Source of the DNA: Streptosporangiales bacterium
GTDB taxonomy: Bacteria > Actinomycetota > Actinomycetes > Streptosporangiales > WHST01
Direction of reading: 5' to 3'
DNA length: 47,422 bases
NCBI GenBank assembly: GCA_009379825.1
Contig: WHTA01000043.1
Coordinates: 1-47,422 of the forward strand
A model generated the notes under the pieces. It was not told the origin of the DNA. It ran no database searches and saw nothing but the letters and a program-made list of their open reading frames with translations. Of this stretch, positions 1-47,422 are shown in pieces. Positions within the stretch are counted from its first letter, which is position 1; every line of letters starts with the position of its first letter. The position numbers and the translations under genes are program-made.

Positions 1-125
1 ACCCACCGGAGTCTTCACCCGCATCGCCCAGCGACTCCTCGCCCTCACCTCCGGCATCTGGACCAACTGGACCACCGGCGTCACCAGCAAACGATCACTA
101 ACCGCCTACGACCACTGACCAAGGA
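1..125 (+). mobile_element. Right end of an IS982-type insertion sequence (cut by window edge)
   Basis: The window opens inside a transposase gene whose stop codon lies at 116-118. Within a few bases after it, the reading frame of an unrelated PLP enzyme begins, so the element's right terminus should lie at about 120-130. I cannot define the terminal inverted repeat because the left end is outside the window. Confidence 0.5.
2..118 (+). CDS. IS982-family transposase, C-terminal fragment
   Basis: Thirty-eight codons are visible, reading from base 2 to a TGA at 116-118. The peptide contains RIAQRLLALTSGIW followed by NW and ends in KRSLTAYDH. This matches the C-terminal helix and tail I recall for actinobacterial IS982-family transposases. 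The catalytic DDE residues lie upstream, outside the window, so activity of the element cannot be judged. Family assignment rests on this tail only and is moderately secure. Confidence 0.6.
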   Translation, partial: PTGVFTRIAQRLLALTSGIWTNWTTGVTSKRSLTAYDH

Positions 126-320
126 ATCAACCATCTAGGCGCTGCCGTACCGGACGCAATAGTAGTGCTACCAGTCGCCTACGGCGACTGCCTATCCGGC
201 ATCCACTGCGGCTTCGCCGACCTCCAAGCAACCGGCCACATCGACCGCGTACCGCGCCTGGTAGCCGTCGAGCTGTTCCACGCCCTAGACCAGGCCCTCA
301 CGTCCCTCGCGCCCACTGCG

Positions 321-356
321 CCCGCCGGGTCCACCGCGCCCGCCGGGTCCACCGCG
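321..356 (+). repeat. 18-bp tandem repeat, two perfect copies
   Basis: The 18-base unit CCCGCCGGGTCCACCGCG occurs at 321-338 and again at 339-356. In the pseudogene frame it encodes Pro-Ala-Gly-Ser-Thr-Ala-type repeats. Confidence 0.85.
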
Positions 357-473
357 CCCGCCGCCATTGGCAACCACGGCAACCACTGCGACGACGACCA
401 CGGCAGCGGTGGCCAGGGCGGTGCTGGCGCTGAGGGCGTCCACGGCGGTGATGGCGGCGACGGCGTCCACGAC

Positions 474-518
474 GGCCACGGCGGCCACGGCGGCCACGGC
501 GGCCACGGCGGCCACGGC
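474..518 (+). repeat. 9-bp minisatellite (GGCCACGGC) x5
   Basis: Five perfect head-to-tail copies of GGCCACGGC are present, with degenerate copies on both sides (about 430-560). In the threonine-synthase-like frame they encode Gly-His-Gly repeats. Such arrays can change length by replication slippage. Confidence 0.9.
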
Positions 519-962
519 GGCGGTGACGGCCGTACCGACGTCGGTGGCGTCCACGACGGTGGCGGCGGCGAGCCAGCACTTGGGCCGGTGCCGATCACGA
601 GCACGGCGGCGTTCTCCATCGGCGGTCCGTACAACACCCGCCAGGCCGTACAAGCGATCTGCGCGACCGGCGGGCGAGCGGTGCCGGTCACCGAGGAACA
701 GCTGCTCGCCGACCAACGACAGCTGGCAGCGACCGAGGGCCTGTTCGTCGAAGCCGCCTCCGCCGCAACCATCGCGGCCGTCCGCAAGCAAGCCGCGGAC
801 GCCTGGCTAGCCCCGCACGAGACCGTCGTCTGCCTACTCACCTCGACGGCCCTGAAGGACCCAGCGTCCGCCGCCTCCCTCCCGACCGCCACTGCCGTCG
901 ACCTAGCCCATACCACCCCCGCCGCCGCGCTCGACGCCCTGGACCGCAAGCACGTGCACTAG

Positions 963-1633
963 CCAGTCTCTCCACGCTGCGCGGACGTGCGGTTGCCCAC
1001 ACGTCCGCGCCCGCCAGCGCTGGCTCTGGGCTGTCCGCGCGTCCCGCGCCGCCCGTAATGCCTGCCGAGCCCACGGTGCCCGTCGACCGCGCCCGCCAGC
1101 GCTGGGTCGTGGGCTGTCCGTCGCTCCGCGCCGCGGTAGTGCTTGCCCGGGCCGCGGTAGCCGTCGGCCTCGTCGCCCGCGCCGGCTGTGGTGCTTGGCG
1201 AGTCCACGATTCGCGTCGGCCGCGTTTGCTCGTGCCGGCCGTTGTGCTTGACGAACCCACGGTGCCCGTCGACCGCGTCTGCCCGCGCCGGCCGTGGGCT
1301 GTCTGCCGTTCCGCGCCACCGTAGTGCTTGCCCGGGCCGCGGTAGCCGTTGGCCTCGTCGCCCGCGCCGGCTGTGGATTTGTCCCTGCCTCCCGACCGTG
1401 GTGTTCGCCCGAGCCCCTCTGGCTCGCGACTTCGCCCACCACCCCGACGGCCGCGCTCGACGCCTCCGACCCCACAGCGCCCTAGCCCCCACGCTGGCAC
1501 CGGGTCGACTCACGTCCCGCACTGGTCGTCGTGCTGAACTCCTCGATTCGAGGGGCACCACTCGCCGGCGCGGCCGTCCACAGGTTCTCCGCGGCCCCTT
1601 GGGTCGCACCGTCCGGCTGCCGATGTCACGGGT
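963..1633. other. Non-coding spacer between the pseudogene and comEA
   Basis: No open frame here resembles a protein; frames on both strands are rich in Arg, Pro and Ala without domains. The notable content is a dispersed direct repeat (see 1070-1376). The comEA promoter should lie near the right edge, but I see no convincing -35/-10 pair. Confidence 0.6.
1070..1376. repeat. Intergenic direct repeat, period about 185 bp, two copies
   Basis: Copy one spans about 1070-1191 and copy two about 1256-1376. Both begin with CCCACGGTGCCCGTCGACCG and contain a near-identical block of about 55 bases starting TAGTGCTTGCCCGGGCCGCG (1137 and 1322) and ending GCCGGCTGTGG. The middle of each copy is more diverged and has small indels. 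Confidence 0.8.
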
Positions 1634-2920
1634 ATGCCAGGGAAGAAGACTGAGCGCGCAACCTCCCGGGTGAATCGGGTGATGCCGGCGGCTGCCACCG
1701 GTTGGCTGCCGGCCGAGGCGGTTACAGAGCCTGCGGCCGGTGCTACGACTCGCGGCAAGCTGCGTGCAGAACCGGAGCCACAACTACCTCGACGCACCCA
1801 CGCCGCCCCGCCCGCCGCGGCACGCCGGGGTGACCGCAACGGTTCGGACGGTGTGGCGCATGGGGGCGGTGATGGCTCGCCTGGCAGGGCGCGCCGGGGC
1901 GGCCCCAACGGACCGTCCGGCGTGGCCCGTCGGGGCCGCGCCGACCCGCCTGCAGAGGCGCGCCAGGGTGCTCGCAACGGTTCGGACGGTGTGGCCGATG
2001 GTCGTGATGACTCGCCTGGCAAGGTGCGCCGGGGCGGCCGCAACGGTTCGGACGGTGTGGCCGATGGTCGTGATGACTCGCCTGGCAAGGTGCGCCGGGG
2101 CGGCCGCAACGGTTCGGACGGTGTGGCGCCTCGGGGCCGCGACAACCCGCGCAGCGAGCCACCCCCCGACGTTCCGCCAGACGAGGCCCGCCGGGACGAC
2201 CAGGTTGAGCCGCCGGGCCGACGGCGCCCGGCCCACGCGCCGGGGCCCGACCTCCGCACTGCCGTCCGTACGGCGGTCGCGGCCAAGCTGCCGGCCACGC
2301 TGCGCGGCGCGAGGTACAGCCCCGGCAGGCGGGGCTGGCGTGCGCTGGTCGTGGTCGCACTGCTGGCCGCGCTCATCAGTGGCGGCCTGTGGTGGCGGGG
2401 CAGGTCGGTACCTGCCGAGGTGCCGCCAGTGACCGCCGCGACCAGCCAAGCCCCGGCGTCGAGCACATCGTCCGCGCCGGCGAAGCGGATCGTCGTCGAC
2501 GTCGCGGGCAAGGTACGCCGTCCCGGCATCGTGCGCCTGCCGGCGGGGTCACGCGTCATCGACGCGATCCGTGCGGCGGGTGGACTGCGCCCGGGCGCCA
2601 AGACCGTCGGGCTCAACCTGGCGCGCAAACTGTCCGACGGCGAGCAGATCCTCGTCGACGTGCCTGCCGCAGTGTCCCAGGCCGCTACCGTGCCGCCAGG
2701 TACCGGCGGGCCGGCGGGCACGGCCGGGCCGAAGATCGACCTCAACGCCGCCGATCTGACCCAGCTCGAGGAGTTGCCCGGTGTCGGTCCTGTCCTGGCG
2801 CAACGCATCATCGACTACCGCACCAAACACGGCGGCTTCCAGGCCGTCAACGAACTGAAGGACGTGTCCGGCATCGGTCCGGCGCGTTATGCCGACATCT
2901 CGTCGCGGGTGCAGGTATGA
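1634..2920 (+). CDS. comEA: ComEA-family DNA-binding competence protein with tandem-repeat N-terminus
   Basis: ComEA binds double-stranded DNA at the cell surface and hands it to the ComEC channel. This 428-residue version has one transmembrane helix (about residues 237-254, ALVVVALLAALISGGLWW), a Ser/Thr/Pro linker, an SLBB domain (about 284-345, starting RIVVDVAGKVRRPG) and a C-terminal helix-hairpin-helix pair (about 367-428, with LPGVGPVLAQRI and VSGIGPARYADI). The cytoplasmic N-terminal part is unusually long and disordered and contains five copies of a 22-23-residue unit (RRGGRNGSDGV and similar). Its stop overlaps the comEC start by four bases (ATGA at 2917-2920), indicating translational coupling. 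Start is ATG at 1634; a later start cannot be excluded because the N-terminus is not conserved. Confidence 0.88.
   Translation: MPGKKTERATSRVNRVMPAAATGWLPAEAVTEPAAGATTRGKLRAEPEPQLPRRTHAAPPAAARRGDRNGSDGVAHGGGDGSPGRARRGGPNGPSGVARRGRADPPAEARQGARNGSDGVADGRDDSPGKVRRGGRNGSDGVADGRDDSPGKVRRGGRNGSDGVAPRGRDNPRSEPPPDVPPDEARRDDQVEPPGRRRPAHAPGPDLRTAVRTAVAAKLPATLRGARYSPGRRGWRALVVVALLAALISGGLWWRGRSVPAEVPPVTAATSQAPASSTSSAPAKRIVVDVAGKVRRPGIVRLPAGSRVIDAIRAAGGLRPGAKTVGLNLARKLSDGEQILVDVPAAVSQAATVPPGTGGPAGTAGPKIDLNAADLTQLEELPGVGPVLAQRIIDYRTKHGGFQAVNELKDVSGIGPARYADISSRVQV
1823..2155 (+). repeat. 66-69-bp coding repeat in comEA, five copies
   Basis: Five consecutive units encode 22-23 residues each around the core RNGSDGVADGRDDSPGKV. 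The third, fourth and the start of the fifth units are nearly identical at DNA level (about 1970-2130), which points to recent duplication. The first two are more diverged. Confidence 0.85.
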
Positions 2921-5292
2921 GCACTACGCGTGGATTGGGGGTGGTGCCGAGCCAGGTACCGGACCTACGCCTCGGCGGTGCGGCCGTGGCAGGTTGGCTG
3001 GTCGCCCTGGGCTTGCTCGGCACGTCCGCCGGCACCGCCATCGCGGTGAGCATCGTGGGGGTGATCGTGACGGTGGCCACGCGAGTGTTGTTGCGGTCCC
3101 GGCCACGGCTGCGGTGGTCGGTCCCGGCGGTCCTCGCCTGTGCCACGGCAGCCGCGGCGTGCACGGCTGCGCACCTGGCGGTGCTCGGCTCCGGGCCGAT
3201 ACCGCGGTGGGCCGCGGCTGGGAGCAGTGTCCACGCCGAGCTCGTCGTCTCCGGCGACCCCATGCTGGTCAAGGAGAAGCCTGCCGCGAGCTGGCAGCGG
3301 CGCTCGGTCACGGTCCGCGCGAGCCTCCGGCGGGTAGCGCGGCAGGGGGACGCCTACACCGGCCGGCAGCCGGTGCTGGTGATCACCAGCGAACCGGGTT
3401 GGCGACGGCTCACGCCCGGCCAGCGGCTGAGGGTGACGGGAACGCTGGCGAGGCCGCTGGACGACGGCACGTTCGCTGCGGTGCTCTACGCGCGGTCGCC
3501 GCCGCGGCCGGTGGGGCGACCGCCACCGGTGCAGCGGGTCGCCGCCGGTTTGCGGGCCGGGTTGCGCGACGCGGTTGGCGTGCTGCCGGGAGAGGCGCGC
3601 GGGCTGATACCTGGCCTGGTGGTCGGCGACACCTCGTTGCTGTCGACGCGGCTGGAGGACGAGTTCCGCCGGACGGGGCTGACGCACCTGCTGGCAGTCT
3701 CCGGCTCCAACCTCGCCATCGTCACCGGCGCGATTGTGTTGGCGGGACGCTGGTTGGTGCTGTCGCCACGGTTGCTCGCCGGGTTGGCGGCAGGCGGCAT
3801 CATCGGCTTCGTCGTGCTCGCTCGTCCCGAACCGAGCGTGCTGCGCGCGGCGGTCATGGGGGGGATCGGGCTGCTGGCACTCGGCTACGGGCGACCCCGG
3901 CGAAGTCTGCCTGCCTTGTTCACCGCGGTACTCGTGCTGGTCTACGCCGACCCTGCCCTGGCCCGGTCCTTCGGGTTCGCGTTGTCGGTGTTCGCGACGT
4001 TCGGGTTGATCGTGCTGGCTCCGCCGTGGCGCGATTGGTTGGTGGCGCGCGGTGTGCCGCGGCTGTTGGCCGAGGCGATCGCGGTACCGGCCGCTGCCCA
4101 GGCCATGTGCGGGCCGGTGATCGTGCTGCTCGCCGGACAGGTCAACGTGCTCGCGGTGCTGGCGAACCTGCTGGCAGCACCCGCCGTCGCGCCGATCACC
4201 GTGCTCGGCGTGGTCGTCACCCTGGTGCACCCGGTCCTGCCCGGCGTCGCCGAGCTGCTGGCCTGGTGCGCGTGGCTACCGGCGTGGTGGGTCGTCCAGG
4301 TGGCGAGGAACGCGGCTGCCGTGCCCTGGGCTGCGGTGGACTGGCACGGCGGGGTGCTCGGTGCGGTGGGCCTGGCGGCCCTCACCGTGGCCGTGTTCGT
4401 GCTGGCGCCACACCGGATGGTGCGCGCGCTGGTCGCGGCGGCGCTCGTCGGGGCGCTGACGGTGGTCGGCACCGTGCACCTGGTGGCACCGGCATGGCCG
4501 CCGAAGGGCTGGCGGGTCGTGGCGTGTGACGTCGGGCAGGGCGACGGCCTGGTGCTCCGGGTGGCCGACGGCAGCGCCGTCGTGGTCGACACCGGGCCCG
4601 AGTCGGCGCCGATCCGGACGTGTCTCGACCGGCTGCGGATACGGCAGGTGCCGCTGGTGTTGGTCAGCCACCTGCACGCGGACCACGTCGCCGGCCTGGC
4701 CGGCGTGCTGGCCGGCCGCAGTGTCGGAACGGTGGTGACCACGCCGCTCGGGCACCCGCAGGAACAGTGGCGGCAGCTGCGCCGCTCGACGGCGCGCGCC
4801 GATGTCGAGCTGCACCGGGCGACGGCGGGTACGGGCTGGCAGCTGCCGGGCCTGCGCCTGCAGGTGTTGTGGCCGGAGCCCGGGGTGGTGGGCGTCGACA
4901 GCGCGGGGGAGAACGATGCGAGCCTCGTCGTGCGGGCCAGCTGGCCCGGGCTCACCATGCTGCTCACCGGTGACATCGAACCGGACGCGCAGCGACGGTT
5001 GCGCGCCGCCGGTGTCGAGCTGCGCGCCGACGTACTGAAGGTGCCGCATCACGGTTCGGCCCGGCAGGATCCCGGGTTCCTCACTGCGACCCGTTCGCGC
5101 GTGGCGGTGATCTCCGCGGGCGCGGACAACGCGTACGGCCATCCGGCCGCTCGCACGCTGCGTTCGCTGCGCCTGCGACGGATGCGCGTACTGCGTACCG
5201 ACCGCGGTGGCGACGTGGCGGTGGTCCGTACGTCCAGCGGACAGCTCGCGGTCGTGACGCGCGGTGGCACGGCTGCTGCGGCCGACCCGTGA
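2917..5292 (+). CDS. comEC: ComEC/Rec2 family DNA-uptake channel protein
   Basis: ComEC forms the inner-membrane channel through which single-stranded DNA enters during transformation. The 791-residue product has an N-terminal pair of membrane helices, a soluble region, a Competence domain with many helices (core LTHLLAVSGSNLAIVTG), and a C-terminal metallo-beta-lactamase domain from about residue 535. That domain shows DVGQGDGLVLR, the metal-binding SHLHADHVAGL and KVPHHGS. The ATG at 2917 overlaps the comEA stop (ATGA) and is preferred over open sequence extending further upstream, which would run inside comEA. Natural competence is rarely shown in Actinobacteria, so the physiological role here is inferred. 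Confidence 0.92.
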   Translation: MSTTRGLGVVPSQVPDLRLGGAAVAGWLVALGLLGTSAGTAIAVSIVGVIVTVATRVLLRSRPRLRWSVPAVLACATAAAACTAAHLAVLGSGPIPRWAAAGSSVHAELVVSGDPMLVKEKPAASWQRRSVTVRASLRRVARQGDAYTGRQPVLVITSEPGWRRLTPGQRLRVTGTLARPLDDGTFAAVLYARSPPRPVGRPPPVQRVAAGLRAGLRDAVGVLPGEARGLIPGLVVGDTSLLSTRLEDEFRRTGLTHLLAVSGSNLAIVTGAIVLAGRWLVLSPRLLAGLAAGGIIGFVVLARPEPSVLRAAVMGGIGLLALGYGRPRRSLPALFTAVLVLVYADPALARSFGFALSVFATFGLIVLAPPWRDWLVARGVPRLLAEAIAVPAAAQAMCGPVIVLLAGQVNVLAVLANLLAAPAVAPITVLGVVVTLVHPVLPGVAELLAWCAWLPAWWVVQVARNAAAVPWAAVDWHGGVLGAVGLAALTVAVFVLAPHRMVRALVAAALVGALTVVGTVHLVAPAWPPKGWRVVACDVGQGDGLVLRVADGSAVVVDTGPESAPIRTCLDRLRIRQVPLVLVSHLHADHVAGLAGVLAGRSVGTVVTTPLGHPQEQWRQLRRSTARADVELHRATAGTGWQLPGLRLQVLWPEPGVVGVDSAGENDASLVVRASWPGLTMLLTGDIEPDAQRRLRAAGVELRADVLKVPHHGSARQDPGFLTATRSRVAVISAGADNAYGHPAARTLRSLRLRRMRVLRTDRGGDVAVVRTSSGQLAVVTRGGTAAAADP

Positions 5293-5342
5293 CGATGTCC
5301 GTGTGGGGTTGGATTGTCGGTGCCGTGCGACAGGCTGAGGGG

Positions 5343-5870
5343 ATGTTCGAAACCCAAGCCGAGCTCGACGAACTTCAGCAGCTACTCGACAAGTCGTTGG
5401 CGCGCTCGACGGCGCACCTGCAGTCCATCGTCCGACCGGACCGGTCGCTGACGGCTGCACAGCTGGTGCGGGTCAGTCAGGGCATGTGCACGCTCGCGCT
5501 GTCCACGGTCACCGCCGCCGGGGAGCCGCGGATCAGCGGCGTGGACGGTCACTTCCTGCACGGTCGCTGGGTATTCGGCACCGAGAGGTCCGCGGCGAAG
5601 TCTCGGCACCTGGCGGCGCGTCCGGCGGCGAGCGCAGCACACCTGCGCGGTGACGACCTCGGCCTGTTCGCCCACGGCGTGGTCGAGACGCTGAACCCCA
5701 CCGATGGCGCGGAGGATGCAGAGTGGCCGGCCGTACTCGACTACGTCACCGAGTACTACGGCGAGTCGCCGATGGGGTGGGGTGACGTTGTCTACTACCG
5801 GCTGCGTCCGCAGTGGATGGTGGCGTACGGCGATCCGGCGAAGCTGTTCGAGGACGCCGAGGTCGCGTAG
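5343..5870 (+). CDS. Pyridoxamine 5'-phosphate oxidase-fold (PPOX/FMN-binding) protein
   Basis: This is a split-barrel flavin- or F420-binding protein of about 175 residues. The core CTLALSTVTAAGEPRISGVDGHFLHGRWVFGTE followed by AAKSRHLAARPAASAAHLRG is typical of the family, in which the first strands bind the flavin phosphate. A C-terminal WMVAYGDP segment closes the domain. The enzyme substrate cannot be read from the sequence. ATG at 5343 gives a normal family length, with GAGGGG directly before it. An upstream GTG at 5289 overlapping the comEC stop would add 18 poorly conserved residues, so the start is ambiguous. The gene sits between comEC and holA on the same strand. Confidence 0.8.
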   Translation: MFETQAELDELQQLLDKSLARSTAHLQSIVRPDRSLTAAQLVRVSQGMCTLALSTVTAAGEPRISGVDGHFLHGRWVFGTERSAAKSRHLAARPAASAAHLRGDDLGLFAHGVVETLNPTDGAEDAEWPAVLDYVTEYYGESPMGWGDVVYYRLRPQWMVAYGDPAKLFEDAEVA

Positions 5871-5920
5871 CTACTGACGCAGGTGGCCGTGCGGTCGGTG
5901 CCGCGTGGGATGCTTGGCCC

Positions 5921-6901
5921 GTGGCCGCTACCCGCGACGATCCGCTCGCTCCCGTGACCCTCGTGACCGGTGGTGAGGAGCTACTGGTCGACCGTGCCGT
6001 CGCCGAGGTGGTCGGCGCGGTGCGCAAGCGGGACCCGGGCGCGGAGGTGCACGAGCTGACCGCCGGTGAGCTGGAGCCCGGACGGTTGACCGAGCTGGCC
6101 AGCCCGTCCCTGTTCGGGGAGCCCCGCGTCCTCGTGGTGCGCGGCACCGAGACCTTGGGCAAGGACCTCACCGCTGAGCTGACCGAGTTGCTGCAGCAGT
6201 CGGCGGACGACGTGACGGTCGTGATCGTCCATGCCGGCGGCAACCGCGGCAAGGCCGTGCTCGAGCTGGCCGACGGGGCAAGCGCGCGGCGGGTGGACTG
6301 CCAGCCGGTGAAGCGGCAGGCGGACCGGTTGAAGTTCGTCGCTGCGGAAGTGCGCCGGCTGGGCAGCACGTTGACCGACGACGGGGCGCGGGCACTGATC
6401 GACGCGGTCGGCGCCGACCTGCGCGAGCTCGCGCAGGCGTGCTCCCAGCTGGTCGCGGACTCGGACACCGCGAAGATCGACGCGAACGTCGTCGCCAGGT
6501 ACTACACAGGACGGGCCGAGGCGACCAGTTTCACCGTCGCCGACCGGGCGCTCGAGGGTCGTGCTGCGGATGCTCTCGAGCAGCTGCGCTGGGCGATGGC
6601 GGTCGGGGTGGCGCCGGTGCTCGTCACCGGTGCGCTGGCGCAGAGCATGCGGTCACTCGTCCAGGTGCGTGCGGCGGGCGCGAAGCGTCCCGCTGACCTG
6701 GCCAAGGAGCTCGGCATGCCGCCGTGGAAGGTCGACCGGGTGCGTAAGCAGGTGCGCGGATGGACCGATGACGCGATAGCCCGCGCGATCCATGCGGTGG
6801 CAGAGGCGGACGCCCAGGTCAAGGGCGAGGCCGCGGACGCGTCGTACGCCCTGGAACGCGCAGTGGTGACGATCGCGCGGTGCGCGCGTACAGCAGGCTG
6901 A
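5921..6901 (+). CDS. holA: DNA polymerase III subunit delta
   Basis: HolA is the clamp-loader subunit that opens the beta sliding clamp. The 326-residue product has the expected layout: an N-terminal RecA-like fold beginning PVTLVTGGEELLVDRAV, a small lid domain (GADLRELAQACSQLVA) and a C-terminal collar region (MPPWKVDRVRKQVRGWTDDAIARAI). Length is normal. I chose the GTG at 5921 because upstream in-frame sequence overlaps the preceding gene and is not conserved. Position between comEC and rpsT is the standard actinobacterial arrangement. Confidence 0.92.
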   Translation: MAATRDDPLAPVTLVTGGEELLVDRAVAEVVGAVRKRDPGAEVHELTAGELEPGRLTELASPSLFGEPRVLVVRGTETLGKDLTAELTELLQQSADDVTVVIVHAGGNRGKAVLELADGASARRVDCQPVKRQADRLKFVAAEVRRLGSTLTDDGARALIDAVGADLRELAQACSQLVADSDTAKIDANVVARYYTGRAEATSFTVADRALEGRAADALEQLRWAMAVGVAPVLVTGALAQSMRSLVQVRAAGAKRPADLAKELGMPPWKVDRVRKQVRGWTDDAIARAIHAVAEADAQVKGEAADASYALERAVVTIARCARTAG

Positions 6902-7436
6902 CGCCCCGCGGGTCTGGCGCTCCGCGCGTCTGGGCCCCGGCGAGGCGACCGGCAGCGGTGAGTCCCGGTGGGTGGAGTCGCTGGCGGTGAGGTTGCTAGT
7001 AGTCGGGCGGCCTGGTGGTCGAGCTGGGCTCCGGGCGGGGTGACCCGGCAGCGGTGAATTCCGGGGTGGGTTCGCTGGTAACGGGCTTGCTAGGAGTGTC
7101 GGGCGGCCTGGTGGTCGATCTGGGCCCGCGGGGGTGACCCGGCAGCGGTGAAGTCCCGGGGCGTGCTCGCCGGCAGTGACCTTGCTAGAAGTGTCGGGCG
7201 GCCTGGTGGTCGAGCTGGCCCCGGCGTCGGCGAGCTGAGCCCGACCCGGTTTCGGGCGATGCCGCTGTAGTCACTGACCGGATAGCCGCACGTTTCACGC
7301 GGAGGCCGGGCGGGATGGCCGGGTCGGGGCGGTGAGCCACGCAGCAGTGCAGCTGTCCGCGGGGCTGAGATGACCGGGCCGGGCTGATCGCGCTCGGGGT
7401 GCGCGCCGTACCGATGAGCCGGGGCGGGCGTGCGCC
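6902..7436. other. Convergent intergenic region between holA and rpsT
   Basis: This 535-base stretch lies between the 3' ends of holA and rpsT. I see no coding frame with recognisable features and no strong terminator hairpin. Its main content is three tandem copies of a 95-bp repeat (6947-7230). The last 200 bases show nothing distinctive. Confidence 0.6.
6947..7230. repeat. Intergenic tandem repeat, 94-95 bp x3
   Basis: Three head-to-tail units begin at 6947, 7042 and 7136, each with GACC(C)GGCAGCGGTGA. Each contains TTGCTAG(T/G/A)AGT(G)TCGGG followed by CGGCCTGGTGGTCGA. The unit-to-unit differences are scattered substitutions and single-base indels. The array lies between two convergent genes. 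Confidence 0.85.
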
Positions 7437-7706
7437 TTACTTGCTGGCGAGCACGTTGGCCTGCTTGACCAGGGCGGACTTGCGGTTCGCGGCCTGGTTC
7501 TTGTGGATGACGCCCTTGCTCGCGGCCTTGTCGAGGCTGCGGGTGGCGGTACGCAGCAGGGTGTTCGCCTGCTCGACGTCACCGGCCTCGGCGGCTGCGC
7601 GGAACCTGCGCACCGATGTCCGCAGCGCGGAGCGCACGGCCTTGTTGCGCTGCCGTGCGGCCTCGTTCTGCTTGTTCCGCTTGATCTGCGACTTGATGTT
7701 CGCCAC
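7437..7706 (-). CDS. rpsT: 30S ribosomal protein S20
   Basis: S20 binds 16S rRNA early in small-subunit assembly. The 89-residue product begins [20 protein letters not shown] and ends [20 protein letters not shown] plus SK, closely matching the bacterial S20 pattern with its basic helical bundle and the conserved K-G-x-I-H-K-N-x-A-A-R-x-K-S motif. The GTG at 7706 is preceded by GAAGG at a 7-base spacing. A longer frame to the right is not conserved. It is transcribed towards holA. Confidence 0.96.
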
Positions 7707-8070
7707 GCGCGAGCCTTCGGTGTGATCGTCGGTAAGGAGGACAAACGTGGCGAGAGCCACGCGTTGAGCAAGATTACCAGCGCCGCGTTGCCGACCCAAA
7801 ATCGGGCCCACGCCCCCCCGCCACCAAGCGACCGCGGCCGCTGGCTCGGGCTGGGCTCGGCCTCACCACTGGCCTGCGGTCACCACTGGTCCTGCGTTGT
7901 CCGTTGTGCGCACCGGGCGGCCCGGCCCACCACAGCGGGCCCCGCCGGCCGCGGTGCCGTTGGCCCAAGCCAGGCTTGCTCACCGCCCAGCCCGCGGGGC
8001 TCGAGGTGGGCGACCAGTCGACGGGGGCCCGCTGTCCCGCCGAAGGTGGGGTAGGGCCGCCATCAGCGAT

Positions 8071-8243
8071 GCGGCTCGCCATCGCCAGTTGACCGGCGTG
8101 AGCGGTTCCCACGCCGTCGGCGGTCCACGGGCCGCCCTAGGACGGCGCGGCTCGCCATCGCCAGTTGACCGGCGCAACGGTTCCCACAACCATCGGCGGT
8201 CCGCCGGCCCGCCCCCAGGGAGGGCGCGGCTCGCCACGGCCAG
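8071..8243. repeat. Intergenic tandem repeat family A, about 76 bp, two full copies plus a partial third
   Basis: Units start at 8071, 8147 and 8226 with GCGGCTCGCCA(T/C). The first two share GCGGCTCGCCATCGCCAGTT followed by GACCGGCG, and then a CGGTTCCCAC/CGGCGGTCC block. The third is cut short where family B begins. Confidence 0.85.
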
Positions 8244-8490
8244 GTCCCGTCCATGGTGGCCCAAGGTGGGCCTGTCGGCTCGGAGGGCTTTCGCGGCGAG
8301 GTTGCGGGGTCCACCGGTCCCGTCCATGGTGGCCCAAGGCGGGCCTGTCGGCTCGGAGGGCTCCCGCCGCGAGGTCGTCGGGTTCGCCGGGCCGCGCCGG
8401 CCCCACACAGCCGTTGCCCTGCCGGTCGCGGTGCCGCTGCCCAAGGGGCCCGTCGGCTCGAAGGCCCGCCGCGAAGTCGTCGGGCCGGGT
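8243..8490. repeat. Intergenic tandem repeat family B, about 73 bp, two copies plus a degenerate third
   Basis: Copies start at 8243 and 8316 with GGTCCCGTCCATGGTGGCCC, then AAGG(T/C)GGGCCTGTCGGCTCGGAGGGC and a CG(C/A)GGTTGCGGG/CGAGGTCGTCGGG-type end. A diverged third copy occupies about 8430-8490 (CCCAAGGGGCCCGTCGGCTC). Array B directly abuts array A. Confidence 0.85.
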
Positions 8491-8515
8491 CGGGCGGGCC
8501 GGGCCGGCTGGGGGC

Positions 8516-9496
8516 TCAGGGCCAGGTGGGTAGGCGGGCGCGGAGCCAGGTGGTGGCGGTGTGTGCGTACGCGCGCTGGAACGGGCGGATGGTGGGTAAG
8601 CCGGGCGGGGCCGGCTGGCGGCAGCGTTGCTCGAACATGGCCGCCGCCGCGAGGACGGCCCACGTGATGTCCTCGCGGTCGACCGTACGGGTCAGGGGGT
8701 GTTCGGCGAGTAGGCGCTCGACGTCGTGGCCGCCGTGGGCCTGGACTTCGAGCATCAGGTACGTCGGGTCCAGCCAGCCGGGGCCGGTGCCGGCGTTCGC
8801 CCAGTCGAGCACGCAGACGTCGCCGGACGGGGTGAGTAGGAGGTTGTCGGCGCGTATGTCCAGGTGGACGAGCGCGGTGCCGTCCGGCGCCGGGCGCTGC
8901 GCCCACGCCACCAGGTCCGGCAGGTGCTGGCGCAGCCACGGGTCGAGGTCGGTCGGTGGGTCGGCGGCCAGCTCCTGCCAGAGGTTCGCCATGGCCGCCA
9001 ACTCCGCGCCGAGGGAATAGCAGTCCGGCACCGGGTTCGGGTCGAGCAGCTCGCCGAGCTCGGTGACCGTGTCGAGCACCAGGGCTAGCTCGTCGGCCTG
9101 CCACGGTAGCCGCGGCTGGCGGCCCTCGACGTCCTCGAAGGCCAGCACCACCCAGGTGCCGTCGTCGTAGCTGCCGAGCAGCCGGGGCACGCTCGGGTGC
9201 GCCGGCAGCGCCTGCACGATGCGGCCCTCGTAGCGGTACATCCGCACCGAGTCGGTGTTCATCGACGAGCTGACGGCCTTCGCGAACGCGCGGCTGCCGT
9301 CCGCGCACACCAGCCGCACCGCGGCGCCGGGGGAGAACCCGCCGAGCTGGGCGTGGCTCTCCACCACCGGCGAACCCAGCACGCCGGCGAGCCAGTCGTG
9401 CGCCGGCCGCGGCACCTGCGACCAGGCGGCGCGCACGCCGGCGGCCACCGGCGGGACGCGGGCGGACAACCGGGGCGCGTTCGACATACCTGCCAT
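8516..9496 (-). CDS. Aminoglycoside phosphotransferase (APH)-family small-molecule kinase
   Basis: The 326-residue protein has the protein-kinase-like APH fold. The catalytic loop is HLDIRADN (His211, Asp213, Asn218) and the metal-binding aspartate is Asp231 in [10 protein letters not shown]. An N-terminal Gly-rich segment ([12 protein letters not shown]) precedes a lysine in FAKAV. The substrate is unknown: the family includes antibiotic, choline, homoserine and other kinases. Nothing nearby indicates drug resistance. ATG at 9496 and ATG at 9487 are both possible starts. It is divergent from lepA. Confidence 0.8.
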
Positions 9497-9638
9497 GATC
9501 CGGGCCGGTCGGCGGCCGGCTCAACCGAATTCCGCCCCCGCTACGGGTGTCCGGCCGGCTTGCCGAACACCGCATCGCGACTCGTGGGACCATGGGTACG
9601 TTCACACCATCCCGTACCGGAGGATCGCCGACACCACC

Positions 9639-11459
9639 GTGCCGAAGACGACCGATCCCGCGCGCATCCGCAACTTCTCCATCATCGCGCACATCGACCA
9701 CGGCAAGTCGACTCTCGCCGACCGCATGCTCCAGCTCACCGGCGTGGTCGACGACCGGTCGATGCGCGCGCAGTACCTCGACCGGATGGACATCGAGCGC
9801 GAGCGCGGCATCACCATCAAGTCGCAGGCGGTACGCCTGCCGTGGTCCGTCGACGGCGACGAGTACGTACTCAACCTCATCGACACGCCCGGGCACGTCG
9901 ACTTCAGCTACGAGGTGTCCAGGTCGCTGGCGGCCTGCGAGGGCGCGGTGCTGCTCGTCGACGCGGCGCAGGGCATCGAAGCGCAGACGCTGGCCAACCT
10001 CTACCTCGCCGTCGAGGGCGACCTGCACATCATCCCCGTGCTGAACAAGATCGACCTGCCGGCTGCCGACCCGCAGCGGTACGCGGAGGAGATCGCGCAC
10101 GTGCTCGGCGGCAGCCCGGACGACGTGCTGCGGGTCTCCGGCAAGACCGGTGACGGGGTGCGCGAGCTGCTCGACCTGATCGTCACCGAGACGCCGCCAC
10201 CGGTCGGCGACCCGGACGCGCCGGCGCGGGCGATGATCTTTGACTCCGTCTACGACACGTACCGCGGGGTGGTGACGTACGTGCGGATGGTCGACGGTTA
10301 CCTCGCCAGCCGCGAGCGCGTGCGGATGATGGCGACCACCGCGACCCACGACACGCTCGAGGTCGGGGTGATCTCGCCGGAGCCGAAAGCGACCGAGGGG
10401 CTCGGCGTCGGCGAGGTGGGCTACCTGATCACCGGCGTCAAGGACGTCCGCCAGTCGAAGGTCGGCGACACGGTGACCTCGGCGCGCCGCCAGGCCGAGC
10501 AGCCGCTGCCCGGCTACCGGGAAGCCAAGCCGATGGTGTTCGCCGGGCTCTACCCGGTCGACGGCGACCAGTACTCGACGCTGCGCGAGGAGCTCGACAA
10601 GCTGCGGCTGAACGACGCCGCGCTGGCGTACGAGCCGGAGACGTCGGCGGCTCTCGGGTTCGGCTTCCGTTGCGGGTTCCTCGGCCTGCTGCACATGGAG
10701 ATCGTGCGAGAGCGGCTGGAGCGCGAGGCCGGGTTGACGCTCATCTCCACCGCACCCAATGTGTCGTACAACGTGGTGCTCGAGGACGACAGCAGGCACG
10801 TGGTCACCAACCCGAGCGAGTTCCCCGAGGGCAAGGTCGCCGCGGTGTACGAGCCGGTGGTGCGCGCGACACTGTTGCTGCCCAGCGAATACGTCGGCGC
10901 GGTGATGGAGCTCTGCCAGGCGCGGCGCGGGGTGCTGCTCGGCATGGAGTACCTGTCGCCGGAGCGCGTGGAGATCCGCTACACGCTGCCGCTTGCGGAG
11001 ATCATCTTCGACTTCTACGACCAGCTGAAGTCACGCACCCGCGGCTACGCGTCGTTGGACTACGAGGCCGCCGACGAACAGGCCGCCGACCTGGTTCGGG
11101 TGGACATCCTGCTGCACGGCCAGCAGGTGGACGCGTTCAGCGCCATCGTGCACAAAGACAAGGCGTACCCGTACGGCGTGGAGATGACCAAGCGGCTGCG
11201 CAAGCTCATCCCGCGGCAGCAGTTCGAGGTGCCGATCCAGGCCAGCATCGGCTCGCGGATCATCGCCAGGGAGAACATCCGGGCGATGCGGAAGGACGTG
11301 CTTGCGAAGTGCTACGGCGGCGACATCACCAGGAAGCGCAAGCTGCTGGAGAAGCAGCGCGAGGGCAAGCGCAAGATGAAGACCGTCGGCAGCGTGGACA
11401 TCCCGCAGGAAGCCTTCATCGCCGCCCTTTCCAGCGACTCCGACGACGACAAGAAGTAG
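9639..11459 (+). CDS. lepA: Elongation factor 4 (LepA), ribosome back-translocase GTPase
   Basis: LepA is a translation GTPase of EF-G architecture that acts on stalled or mistranslocated ribosomes. The 606-residue product has G1 AHIDHGKS (17-24), G2 region with GITIKSQ, G3 DTPGH (about 82-86) and G4 NKID. Domains II and III follow, then the EF-G-like domain V and the LepA-specific C-terminal domain ([16 protein letters not shown]). Length is normal. The GTG at 9639 places [20 protein letters not shown] at the N-terminus. GGAGGA at 9619-9624 is the nearest ribosome binding site but its 14-base spacing is long. A strong hairpin follows the stop. Confidence 0.96.
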
Positions 11460-11490
11460 CCCGGCCCCCGACGAGACGTCGGGAACCGGG
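11460..11490. terminator. Hairpin terminator between convergent lepA and phoX
   Basis: A nested inverted repeat (CCCGACG-AGA-CGTCGGG, flanked by CCGG/CCGG) begins one base after the lepA stop and ends 10 bases before the phoX stop. There is no U-tract, as is common in high-GC actinomycetes. It could serve both genes. Confidence 0.75.
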
Positions 11491-11499
11491 CCCTCGTGG

Positions 11500-13596
11500 T
11501 CAGGAACCGATGCGGCCGCCTTCGGTGTGCCAGACGTTGATGACGGCGGGCCGTGCGTAGTCGCCGTCCGGCCAGGTGCTCGCCGGCTCGTCGAAGCTGG
11601 CGCCGTCGACCTCACCGGGGTGCTGCACGGCGATGAACGCGGTGCGGGCGTCGTCGGTGATCCACGGTCCGCAGGTCTCCGCGCCCACCGGCACGGTGAG
11701 GAGCTGCTTCACGTAGCCGCGCTCGTCGCCCTCCAGCGGCACGGCGAAGAACCCGTCGTTCTTCTCCAGCGCGTTGCCGTCGGTGGAGATCCAGAGGTTG
11801 CCCGCCGGGTCGAACGCGACGTTGTCCGGGCAGGAGATCGGCGAGACCTTCGTCTTGTCGAAGCCGGCGTAGTACGACGACTCGTCCGCCGGGTCGCCGC
11901 ACACCAGCGGCAGCGACCAGGTGAACTTGGTCGACGTCGGGTCGTTGTTCGCCTCGGTCAGCTCGAGCACCTGGCCGTGCTTGTTCTCGTTGCGCGGCGC
12001 GACCTCGGTGGCCTCCGGGTTGCCCTCGGTGCCCCGTTCGGAGTTGTTGGTCAGGGCCGCGTACACCTTGCCGGTCGTCGGGTGCGGCTCGACGTCCTCC
12101 GGCCGGTCCATCTCCGTGGCGCCGACCTTGTCCGCGGCCAGCCTGGTGTGCACGGCCACCTCGGCGGCGGACATCCCGGGCACGTGCGAGGTGTCGCCGT
12201 CGACGAGCAGGATCCACTCGCCGGTGCCGTCGAACGCGCCGTCGGACGGCAGCGTGCCCGAACCGTCGATCTCGTCCGCGGAGGTGTACGCGAACCTCGC
12301 GACGTACAGCGCACCGGACGTCAGCAGCGTCTTGTTGTGCTCCCGCGCTGCCTTGCTGTCGCCGCTGCGCATCCGCCCGCTCGACACGAACTTGTACAGG
12401 TAGTCGAAGCGCTCGTCGTCGCCCATGTAGGCGACGGCGCGGTCGTTGGGCGCGAGCCGGATGTTGGCGCCCTCGTGCTTGAACCGGCCGAGCGCGGTGT
12501 GCTTCACCGGCCTGGCGTTCGAGTCGTACGGGTCGATCTCCACGATGTAGCCGAACCGGTTCGCCTCGTGCGGCTCCTCGGTGAGGTCGAACCGCTTGTC
12601 GACGCTGTCCCACTTCCGGTTGTCGTCCGGGTACCGCACCGAGGTGTCGAGCCCGTAGCGCTCGAGCGCTTCCTTGTCGTCGTCGGGCACGCCGTCGGCG
12701 CCGATGAAGTACTGGTCGAAGTTCTCCTCGCCGGAGAGCACGGTGCCCCACGGGGTGACGCCGCCGGCGCAGTTGTTCAGCATGCCGAAGACGACCATCC
12801 CCTTGGGGTCGGCGTTGGTCTTCACCAGGTCGGAGCCGGCGGCGGGGCCGGTCAGCTTGAACGGCGTGCGGGCATGGATCCGGCGGTTGTACTTCTTCGC
12901 CTGCTTCGGTGCGACCAGCTGCCACTCACCGGTGTCGCCGGACCGCTCGAGCTCCACGATGGCCATCCCGTGGGCGAGCATGGCGATCAGCTTCTGCTGG
13001 TTGGTGGCGTCGTCGTGGCTGGTCCAGCCGGGGAACATCAGTTCCTCGTTGGTGTACTCGTGGTTCACCGCCAGCAGTGCGCTGTCGTCGCCGCCGAGGC
13101 GCAGGAAGCCGATGAAGTCGTTGTTGTAGCCGAACTGCATGGCCTGGGCCGCCGGCGACTGGTTCTGCGGGTCGAAGGCGGGCGCCCCCGGCAGGATCGG
13201 CTCGCCCCACCGGACGAGCACCGCGTGCTCGTAGCCGTCGGCCACGGTGACGGCGTCGTCGGTGTTCGGCGGGACCGGCTCGAAGGTCAGCGCGGAGCCG
13301 CTCGCCACGGTGCGCGAGGTGCCGGGCGCCGCGGCTGCGGCGGGCAGGCCGAGGCTGCCGGCGAACCCCGCGGCGACGGTGCCGGCCACGGACAGCCGCA
13401 GCACGTTGCGCCGGGACAGCCGGTTGGCCACGACCTCGGTGACCAGGTCGCCGAAGTACTCGTTGCCCGACTTGTTCGGTGCCGGGTGGGAGCACGCGTT
13501 GCCGCAGCGGTACCTGCAGGTCATCGCGCTGCGCCTGCCGTAGTGCGGGACACTGTCGACCAGTGGTAGCAGCTTCTTCTCCGGCTGTCCGTTCAC
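11500..13596 (-). CDS. phoX: PhoX-family alkaline phosphatase (DUF839), Tat-exported
   Basis: PhoX is a Ca/Fe-dependent monomeric phosphatase that releases phosphate from organic phosphoesters outside the cell. The 698-residue protein carries a twin-arginine signal after a 60-residue cytoplasmic extension (SRRNVLRLSVAGTVAAGFAG, then an Ala-rich cleavage area). Core PhoX/DUF839 segments include LLAVNHEYTNEELMFPG, NCAGGVTPWGTVLSGEENF, FGYIVEIDPYD, MDRPEDVEPHP and CPDNVAFDPAGNLWISTDGN. Start is GTG at 13596 with GAGGAG seven bases upstream. The long pre-Tat leader with four Cys/His-like residues (CRYRCGNACSHPAPNK) is usual for actinobacterial PhoX. Possible PhoP boxes lie upstream. Confidence 0.93.
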   Translation of the reverse strand: MNGQPEKKLLPLVDSVPHYGRRSAMTCRYRCGNACSHPAPNKSGNEYFGDLVTEVVANRLSRRNVLRLSVAGTVAAGFAGSLGLPAAAAAPGTSRTVASGSALTFEPVPPNTDDAVTVADGYEHAVLVRWGEPILPGAPAFDPQNQSPAAQAMQFGYNNDFIGFLRLGGDDSALLAVNHEYTNEELMFPGWTSHDDATNQQKLIAMLAHGMAIVELERSGDTGEWQLVAPKQAKKYNRRIHARTPFKLTGPAAGSDLVKTNADPKGMVVFGMLNNCAGGVTPWGTVLSGEENFDQYFIGADGVPDDDKEALERYGLDTSVRYPDDNRKWDSVDKRFDLTEEPHEANRFGYIVEIDPYDSNARPVKHTALGRFKHEGANIRLAPNDRAVAYMGDDERFDYLYKFVSSGRMRSGDSKAAREHNKTLLTSGALYVARFAYTSADEIDGSGTLPSDGAFDGTGEWILLVDGDTSHVPGMSAAEVAVHTRLAADKVGATEMDRPEDVEPHPTTGKVYAALTNNSERGTEGNPEATEVAPRNENKHGQVLELTEANNDPTSTKFTWSLPLVCGDPADESSYYAGFDKTKVSPISCPDNVAFDPAGNLWISTDGNALEKNDGFFAVPLEGDERGYVKQLLTVPVGAETCGPWITDDARTAFIAVQHPGEVDGASFDEPASTWPDGDYARPAVINVWHTEGGRIGS

Positions 13597-13620
13597 TGCA
13601 GGCTCCTCGACTTCTCGGTA

Positions 13621-13679
13621 GGTGAACCTCGCGCAGCGTAGGGAGTGCGTATGAGCACCCGACGGCAGAGGAGTGAACG
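13621..13679 (-). promoter_or_regulatory. Possible PhoP (PHO-box-like) half-sites upstream of phoX
   Basis: Read on the minus strand, GGTTCACC (13628-13621) and CGTTCACT (13679-13672) resemble the GTTCACC core of Streptomyces PHO boxes. The two are about 50 bases apart rather than in the usual 11-base direct repeat, so this is only suggestive. Confidence 0.3.
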
Positions 13680-13732
13680 GTGGGCAAAGTGGACACTCCG
13701 CAACTACCGCCGCACAGTGCGACTATAGGACG

Positions 13733-14953
13733 ATGCCTTCCGCTGCGCCCAGTGGTGAATCCGTGCCCACCGACGGCGCGTTACCGGAATCCGCCCTCGC
13801 CAGCGTGGGACGGCGCCCGTTCGGCGTCTACGTGCACGTACCGTACTGTGCCCGCCGCTGCGGCTACTGTGATTTCAATACCTATACGGCCGCGGAGCTC
13901 GGCGGCGGCGCGTCGCGGCAGGAGTACGCGGCCGTGGCCGAGCAGGAGATCCGCCTCGCCAGGAAGCTGCTCGGCGACGCGGACATCGAGGCGACCACGG
14001 TCTTCTTCGGCGGTGGCACGCCGACGCTGTTGCCGGCCGCCGATCTCGCCCGGCTGCTCGCCGCCGTACGCGCCGAGTTCGGGCTCGCGCCGGATGCCGA
14101 GGTCACCACGGAGGCGAACCCGGACTCCGTCGACGAGGAGTCGCTCGCCGGCCTGGCGGCCGCCGGCTTCACCCGGGTGTCGTTCGGTATGCAGTCCGCG
14201 GTGCCGCACGTGCTCGACGTGCTCGACCGCACCCACCGCCCGGACGGGGTGCCGCAGGCGGTGCAGTGGGCGCGCGCCGCGGGCATCGGCGGCATCAACC
14301 TGGACCTGATCTACGGTGCGCCGGGCGAGTCCGCCGCCGACTGGCAGTGCAGTCTCGACGCCGCCATCGCCATGCGTCCCGACCACCTGTCCGCGTACGC
14401 GCTCGTCGTCGAGGACGGCACCCAGCTGGCCGCCCGGGTGCGCCGCGGCGAGCTGTCGCCGCCTGACGACGACGTGCTCGCCGATCGCTACCTCCAGGCG
14501 GACGAGACGCTCGGCCGGGCCGGCCTGCACTGGTACGAGGTGTCGAACTGGGCGACCGGCGAGCGGCAGCGCAGCCGGCACAACCAGCTGTACTGGTCCG
14601 GCGCGGACTGGTGGGGCGTCGGGCCGGGCGCGCACAGCCACGTCGGCGGCACCCGGTGGTGGAACGTGCGGCACCCGCGGGCGTACGCGCAGCGGCTGCT
14701 CGAGGGCGGGACGCCGGCGATGGCTCGCGAGGTGCTCGACGACGAGGCGCAGCGGGTGGAGCGGGTGATGCTCGGCGTACGGACTGTGGACGGCCTGCCG
14801 CTGGCCGAGCTGGACGCGCCGGCCGCGGAGCGCGCCGCCCGCGCGGTGTCCGCGGGCCTCGCCGACGCCGCCGCGTACCAGGAAGGCCGGCTGGTGCTCA
14901 CCGTCCGCGGCCGCCTGCTGGCCGACGCGCTGGTTCGCGACCTGGTCGGCTGA
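13733..14953 (+). CDS. hemW: Heme chaperone HemW (radical SAM, HemN-like)
   Basis: HemW binds heme and an Fe-S cluster and delivers heme to acceptor proteins; it is often mis-annotated as coproporphyrinogen III oxidase. The 406-residue product has the radical-SAM cluster motif CARRCGYC (Cys39, 43, 46) without the extra N-terminal cysteine of HemN, then FFGGGTPTLLP, TTEANPDSV, FGMQSAVPHVL and NLDLIYGAPGES. The C-terminal HemN domain has HNQLYWSGADWWGVGPGAHS. ATG at 13733 is chosen; AGGA lies two bases upstream. Position downstream of lepA is conserved in Actinobacteria. It is divergent from phoX. Confidence 0.92.
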   Translation: MPSAAPSGESVPTDGALPESALASVGRRPFGVYVHVPYCARRCGYCDFNTYTAAELGGGASRQEYAAVAEQEIRLARKLLGDADIEATTVFFGGGTPTLLPAADLARLLAAVRAEFGLAPDAEVTTEANPDSVDEESLAGLAAAGFTRVSFGMQSAVPHVLDVLDRTHRPDGVPQAVQWARAAGIGGINLDLIYGAPGESAADWQCSLDAAIAMRPDHLSAYALVVEDGTQLAARVRRGELSPPDDDVLADRYLQADETLGRAGLHWYEVSNWATGERQRSRHNQLYWSGADWWGVGPGAHSHVGGTRWWNVRHPRAYAQRLLEGGTPAMAREVLDDEAQRVERVMLGVRTVDGLPLAELDAPAAERAARAVSAGLADAAAYQEGRLVLTVRGRLLADALVRDLVG

Positions 14954-14970
14954 CCGTGCCAGGCCTGCCG

Positions 14971-15477
14971 TCAGTTGCGGATGAACGGGATGGCGATCGG
15001 GTAGACGTAGTCCTCGCCGCGGTTGGCGGCTACGGCCGCCAGGATGGAGAACACGATGCTGACCGCGGCCGCCGCAAGCATCACCAGGTACCCCACGAAG
15101 ATGACGCTCAGCACGCTGCCACCCACCCACGCGATGAGCAGCGTCAGCTGGAAGTTCAACGCCTGCGCGCCGTGCCGGCCGAGGAACACCGACCGGTCCT
15201 TGTAGACCAGGTAGATGATCAGCGGCACGACGAAGCTGAACAGCAACCCGCCGAGGTGGCACAGCAGGCCCCAGGTGCGCTCGTCCTGCGGGCTCACCGG
15301 CGGCTGCGCGTAGCCCGGCGGTGGCGGGCCCGGCTGCCAGGGTCCGTACTGGCCGCCCGGGGGCCCGTAGCCGGGCGGCGGCCCGTAGCCGGGTGGCGGT
15401 CCCTGCCCGTAACCCGGTGGTGGGCCCTGCCCGTAGCCAGGCTGCTCCGGATCTGGCGGGCTACTGCCCTCCGACAT
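14971..15477 (-). CDS. DUF4870 membrane protein with Gly/Pro/Tyr-rich N-terminus
   Basis: The 168-residue protein has a disordered N-terminus of PGYGQGPPPGYG-type repeats (about residues 12-55), then a DUF4870 domain: TWGLLCHLGGLLFSFVVPLIIYLV, HGAQALNFQLTLLIAW and two further hydrophobic helices ending YVYPIAIPFIRN. DUF4870 proteins are small three- to four-helix membrane proteins of unknown function. A GAGGGG ribosome binding site sits seven bases before the ATG at 15477. A larger paralogue lies at 16447-18111, with DUF3097 between them. Confidence 0.85.
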   Translation of the reverse strand: MSEGSSPPDPEQPGYGQGPPPGYGQGPPPGYGPPPGYGPPGGQYGPWQPGPPPPGYAQPPVSPQDERTWGLLCHLGGLLFSFVVPLIIYLVYKDRSVFLGRHGAQALNFQLTLLIAWVGGSVLSVIFVGYLVMLAAAAVSIVFSILAAVAANRGEDYVYPIAIPFIRN

Positions 15478-15544
15478 CAGGTGTCCCCTCGGTACGAACG
15501 CGTCGTTGCCGGCGAGTCTACGGCGCTGCGGGTGCGCCGCGGTC

Positions 15545-16396
15545 TCATTCGCCGGTTTCGTCCGGGCCGACGGTGACGAAGTCGATCAGCTCCTCCACCA
15601 CGGCGAGCAGCGCGGGTTCGAGGTCCACGTACGTCTGCACCTTGTCGAGGATCCGCTGCCACGCCTGGCCGATGTCCGCGGCATCCTCGGCCGGCCAGCC
15701 GAACGCGTGGCAGATGCCGGTCTTCCAGTCGGTGCCGCGCGGTATCTCCGGCCACTGCGGGATGCCGAGCACCCGCGGCCGCACGGCCTGCCAGATGTCC
15801 ACGAACGGGTGCCCGACGACGAGCACGTGCGGAGACGTCACGGCAGCCGCGATCCGGCTCTCCTTGGAGCCGGTGACCAGGTGGTCGAGCAGCACGCCGA
15901 TCCGGCGGTGCGGGCCCGGCTGCACGTCCGCGATCGCCTCGGCGAGGTCGTCGATGCCATGCAGCGGCTCGACCACCACGCCGGCCACCCGTAGGTCGTG
16001 TCCCCAGACGCGTTCGACCAGCTCACCGTCGTGCACACCCTCGACGAGGATGCGGCTCGCCCGCGCGATGCGGGCGCGGTGGTCGGTGACGGCGATCGAG
16101 CCGGACGCCGACCTGGCCGGCTGCTTCGGGGCCGCCGCGGCGGGGCGGGTGATGGCCACCGGCGCGCCGTCGACCAGGTAGCCGTGCCCCCACGGGAAGT
16201 TCCGCCGCTTGCCGTGCCTGTCCTCGAGGACCATGGCGTCCTTCGACCAGTCGACGACGGCGCCGCAGAAGCCGTCGCCCACCTCCTCGACGACCAGCCC
16301 GGGCTCCGCAGGAACCTCGGGGACCTGTCGCTTGGCTGCCCGCCGCCAGTCACCGGCGAGCACATCGGTTCCGTAATCCTTGCTGTGCCGCACCAC
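15545..16396 (-). CDS. DUF3097 domain-containing protein
   Basis: The 283-residue product is a DUF3097 protein, a family restricted to Actinobacteria with no known function. Recognisable segments are YGTDVLAGDWRRAAKRQVPE near the N-terminus, FCGAVVDWSKDAMVLEDRHGKRR, RILVEGVHDGELVERVWGHDLR (reminiscent of a TOPRIM-type fold, my inference) and a C-terminal TDWKTGICHAFGWPAE. Start is one of two adjacent GTG codons at 16396 or 16393; no ATG is available in frame near the conserved beginning. It lies between the two DUF4870 genes on the same strand. Confidence 0.82.
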   Translation of the reverse strand: MVRHSKDYGTDVLAGDWRRAAKRQVPEVPAEPGLVVEEVGDGFCGAVVDWSKDAMVLEDRHGKRRNFPWGHGYLVDGAPVAITRPAAAAPKQPARSASGSIAVTDHRARIARASRILVEGVHDGELVERVWGHDLRVAGVVVEPLHGIDDLAEAIADVQPGPHRRIGVLLDHLVTGSKESRIAAAVTSPHVLVVGHPFVDIWQAVRPRVLGIPQWPEIPRGTDWKTGICHAFGWPAEDAADIGQAWQRILDKVQTYVDLEPALLAVVEELIDFVTVGPDETGE

Positions 16397-16446
16397 GCCG
16401 CCGACATTAACCCGAGCGCGGCGGCGACCGGCCGAGGCGCGCTGGC

Positions 16447-18111
16447 CTACGCCACGAACCGCACGGTGAACGGGTAGTGGTACTCGGCGCCGGCCTCCGC
16501 GGCCATGGCGGCCTGGATGCCGAAGACCAGGCCGACGATCCAGACCGGGACGAGGACCAGGTAGCCGGTGAACAGCACCCCGACGATCGCCGCGCCGACG
16601 TAGCCGAGCGCCAGCGTGAGCTGGAAGTTGACGGCCTCCGCGGAGTGCATCCGCGCGAACGTCGAGCCGCGGCGTGCGACCAGGTAGACGAGCGCGGGCA
16701 GCAGGCAGCCGCTCAGCACGCCGCCCAGGTGGACGAGGAACGCGGCGGTGCGGCCGGGTGCCTGCCGGGCGGGCGGCGCGGAGTAGCGCGCCCGGCGCAC
16801 CGAGGTGCGGTGGCCGAGCTCGTCCGGTGCCGCGACGTCGTCGGTGTCCGGGACGTCGAGGTGGTCGTCCGGCGGTGGCCACGCCTCGACCGGCCGCGGC
16901 CGCGGTGCCGTCAGCGGCGCTGCCCCGGTGTCGACGAGCTCGTACACCGCGTGCCGGTCGGGTGCGGGGGCGTGGGCGTCCCGGTGCTGCGGCGGTGCCG
17001 TGTAGGCGAGCGCCTCCTGGTCGTAGAGCAGGTACGCCGTCTGGCCGTCGCGGGCCTCGGCCGGCAGCGGCCGGCCACCGTGCCCGGTGTCGAGCGGCGC
17101 CTCCGGCACGTGCAGGGCGGACGTGTGCAGCCTCGGCGCCGACTGCCTGTTGCCGCGCCACGCCGCGGGGAACCGTCCGGTCGCCGGCTGTTCCGTCGCC
17201 GGATGCGCGGTAGGCACCTGCGGGTGCCCGGGCCCCGGGGGCTCCGCCTGCGGCGCCGGCGGGACTGCGGGAGCCGCCGTGCCGGCGTCGGCGACCGGCG
17301 CGCCCGGCGGCGGGCCGGCGGCAACTGCGGGCCGTACCCCGGCCCAGCCCGCGGGCTGCGACCCGGTGGACCCGGCCGGTCCGCCGGTCGTCGCCGGCGC
17401 GGCGGGCTGGCGCCCGGCGGGTCCGGCGCTCGCCGGCGGCACGGCCGGTTGCGGCCCAGTGGTCCCTGCCCGGTGCGACCCCGGCGGTACGGCGGGCTGC
17501 GGGCCGGTGGAGTCGGCGCGGTGCGACCGCGGCGGTACGGCGGGCTGCGGGCCGGTGGAGTCGGCGCGGGGCCGGCCGGGCGGTACGGCTGGCTGGGGTC
17601 CGGTGGACCCGGTGTGCTGTGGCCCGGTGGCGTCGGGGGGTCCGGTGGTCGCCGGGGGTACGGCTGGTTGCGGGCCGGTGGTGCCAGTCCCGTGCCGGCC
17701 GGGCGGTACGGCTGGCTGGGGTCCGGTGGACCCGGTGTGCTGTGGCCCGGTGGCGTCGGGGGGTCCGGTGGTCGCCGGGGGCACGGCCGGCTGCGGGCCG
17801 GTGGACCGGCCCGGTGGGGCGGGCGGCACCGGGCGTGGTGGCATCGCCGACGTGGGGGCGGTCGGGGGGCCGGTGTCCGTCCAGCCCGGGCGCGGTGGGG
17901 TCGACCCCGTCGGTCGGGGTGGCAGCGGGGGCGGCGTCGGGGCGCGGTGGCCCGACGCCGGACGGGCGGGCTCGGCTACGCCGAGGGCGTTGAACCTCGG
18001 CGCCGGTGCGTCCTGGTCCTGCGAAGCGTCCTGGTCCTGCGAGGCGCCGGAGGGTCGCTCCTGGGCAGGGTCGGATTCCCCGGCCCTGTCGGGAAGGTGG
18101 CGCTCGGTCAT
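16447..18111 (-). CDS. Large DUF4870 membrane protein with Pro-rich TGPQPAVPP repeats
   Basis: This 554-residue protein has a C-terminal DUF4870 domain (about 455-554: FLVHLGGVLSGCLLPALVYLV, HSAEAVNFQLTLALGYVG, further helices, YHYPFTVRFVA) homologous to the protein at 14971-15477. It is preceded by about 450 residues of low-complexity sequence rich in Pro, Gly, Thr and Ala. That region holds seven copies of TGPQPAVPP, some arising from a 123-bp DNA duplication. No signal peptide is evident, so the tail is probably cytoplasmic. Function is unknown; a scaffold or wall-proximal role is speculation. ATG at 18111 is used. Confidence 0.8.
   Translation of the reverse strand: MTERHLPDRAGESDPAQERPSGASQDQDASQDQDAPAPRFNALGVAEPARPASGHRAPTPPPLPPRPTGSTPPRPGWTDTGPPTAPTSAMPPRPVPPAPPGRSTGPQPAVPPATTGPPDATGPQHTGSTGPQPAVPPGRHGTGTTGPQPAVPPATTGPPDATGPQHTGSTGPQPAVPPGRPRADSTGPQPAVPPRSHRADSTGPQPAVPPGSHRAGTTGPQPAVPPASAGPAGRQPAAPATTGGPAGSTGSQPAGWAGVRPAVAAGPPPGAPVADAGTAAPAVPPAPQAEPPGPGHPQVPTAHPATEQPATGRFPAAWRGNRQSAPRLHTSALHVPEAPLDTGHGGRPLPAEARDGQTAYLLYDQEALAYTAPPQHRDAHAPAPDRHAVYELVDTGAAPLTAPRPRPVEAWPPPDDHLDVPDTDDVAAPDELGHRTSVRRARYSAPPARQAPGRTAAFLVHLGGVLSGCLLPALVYLVARRGSTFARMHSAEAVNFQLTLALGYVGAAIVGVLFTGYLVLVPVWIVGLVFGIQAAMAAEAGAEYHYPFTVRFVA
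17571..17816 (-). repeat. 123-bp direct duplication inside the Pro-rich DUF4870 gene
   Basis: Two nearly identical units start at 17571 and 17694 (both GCCGGCCGGGCGGTACGG on the plus strand). They preserve the reading frame and each encodes two TGPQPAVPP motifs with intervening TTGPPDATGPQHTGS. Less perfect related units continue to the left (17480-17570). Confidence 0.85.
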
Positions 18112-18291
18112 CGTGGTTGGGGCTCCCGCGTAACTGTTGCTCGTCCGAGCCTAGTGCTTTCCCGGGCAGCGTCCAGTGCCCGTCGACGGACGCAACGGGC
18201 AGCCCGGACGTTTGTGGCGTTTCGCCCTGACGGTACGCAGCCAGGGGTGCACGTACCGCTACGGTCGCGACGGCCAGGACGGCCGGGACGG

Positions 18292-18771
18292 TCAGCGCGC
18301 GGCGGCGACCTCCGTCGCCACCTGGTGCCGGTCGCCGAGCTCGGGGAGCACCCGCTGGTATCCGCTGGTCAGCAGCGGGGAGGAGATCATCAGGTCGGCG
18401 CTGGCGAGGTTGCAGGCGACGCCGATGTTCCACACCGCCGCCAGCCGGAGCAGTGCCTTCACGTCCGGGTCGTGCGGCTGCGGTTCCAGCGGGTCCCAGA
18501 AGAAGACGAGCAGGTCGATGACGTTCTCGGCGATCTTTGCGCCGATCTGTTGGTCACCGCCCACTGGGCCGCTGAGGAACCTGGTCACCGGCAGGCCGAG
18601 CTCGTACTCGAGCATGGTGCCCGTGGTGCCGGTCGCGTACAGATGGTGTTCGGCCAGGGTTTGCCTGTTGAACTCGGCCCACTGCAGCAGCTCGACCTTC
18701 TTGTTGTCGTGCGCCACCATCGCGATGTGCCTGGCGGTGGCCTTCGTGGGTGCGTGATCGTTGTGTTCCAC
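18292..18771 (-). CDS. mgsA: Methylglyoxal synthase
   Basis: MgsA converts dihydroxyacetone phosphate to methylglyoxal and phosphate, bypassing lower glycolysis when phosphate is short. The 159-residue product aligns residue by residue with the E. coli enzyme in key places: His21/Asp22 (HDNKK), the catalytic Asp73 in GPVGGDQQIG, and His100/Asp103 in PQPHDPDVKALLRLA. It ends in the usual VACNLASADLMISSPLL. GTG at 18771 has GGAG upstream at a suitable distance and gives normal length; an upstream ATG at 18834 would add 21 non-conserved residues. Confidence 0.88.
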   Translation of the reverse strand: MEHNDHAPTKATARHIAMVAHDNKKVELLQWAEFNRQTLAEHHLYATGTTGTMLEYELGLPVTRFLSGPVGGDQQIGAKIAENVIDLLVFFWDPLEPQPHDPDVKALLRLAAVWNIGVACNLASADLMISSPLLTSGYQRVLPELGDRHQVATEVAAAR

Positions 18772-18890
18772 GCTGCCAGTCTCCGAGGTAGCCGGGGGCA
18801 GCTGCGTGAACGGCGTGCTACGTGTCCGTAACATGATCCCGCCGGCTCGCGGACCTACCCTCGGTAACGGCGGGCACCGCGGAATCGCCG

Positions 18891-18921
18891 TAGACTGGCA
18901 CTCGAAAACGACGAGTGCCAG
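18891..18921 (+). promoter_or_regulatory. CIRCE operator (HrcA-binding site) upstream of hrcA
   Basis: A perfect 9-bp inverted repeat separated by nine bases occupies 18895-18921 (CTGGCACTC-N9-GAGTGCCAG). This is the CIRCE architecture, with consensus arms TTAGCACTC/GAGTGCTAA. A TAGACT hexamer at 18891-18896 overlaps the left arm and could be the -10 box, so bound HrcA would block the promoter. Confidence 0.92.
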
Positions 18922-18956
18922 TCGGTTGGCGTGCCGGGGCGGGAGGAGGTGACCAG

Positions 18957-19973
18957 GTGGTCGACGAGCGCAAGCTCGACGTCCTGCGAGCGATCGTGCA
19001 GGACTACGTGCAGACCCAGGAGCCGGTCGGCTCCAAGGCTCTGGTCGAGCGGCACGAGCTGAACGTCTCCTCCGCGACGGTACGCAACGACATGGCGGCG
19101 CTTGAGGAGGACGGGTACATCGCCCAGCCGCACACCAGCGCCGGGCGGATCCCGACCGACAAGGGTTACCGGCTGTTCGTCGACCGGCTGATGGACGTGA
19201 AGCCGCTGTCGGGCGCGGAGCGCCGCGCCATCCAGCGGTTCCTCGACGGCGCGCTCGACCTGGACGACATCGTCAGCCGCACCGTGCGGATGCTCGCCCA
19301 GGTGACCAGGCAGGTCGCCGTGGTGCAGTACCCGCTGCTGGTGACCGCCGTCGTGCGGCACGTCGAGGTGGTGTCGCTCACCGACACCAGGTTGCTCGTC
19401 GTCGCCATCGCGGACACCGGTCGGGTCGACCAGCGGATCGTGGAGCTGTACGAGCCGACCGACAAGGAGACCGTCGACGTCATCAGGCATCGGCTGAACC
19501 ACGTGGTCGTCGGGGCCAAGCTGAGCGAGGTACCGGACCGGCTCGCCGACTTCGCGGAGGGTTTCGCCGAGCCGGACCGCACGGTGGTGACCGCCGTGCT
19601 CTCGGCGTTGCTCGAGACGCTCGTGGAGCGTCACGAGGAGCGGGTGGCGGTCGGCGGCACGGCGAACCTGTCGCAGTTCGCCGTCGAGTACCCGCAGGCG
19701 ATCCATCCGGTGCTCGAGGCGCTGGAGGAGCACGTCGTGCTGATGAAGTTGCTCGGTGAGGCCACCAATCCGGCGCTCACCGTGCGGATCGGGCAGGAGA
19801 ACAAGCTGGCAGGCTTGCATGCGACGTCGGTCGTGTCGATGGGCTACGGTGTCGGAGACGAACCGGTCGCGAAGCTGGGCGTGATCGGGCCGACTCGGAT
19901 GGACTATCCAGGCACGGTGGGCGCCGTTCGAGCAGTGGCGCAGTACGTCAGCAGGATTCTGGCGGGCAGTTGA
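18957..19973 (+). CDS. hrcA: Heat-inducible transcription repressor HrcA
   Basis: HrcA represses chaperone genes by binding CIRCE. The 338-residue protein starts [20 protein letters not shown], followed by the winged helix ([51 protein letters not shown]), the dimerisation/GAF-like middle and the conserved end [21 protein letters not shown] at 18957 has a very strong GGAGGAGG (18942-18949) upstream. The CIRCE element at 18895-18921 shows autoregulation. The dnaJ gene follows after 29 bases, as in most actinomycetes (hrcA-dnaJ2). Confidence 0.96.
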
Positions 19974-20002
19974 GCCATCCCTGATGTGAAAGATCGTGGC
20001 TA

Positions 20003-21127
20003 GTGGCAAGTGATTACTACGCGGTGCTCGGCGTCCGGAAGGACGCGACCAGCGACGAGATCAAGAAGGCGTACCGTCGGCTCGCACGTGACCTGCACCC
20101 CGACCGCAACCCGGACCAGGAGACCCAGGAGCGGTTCAAGGAGATCACCGTCGCCTACGAGGTGCTCTCCGACCCGCAGAAGCGGCGCACGTACGACATG
20201 GGCGGGGAACCGTTCGCAGGTGCCGCCGCCGGTGCGGGCGGCTTCGCCGGGTTCCCGTTCAGCGACATCATGGACGCCTTCTTCGGCGGCGGCGCGGGCG
20301 CCGGCCGCGGCCCGAAGCCACGTACGCAACGGGGCCGCAACGCCCAGGTGAGGTTGCAGGTCGACCTGGCCGAGGCCGCGTTCGGCACGACCCGCGAGCT
20401 GCAGGTCGAGACGGCTCAGCTCTGCAACACCTGCGGGGGTGCCGGCACCGCGCCTGGCACGCACCCGGAGACCTGTGACATGTGCAACGGTCGCGGTGAG
20501 GTCAGCCAGGTCACCCGGTCGTTCCTCGGCCAGATGATGACGTCGCGCGCGTGCCCGCAGTGCGCCGGCTTCGGCACGGTGATCAAGTCGCCGTGCGCCG
20601 AGTGCGACGGCGACGGCCGGGTGCGGGTGCGCAAGCCGCTCACCGTGGAGATCCCCGCCGGCGTGGAGACCGGGAAGTTCGTGCAGCTGCGCGGCGAGGG
20701 CGAGGTCGGGCCTGGCGGTGGCCCGCCCGGTGACCTGTTCATCGAGATCGTCGAGCGCCCGCACCCGGTGTTCCAGCGCAAGGGCGACGACCTGCACTGC
20801 ACCGTCGAGGTGCCGATGACGTCGGCCGCGCTCGGCGCGAGCGTGGAGCTGGAGACCCTCGACGGCGTCGAGGAGGTCACCATCCGCCCCGGCACCCAGG
20901 CGGGGGAGGTCGTGCAGCTGCGCGGCAAGGGTGTGACGCACCTCGGCCGCAGTGAACGCGGCGACATCCTCATCCACGTCAACGTGGTGACCCCGAACCG
21001 GCTCGACGAGCGGCAGCGCAAGCTGCTGGACGAGCTGTCGAAGCTGCGCGGCGAGGAAGGCAAGATCCGGGTCGAGCCGGGGCAGCAGGGCTTCTTCTCG
21101 AAGCTGCGCGACGCGTTCAGCAGGTAG
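20003..21127 (+). CDS. dnaJ: Molecular chaperone DnaJ (DnaJ2 of the hrcA operon)
   Basis: DnaJ delivers unfolded substrates to DnaK and stimulates its ATPase. The 374-residue product has a J domain (2-70) with the HPD motif at 32-34, a short G/F-rich linker (residues about 75-105), four zinc-binding repeats ([32 protein letters not shown]) and the C-terminal substrate-binding domains with GDLFIEI and GDILIHV. Start is GTG at 20003. Co-transcription with hrcA under CIRCE control is expected. The rsmE gene follows 12 bases downstream. Confidence 0.96.
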
Positions 21128-21139
21128 CGACGCGTCGTC

Positions 21140-21874
21140 GTGTCGACCCCGCCGCTGTTTCACGTCGAGACCGATCAGCTGCATGCCGACACGGTCGTGC
21201 TCGACGGTCCAGAGGGCAGGCACGCGGCGCGGGTGCGCCGGCTCACGCCGGGCGAGCGGGTGTTCCTCGCCGACGGCCGCGGCCTGCGGGCCCTGTGCGA
21301 GGTGACGGCCGTGGACCGCGACACCGTCAGCTGTGCCGTGCTCGAGCGCGCCGAGGAGGCCAGGTCGCGCCCGTGGCTGGTGGTCGTGCAGGCGCTGGCC
21401 AAGGGGGACCGCGCGGAGCAGGCGATCGAGACGATGACCGAGGTCGGCGTCGACGAGATCGTGCCCTGGCAGGCGGACCGGTGCGTGGTGCGGTGGCGCG
21501 ACGACCGGGTCGCGAAGTCGACGGCGCGGTGGCGTACGACGGCGGCCGCGGCGGCGAAGCAGGCGCGGCGGGCGTGGACGCCCGTGGTCGCCGAGGTGGC
21601 GGAGACTGCGGACGTGGCGCGCCGGGTCTCGGCGGCCGCGCTCGCCGTCGTCCTCGACGCCGAGGGCGCGCCGCCGACCGACCTGGCCGTGCCCGCCGAC
21701 GGCGAGGTCGTGCTCGTCGTGGGCCCGGAAGGCGGCCTCACTGCGGACGAGATGGGCACGCTGCTCGACGCCGGCGCCCGCTGCCTGCGCCTCGGCCCGA
21801 CGGTGCTCCGCAGCGCCACGGCGGGGACCGTCGCGGCCGCCACGGTGCTCGCCCGCAGCCCGCGTTGGGCGTAA
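21140..21874 (+). CDS. rsmE: 16S rRNA (uracil-1498-N3)-methyltransferase
   Basis: RsmE methylates U1498 of 16S rRNA using S-adenosylmethionine. The 244-residue protein has an N-terminal PUA-like domain (GRHAARVRRLTPGERVFLADG) and a SPOUT methyltransferase domain with the knot motifs VVLVVGPEGGLTADEM and LRLGPTVLRSATAG. The ALAKGDRAEQAIETMTEVGV segment is also diagnostic. GTG at 21140 lies 12 bases after dnaJ, so it is probably in the same transcript. Confidence 0.93.
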   Translation: MSTPPLFHVETDQLHADTVVLDGPEGRHAARVRRLTPGERVFLADGRGLRALCEVTAVDRDTVSCAVLERAEEARSRPWLVVVQALAKGDRAEQAIETMTEVGVDEIVPWQADRCVVRWRDDRVAKSTARWRTTAAAAAKQARRAWTPVVAEVAETADVARRVSAAALAVVLDAEGAPPTDLAVPADGEVVLVVGPEGGLTADEMGTLLDAGARCLRLGPTVLRSATAGTVAAATVLARSPRWA

Positions 21875-21934
21875 TCCGCGCCGCCAGCAGAGGGGCGGGC
21901 CGGCAATCCCCACCCGGGAGTGCAGAATGAGCAC

Positions 21935-22390
21935 GTGCATATTTCCGCGCGGGTCGACTATGCGATGCGGGCACTCGTGGTGCTCGCGAGTTCCGAGAAC
22001 GAACGGCTGAGCTGTGAGGCGCTCGCCGAGGCGCAGCAGATCCCGGCTAGGTTCCTCGAGGGCATCCTGAACCAGCTCCGCAGGGCCGGCATCGTGGTCA
22101 GCCGCAGGGGGAACGAGGGCGGCTACCTGCTCGGCCGGCCGGCGCGGGAGATCATGGTGGCCGACGTGATCAGGGCACTGGACGGCCCGCTGGCCGAGGT
22201 GCGTGGCATGCGCCCCGAGCAGAGCGAGTACAAGGGTCCGGTGGAGCCGCTGAAGACCGTCTGGGTGGCCGCCCGCGCGAGCCTGCGCGGCGTGCTCGAC
22301 CACGTCTCGGTCGCCGACATCGCGACCGGTCGGCTGCCCAAGAAGGTCGAGCGGCTCGCCAACTCCCCGGAGGCCTGGGCGGTCCGCTAG
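21935..22390 (+). CDS. Rrf2-family transcriptional regulator
   Basis: The 151-residue product starts VHISARVDYAMRALVVLAS, the typical Rrf2 opening, followed by a winged helix (LSCEALAEAQQIPARFLEGILNQLRRAGIVVSRRGNEGGYLL) and a dimerisation helix (PLKTVWVAARASLRGVLDHVSVADI). The conserved three-cysteine cluster of IscR, NsrR and RsrR type regulators is absent: the only cysteine is in the DNA-binding domain. It probably does not carry an Fe-S cluster through that motif. Its targets are not evident from the neighbours. GTG at 21935 is preferred; a GTG at 21920 is an alternative. Confidence 0.85.
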   Translation: MHISARVDYAMRALVVLASSENERLSCEALAEAQQIPARFLEGILNQLRRAGIVVSRRGNEGGYLLGRPAREIMVADVIRALDGPLAEVRGMRPEQSEYKGPVEPLKTVWVAARASLRGVLDHVSVADIATGRLPKKVERLANSPEAWAVR

Positions 22391-22400
22391 CTACCGGCGG

Positions 22401-23543
22401 CTACTCGGAGACGGTGAAGGTGACCGTCTGGACGTGCTGCCTGGTGCCGTCCGACTGTTCGTACGTGGTGAGCTGGTACGTGCCGGGGTCGAGCTGCACG
22501 CGGTGGCTCCAGCTGGTGAACGCGGTGGTGCCGGTGCCGACCGACCCGCTGTTCACGACCTGCCCGTTGCGGGAGATCTCCCAGTTGGCCTGGCTGTCGT
22601 CGTACGCGCCGTGGCCCTTGATGGTCACCGGCGACAGGTTGGTCGTGCCCTCGCTCGGCGCGTTGACGGTGTTGAACGGCTGGGTGAGCGCCGGGTCGCC
22701 GCGCTGCATGCCGGCCGAGTTGACGGACAGCTTGCCCCAGAACGTGGAGATCTGGGTGCCGCCGACGTAGATCTGCACCGTCGTCGCCGTCGGCGTCGCG
22801 CCGAGGGCGGTGTAGACCACCTGCTTCAGCGCGGCCCGCGCCGCCTCCGCGGACGAGTCGTTGCCCGCCGTTCCCGCCGCGCTGGACAGCATCACCTTGA
22901 CGGTGCTGCCGACGAGGTCGGCGTCCTCCAGCTGGGTGCCTGCCGGCCAGACGCCGGCGCCGGAGCGCTCCAGTCCCGAGCCGGCGTCGTAGATGGCCTG
23001 CAACGCGCCTTCTGCCCGCTCCTCCTGCCGGTTCTGCTTCGAGCCCTTGACGGTGACCTGCTGGCTCGACTGGCTCAGCTGGTACCCGCTGCTGCCCTTG
23101 ACGATGTTGTAGACGGGCACAGTCACCGTCTCCGGCGGACGCTGCGTCTTCGTCTGCGTCGGTGTCGTGGACGTGTCGGAGTGCGTGGGCTCCTCGTCGG
23201 TCGTCTTCGACGACGACGGGCTGGTCTTGGTCGGGGTCGACGTGACCGCCGGGCTGCTCGACTTGTCGCCGCCGATACCGAACGGTGCCTGCCCCGCTGA
23301 GACCTGGCCGACGCCGACCGCGGCGGTCAGACCGATGGCGATGACGCCGACCGAGGACACCGCGGCGAACGCCGGTTTGGCCAGCCACTGGGTGCGGAAC
23401 CGGTACCACAGCGACGCGGTCTGCTTCGCCGCGATGTGTTTCCTGATGTTGGTGAGCCCGTCGCCGCGCGGCGTGACGTCGTCGGCGGAGGCGGCCATTG
23501 CGGCGCGCAGACGCTCCTCGAGCGGATCGCGTTCGTCGCTCAT
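22401..23543 (-). CDS. Membrane-anchored GerMN/Gmad2-domain protein, likely partner of the ECF sigma factor
   Basis: The 380-residue protein has a cytoplasmic N-terminus (about 1-58), one membrane helix (about 59-80, FAAVSSVGVIAIGLTAAVGV), a long Ser/Thr/Pro/Lys linker, a GerMN-like domain (about 140-255, with LVGSTVKVMLSS and ALKQVVYTALGATPTATTVQIYVGG) and a Gmad2-type immunoglobulin-like domain (about 270-380). The ATG overlaps the sigma factor stop (ATGA), so the two are translationally coupled. That places it where an anti-sigma factor is expected, but it lacks a zinc HxxxCxxC motif. The outer domains may sense a cell-wall signal; this is inference. Confidence 0.72.
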   Translation of the reverse strand: MSDERDPLEERLRAAMAASADDVTPRGDGLTNIRKHIAAKQTASLWYRFRTQWLAKPAFAAVSSVGVIAIGLTAAVGVGQVSAGQAPFGIGGDKSSSPAVTSTPTKTSPSSSKTTDEEPTHSDTSTTPTQTKTQRPPETVTVPVYNIVKGSSGYQLSQSSQQVTVKGSKQNRQEERAEGALQAIYDAGSGLERSGAGVWPAGTQLEDADLVGSTVKVMLSSAAGTAGNDSSAEAARAALKQVVYTALGATPTATTVQIYVGGTQISTFWGKLSVNSAGMQRGDPALTQPFNTVNAPSEGTTNLSPVTIKGHGAYDDSQANWEISRNGQVVNSGSVGTGTTAFTSWSHRVQLDPGTYQLTTYEQSDGTRQHVQTVTFTVSE

Positions 23544-24124
23544 GCCTGCCCACCTCCCCGCTCCACCCGGGACTGCACCGTCTCGTCGTCCAACAGCTCA
23601 CGCATGGCGGCCATCGCCCTGGCCGCGTGGCTCTTCACCGAGCCGCGGCTGATCCCCATCGCCTCGGCGATCTGCGCCTCGGACAGGTCGCTGTAGTAGC
23701 GCAGGATCAGCGTCTCGCGCTGCCGTACGGGCAGCCGGTCGAGCGCGGCGAGCACGGTGTCGCGCTCGAGGGAGCCGATCGCGCCGTACTCCGCGCTCGG
23801 CGCGTCCGGCCCGGGGTTCGGCGCGTACTTGATCTCCACCTTGCGGCGGCGTAGTGCCGACCGTGCCTTGTTGACCACGGCTTGGCGCAGGTAAGGCAGT
23901 GCTCGCTCCTGGTCGCGCAGGCGTCGCCACGCACCGTGCATGGCGACGAAAGCGTCCTGCACGATGTCTTCGGCCGTCTCCAGGTCACGAACGAGTAACA
24001 CGGCGAGTCTCACCAGGGACCGGTAATGAGCGCCGTACAACTCGGTGACGGCCTCATCGGCTTCCCACTGCGACTCGACCACGAGCTCCCGTTCCGCTCC
24101 GAGCGGTACCGTGGCGATGGTCAC
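23540..24124 (-). CDS. ECF RNA polymerase sigma factor (SigE/SigM-like)
   Basis: The 194-residue protein is an extracytoplasmic-function sigma factor. Region 2 is visible as YGAHYRSLVRLAVLLVRDLETAEDIVQDAFVAMHG followed by LPYLRQAVVNKARSALRRRK. Region 4 is RLPVRQRETLILRYYSDLSEAQIAEAMGISRGSVKSHAARAMAAMR with its helix-turn-helix. A charged linker separates the two. It precedes and overlaps the gene for a GerMN membrane protein, its probable regulator. I see no clear autoregulatory ECF promoter (GGAAC-type -35) in the 24125-24288 gap. Confidence 0.9.
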   Translation of the reverse strand: MTIATVPLGAERELVVESQWEADEAVTELYGAHYRSLVRLAVLLVRDLETAEDIVQDAFVAMHGAWRRLRDQERALPYLRQAVVNKARSALRRRKVEIKYAPNPGPDAPSAEYGAIGSLERDTVLAALDRLPVRQRETLILRYYSDLSEAQIAEAMGISRGSVKSHAARAMAAMRELLDDETVQSRVERGGGQA

Positions 24125-24288
24125 GAACGTGCGACGCCCCGATGCCGCTGCTGGTTTACCGTGACCGTCGACTACCTTGCCATCCCGACGGGTACTGCCT
24201 ACCGCGGGGCGGTGGCCCGGTCGCCGGTGAGGCTACCGTGACCGGGGCGGTGAGGTGAACGTCATCGACGGTGAGGGGTGGACTGGCT

Positions 24289-24633
24289 GTGGCCGACTGT
24301 CTGTTCTGCAAGATCGTGACCGGTGAGGTGCCCGCGACGGTGGTCAAGGAGACCGATCGCGTGCTGGCGTTCCGCGACATCAACCCGCAGGCGCCGACGC
24401 ACGTGTTGACCATCCCGCGCGACCATCACCAGGACCTGGCGGCGCTGACGCGCGCAGACCCGGACCTGCTCGCCGAGGTGATGGAGGTCGCCGTCGGGGT
24501 GGCGGAGAGCGAGGGCATCGTGGACCCCGGGTACCGGGTGGTCTTCAACACCGGCGCGGGCGCGGGGCAGACGGTGTTCCACGTACACGCGCACCTGCTC
24601 GGCGGGCGCGGGCTCGGCTGGCCGCCGGGCTGA
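24289..24633 (+). CDS. Histidine triad (HIT/HINT) nucleotide-binding protein
   Basis: HINT proteins hydrolyse nucleoside phosphoramidates such as AMP-lysine. The 114-residue product begins ADCLFCKIVTGEVPATVV with a zinc CxxC (Cys4, Cys7) and ends with the triad HVHAHLL (His98, 100, 102). Start is GTG at 24289, ten bases after GAGGGG; a GTG at 24271 lies upstream and is less likely. It precedes phoH, a common actinobacterial order. Confidence 0.92.
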   Translation: MADCLFCKIVTGEVPATVVKETDRVLAFRDINPQAPTHVLTIPRDHHQDLAALTRADPDLLAEVMEVAVGVAESEGIVDPGYRVVFNTGAGAGQTVFHVHAHLLGGRGLGWPPG

Positions 24634-24735
24634 CGGCGGCGTCGGCAGGCGCGGTTGGCACGGCCGTAGGGCCCGCCGGAAAGTGAGTCGGTCACCCGAC
24701 GACAAAGGCACTACCATGGAACTATCACGTTGCCA

Positions 24736-24751
24736 CCCGCATCGAGGCGGG
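24736..24751 (+). other. Small hairpin in the phoH leader
   Basis: CCCGC and GGCGGG form a short stem with an ATCGA-type loop about 30 bases before the phoH start, followed by an AGAGAGAGG purine tract that may act as the ribosome binding site. Whether it has a regulatory role is unknown. Confidence 0.3.
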
Positions 24752-24782
24752 CGCAGAGAGAGGCGGGCCCCAGAAACCGCGC

Positions 24783-25820
24783 ATGACGAATACCCAAAGC
24801 GAACGGACGCAGACGAAGATCGTCGTTCCCGGTGACCACAACATGGTCGCCCTGCTCGGCTCGCGCGACGAGCTGCTTCGGGTGGTCGAGCGCGCGTTCG
24901 AGTCCGACATCCACGTCCGTGGCAACGAGATCACGGTGACCGGGCCGGAAGAGGAGAACTCGCAGGTCGTCGCGTTGTTCGACGAGCTGCTCACCCTCCT
25001 GGCACGGGGCACCTCACTGACCCCAGACGCGATCGAACGGAGCGTGGCTATGCTGCGCAGCGCCGAGCCGGAACGGCCGGCGGACGTCCTCACCGTCGAC
25101 ATCCTGTCCAGCCGAGGCAGGCGGATCCGGCCGCGGTCGGTCAACCAGAAGCGCTACGCCGAGGCGATCGACGACCACACGGTGGTCTTCGGCATCGGCC
25201 CGGCGGGCACCGGGAAGACCTACCTGGCCATGGCCAAGGCTGTCCAGGCGTTGCAGGCGAAGGAAGTCAACAGGTTGATCTTGACCCGCCCGGCCGTCGA
25301 GGCCGGGGAGCGGCTCGGCTTCCTGCCGGGCACGCTGTACGAGAAGATCGACCCGTACCTGCGGCCGCTCTACGATGCGCTGCACGACATGATGGAGCCG
25401 GAGTCGATCCCGCGGCTGATGGCCGCTGGCACCATCGAGGTGGCGCCGCTGGCATACATGCGGGGGCGCACGCTCAACGACTCGTTCATCATCCTGGACG
25501 AGGCCCAGAACACCTCGCCGGAGCAGATGAAGATGTTCCTCACCCGGCTCGGCTTCGGGTCGAAGATCGTCGTGACCGGCGACATCACGCAGATCGACCT
25601 GCCTACCGGGCAGCGCAGTGGACTGAAGGTGGTCAGGGACATCCTCGACGACGTGGACGACGTCCACTTCACCGAGCTCACCAGCCACGACGTGGTACGT
25701 CACCAGCTGGTGAGCCGCATCGTGGACGCGTACGAGCGGTACGACAACGGTGCCGGTGCCGACGCCATGCCGTTCGCCGAGCGGACCGCGGCCCGTGCGG
25801 GGCGCAGACGTGACAGCTGA
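24783..25820 (+). CDS. phoH: PhoH family protein (ATPase/RNA helicase-like)
   Basis: PhoH-like proteins are P-loop ATPases, associated with RNA metabolism together with YbeY. The 345-residue product has an N-terminal KH-like segment (residues about 12-75), a Walker A GPAGTGKT (139-146), the conserved VEAGERLGFLPGTLYEKIDPYLRPLYDAL, Walker B FIILDEAQN and VTGDITQIDLP. The ATG at 24783 gives normal length. The ybeY gene follows after 36 bases, a strongly conserved pair that supports a joint role in RNA or ribosome quality control. Confidence 0.94.
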   Translation: MTNTQSERTQTKIVVPGDHNMVALLGSRDELLRVVERAFESDIHVRGNEITVTGPEEENSQVVALFDELLTLLARGTSLTPDAIERSVAMLRSAEPERPADVLTVDILSSRGRRIRPRSVNQKRYAEAIDDHTVVFGIGPAGTGKTYLAMAKAVQALQAKEVNRLILTRPAVEAGERLGFLPGTLYEKIDPYLRPLYDALHDMMEPESIPRLMAAGTIEVAPLAYMRGRTLNDSFIILDEAQNTSPEQMKMFLTRLGFGSKIVVTGDITQIDLPTGQRSGLKVVRDILDDVDDVHFTELTSHDVVRHQLVSRIVDAYERYDNGAGADAMPFAERTAARAGRRRDS

Positions 25821-25856
25821 GCCTCCGGATAACCGGCGAAGGCGAGGGGTGAGCCG

Positions 25857-26309
25857 GTGAGCGTCGAGATCGCCAACGAGTCCGGCCACGAGGCCGACGA
25901 GCAGGGGCTCGCCGAGCTGAGCCGGCACGTTCTCGACGAGCTGCGGATCAACCCGCTCGCCGACCTGTCCGTGCTGCTGGTCGACGTGGCCACCATGGCG
26001 CGGCTGCACGTCCAGTGGATGGACGAAGAGGGCCCGACCGACGTGCTCAGCTTCCCGATGGACGAGCTGCGGCCGGGCCGCGACGGCGCGGTGTCCGCCC
26101 CCGGCCTGCTCGGCGACGTCGTGCTGTGCCCCGAGGTGGCGGCCAAGCAGGCCGCGGAAGCCGGTCACGCCACGGCGGACGAGCTGTACCTGCTGTGCAC
26201 GCACGGCATCCTGCACCTCCTCGGGTACGACCACGCGGAGCCCGCCGACGAGAAGGAGATGTTCGGGTTGCAGCACAAGTTGCTGGCGAGCTGGCAGGCA
26301 GCGCGATGA
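25857..26309 (+). CDS. ybeY: Endoribonuclease YbeY (rRNA maturation)
   Basis: YbeY is a zinc-dependent single-strand endoribonuclease needed for 16S rRNA 3' maturation and ribosome quality control. The 150-residue product carries the signature [11 protein letters not shown] with metal ligands His116, His120 and His126, preceded by [12 protein letters not shown] and [12 protein letters not shown]. Start is GTG at 25857. It lies in a run of phoH-ybeY-CBS transporter-cdd-era on the same strand. Confidence 0.95.
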
Positions 26310-26387
26310 GCGACCCTCCGGAACGACCCGGGACGCCTGGACGCGGCCGCCGTAGAGCGGCGGAGAGCCGGGGGAGGCGTTGCGCGG

Positions 26388-27749
<1,362 letters not shown>

Positions 27750-27773
27750 CGCAGTCACCGCCGGGGGAGAGTC

Positions 27774-28079
27774 ATGACTGAGCAGCTCGCCGACCCGGAG
27801 GACGCCAAGCTGGCCACGTTGGCGCGGGCCGCGCTTGGGCGCGCCTCGGCAGCCGAGGGCGCGGCCGTGCGGGACGACATCGGCCGCACGTACGTCGGCA
27901 CCGCGGTGCAGCTGCCGACGCTGCAGCTGACCGCCCTGCAGGTCGCCGTCGTGCAGGCGGTGTCGAGCGGCGCGCAGGCGCTGGAGGCTGCCGTCGTCGT
28001 GACCGACGCACCGAACGTCGACGACCGGGTCGTACGCGACCTCTCCGCCGACGCGCCGGTGCACGTCGTACGGCCATGA
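27774..28079 (+). CDS. Degenerate cytidine deaminase-like protein lacking the zinc site
   Basis: A 101-residue protein occurs at this place (between the CBS transporter and era) in many actinomycetes and is usually labelled cytidine deaminase. The fold-like segments are LATLARAALGRASAAEGAAVRDDIGRTYVGTAV and LTALQVAVVQAVSSGAQALEAAVVVTDA. The catalytic HAE/CAE and PCxxC zinc ligands of true cytidine deaminases are absent, and the protein contains no cysteine. It is therefore unlikely to be an active deaminase. ATG at 27774 follows GGGGGAGA. The stop overlaps the era start (ATGA). Confidence 0.78.
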   Translation: MTEQLADPEDAKLATLARAALGRASAAEGAAVRDDIGRTYVGTAVQLPTLQLTALQVAVVQAVSSGAQALEAAVVVTDAPNVDDRVVRDLSADAPVHVVRP

Positions 28080-29011
28080 GCGAGCGCGGTGCGGCGACCG
28101 CGGACCCGGCAGGTACGCAACGACCGTTCGTCGCCGGCTTCGCATGTCTGGTCGGACGGCCGAACGTCGGCAAGTCGACGTTGACCAACGCGCTCGTCGG
28201 GCAGAAGGTCGCCATCACGAGCAACCGGCCGCAGACGACCAGGCACACGGTGCGCGGCATCGTGCACCGCGACGACGGCCAGCTGGTGCTGGTCGACACC
28301 CCCGGGCTGCACCGCCCACGCACGCTGCTGGGCGAGCGGCTGAACGACGTCGTGCTCGGCACGCTCAGCGAGGTGGACGTGATCGGGCTCTGCCTGCCCG
28401 CGGACGAGCGTTCCGGGCCGGGCGACCGCTACCTCGTCGAGCAGCTGCGCGCGGTGCCGGACACGCCGGTCGTCGCCGTCGTCACGAAGACCGACCTGGT
28501 CGACCACCACAAGGAGCTGCCGCGCCGGCTGGTGGAGGCCAGCCAGCTGCTTGACTTCGCCGAGGTGGTGCCGGTGTCGGCGACCGAGGGCGTGCGGACC
28601 GACGTGCTCGCGGACGTGCTCGTCGGGCTGCTGCCCGAGGGCCGCCCGCTGTACCCGGACGGCGAGCTCACCAACGAGCCCGAGCAGGTGCTCGTGGCCG
28701 AGCTGATCCGCGAGGCCGTGCTCGAGGACGTGCGCGACGAGCTGCCGCACTCCATCGCGGTGTCGGTCGAGGAGATGCAGCCGCGAACCAACAAGGAGCT
28801 CGTGGACATCTACGCCACTGTCTACGTCGAGCGGCCGAGCCAGAAGGGGATCGTCATCGGGCGACAGGGCGTGCGGCTGCGGGAGGTAGGCGCTCGCGCA
28901 AGACAACGGATCGAGGCGATGCTGGGTACCTCGGTGTACCTGGATCTCCACGTCAAAGTACTCAAGGACTGGCAACGTGACCCACGACAGCTCCACCGAC
29001 TCGGCTTCTGA
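28076..29011 (+). CDS. era: GTPase Era
   Basis: Era is an essential GTPase that assists 30S subunit assembly by binding the 3' end of 16S rRNA. The 311-residue product has G1 GRPNVGKS (27-34), G2 area QTTRHTVRG, G3 DTPG, G4 TKTD and G5 VSAT, then a C-terminal KH domain (ERPSQKGIVIGRQGVRLREVGARARQRIEAMLG, and YLDLHVKVLKDWQRDPRQL). It overlaps the upstream gene by four bases, and its last 35 bases overlap the next start (GTG at 28977). Confidence 0.97.
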   Translation: MSERGAATADPAGTQRPFVAGFACLVGRPNVGKSTLTNALVGQKVAITSNRPQTTRHTVRGIVHRDDGQLVLVDTPGLHRPRTLLGERLNDVVLGTLSEVDVIGLCLPADERSGPGDRYLVEQLRAVPDTPVVAVVTKTDLVDHHKELPRRLVEASQLLDFAEVVPVSATEGVRTDVLADVLVGLLPEGRPLYPDGELTNEPEQVLVAELIREAVLEDVRDELPHSIAVSVEEMQPRTNKELVDIYATVYVERPSQKGIVIGRQGVRLREVGARARQRIEAMLGTSVYLDLHVKVLKDWQRDPRQLHRLGF

Positions 29012-29864
29012 CGCCGGCGCCCCCACCGCGTCGGTGCCGCCGAACCGCGGCCCGGCCCAGCCGCCGGGGATGCCGCCGCAGCACGGCGAGTACCCGACGC
29101 CGTACGGCGCGGCGTGGACCGGCATGCCGGCCGGTGGTCCGCCGCAGCCGCCGGCGGTTCCGGCGCCGCGGCGGCACTGGGGGATGCCGAGCGCGCTCAT
29201 CGGCCTCGTCCTCTTCATCGGGATGCAGCTGGTGGTGGGCGTCTCGTTCGCGCTCGCCTGGGTCCTCACCGGCAACGAGAGCGACCCGCCGGCGCTGGCG
29301 ATGGGCCTGGCGACGCTGCTGCCGGCGTACCTCGCGCTGCTGCTCTGGCAGTTCTTCGTGGCCAGGCGGCGCGGCGACGGCATGCGGGCCGACTACGCGT
29401 TGCGCTTCCGCTGGTACGACATCTTCACCGGGATCCTCGGCGGCTTCGTCGCGATGGGGGTGGTGCTCGGCGGCACGCTCGGGATGTCCGAGCTCACCGG
29501 CGTCGAGCCGTCCAGCAGTGTCGGCACGACCGTGCTGGAGAGCACGGAGACCGGGCCGGTGCTCTACGTCTTCCTCGTGGTGATCGCGCTCGTCGGGCCG
29601 CTGGTGGAGGAGCTGCACTTCCGCGGCATGTGGTGGCGGGCGCTGCGCAGCCGGATGGGCCCGGTGCTCACCCTGGTGCTGACCAGCCTGCTCTTCGGCG
29701 TGATCCACCTGGAGCCGGTGCGCATGGTGGGCCTGCTGCTCGGTGGCCTGGTGCTCGGCCTGCTCCGGTTGCTGTTCGACCGGTTGGCGCCGTCGCTGAT
29801 CGCACACATCCTGATCAACTCCGTGTCGGCCGGCTCGCTGTTCTACGAGCTGGTGCTGAAGTAG
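28977..29864 (+). CDS. CPBP-family intramembrane metalloprotease (CAAX/Abi type)
   Basis: The 295-residue protein has a Pro/Gly-rich cytoplasmic N-terminus (about 1-66), then six to eight membrane helices. The CPBP motifs are motif 1 EELHFRG (Glu211, Glu212, Arg216), motif 2 FGVIHLE (His244) and motif 3 HILINSV. These proteases act on membrane substrates; the specific target is unknown. Start is GTG at 28977, overlapping era by 35 bases; a later start is possible because the N-terminus is low complexity. Confidence 0.85.
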   Translation: MTHDSSTDSASDAGAPTASVPPNRGPAQPPGMPPQHGEYPTPYGAAWTGMPAGGPPQPPAVPAPRRHWGMPSALIGLVLFIGMQLVVGVSFALAWVLTGNESDPPALAMGLATLLPAYLALLLWQFFVARRRGDGMRADYALRFRWYDIFTGILGGFVAMGVVLGGTLGMSELTGVEPSSSVGTTVLESTETGPVLYVFLVVIALVGPLVEELHFRGMWWRALRSRMGPVLTLVLTSLLFGVIHLEPVRMVGLLLGGLVLGLLRLLFDRLAPSLIAHILINSVSAGSLFYELVLK

Positions 29865-29878
29865 CGTGCGTGCCCGTC

Positions 29879-30358
29879 ATGACAACGGATGAGGAGATCG
29901 GGTTCCCGCAGGGGAACGCCGACGAACGAGAGCTGTTGCTCGGCTGGCTCGGCTACCTGCGCGGTGCGATCGTGCGCAAGCTCGACGGGCTCACCGACGA
30001 GCAGGCGCGGTGGACGCCGCGCGACGCGTTGATCCCGCTGCTCGGCGTCGTCAACCACCTGACGCACGTGGAGTGGCGGTGGATCGACGGCGGCATGTAC
30101 GGCGAGCCGTACAGCAGGAGCGAGGAGGAGTTCCGTCCAGGCAGCGAGCTCACGGTGGCGGCCGCGCTCGAGGCGTACCGACGCCGCGCCGAGGCGACCG
30201 ACGCCGCCGTCCGGTCGCTGCCGCTGACCCAGCCGTGCCTACGCGGCGCGGGGCGCGACCTGCGCTGGGTACTGCTGCACCTGGTCAACGAGACCGCAAG
30301 GCACGCGGGCCACGCGGACGCCACCCGCGAGCTGCTCGACGGTGCCACCGGCGAGTAG
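29879..30358 (+). CDS. DinB-superfamily protein (DUF664)
   Basis: The 159-residue protein is a four-helix DinB/DUF664 domain. Typical features are ERELLLGWLGYLRGAIVRKLDGL, the metal-site histidine in LLGVVNHLTHVEWRW and the second histidine pair in HLVNETARHAGHAD. Members include mycothiol- or bacillithiol-dependent transferases and maleylpyruvate isomerases, but the reaction here is unknown. ATG at 29879. It follows the CPBP gene closely. Confidence 0.85.
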   Translation: MTTDEEIGFPQGNADERELLLGWLGYLRGAIVRKLDGLTDEQARWTPRDALIPLLGVVNHLTHVEWRWIDGGMYGEPYSRSEEEFRPGSELTVAAALEAYRRRAEATDAAVRSLPLTQPCLRGAGRDLRWVLLHLVNETARHAGHADATRELLDGATGE

Positions 30359-30362
30359 CCCG

Positions 30363-30902
30363 CTAGGTACCGACCTGCGTGTGGCTGGGGCGGCCGAGCT
30401 CCGCCTCCAGGGCGTCGAGGAACACCTTCAGCAGCCGGGTCAGCTCGGCCTGCTGGTCCGGGTCCAGGCAGGAGACCAGGTCCGCCTCGCGGCCGAGTAC
30501 CTGGTCGACGAGGGTGTCGACGAGGTCGTGTCCGGCCGCCGTCAGCGTCACGGTCACCGCGCGGGAGCCCGCGACCGACCGGCGGGTCACCAGGCCGCTG
30601 CGTTCCGCGCGCGATATGCGCTGCGAGATCGCGCCTGCGGTCACCCGCGAGCGCGCGGTGAGCTCGCGGGTGGTCAGCTCGTACGGTGGCCCGGCGCGGC
30701 GCAGCACACTCAGCAGGTCGAGCGTCGCCGGGTCGGCGCCGGCCGCGGCGAGCACGGCCCGCCGGTCCTCGCCCAGCATCTTCGCCAGCCGCCAGATCCG
30801 CGTCACGATGCCGATGCCCTCGACGGGGGTGCCGGGCCGCTCGCGCAGCCAGCCGAGGGCGGTGGCGTCGACGGGGTCGTTCTCGTCCAGGTCCTCGGTC
30901 AT
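30363..30902 (-). CDS. MarR-family transcriptional regulator
   Basis: The 179-residue protein contains a MarR winged helix: ATLDLLSVLRRAGPPYELTTRELTARSRVTAGAISQRISRAERSGLVTRRSVAGSRAVTVTLTAAG, with the R-S-V-A-G-S-R wing. It is transcribed divergently from the SDR gene at 30989, and a perfect palindrome at 30914-30927 lies in the shared promoter region. Autorepression and control of the SDR gene are the natural inference. The ligand is unknown. Confidence 0.9.
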   Translation of the reverse strand: MTEDLDENDPVDATALGWLRERPGTPVEGIGIVTRIWRLAKMLGEDRRAVLAAAGADPATLDLLSVLRRAGPPYELTTRELTARSRVTAGAISQRISRAERSGLVTRRSVAGSRAVTVTLTAAGHDLVDTLVDQVLGREADLVSCLDPDQQAELTRLLKVFLDALEAELGRPSHTQVGT

Positions 30903-30913
30903 CAGCCGCCATC

Positions 30914-30927
30914 GTTTAGCGCTAAAC
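30914..30927. promoter_or_regulatory. Perfect 14-bp palindrome, probable MarR operator
   Basis: GTTTAGCGCTAAAC is exactly self-complementary and lies 11 bases upstream of the marR start. On the plus strand it overlaps TTTAGC (30915-30920), a possible -35, which is 16 bases from TATAGA (30937-30942), a possible -10 for the SDR gene. Binding here would control both directions. Confidence 0.75.
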
Positions 30928-30988
30928 TCAACTACGTATAGACCTAAACCTAACCCGGCGCCACCGGCGTCGGCGAAAGGAGTGCCCG

Positions 30989-31714
30989 ATGGGGCGGAAC
31001 GTGATCGTGACCGGTGGCGGCACCGGCATCGGCCGGGCGGTGGCGGCCAGGTTCGCCGCGGACGGGGACGCCGTGCTCATCACCGGCCGGCGGGCCGGGC
31101 CGCTGCAGGCGACGGCGGAGGAGCTGGGCGCGGGCGTACGGTTCGCGGTGAGCGACGCGACCGACCCCGCGCAGGTCGAGCAGCTGCGCGGGGAGCTGCC
31201 CGCGACCGTGGACGTGCTGGTCAACAACGCCGGCGGGAACACCGACTTCGACCAACCCGCGGTGACCGACCTGAAGTCGCTGGCGGCGAACTGGCACACC
31301 AACCTGGCGGCGAACCTGGTGTCTGCGGTGCTGCTGACCGCCGCCGTACGCGACCGGCTGGCCGCCGGTGGCGCGGTGGTCAACATCGGCTCGATCGCCG
31401 CGGACAAGGGCGCGGGCGCGTACGGTGCCGCGAAGGCGGGGCTGGCGTCGTGGAACGTCACACTCGCCGCCGAGCTCGGCCCTTCCGGCATCACCGCGAA
31501 CGTGGTGTCGCCCGGCTACATCGCCGACACCGAGTTCTTCCGCGACCAGCTGACCGACGAGCGGCGTGCCTCGCTGGTCGCGGCGACGCATACCGGCCGC
31601 GCCGGAGCCCCCGCGGACATCGCCGACGCCGTGCACTTCCTTGCGTCCGCGGCGGCCCGGCAGATCACCGGCCAGGTGCTCAACGTCAACGGCGGCGAGC
31701 GCACAACCCGCTAG
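30989..31714 (+). CDS. SDR-family NAD(P)-dependent oxidoreductase
   Basis: The 241-residue protein is a classical short-chain dehydrogenase/reductase. It shows the cofactor motif TGGGTGIG (8-15), NNAG at 79-82, the catalytic Ser135, Tyr145 and Lys149 (YGAAK), and the C-terminal ITGQVLNVNGGE. The FabG-like layout suggests a 3-oxoacyl or related keto/alcohol substrate, which I cannot specify. The ATG at 30989 has AAAGGAG nearby. Divergent MarR and the shared palindrome suggest ligand-induced expression. Confidence 0.9.
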   Translation: MGRNVIVTGGGTGIGRAVAARFAADGDAVLITGRRAGPLQATAEELGAGVRFAVSDATDPAQVEQLRGELPATVDVLVNNAGGNTDFDQPAVTDLKSLAANWHTNLAANLVSAVLLTAAVRDRLAAGGAVVNIGSIAADKGAGAYGAAKAGLASWNVTLAAELGPSGITANVVSPGYIADTEFFRDQLTDERRASLVAATHTGRAGAPADIADAVHFLASAAARQITGQVLNVNGGERTTR

Positions 31715-32166
31715 GCCGCTTCCGCGGCCGTCTTCAGGTTCGCCAGCGTCTCCACGATGCCCGCTCGGTTCAGCTCGCGCCTCGTACCGAACGCCCGGCC
31801 GAGCGCCGCGCGGACACCGGGCGGGCGCAGGTCGGTCCACTCCTCGGTCACCGTGCACGCGCCGGCGTCTGTGGGTGCGATCCGGTACGCCCACCGCGCC
31901 GCCGGCATCGGGCCGAGCCGGATCGCGAAGACGAACGCGCTGCCCGGGTCCGCCCGTACGACCGTGCCGGTGGTGCGCCAGCGTTTCCAGCCGCTGCGGT
32001 TGTACCCGGTGAACCCGGCGCCGGCCGCCGGGCCGGTGGCGTCGCCGCGCCAGCGGACGAGGGTGCACTCCGGGCTCCACTCGCCCATCCGCGGCAGGTC
32101 GCTGACGAGTGCGTAGACGACCGCCGCCGGCGCTTCGACGTGGACCGTCTCGCTGAGGTCGGGCAT
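31711..32166 (-). CDS. SRPBCC-family (polyketide cyclase/START-like) protein
   Basis: The 151-residue protein is a START/Bet v 1-type fold: SETVHVEAPAAVVYALVSDLPRMGEWSPE at the start, a GAGFTGYNR middle segment, and a long C-terminal helix with RRELNRAGIVETLANLKTAAE. Such proteins bind hydrophobic ligands; no specific role is visible. It starts three bases after the emfourin-like gene ends and its stop overlaps that of the convergent SDR gene. It therefore appears to be the third gene of an M4 protease-inhibitor-SRPBCC operon. Confidence 0.85.
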   Translation of the reverse strand: MPDLSETVHVEAPAAVVYALVSDLPRMGEWSPECTLVRWRGDATGPAAGAGFTGYNRSGWKRWRTTGTVVRADPGSAFVFAIRLGPMPAARWAYRIAPTDAGACTVTEEWTDLRPPGVRAALGRAFGTRRELNRAGIVETLANLKTAAEAA

Positions 32167-32169
32167 CGG

Positions 32170-32418
32170 TCAGGTGAGGGTTCTGTCCAGGCGGCTCTTG
32201 GCGTCGGCCGGCAGCGCGCCTTCGGGGACGGTGAGCTCAGGCCCGTCGTCCAGCGAGACGTGGTAGACGAAGGTGTCCCTCGCCTGGCCGGGTCCGCGGG
32301 TCGCCGCCGTACGCAGCGTATCCACGAACGCGCGCAGCTCCGGCTGCGACGCGTCACCGAGGTCGGCCTCGCCTGACCTGCTGAGGCCGGCGAACCCGCC
32401 GCTGCGCCGTACCCGCAT
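32170..32418 (-). CDS. Emfourin-like inhibitor of M4 protease
   Basis: The 82-residue product begins MRVRRSGGFAGLSRSGEADL and contains FVYHVSLDDGPELTVPEGAL, matching the emfourin family of protealysin inhibitors as I recall it. Emfourin is the small intracellular inhibitor encoded beside protealysin-like proteases. Here the ATG at 32418 lies two bases after the M4 protease stop, which supports the pairing. A longer frame starting at 32448 would overlap the protease and is less likely. No signal peptide. Confidence 0.8.
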   Translation of the reverse strand: MRVRRSGGFAGLSRSGEADLGDASQPELRAFVDTLRTAATRGPGQARDTFVYHVSLDDGPELTVPEGALPADAKSRLDRTLT

Positions 32419-32420
32419 CC

Positions 32421-33437
32421 TCACGACAGCACCTTGACGTCCGTCCATGCCTTCTTGACCGCGTCCTGCACCTCTTTGTCGAGGCTACCCGCCTGGTCGA
32501 CGGTCAACTCCGCGAACGTGGCGAAGTCGGCGTCGGTGGCGAGGTCGCCGGAGGTGAGCACCTGGTACCAGACCAGCCCGGCGCGCTCCCACGCGTTGCC
32601 GCCGAGCGCGGTCGCGGCGAGGTAGAAGGCGTGGTTCGGGATGCCCGAGTTGATGTGCACGCCGCCGTTGTCGTCGGTCGTGTCCACGTAGTCGTCCATG
32701 GTCGCCGGCTGCGGGTCCTTGCCCAGCTGTGGGTCGTCGTACGCGGTGCCGGGCTCGGCCATCGACCGCAGCGCCTTGCCATTGATGTCCGGGCCGAGCA
32801 GCCCCTTGCCGATCAGCCAGTCCGCCTGGTCGGCCGTCTGCTCGAGCTTGTGCTGCTTGGTCAGTACACCGAACACGTCGGACATCGACTCGTTCAACGC
32901 GCCGGCCTGGTTCTCGTACGCGAGGTTGGCCGTGTACTGCGTGACGCCGTGGGTGAGCTCGTGCGCGGTGATGTCGAGCGGGCCGGTGAACGCGAGGAAC
33001 ACGGTGCCGTCACCGTCCCCGAACACCATCTGGTCGCCGTTCCAGAAGGCGTTCTGGTACTCCTCGCCGTAGTGCACGGTGGCCAGCAGCGGCAGCCCGC
33101 GCCCGTTGATCGAGTTGCGGTCGTACGCCTCGGAGAAGAACCGCCAGGTCGCACCGAGGTGTGCGTACGAGTCGTCCACGGCGTCGTCGCCTGTCGGTTC
33201 CTCGTTCTCCTCGCGGACCACGTCGCCCGGCAGCGTCTCCGCGTTGTTGGCGTCGTAGATGGTGCGGTTGGGCTCGTTCTCCTCCGTCACCTTTGCTGCC
33301 CGGGCACGTGCGGTGCGCACCGCTTGGTCGGTCTGCAGCGTGTGTAGTGCCCGGCTCGACATGGCGGTGTCGTCGGCTCGGCCGAGCGCGTCGAGGAGGA
33401 ACGGCGGGACGATCGAGCAGCAGATGGGAGCAGTCAT
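32421..33437 (-). CDS. Protealysin-like M4 metallopeptidase
   Basis: The 338-residue product is a thermolysin-family zinc endopeptidase. Zinc ligands are His149 and His153 in HELTH and Glu173 in GALNESMSDVFG; Glu150 is the general base and His251 (GVHINSG) stabilises the transition state. The N-terminus MTAPICCSIVPPFLLDAL is the short protealysin-type propeptide with its CC-x-IVPP-x-L motif. The long FTP propeptide and a signal peptide are absent, which implies a cytoplasmic or non-classically released enzyme. ATG at 33437 is preferred over an upstream in-frame start. The next gene encodes its probable inhibitor. Confidence 0.93.
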   Translation of the reverse strand: MTAPICCSIVPPFLLDALGRADDTAMSSRALHTLQTDQAVRTARARAAKVTEENEPNRTIYDANNAETLPGDVVREENEEPTGDDAVDDSYAHLGATWRFFSEAYDRNSINGRGLPLLATVHYGEEYQNAFWNGDQMVFGDGDGTVFLAFTGPLDITAHELTHGVTQYTANLAYENQAGALNESMSDVFGVLTKQHKLEQTADQADWLIGKGLLGPDINGKALRSMAEPGTAYDDPQLGKDPQPATMDDYVDTTDDNGGVHINSGIPNHAFYLAATALGGNAWERAGLVWYQVLTSGDLATDADFATFAELTVDQAGSLDKEVQDAVKKAWTDVKVLS

Positions 33438-33565
33438 GCGCACACGATGACACGGTGTGGCGAGCCGGCGGCAGGCAGTTGCGGGAACTTTCACGCAGCG
33501 CGCCACGCAAAGGCGGACGTCTCGGGTGTCGGACGCCCGGGGTACACACGCTGCGTGACGGAAGG

Positions 33566-33571
33566 TACAGT
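33566..33571 (+). promoter_or_regulatory. Candidate -10 box of the leuL-leuA promoter
   Basis: TACAGT lies ten bases before the leader-peptide ATG, which would put the transcription start within a few bases of it. I see no good -35 hexamer at the expected distance, so this is tentative. Confidence 0.4.
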
Positions 33572-33577
33572 GGCTGA

Positions 33578-35416
<1,839 letters not shown>

Positions 35417-35428
35417 AGCACGTACGAC

Positions 35429-35454
35429 GAGGGCCGGGCGATCGCCCGGCCCTC
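35429..35454. terminator. Bidirectional terminator between leuA and the MHS transporter gene
   Basis: A perfect 26-base palindrome (arms GAGGGCCGGGCGA / TCGCCCGGCCCTC, meeting at GATC) lies 12 bases after the leuA stop and 12 bases before the stop of the convergent transporter gene. It should act on both strands. Confidence 0.88.
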
Positions 35455-35466
35455 GGTGTGTGTCGG

Positions 35467-36792
35467 TCAGCTGGCCACCGGCTCGGCCGGCTGCGCGTGC
35501 CGCGCGGCGCCTGGCCGGTGCGTCTCCTTCGTGACGAGCAGGCAGCCGGTGGTGATGAGCGCGGTGAGCACGAGCATGCCGGCGACCAGCCACGGCGCAC
35601 CGCCCCCGGCCTTCAGCAGCCAGGCCGCGGTGAACGGCATCAGGCCACCGATGAGCGCCGAGCCCTGGAACGCCAGCGACAGCCCGGTGTAGCGGACGTT
35701 GGTGCCGTACAGCTCGGTGAAGTACGTCGCCTGGGCCGCGAACATCAACGTGTTGCCGAACACGTACATGCCGATGAGCGCGACGCAGATGAGCGCGGTC
35801 GACTTGGTGTTCAGCAGCATGAAGAACGGGAACCCGGCGACGACCACGAACAGGGCACCGGCCAGGTACACGGGTTTGCGGCCGACCCGGTCCGAGATGG
35901 CGCCGAAGATCGGCGTCACCACGATGCCGATCGCGGCGGCCACCAGCATCGCGTTGAGTGGCACGGTGTCGCCGAGCAGCAGGGTGCCTGAGATGTACGA
36001 GATGGCGAACGCGTTGCCGAGGTTCGACGTGACGGTCTCCGCCAACCGCGCGCCGAGCGTCACCAGCACCGTGCGGGCGCTGCCGCCGCGGAACACCTGC
36101 ACCAGCGGCACGCGCGCGACCTGGCCCTCGTGCTTCACCTGCTCGAAGTCGGGCGTCTCGGAGATCTTCGAGCGGATGAACAGGCCGATGCCGAGCAGCG
36201 CCACGCTGATCAGGAACGGTATCCGCCAGCCCCAGCTGTACAGCTGGTCGTCGGGGAGCAGGCTCACCAACGCGAACGCTCCTGTGGACAGCAGGATCGC
36301 CGTGGACGCGGAGGCCTGCGGGATGGAGCCCCAGAAGCCGCGCTTCTCCGCGGGCGCGTGCTCGACCACCATCAGCGCGGCGCCGCCGTACTCACCGCCG
36401 AGCCCGAAGCCCTGGCCGAGCCGGAGGATCACCAGCAGGATCGGTGCCCACACGCCCGCAGCGGCGTGCGAGGGGAGCAGCCCGATCAGGAACGTACAGC
36501 TGCCGACGATGGCGAGCGTGGCGATCAGCGTCTTCTTCCTGCCGACTCGGTCACCGAGGTGACCGAAGAAGATCCCGCCGAGCGGCCGCGCGACGAAGCC
36601 GACGCCGAAGGTGGCGAACGCCTGGATGGTGCTGAACGCCGGGTCGCTGCCGGGGAAGAAGACCTTGCCGAACACCAGCGCCGCGGCGGTGCCGAACAGG
36701 AAGAAGTCGTACCACTCCATCAGCGCGCCGGCGAAGCTGTCGAGAGCCACCTTGCGCATCGACGGCGGTGGGGATGTGGAAACGTTCGACAT
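35467..36792 (-). CDS. MHS-family MFS transporter (metabolite:H+ symporter)
   Basis: The 441-residue protein has 12 predicted helices and the MHS signatures FAGALMEWYDFFLFGTAAALVFG at the N-terminus, the MFS loop GHLGDRVGRKKTL, and LRLGQGFGLGGEYGGAALMVVEHAP. The second-half loop is GAISDRVGRKPVY. Related members carry shikimate, proline/betaine, citrate or alpha-ketoglutarate. It is the last gene of the kinase-aldolase-dehydrogenase operon (16-base gap). It could import the sugar or export the C3 end product; the sequence does not say which. Confidence 0.9.
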   Translation of the reverse strand: MSNVSTSPPPSMRKVALDSFAGALMEWYDFFLFGTAAALVFGKVFFPGSDPAFSTIQAFATFGVGFVARPLGGIFFGHLGDRVGRKKTLIATLAIVGSCTFLIGLLPSHAAAGVWAPILLVILRLGQGFGLGGEYGGAALMVVEHAPAEKRGFWGSIPQASASTAILLSTGAFALVSLLPDDQLYSWGWRIPFLISVALLGIGLFIRSKISETPDFEQVKHEGQVARVPLVQVFRGGSARTVLVTLGARLAETVTSNLGNAFAISYISGTLLLGDTVPLNAMLVAAAIGIVVTPIFGAISDRVGRKPVYLAGALFVVVAGFPFFMLLNTKSTALICVALIGMYVFGNTLMFAAQATYFTELYGTNVRYTGLSLAFQGSALIGGLMPFTAAWLLKAGGGAPWLVAGMLVLTALITTGCLLVTKETHRPGAARHAQPAEPVAS

Positions 36793-36808
36793 CGAACCTC
36801 CTTGGGGC

Positions 36809-37800
36809 TTACGAGGGCCAGGTGACGGTGACCTTCACCTGGTCCGGGTCTGCGGTGGCGGCGAACGCCGCGGCCGCCTCGGTCACCGGGTACTCGGCGG
36901 TGACGAGGGCGGCGATGCCGGAGTCCGTGGTCGCGAGCAGCTGCAGCACGGCGTCGATGTCGGCGCCGACGTAGAGCCCGGTGCCGCGCACGTCGATCTC
37001 CCAGCGCTGCAGCCGGGCGAGCGGCAGCGCGGTGTCGCCGCTCGGCACCCCGACGACCACGACCGTGCCGCCTGGGACGGTGGCCGCGCCGGCCGCGCCG
37101 AGCGTGCTCGCCGCGGCCACGCAGTCGAACGTGGTGTCGACGGTGAGCTCAGGCAGGTGCTCGGGCGCGAACGCCGCCGTCGCGCCGAACTTCGTCGCGA
37201 GTGCGCGTTTCGACGCGGTCGGCTCGACCACCGTGACCTCGCCCGCGCCGCGTCAGCGCAGCGACTGCAGCACCGCGAGGCCGACCGGCCCGGCGCCGAT
37301 CACCAGCACCCGGTCGAGGTTGGGCGCGCGCCCGCTGGCGTGCCAGCCGACGGCGAGCGGCTCGGTCAGCACGGCCGTAGCGTGTCGATGCCGGTGGGCA
37401 CCCGGTGGCAGTAGGCGGCGTCGACGACGACCTCGCCCCTGGCCAGGCCGGGCACCCTGAAGCCGCGTACGGCGGCGTTCGCGCACTGGTTGACGACCCC
37501 CGCGCGGCAGCGCTCGCACTCGCCGCACCACACCAGCGGGTTGACCACCGCGAGGTCGCCCGGCGCGACCGCGGTCACCTGCGTACCGACCGCGAGCACC
37601 CGCGCGACCACCTCGTGGCCGGTCACCACCGGCGGTTTGGCGAACGGGTGCCGGCCGTGCAGCACGTGGACGTCGCTGCCGCAGATACCCATGTGCACCG
37701 GCGCGCCGAGCACGTCGGTGTCGCGCTCGAGCGCTGCCGGCGGCGTCGGCTCCACCAGCACCTGCCCACCGGTGCCGAGGACGATCTGCGGCCCGGTCAA
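36809..37800 (-). pseudogene. Zinc-dependent alcohol dehydrogenase (MDR), broken by a frameshift and a stop codon
   Basis: Joined across two lesions, this locus gives a normal-length (about 330 residues) medium-chain dehydrogenase. The N-terminal part has the catalytic zinc ligands (GICGSDVH, GHEV) and four structural-zinc cysteines in CGECERCRAGVVNQC. The frame then shifts at about 37372-37390 (PTGIDTL before, TAVLTEPLAVGWH after). After the Rossmann motif VIGAGPVGLAVLQSLR an in-frame TGA (37253-37255) interrupts before RGAGEVTVVEP. The start is probably TTG at 37800, overlapping the aldolase stop (TTGA). Either the gene is decaying or the sequence has errors here. From context the enzyme would reduce sulfolactaldehyde or oxidise a sugar; this is inference. 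Confidence 0.85.
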
Positions 37801-38696
37801 CGGTTCGTCACGACCTGGTCGACGATGTCGCCGAGCTCCCGCAGCCTGGGTACGGCGTAGGTCTCTAGCGCCGCGGCCTGGTCGTCGGCGCCGATGACCT
37901 GGCGCCACACCGCGCGGCCGGCGAGGAACCCGGAGGCGCCCTCGCCGCAGGCGAGCTCGACGGCGCGCGGGAACTGCTCGTGCGGGACGCCGGTGGACAG
38001 CACCACCCACGGGCCGTCGATACTGCGGGTCAGCTCGGCGCAGCCGCGGCGCACGGCGGCCTCGTCGCCCCCGCCGTGCAGCGGCACCTCGGCCTTGTAG
38101 AGGTCCTGGCCGCGGTTGCCGAGCTCGCGGGCGGCCGCGAAGACGCCCTCGTTCCAGTCCTCTGGCGTCCACGTCGAGCCGTCGCGCGGGCCGCGCGACA
38201 CCGGCTCGACGATGCTCAGCAGGCCGGCCTCCTTGCACCGGCGGACGAACTCCTCGGTCATGGCGATCCGGCCGTCAGGCGCCTCGTCCGGGCGCCAGAG
38301 CACCAACAGCTTCAGCGCCACCGCACCGGCGGCCTTCACCTCGCCGGGCACGACGGCCTCGTCGATCTGCACGGTGGCGACGAACTCCCGGTCGTCGCCG
38401 GCGAACTCGTCGGCGGCGGCGATCAGGCCGCAACCGGGTGCGACGGCGTCCGCCTCGAGTACGGCGTCCAGGCAGAACTGCCGGTCGAGCAGCACCCCGG
38501 AGGCGTACGGCGACAGCTGCCGCACGGTCTCGACCTTGAACGCGGTGAGCTCGGCGTCGGCGACCGGGCGGCCGTAGCGTTCGGCGAACATGGCACGCAG
38601 TGCCTCCCGCTGGTCGACCGCGAGCATCGCGAAGCCGCCCGAGGGGCGGGTGAGCGTGTCGAGGTCGGTGGCGGCGGACCCGGTCGGGCTGGGCAT
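37797..38696 (-). CDS. YihT-like 6-deoxy-6-sulfofructose-1-phosphate aldolase (class I)
   Basis: The 299-residue protein closely resembles E. coli YihT, which splits sulfofructose 1-phosphate into DHAP and sulfolactaldehyde. Shared stretches include PSGGFAMLAVDQREALR, LSPYASGVLLD, VALKLLVLWRPDE, GLLSIVEPV and GASGFLAGRAVW. Lys201 in DLYKAEVPL matches the Schiff-base lysine. Arg261 in LAGRAVW and Ser234-Thr-Gly match the region that binds the sulfonate in YihT. The related LacD tagatose-bisphosphate aldolases look more distant. ATG at 38696 has GAGGAG five bases upstream. It lies 23 bases after the kinase gene and overlaps the dehydrogenase start. Confidence 0.82.
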   Translation of the reverse strand: MPSPTGSAATDLDTLTRPSGGFAMLAVDQREALRAMFAERYGRPVADAELTAFKVETVRQLSPYASGVLLDRQFCLDAVLEADAVAPGCGLIAAADEFAGDDREFVATVQIDEAVVPGEVKAAGAVALKLLVLWRPDEAPDGRIAMTEEFVRRCKEAGLLSIVEPVSRGPRDGSTWTPEDWNEGVFAAARELGNRGQDLYKAEVPLHGGGDEAAVRRGCAELTRSIDGPWVVLSTGVPHEQFPRAVELACGEGASGFLAGRAVWRQVIGADDQAAALETYAVPRLRELGDIVDQVVTNR

Positions 38697-38719
38697 GTGT
38701 CTCCTCTGGTGTGACGTGG

Positions 38720-39640
38720 TCATGACTGTGCTGAACCGATGGCTTCGGTCGGCCGGCGGGCGGCCAGTTCGAGCGTCCGGTCGTGGTCGGGGATCGCGGA
38801 GCGACCATCCAGGCCGCGGCACGACAGCGCGGCCGCGGCGTTCGCGTACGCGAGTGCGGTGGGCAGGTCCATGCCGCGGCTGAACGCCGCGACGAGCGCG
38901 CCGTGGAAGACGTCACCGGCGCCGAGCGTGCTGCGCACCTCGATGTCCTCGTGTGCCGGCACCCGGTAGTGCCCGCCGGCGTCGGCGGCGTACGCGCCGC
39001 GCGGCCCGTCGGTGGCCACCACCCAGGTTGCGCCGTCGGCGAGCGCGGCGTCGAGCAGGTCGTCGGTGTCCGCGCCGCCGTAGAGCTCGCGCAGCGCCTC
39101 GACGGTCGGGGCGTAGAGGTCGACGACGGGTGGGCACGGCCGCGGGTCCAGGTTGCCGGCGTCGTACGAGACGAGCGGGCGGGTGGGCAGGCCGGCCAGG
39201 GCAGCCTCGACCACCGGCAGTCCCTGGTGGTCGACGTGGATCCACCCTGGCGTGCCGATCTCGTCCGCGGACAGCAGGGGCGCGGCGCCCGGGCGGGCGC
39301 AGATCGACCGCGAGTCGGTGGCGGAGTCGACGAGCACGACGCAGCTGGTCGAGCCGGCGTCCTCGCGGGTGCGTACGAGTGTGGTGTCGACGCCCTCGGC
39401 CTCGAGCCCGGCGCGGATGGCGACACCCGCGTCGTCGTTGCCCACGGCCGCGGCCAGCCTGGCCGGCCGCCCCAGCCGCTGGTACGCCACGGCCGCGGTG
39501 GCCGCGGGGCCGCCGCCGGCGACCACCAGGTCGTCGACGAGCACCCGGCCGTCGAACGCCGGCGGGCGTGGCAGGGCAGTGACCACGTCCCAGGCGGCGA
39601 CGCCGACGAACAGCGCCGGCTCAGGGTACTGCTCGGTCAT
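38720..39640 (-). CDS. PfkB-family sugar kinase, YihV-like (putative 6-deoxy-6-sulfofructose kinase)
   Basis: The 306-residue protein is a ribokinase/PfkB kinase. It has the substrate-loop segment VAGGGPAATAAVAYQRLG and the anion-hole/catalytic motif TLGAGDVFHGAL with base Asp243. Both agree well with YihV, including GGGPAATAAVA and GAGDVFHGAL, as does the end CRGLDGRSAIPDHD. YihV phosphorylates sulfofructose at C1. ATG at 39640 follows GAGGTC four bases upstream and is chosen over an ATG at 39652. It is the first gene of the operon, divergent from the DeoR regulator. Confidence 0.82.
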   Translation of the reverse strand: MTEQYPEPALFVGVAAWDVVTALPRPPAFDGRVLVDDLVVAGGGPAATAAVAYQRLGRPARLAAAVGNDDAGVAIRAGLEAEGVDTTLVRTREDAGSTSCVVLVDSATDSRSICARPGAAPLLSADEIGTPGWIHVDHQGLPVVEAALAGLPTRPLVSYDAGNLDPRPCPPVVDLYAPTVEALRELYGGADTDDLLDAALADGATWVVATDGPRGAYAADAGGHYRVPAHEDIEVRSTLGAGDVFHGALVAAFSRGMDLPTALAYANAAAALSCRGLDGRSAIPDHDRTLELAARRPTEAIGSAQS

Positions 39641-39728
39641 CGGTGACCTCACAAGGTGCGAACAGATGGTGGAATATTAACAATCTCGAGCCTTCTGTCA
39701 ATGGCCCGATCGTGCTGCACTTGCTAAA

Positions 39729-39740
39729 GTCTGTTCAGAC
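39729..39740. promoter_or_regulatory. Candidate DeoR-type operator in the divergent promoter region
   Basis: GTCTG-TT-CAGAC is a perfect inverted repeat midway between the kinase and deoR starts (159-base gap, locally AT-richer than its surroundings). A TTGCTA at 39721-39726 could be a -35 element for deoR. The assignment rests on position and symmetry. Confidence 0.5.
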
Positions 39741-39811
39741 AAGGGCGTCTGTGCTTCGAGAGGGAGTACGAGATTTGGTGCACTTCTCACATCTTCGTCG
39801 CTGGCGGCGTC

Positions 39812-40597
39812 GTGCCTAGCCCCTCACTGCGGTACGCGGGGGCGCCGGCGCGCCGCGACGCCGTCCTGGCCAGGCTCCACGAGCGCGGCTTCTGCACCGT
39901 GGCCGAGCTCGCCGCACACCTCGAGGTCTCCGAGATGACCGTACGCCGCGACGTGCGGCAGCTTGCGGCGGTCGGCGAGCTGCGGATCGTGCACGGCGGG
40001 GTGAGCCTGCCGGAGCACACCGTCGCCGCGGCGGGGTTCGACACCAGGCTGCAGGTCAATGTGGCCGCGAAGCGGCGGCTGGCCGCGACCGCGGTGCAGC
40101 TGATCGAACCGGCCGACGCGATCGCCGTCGACACGGGCACCACTGCGCACGCGCTGGTGAACGCCCTGCCGGACGCGTACGACGGGACGGTGGTCACGCA
40201 CTCGATCCCGGTGATGCAGACGCTGCTGGCACGGCCGGACGCGAGGTGCGTGGGGCTCGGCGGCGACCTGTATGCGCCCAACCGGGCGTTCATCGGGCCG
40301 GCCACCGTGGAGGCGGCGGCACGGGTGCGGGTGCGGTGGTGCTTCCTCGGCACGTCGGCCGTGGACGAACGCGGCTGCTACGGGGTCGCCGACCTGGAGC
40401 GTGCCACGAAGAAGGCGCTGATGGACATCGCCGACCACGTGGTGCTGCTCGCCGACGGGGAGAAGTTCCAGCGCTCCGCCCCCGTCCTCCTCGCCGCTCT
40501 CGGCCGGTTGCACGCGGTGGTCACCGACGTCGAGCCGCCGGCCGCGTTCCGCGCCGCCGTGGCCGAGGCGGGCGTGCAGCTCCTCGTCGCCGGCTGA
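39812..40597 (+). CDS. DeoR/GlpR-family transcriptional regulator
   Basis: The 261-residue protein has an N-terminal DeoR helix-turn-helix (RRDAVLARLHERGFCTVAELAAHLEVSEMTVRRDVRQLAAVGELRIVHGG) and a C-terminal sugar-phosphate-binding DeoRC domain with DTGTTAHALVNAL, THSIPVM, GGDLYAPNRAFIGP and LLADGEKFQR. In E. coli the yih sulfoglycolysis genes are also controlled by a DeoR-type repressor (YihW/CsqR), which fits this context. GTG at 39812 is the likely start; ribosome binding site is weak. Confidence 0.9.
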   Translation: MPSPSLRYAGAPARRDAVLARLHERGFCTVAELAAHLEVSEMTVRRDVRQLAAVGELRIVHGGVSLPEHTVAAAGFDTRLQVNVAAKRRLAATAVQLIEPADAIAVDTGTTAHALVNALPDAYDGTVVTHSIPVMQTLLARPDARCVGLGGDLYAPNRAFIGPATVEAAARVRVRWCFLGTSAVDERGCYGVADLERATKKALMDIADHVVLLADGEKFQRSAPVLLAALGRLHAVVTDVEPPAAFRAAVAEAGVQLLVAG

Positions 40598-40642
40598 CCG
40601 CGCTTCCTGCGATCGCCGGCCGCGGCATGGGACGATGAGGGC

Positions 40643-41374
40643 GTGAGTCTCTACCGTGACGAGGCAGTCGTGCTCCGTACCCAGAAGCTCGGCGAGGCCG
40701 ACCGCATCGTCACCTTGCTCACCAGGCGCAACGGCCGGGTGCGGGCGGTGGCCAAGGGGGTGCGCCGCACCACGTCGAGGTTCGGCTCGCGGCTGGAGCC
40801 GTTCACCCACGTCGACCTGCAGCTGTACGAGGGCCGCTCGCTGGACATCGTCACCCAGGCCGAGGCGCTGCGCCCGTACGGCCAGCACATCGCCACCGAC
40901 TACGTCAGGTACACCTCGGGCACCGCGATGCTGGAGACCGCAGAACGGCTGACGCCTGAGGAGCGCGAGCCTTCCGTCCAGCTGTTCCTGCTCCTCGTCG
41001 GCGGTCTGCGCACGCTCGCCGACGGCTCGCACGCCGCCGTGCTCGTCCTCGACTCGTTCCTGCTCCGCGCGCTGGCGGTCGCCGGTTGGTCGCCGTCGCT
41101 CGGCGACTGCGCCAGGTGCGGTACCGGCGGCCCGCACCGCTGGTTCTCGGTGGCGTCAGGCGGCACGGTGTGCGGCGACTGCCGGCCGGCGGGGTCCGTG
41201 ACCGTCGCCGCGGAGACCGCGAGGCTGCTCGGCGCGCTGCTCGCCGGCGAGTGGGCGATCGCCGACGGTAGCGAGCAACGGCACCGGAGGGAGGCGACCG
41301 GGTTGGTCGCGGCGTACCTGCAGTGGCACCTGGAGAACGGCCTGCGGTCGTTGCGGATGGTGGACCGCACGTGA
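40643..41374 (+). CDS. recO: DNA repair protein RecO
   Basis: RecO anneals single strands and, with RecR, loads RecA in RecF-pathway repair. The 243-residue product begins with the OB-fold domain ([40 protein letters not shown]) and has a C-terminal helical domain with zinc cysteines Cys156, Cys159, Cys177 and Cys180 (CARC, CGDC). GTG at 40643 follows GAGG. The uppS gene follows, as in most actinomycetes. Confidence 0.95.
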
Positions 41375-41495
41375 GCCGCGAAGGAGCTGAGGAGCTGGCC
41401 GTAGGTAGGGGCCGCGGATGTCAGCCGTACGCTCGTCGCGACATTGCCGCGGCACCTGCCGGAGGCCAGCGCTCGAAGCGGTCGCGGAGGCGCAG

Positions 41496-42299
41496 ATGAG
41501 CCCCCGCAACACCCGCGACGTACGTACGCCGAGCCCGCACCCGTCAGGTGCCCGGCCGCCGGCCATTCCCGCAGACCTGGTGCCGAAGCACGTCGCGATC
41601 GTGATGGACGGCAACGGGCGGTGGGCGAAGGCGCGCGGCCTGCCCAGGGTCGAGGGCCACAAGCGCGGCGAGGCGGCCCTGCTCGACGTCGTCGAGGGGG
41701 CGATCGAGCTCGGCGTGCGCTGGATCTCCGCGTACGCGTTCTCCACGGAGAACTGGAAGCGGCCGCCGGACGAGGTGCGGTTCCTGATGGGGTTCAACCG
41801 CGACGTCATCAGGCGCCGCCGCGACTACATGCACGAGCTCGGGGTGCGGGTGCGCTGGGCGGGCCGGCCGCGCCGGCTGTGGCGCAGCGTCATAAAGGAG
41901 CTCACCACCGCCGAGGAGATGACCCACGACAACCGGGTGCTCACCCTGACCATGTGCGTCAACTACGGCGGCAGGTGCGAGATCGCCGACGCCGCCCAGG
42001 CCCTCGCCCGCGACGTGGCCGCCGGCCGGGTGAACCCGGAACGCGTCGACGAGCGGCTGTTCGCGAAGTACCTCGACGAGCCGGACATGCCCGACGTCGA
42101 CCTGTTCCTTCGTTCCTCCGGCGAGCAGCGCACGTCGAACTTCCTGCCGTGGCAGTCCGCGTACGCCGAGCTGGTCTTCCTCGACACGCTCTGGCCGGAC
42201 TTCGACCGGCGTGACCTGTGGCGCGCGTGCGAGATCTACGCCAGCCGCGACCGCAGGTACGGCGGCGCTGTGCCCAACTTCGCCCCGACGGACACCTAG
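41496..42299 (+). CDS. uppS: Isoprenyl (undecaprenyl/decaprenyl) diphosphate synthase, cis-type
   Basis: UppS makes the C50-C55 cis-prenyl diphosphate carrier for peptidoglycan and glycan synthesis. The 267-residue protein has the catalytic [12 protein letters not shown] (Asp38), [14 protein letters not shown], and the product-side motif [20 protein letters not shown], followed by LWPDF. ATG at 41496 with GGAGG six bases upstream is chosen over an earlier in-frame ATG at 41418. Its stop overlaps the end of the convergent membrane protein gene by four bases. Confidence 0.95.
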
Positions 42300-43774
42300 C
42301 CCTCCTTGCCCTGGCCGGGCGGGAAGTACGCGTAGACCGGTTCGCCGCTCTCCTGGCCCAGGTAGATGTGCCGCCAGCCGTTGACCAGCTTCGGCTCGCC
42401 GAAGCCGCTCTTGATGTAGACGAAGGTGGCGCCGCTGCGCTGCGCCTTCGGCCACTCCCGCTGCAGCTCGTTCCGCCACAGCGTCAGGTTCGGCAGCGAC
42501 ACCAGGTTGTCGCCGGTGTGGCAGCGCAGCGTGTACGCGAACGCCGGAGCCTGGTGTCCCGCCACCCGGCACGGCGGCTGGACGCCTTCGCGCGCGATGA
42601 CCTCCGCCCACCGGGCGCGCTCCAGCCGGCTCTCGTGGATCGCGCCTCCCATCCGCGTGGCCTCCTGCCACTGCGCGCCCGCGTACTGCAGGACGGCCAG
42701 CACACAGACGCCGATCACCGCGGTGCGGGTGTTGCCCTCCCACCTGGTGGCCAGCTTGTGTAGCGCCGCCGCGGCGACGACGGTGAGCAGCCCGGCCATC
42801 GGCAGGTGGTAGCGGGCCGAGGCGTAGGCCAGCAGCACGTAGTAGGGGAGGATGATCAAGAACGCGGCCGCGAAGGTGAGCAGCCACTTCGGCTCCGGCC
42901 AGCCGTTGCACACTCCCCGGACGACGAGCACGACCACGACCGCGGCCGCCAGGTAGGCGAGACCGGTGGCGACGGTGCCGACCGGGGCCTTCGTCAGCTG
43001 CGTCCACACCGCTTCGAACGCCTGCACGGCGAGCGGGTCGTGGCCGACGTCGGCGGTGTCGCTTGTGGCCGTCAGCCGACGGATGGGGCCGCCGAACTGG
43101 ATCACCGAGGCGATGGTCCACGCGATGCCGCCGATGGCCAGGCCGGCCACCATCGTGCCGATCGTGCTCAGCGCGCGCGGCCGCCACCGCCGCGCCAGGA
43201 GCACGCCGACGCCGAGCACGCCGGCGAGGAAAACCGCGTCCGTCGGACGCATCAGCGACATGAAACCCAGCGCGGCGATCAGGCCGCTGCGCGAGCGCCA
43301 GCCGTCCTGCTCGACGGTGCGGACGAAGTACGCCATCGCCGCGACCGTCCCCAGCCCGGTCAGCAGGTTCGGCATGAGCATGTGCCCGTTGGTCAGCGCC
43401 AGGGCGCTCGTCGCGAACAGCACCGCGGCGATCTGCGCGACCTTCGCGTTCACCGGCACCCAGGCGCGGAACGCGAGGAAGACGCCGAGCGAGGTGAGTA
43501 CGGCGACGTAGCCGCGCAGCACCGGCAGCTCAGCCGTGAAGCTCGTGACCGGGCCGAGGATCAGCGGCATGCCGATCGCCCGATGCGGCGACGGCGCGAT
43601 GTGCGGCACGACGCCGGCGAACTGGCTGGAGTAGATCGACTCGTCCCAGCTGATGAAGTAGTTCAGCGGGAGCAGCACCAGCTGCCCGAACGCGAACCAG
43701 CAGGCGATCACCGCGAGCCAGAACGCAGGTGGGCGCTGTCGTATGACCGTCACCAGACGCATGACGACCTGCAC
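42296..43774 (-). CDS. Polytopic membrane protein, GT-C glycosyltransferase-like
   Basis: The 492-residue protein has about ten to twelve hydrophobic helices and a soluble C-terminal region (about 380-492). The first external loop has [14 protein letters not shown], with an acidic Asp-Glu pair placed like the catalytic DE/DD in ArnT/PMT-type GT-C enzymes. This suggests a lipid-linked sugar transferase, but I recognise no specific family and its substrate is unknown. Start is ATG at 43774, with a second ATG at 43762. Its 3' end overlaps uppS by four bases. It lies three bases downstream of the DUF6703-type gene. Confidence 0.65.
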
Positions 43775-43777
43775 GGG

Positions 43778-44191
43778 CTAGCCCTGGATCACGCTGTACG
43801 CCGCGAACGCGAGCACGACGGCGATCGACACCACGCGGAACCCTCGGTGACCGGCGCTGAGGTTCGGCCAGGACAGGAACGCCAGCCAGCTCAGCAGCAG
43901 CGCGAGGATGCCGAGGAACACCGCGCCGAGCACGCCCTGCAACAACAGGGCCGCGGCGAGCAGGCCGAGCATGAGCACGAACGGCACCCAGCGGGGCAGT
44001 CGGTGCAGGAACATCAGCACCACCGCGCTACCGCGTTCGAGGGAGCGGCGCAGCGGCGACGCGTCCGGGGTGGCGAACGTGTCGCCCGCGGGTAGTGGGC
44101 GCTCCCTGGCGGGCGTACGGTTCGGCGTGGCCGGTGGCCGGTGGCCGGCAGCTGACCGCCGCCGGTTCGGGTGGCCGGACTTCTTCGCCAT
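43778..44191 (-). CDS. Small basic membrane protein (DUF6703-like)
   Basis: The 137-residue protein begins MAKKSGHPNRRRSA with a basic, Pro-rich cytoplasmic segment (1-55). Three or four hydrophobic helices follow: FVLMLGLLAAALLLQGVLGAVFLGILALLLSWLAFL and VVSIAVVLAFAAYSVIQ. It matches the pattern of actinobacterial DUF6703 proteins as I recall them. Function is unknown. ATG at 44191 is used; the longer open frame to the right is not conserved. Confidence 0.7.
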   Translation of the reverse strand: MAKKSGHPNRRRSAAGHRPPATPNRTPARERPLPAGDTFATPDASPLRRSLERGSAVVLMFLHRLPRWVPFVLMLGLLAAALLLQGVLGAVFLGILALLLSWLAFLSWPNLSAGHRGFRVVSIAVVLAFAAYSVIQG

Positions 44192-44335
44192 GACTCCTCG
44201 TTGCTCCGGGTTCTCTCGCCCACACTCATCCTCGCGTACGACCGTCGGCCGTACGCCGGTGGGTGCCCGCCCGGCCGGCGGACGCGTACTCCACCATGGA
44301 GGCGGCGAGCAGCCGGTCGAGGAAGGGCGTGGGAC

Positions 44336-44653
44336 ATGCTGGCGGTGACCAAGCACACGGTGTCGGCAGCCGACGAGGCGGGCTTCCTCGAGCGCGCCGG
44401 CGAGCTGGTCGACGCGCTGCGCCCGTGCCACGGGCACGTCGCGACGAAGATCGCCAGGGCGGCCGACGAGCCGAGCCAGTGGCTGATCGTCAGCGAGTGG
44501 GAGAACGTCGGGTCGTACCGGCGGGCGCTGTCGGCGTACGACGTGCGGGTGCGCGCCGTACCCCTGCTCGCCACCGCGCACGACGAGCCCAGCGCGTACG
44601 AGGTGCTACTCGACACGGAAACCGGTTCGAGGTCCAGCGACCGCGCACAGTAG
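44336..44653 (+). CDS. Antibiotic biosynthesis monooxygenase (ABM)-fold protein
   Basis: The 105-residue protein is a dimeric ferredoxin-like alpha/beta-barrel protein of the ABM type. It shows the typical end of the domain, [38 protein letters not shown]. Members include quinol monooxygenases and heme-degrading enzymes as well as proteins of unknown role; none is indicated here. ATG at 44336 with GAGGAAGG upstream. It is divergent from the DUF6703-type gene and upstream of glyS. Confidence 0.78.
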
Positions 44654-44720
44654 CCTCGTAGCAGACCTCCTGGAAACAACCGCCGCCGCCGACCGCCAGC
44701 CGGATGGAGAGATAGGACTC

Positions 44721-46100
44721 GTGGCAGCCGACCGTACCGAGAAGATCGTCAACCTCAGCAAGCGCCGTGGCTTCGTCTTCCCCTGCGGGGAGATCTACGG
44801 CGGTACGAGGGCGGCGTGGGACTACGGTCCGCTCGGCGTGGAGTTGAAGGAGAACATCCGCCGCCAGTGGTGGCGGTCGATGGTGCAGCTGCGCGGCGAC
44901 GTCGTAGGCCTCGACTCGTCGGTGATCTTGCCGACGAAGGTCTGGGAGGCGTCCGGCCACCTGGACGAGTTCGTCGACCCGCTCACCGAGTGCCAGTCGT
45001 GCCACCGGCGGTTCCGGCCGGACCACCTTGAGGAGGCGTACGAGGCGAAGCACGGCCGGGCGCCGGAGAACGGCCTCGACGACGTGCCGTGCCCCAACTG
45101 CGGCGTGCGCGGCGCGTTCACCGAGCCGCGGATGTTCCACGCGATGCTCAAGACCTACCTCGGCCCGGTCGAGAGCGAGGAGGGCCTGCACTACCTCAGG
45201 CCGGAGACCGCGCAGGGCATCTTCATCAACTTCCTCGCCGTGATGCAGTCCTCCCGGTTGAAGCCGCCGTTCGGCATCGCCCAGGTCGGCAAGTCGTTCC
45301 GCAACGAGGTGACCCCTGGCAACTTCATCTTCCGCACCAGGGAGCTGGAGCAGATGGAGATGGAGTTCTTCGTCGAGCCTGGCACCGACGAGGAGTGGCA
45401 CGAGACCTGGCTGCAGATCCGCACCGACTGGTACACCGACCTGGGCGTCAGGCGGGAGAACCTGCGGCACTACGAGCACCCGCAGGAGAAGCTCTCGCAC
45501 TACTCCAAGCGCACGGTCGACATCGAGTACCGGTTCGCGTTCGGTGGCAAGGAGTTCGAGGAGCTCGAGGGCATCGCGAACCGCACCGACTTCGACCTCG
45601 GCACGCACGCGAAGCACTCCGGGCAGGACCTGTCGTACTACGACCAGCAGAAGGGCGACCGCTGGACGCCGTACGTCATCGAGCCGGCGGCCGGCCTCGG
45701 CCGTGCGATGTTCGCGTTCCTGCTCGACGCATACATAGAGGACGAGGCGCCGAACGCGAAGAGCGGCGTGGACAAGCGCACCGTGCTGCGACTCGACCCG
45801 CGGCTCGCGCCGGTGAAGGCGGCCGTGCTGCCGCTGTCGCGCAACGAGCGGCTCTCCCCGGCGGCCCGTGACCTCGCGGCGACGCTGCGCCAGCGCTGGA
45901 ACGTCGACTTCGACGACGCCAGCTCGATCGGCCGCCGCTACCGTCGGCAGGAGGAGATCGGCACACCGTACTGCGTGACCGTCGACTTCGACACCCTGGA
46001 CGACCAGGCGGTGACCGTACGCGAGCGCGACTCGATGGCGCAGGAGCGGGTGGCGATCTCCCAGGTCGAGTCGTACCTGGCGGAGCGGTTGCCGGGCTGA
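44721..46100 (+). CDS. glyS: Glycyl-tRNA synthetase, class II homodimer type
   Basis: The 459-residue enzyme charges tRNA-Gly. It has the class II core: motif 1 near [11 protein letters not shown] and [12 protein letters not shown], motif 2 [25 protein letters not shown] and motif 3 [10 protein letters not shown]. An inserted zinc knuckle has Cys91, Cys94, Cys124 and Cys127. The C-terminal anticodon-binding domain ends with [21 protein letters not shown] at 44721 follows GGAGAGATAGGA. No T-box-like leader is apparent in the 67 bases upstream. Confidence 0.96.
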
Positions 46101-46110
46101 CGCCGTACCG

Positions 46111-47262
46111 ATGAGCACGTCTACACAGCTCCTCGACGCATCCGAGTTCACCCCGCTGCAGGTGGGGCCTTACCCGGTGTGGCCACCCGTCGAGCTCGCG
46201 CCGATGGCCGGGGTGACCAACGCGCCGTACCGCACGCTGTGCCGGGAGTACGGCGCCGGCCTGTACGTGAGCGAGATGATCACCGCGCGGGCGCTCGTGG
46301 AGCGGCACCCGGAGACGCTGCGCATGGTGGCGTTCGAGCCGGGCGCGGCGCCGCGGAGCGTGCAGCTGTATGGCGTCGACCCGGCGACCGTGGCACGTGC
46401 CGTCGGCGTGCTCGTCGACGACGACCTGGCCGACCACGTGGACCTGAACTTCGGCTGCCCGGTGCCGAAGGTGACCAGGCGCGGCGGCGGGTCCGCGCTG
46501 CCGTACAAACGGCAGCTGCTGCGCAACATCGTGCGTGCGGCGGTGCGAGTGGCGGGCCCGGTGCCGTTGACGGTGAAGATGCGCAAGGGCATCGACGACG
46601 ACCACCTGACCTTCGTCGAAGCGGGCCGGATCGTCGAAGACGAGGGCGCTGCCGCAGTCGCGCTGCACGCGCGGACGGCCGCGCAGCACTACTCCGGCAC
46701 GGCGGACTGGCCGGCGATCGCCGAGCTGAAGCAGGCGGTGTCCATCCCCGTGCTAGGCAACGGCGACATCTGGGCGGCCCATGACGCCGTCGCCATGATG
46801 CGGCAGACCGGCTGCGACGGCGTCGTCGTCGGCCGCGGCTGCCTCGGCCGGCCGTGGCTGTTCCGCGACCTGGCGGACGCCTTCGCCGGCCGGCCCGCCA
46901 CGGTGCGGCCAACCCTCGGCGAGGTCACGGACGTGATGCGCAGGCACGCCGCACTGCTCGCCGCGTACGTGGGCGAGGACAAGGGCCTACGCGAGTTCCG
47001 CAAGCACGTCGCCTGGTACCTCAAGGGCTTCCCCGTCGGCCCCGACCTGCGGCGCGTGCTCGGCATGGTGAGCACCCTCGCCGACCTGGACCGGCTGCTC
47101 GGCCGCCTGGACCGCACGATCCCCTGGCCGGTAGACCACGAGGCCGTACCCCGCGGCCGCCAAGGCAGCCCCCGCCGCGTAAACCTCCCCGACGGCTGGC
47201 TAGACGACCCGGACGACCCGACCCCACCCCCAGGCGCCGAAACCGCCATAAGCGGCGGCTAA
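46111..47262 (+). CDS. dusB: tRNA-dihydrouridine synthase
   Basis: Dus enzymes reduce uridines in the tRNA D-loop with FMN and NADPH. The 383-residue protein has the FMN-barrel motif LAPMAGVTNAPYRTLCREYG, the active-site cysteine in LNFGCPVPKVTRRGGGSAL, VKMRKGIDDDHLT, ALHARTAAQHYSGTADW, the FMN phosphate site VLGNGDI, and GVVVGRGCLGRPWLFRD. The order glyS-dusB is common in actinomycetes, and the 10-base gap suggests one transcript. ATG at 46111. Confidence 0.95.
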   Translation: MSTSTQLLDASEFTPLQVGPYPVWPPVELAPMAGVTNAPYRTLCREYGAGLYVSEMITARALVERHPETLRMVAFEPGAAPRSVQLYGVDPATVARAVGVLVDDDLADHVDLNFGCPVPKVTRRGGGSALPYKRQLLRNIVRAAVRVAGPVPLTVKMRKGIDDDHLTFVEAGRIVEDEGAAAVALHARTAAQHYSGTADWPAIAELKQAVSIPVLGNGDIWAAHDAVAMMRQTGCDGVVVGRGCLGRPWLFRDLADAFAGRPATVRPTLGEVTDVMRRHAALLAAYVGEDKGLREFRKHVAWYLKGFPVGPDLRRVLGMVSTLADLDRLLGRLDRTIPWPVDHEAVPRGRQGSPRRVNLPDGWLDDPDDPTPPPGAETAISGG

Positions 47263-47367
47263 CCCACGACCGTCGGCCAAACCCTCCCGGGCACGCCCCG
47301 CACCGGCGTGACTGCCCGCCCCGATGCCAGCATCCCCACCCCGCGCGGCCGGCGCCTGCCCGGCCCG

Positions 47368-47422
47368 CACTTGCCCGGCTGCGCCCGCCCGCCTGGCCGG
47401 CCACACTTGCCCGGCTGCGCCC
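47368..47422. repeat. 36-bp tandem repeat running off the window edge
   Basis: CACTTGCCCGGCTGCGCCC occurs at 47368-47386 and again at 47404-47422, giving a period of 36 bases. The array may continue beyond the window. The remaining spacer after dusB (47263-47367) shows no gene. Confidence 0.7.

Follow-up and report, generated by a model that had tools for sequence, protein, structure and literature searches.

The operon considered here, from a Streptosporangiales bacterium (genome G000), raises the question of which sugar it serves and with which partners. It lies in a stretch of 47,422 nucleotides, called the window below, and encodes relatives of the kinase YihV and the aldolase YihT of the sulfo-EMP pathway, by which bacteria degrade sulfoquinovose (SQ), a sulfosugar of plants, together with a zinc-dependent dehydrogenase of the MDR type and a transporter. 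The preliminary description took it for a possible variant of the sulfo-EMP route in an actinomycete, with the dehydrogenase in place of the sulfolactaldehyde (SLA) reductase YihU. The families of the aldolase and kinase support the first part of this reading; the second part is corrected here.

Operon content and the families of the aldolase and kinase

The following features were found in the window:

35467-36792, minus strand, MHS-family metabolite:H+ symporter, intact (NCBIfam TIGR00883, E 4e-118)
36806-37384, minus strand, second half of the broken zinc MDR, read in a different frame from the first half and interrupted by a TGA (comparison with the L014 MDR)
37253-37255, minus strand, premature TGA stop in the second half of the MDR (direct sequence)
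37384-37800, minus strand, first half of the broken zinc MDR dehydrogenase; its TTG start overlaps the aldolase stop and the zinc ligands are present
37797-38696, minus strand, class I aldolase, probable sulfofructose-1-phosphate aldolase of the YihT family (phmmer against YihT structures)
38720-39640, minus strand, PfkB kinase, probable sulfofructose kinase of the YihV/AK04 type (best PDB match YihV 7ag6, E 5.6e-25)
39666-39682, minus strand, predicted DeoR operator TGTTAATATTCCACCAT, preceding the kinase gene (found with a PWM from other genomes only)
39812-40597, plus strand, DeoR-family regulator, divergent from the kinase (Pfam DeoRC, E 4e-39)

A leuA-like ORF (33701-35416) and a recO-like ORF (40643-41374), both named by eye, flank this gene set. 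The spacings of 23, -4 and 16 bases between kinase, aldolase, dehydrogenase and transporter agree with the preliminary description, as do the divergent DeoR regulator and the MHS family of the transporter. The minus-strand ORF at 32421-33506 looks by eye like a thermolysin-like metalloprotease gene (HELTH motif) and is unconnected with the sulfosugar genes.

The aldolase matches the YihT structures 7ag1, 7ag7 and 1to3 with E-values of about 1e-78 to 1e-80 in phmmer searches, against 3e-12 or weaker for LacD-type tagatose aldolases. It is about 48% identical to YihT of E. coli K-12 and scores 42 bits with TIGR01232, below the LacD family cut-off of 432. A LacD origin, named beforehand as one refuting outcome, was not seen and is rejected on these scores. 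The window aldolase keeps the Schiff-base lysine of YihT (K193) as well as R253. Since the active-site region is nearly invariant among all YihT-like aldolases compared, it gives no indication of the substrate, and as a test of sulfonate binding its residues were uninformative, the region being common to the whole family.

The kinase is a PfkB protein whose closest solved structure is YihV (about 31% identity). This part of the expected YihV likeness was found, but the protein lacks two YihV motifs, DVRW and NYP. Both are equally missing from the kinase of Arthrobacter AK04, which grows on SQ and excretes sulfolactate (PMC8873060), and the motifs of the two kinases are the same. The comparisons support the assignment of kinase and aldolase to the sulfo-EMP YihV/YihT family rather than to LacD. 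Compared with the yih genes of E. coli K-12, the aldolase is 48%, the kinase 31% and the DeoR-type regulator about 30% identical, whereas YihS, YihU, YihO and YihP have no counterpart in the window.

The broken zinc dehydrogenase and its intact relatives

The zinc MDR had been described as an open gene in the position of YihU, but no single frame covers it. A frame change occurs near 37384 and the premature TGA lies about 130 bases away, while the remaining operon is free of breaks. Aligned with the intact MDR of a Streptomyces locus (L014), the first half covers residues 17-153 at 59% identity and the second half residues 154-348 at 65% identity. An intact orthologous MDR adjoining kinase, aldolase and MHS genes is not what the window holds: the gene is orthologous and correctly placed, but broken. 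The two lesions are of different kinds, which suggests a real pseudogene, and a gene broken as read cannot stand in for YihU. Among cassette MDRs, it comes nearest to the proteins of Streptosporangium and Streptomyces. The cassette MDRs form one clade spanning two phyla (99/96, with long branches among some of the comparison rows). Of the solved structures, sorbitol dehydrogenases and a ketose reductase resemble the MDR most.

What the intact MDR does in related loci was approached by gene content. We collected 80 loci around YihT-like aldolases and scored 85, adding the window, loci from genomes G002, G012 and G049, and a second locus of the same genome on contig C13. YihS is present in 39 of the 85 loci, an SftI-like isomerase in 13 (the C13 locus included) and an MDR in 20 (the window included), and all three are missing from 13. 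The MDR and an SQ isomerase were never found in the same locus (0 of 20 MDR loci, against 52 isomerase loci), and an MHS carrier accompanies the MDR in 20 of 20 (19 relatives and the window). Whole-genome searches in ten MDR-type genomes detected no close SftI homolog, the positive controls G071 and G072 giving the isomerase; for YihS, seven of the ten had no match, one a weak match and two a moderate one. A YihU-like reductase is kept in 14 of 14 proteobacterial MDR loci, and no YihU-like gene was found in the actinobacterial MDR loci. Since the MDR never lies beside an isomerase and the reductase is kept in the proteobacterial cassettes, the MDR occupies the isomerase slot and not the reductase slot.

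It is consequently very unlikely that the zinc MDR replaces YihU as SLA reductase in a variant sulfo-EMP operon. The lack of YihU-like genes in the actinobacterial loci would suit such a role, as would the precedent of SqwF, a metal-dependent alcohol dehydrogenase that reduces a related sulfo-aldehyde elsewhere (PMC12890257). However, the window gene is broken, the proteobacterial cassettes all retain the reductase, with the YihU motif GRTS in the enterobacterial ones, and it is isomerases that the MDR excludes. The other MDR-cassette reductases have GKTP instead of GRTS, and so does that of Cryobacterium (L077), whose cluster has YihS. Tartronate-semialdehyde reductases have SGG where YihU has GRTS. 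A pathway from hexonate to tartronate semialdehyde is disfavoured for the MDR cassettes, as the enterobacterial YihU homologs keep GRTS. Four other loci (L023, L057, L059 and L083) have a YihT-like aldolase with a DeoR neighbour and lack an adjoining YihV-type kinase; they carry a different MDR clade about 8-9 kb upstream.

The intact relatives also bear on whether the operon may still work as an MDR-type cassette. The substrate, a sulfonated polyol or sugar, would then enter through the MHS carrier, and its oxidation by the MDR would give a sulfo-ketose for the kinase and aldolase to cleave, the breaks in the MDR being assembly errors. Intact cassettes of this type occur in Streptomyces, Streptosporangium and Prauserella, and the window aldolase and MDR group with three of them. 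In the cassettes L014-L016, a TauE-type exporter lies within the operon. The intact MHS gene of the window and the likeness of the MDR to sorbitol dehydrogenases and ketose reductase are consistent with this reading as well. We nevertheless regard it as unlikely, given two separate lesions in one gene of an otherwise unbroken operon and a congener, G002, that has neither MDR nor MHS at the same place.

A second locus in the same genome and a predicted common operator

In the aldolase tree, the window protein pairs with that of G002 (97/91), and both lie inside a clade with three MDR-type actinobacterial loci (100/98), so that the window operon seems to derive from an MDR cassette. The isomerase type switches several times across the tree, even inside Arthrobacter, where SftI- and YihS-type isomerases substitute for each other within one clade. 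The window aldolase is the only YihT-like aldolase found in its own genome. An isomerase and a sulfoquinovosidase are absent from the window, as the preliminary description had stated, but the absence does not extend to the genome in the case of the isomerase, and a glycosidase gene of mixed character accompanies it on C13:

C13 17663-19057, SftI/SqvD-type SQ isomerase (SftI the sole NCBIfam match, E 1.5e-79)
C13 10085-12352, GH31 glycosidase (L107), nearer to the alpha-xylosidase YicI than to YihQ

The SftI-like gene is the probable SQ isomerase (of YihS or SqvD/SftI type) found in this genome, with a score below the SftI equivalog cut-off (268 of 700 bits). No YihS-type isomerase was matched in the genome by the AK04 query, and a PF07221 match was weak and not YihS. 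The GH31 enzyme keeps R301 of YihQ and lacks W304. Because it is YicI-like and W304 is missing, the sugar handled by C13 might not be SQ; conversely, the YicI-like GH31 enzymes of actinobacterial sulfo-EMP clusters could be an unrecognised sulfoquinovosidase.

The gene order on C13 is a divergent DeoR gene followed by isomerase, solute-binding protein (SBP), two permeases and GH31. The genes are about 56-75% identical to those of an Actinophytocola cluster (L017) and stand in the same order, minus exactly the kinase and the aldolase. In such hybrid clusters, which include that of Streptomyces sp. WMMB 322 (L051), where SqvD is reported to replace YihS (PMC10991401), the DeoR and isomerase genes are separated by those for kinase and aldolase, whereas in our genome this pair is in the window. 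Of 61 related genomes, just G000 and G002 have a close aldolase, and the isomerase is confined to this same pair; a different genus has two aldolases that are more distant (47-48% identity). Between leuA and recO, G002 has nothing but kinase, aldolase and an operator-like site (contig C164, L008), and MDR, MHS and DeoR are missing from this place; the genome is 77% complete, and the locus was read directly.

The two loci of G000 also have a promoter motif in common. We made a PWM from six promoters, all of them from other genomes. In the 47-kb window it scores highest at 39666-39682 (19.0; next site 13.2; best of 20 shuffles 16.8), and on the C13 stretch its top site is at 19184, between DeoR and isomerase. 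AK04 and clusters of each of the three types have similar sites ahead of the kinase. In a pattern scan of the whole genome (6.15 Mb), only the window and C13 sites had fewer than two mismatches; this pattern was designed with both of them in view, so that only the PWM test is independent. Three further sites with two mismatches were rejected, being no more than in the control and having no pathway genes nearby. The window DeoR is 57% identical to the C13 DeoR, and we infer that DeoR proteins may regulate both loci through one operator type.

We consider it likely that a single sulfo-EMP pathway is split over the window locus and C13, with the MDR as a relic. C13 would provide the upper half, namely an ABC importer, the GH31 glycosidase and an isomerase converting SQ to sulfofructose (SF), and its products would feed the window operon, where the kinase would form SF-1-phosphate and the aldolase would cleave it to DHAP and SLA. 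In the cassette from which the operon would have descended, the places of isomerase and importer were taken by a zinc MDR resembling sorbitol dehydrogenase and by an MHS carrier. As the genome already had an isomerase, the MDR may have become dispensable and decayed, and the operon would now serve together with the C13 genes. In G002 the loss would be further along, with MDR, MHS and DeoR gone and the kinase and aldolase left. A pathway divided between two loci under a common predicted operator would be missed by searches for single clusters. The closest studied system is the sulfo-EMP cluster of Arthrobacter AK01/AK04 (PMC8873060; AK04 is L044), to which the aldolase is 59%, the PfkB kinase about 42% and DeoR 41% identical and with which the operator in front of the kinase is similar. 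The Arthrobacter genes, however, form one locus with YihS and GabD/SlaB, whereas ours would be two loci with an SftI-type isomerase and a GH31, and SlaB in neither.

Counting against the split pathway are the uniform aldolase active site, the YicI-like GH31, the low score of the isomerase, the absence of an SLA reductase (YihU) or dehydrogenase (SlaB) from both the window and C13 loci, and the intact MHS gene, for which it does not account. MHS carriers often transport organic acids. This habit, together with the uniform active site and the GH31, would also fit a non-sulfonated ketose-1-phosphate as substrate, such as one whose C6 bears a carboxylate or phosphate group, or else a sugar released by GH31 from an alpha-glycoside. 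Such a substrate seems quite unlikely to us, as the gene order is common to clusters with SftI or YihS, TauE-type exporters occur in related clusters, and the operator is held in common with the SQ-degrading AK04.

The related cassette of Escherichia coli Nissle 1917

A related enterobacterial MDR cassette is found in E. coli Nissle 1917 and its relatives:

NZ_CP022686.1:2849596-2858154, eight-gene MDR cassette of E. coli Nissle 1917 (L130)
L082:7168-15731 and L128:3078-11636, the same cassette

Its eight genes encode DeoR, kinase, YihU, aldolase, zinc dehydrogenase, two MFS carriers and an aldose 1-epimerase. Of these, the MDR and MHS are orthologous to those of the window (54% identity between the window MHS and that of the Escherichia cassette), and the aldolase, kinase and DeoR are related; YihU, the second MFS carrier and the epimerase are additional in Nissle 1917, and the MDR is intact there but broken in the window. 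In L082, and likewise in Nissle 1917, the cassette is placed after yihN, where K-12 has its SQ genes; in E. coli MSHS 472 it is flanked by yihN and yihX. A short yihTUVW cassette, found by searching with the K-12 yih genes, has been described as truncated and was not induced by SQ in the study that described it (PMC12608037). As the Nissle locus holds eight genes, the short cassette is not simply a truncated remnant. In Nissle 1917 and many pathogenic strains it has four further genes, including the zinc dehydrogenase and its own transporters, and these make its substrate a directly testable question.

The retained YihU motif and the likeness of the MDR to sorbitol dehydrogenase make a sulfonated polyol or sugar a candidate substrate of the Escherichia cassette. 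We see even chances that the Zn-MDR/MHS cassettes constitute an unrecognised branch of sulfosugar metabolism, in which the MDR would take the place of the SQ isomerase: from a sulfonated polyol, or from a sulfonated sugar that is not SQ, it would produce a sulfo-ketose, feeding kinase, aldolase and SLA reductase. If this is true, Nissle 1917 has such a branch at its yih locus in place of the K-12 SQ genes. In a set of 5426 complete E. coli genomes, 1316, about a quarter, carry the dehydrogenase gene and with it the putative branch, and 3984 carry the K-12-type yihS. These counts, which sum to 5300 and are not paired per genome, fit the MDR cassette and the K-12-type yih genes being alternative alleles.
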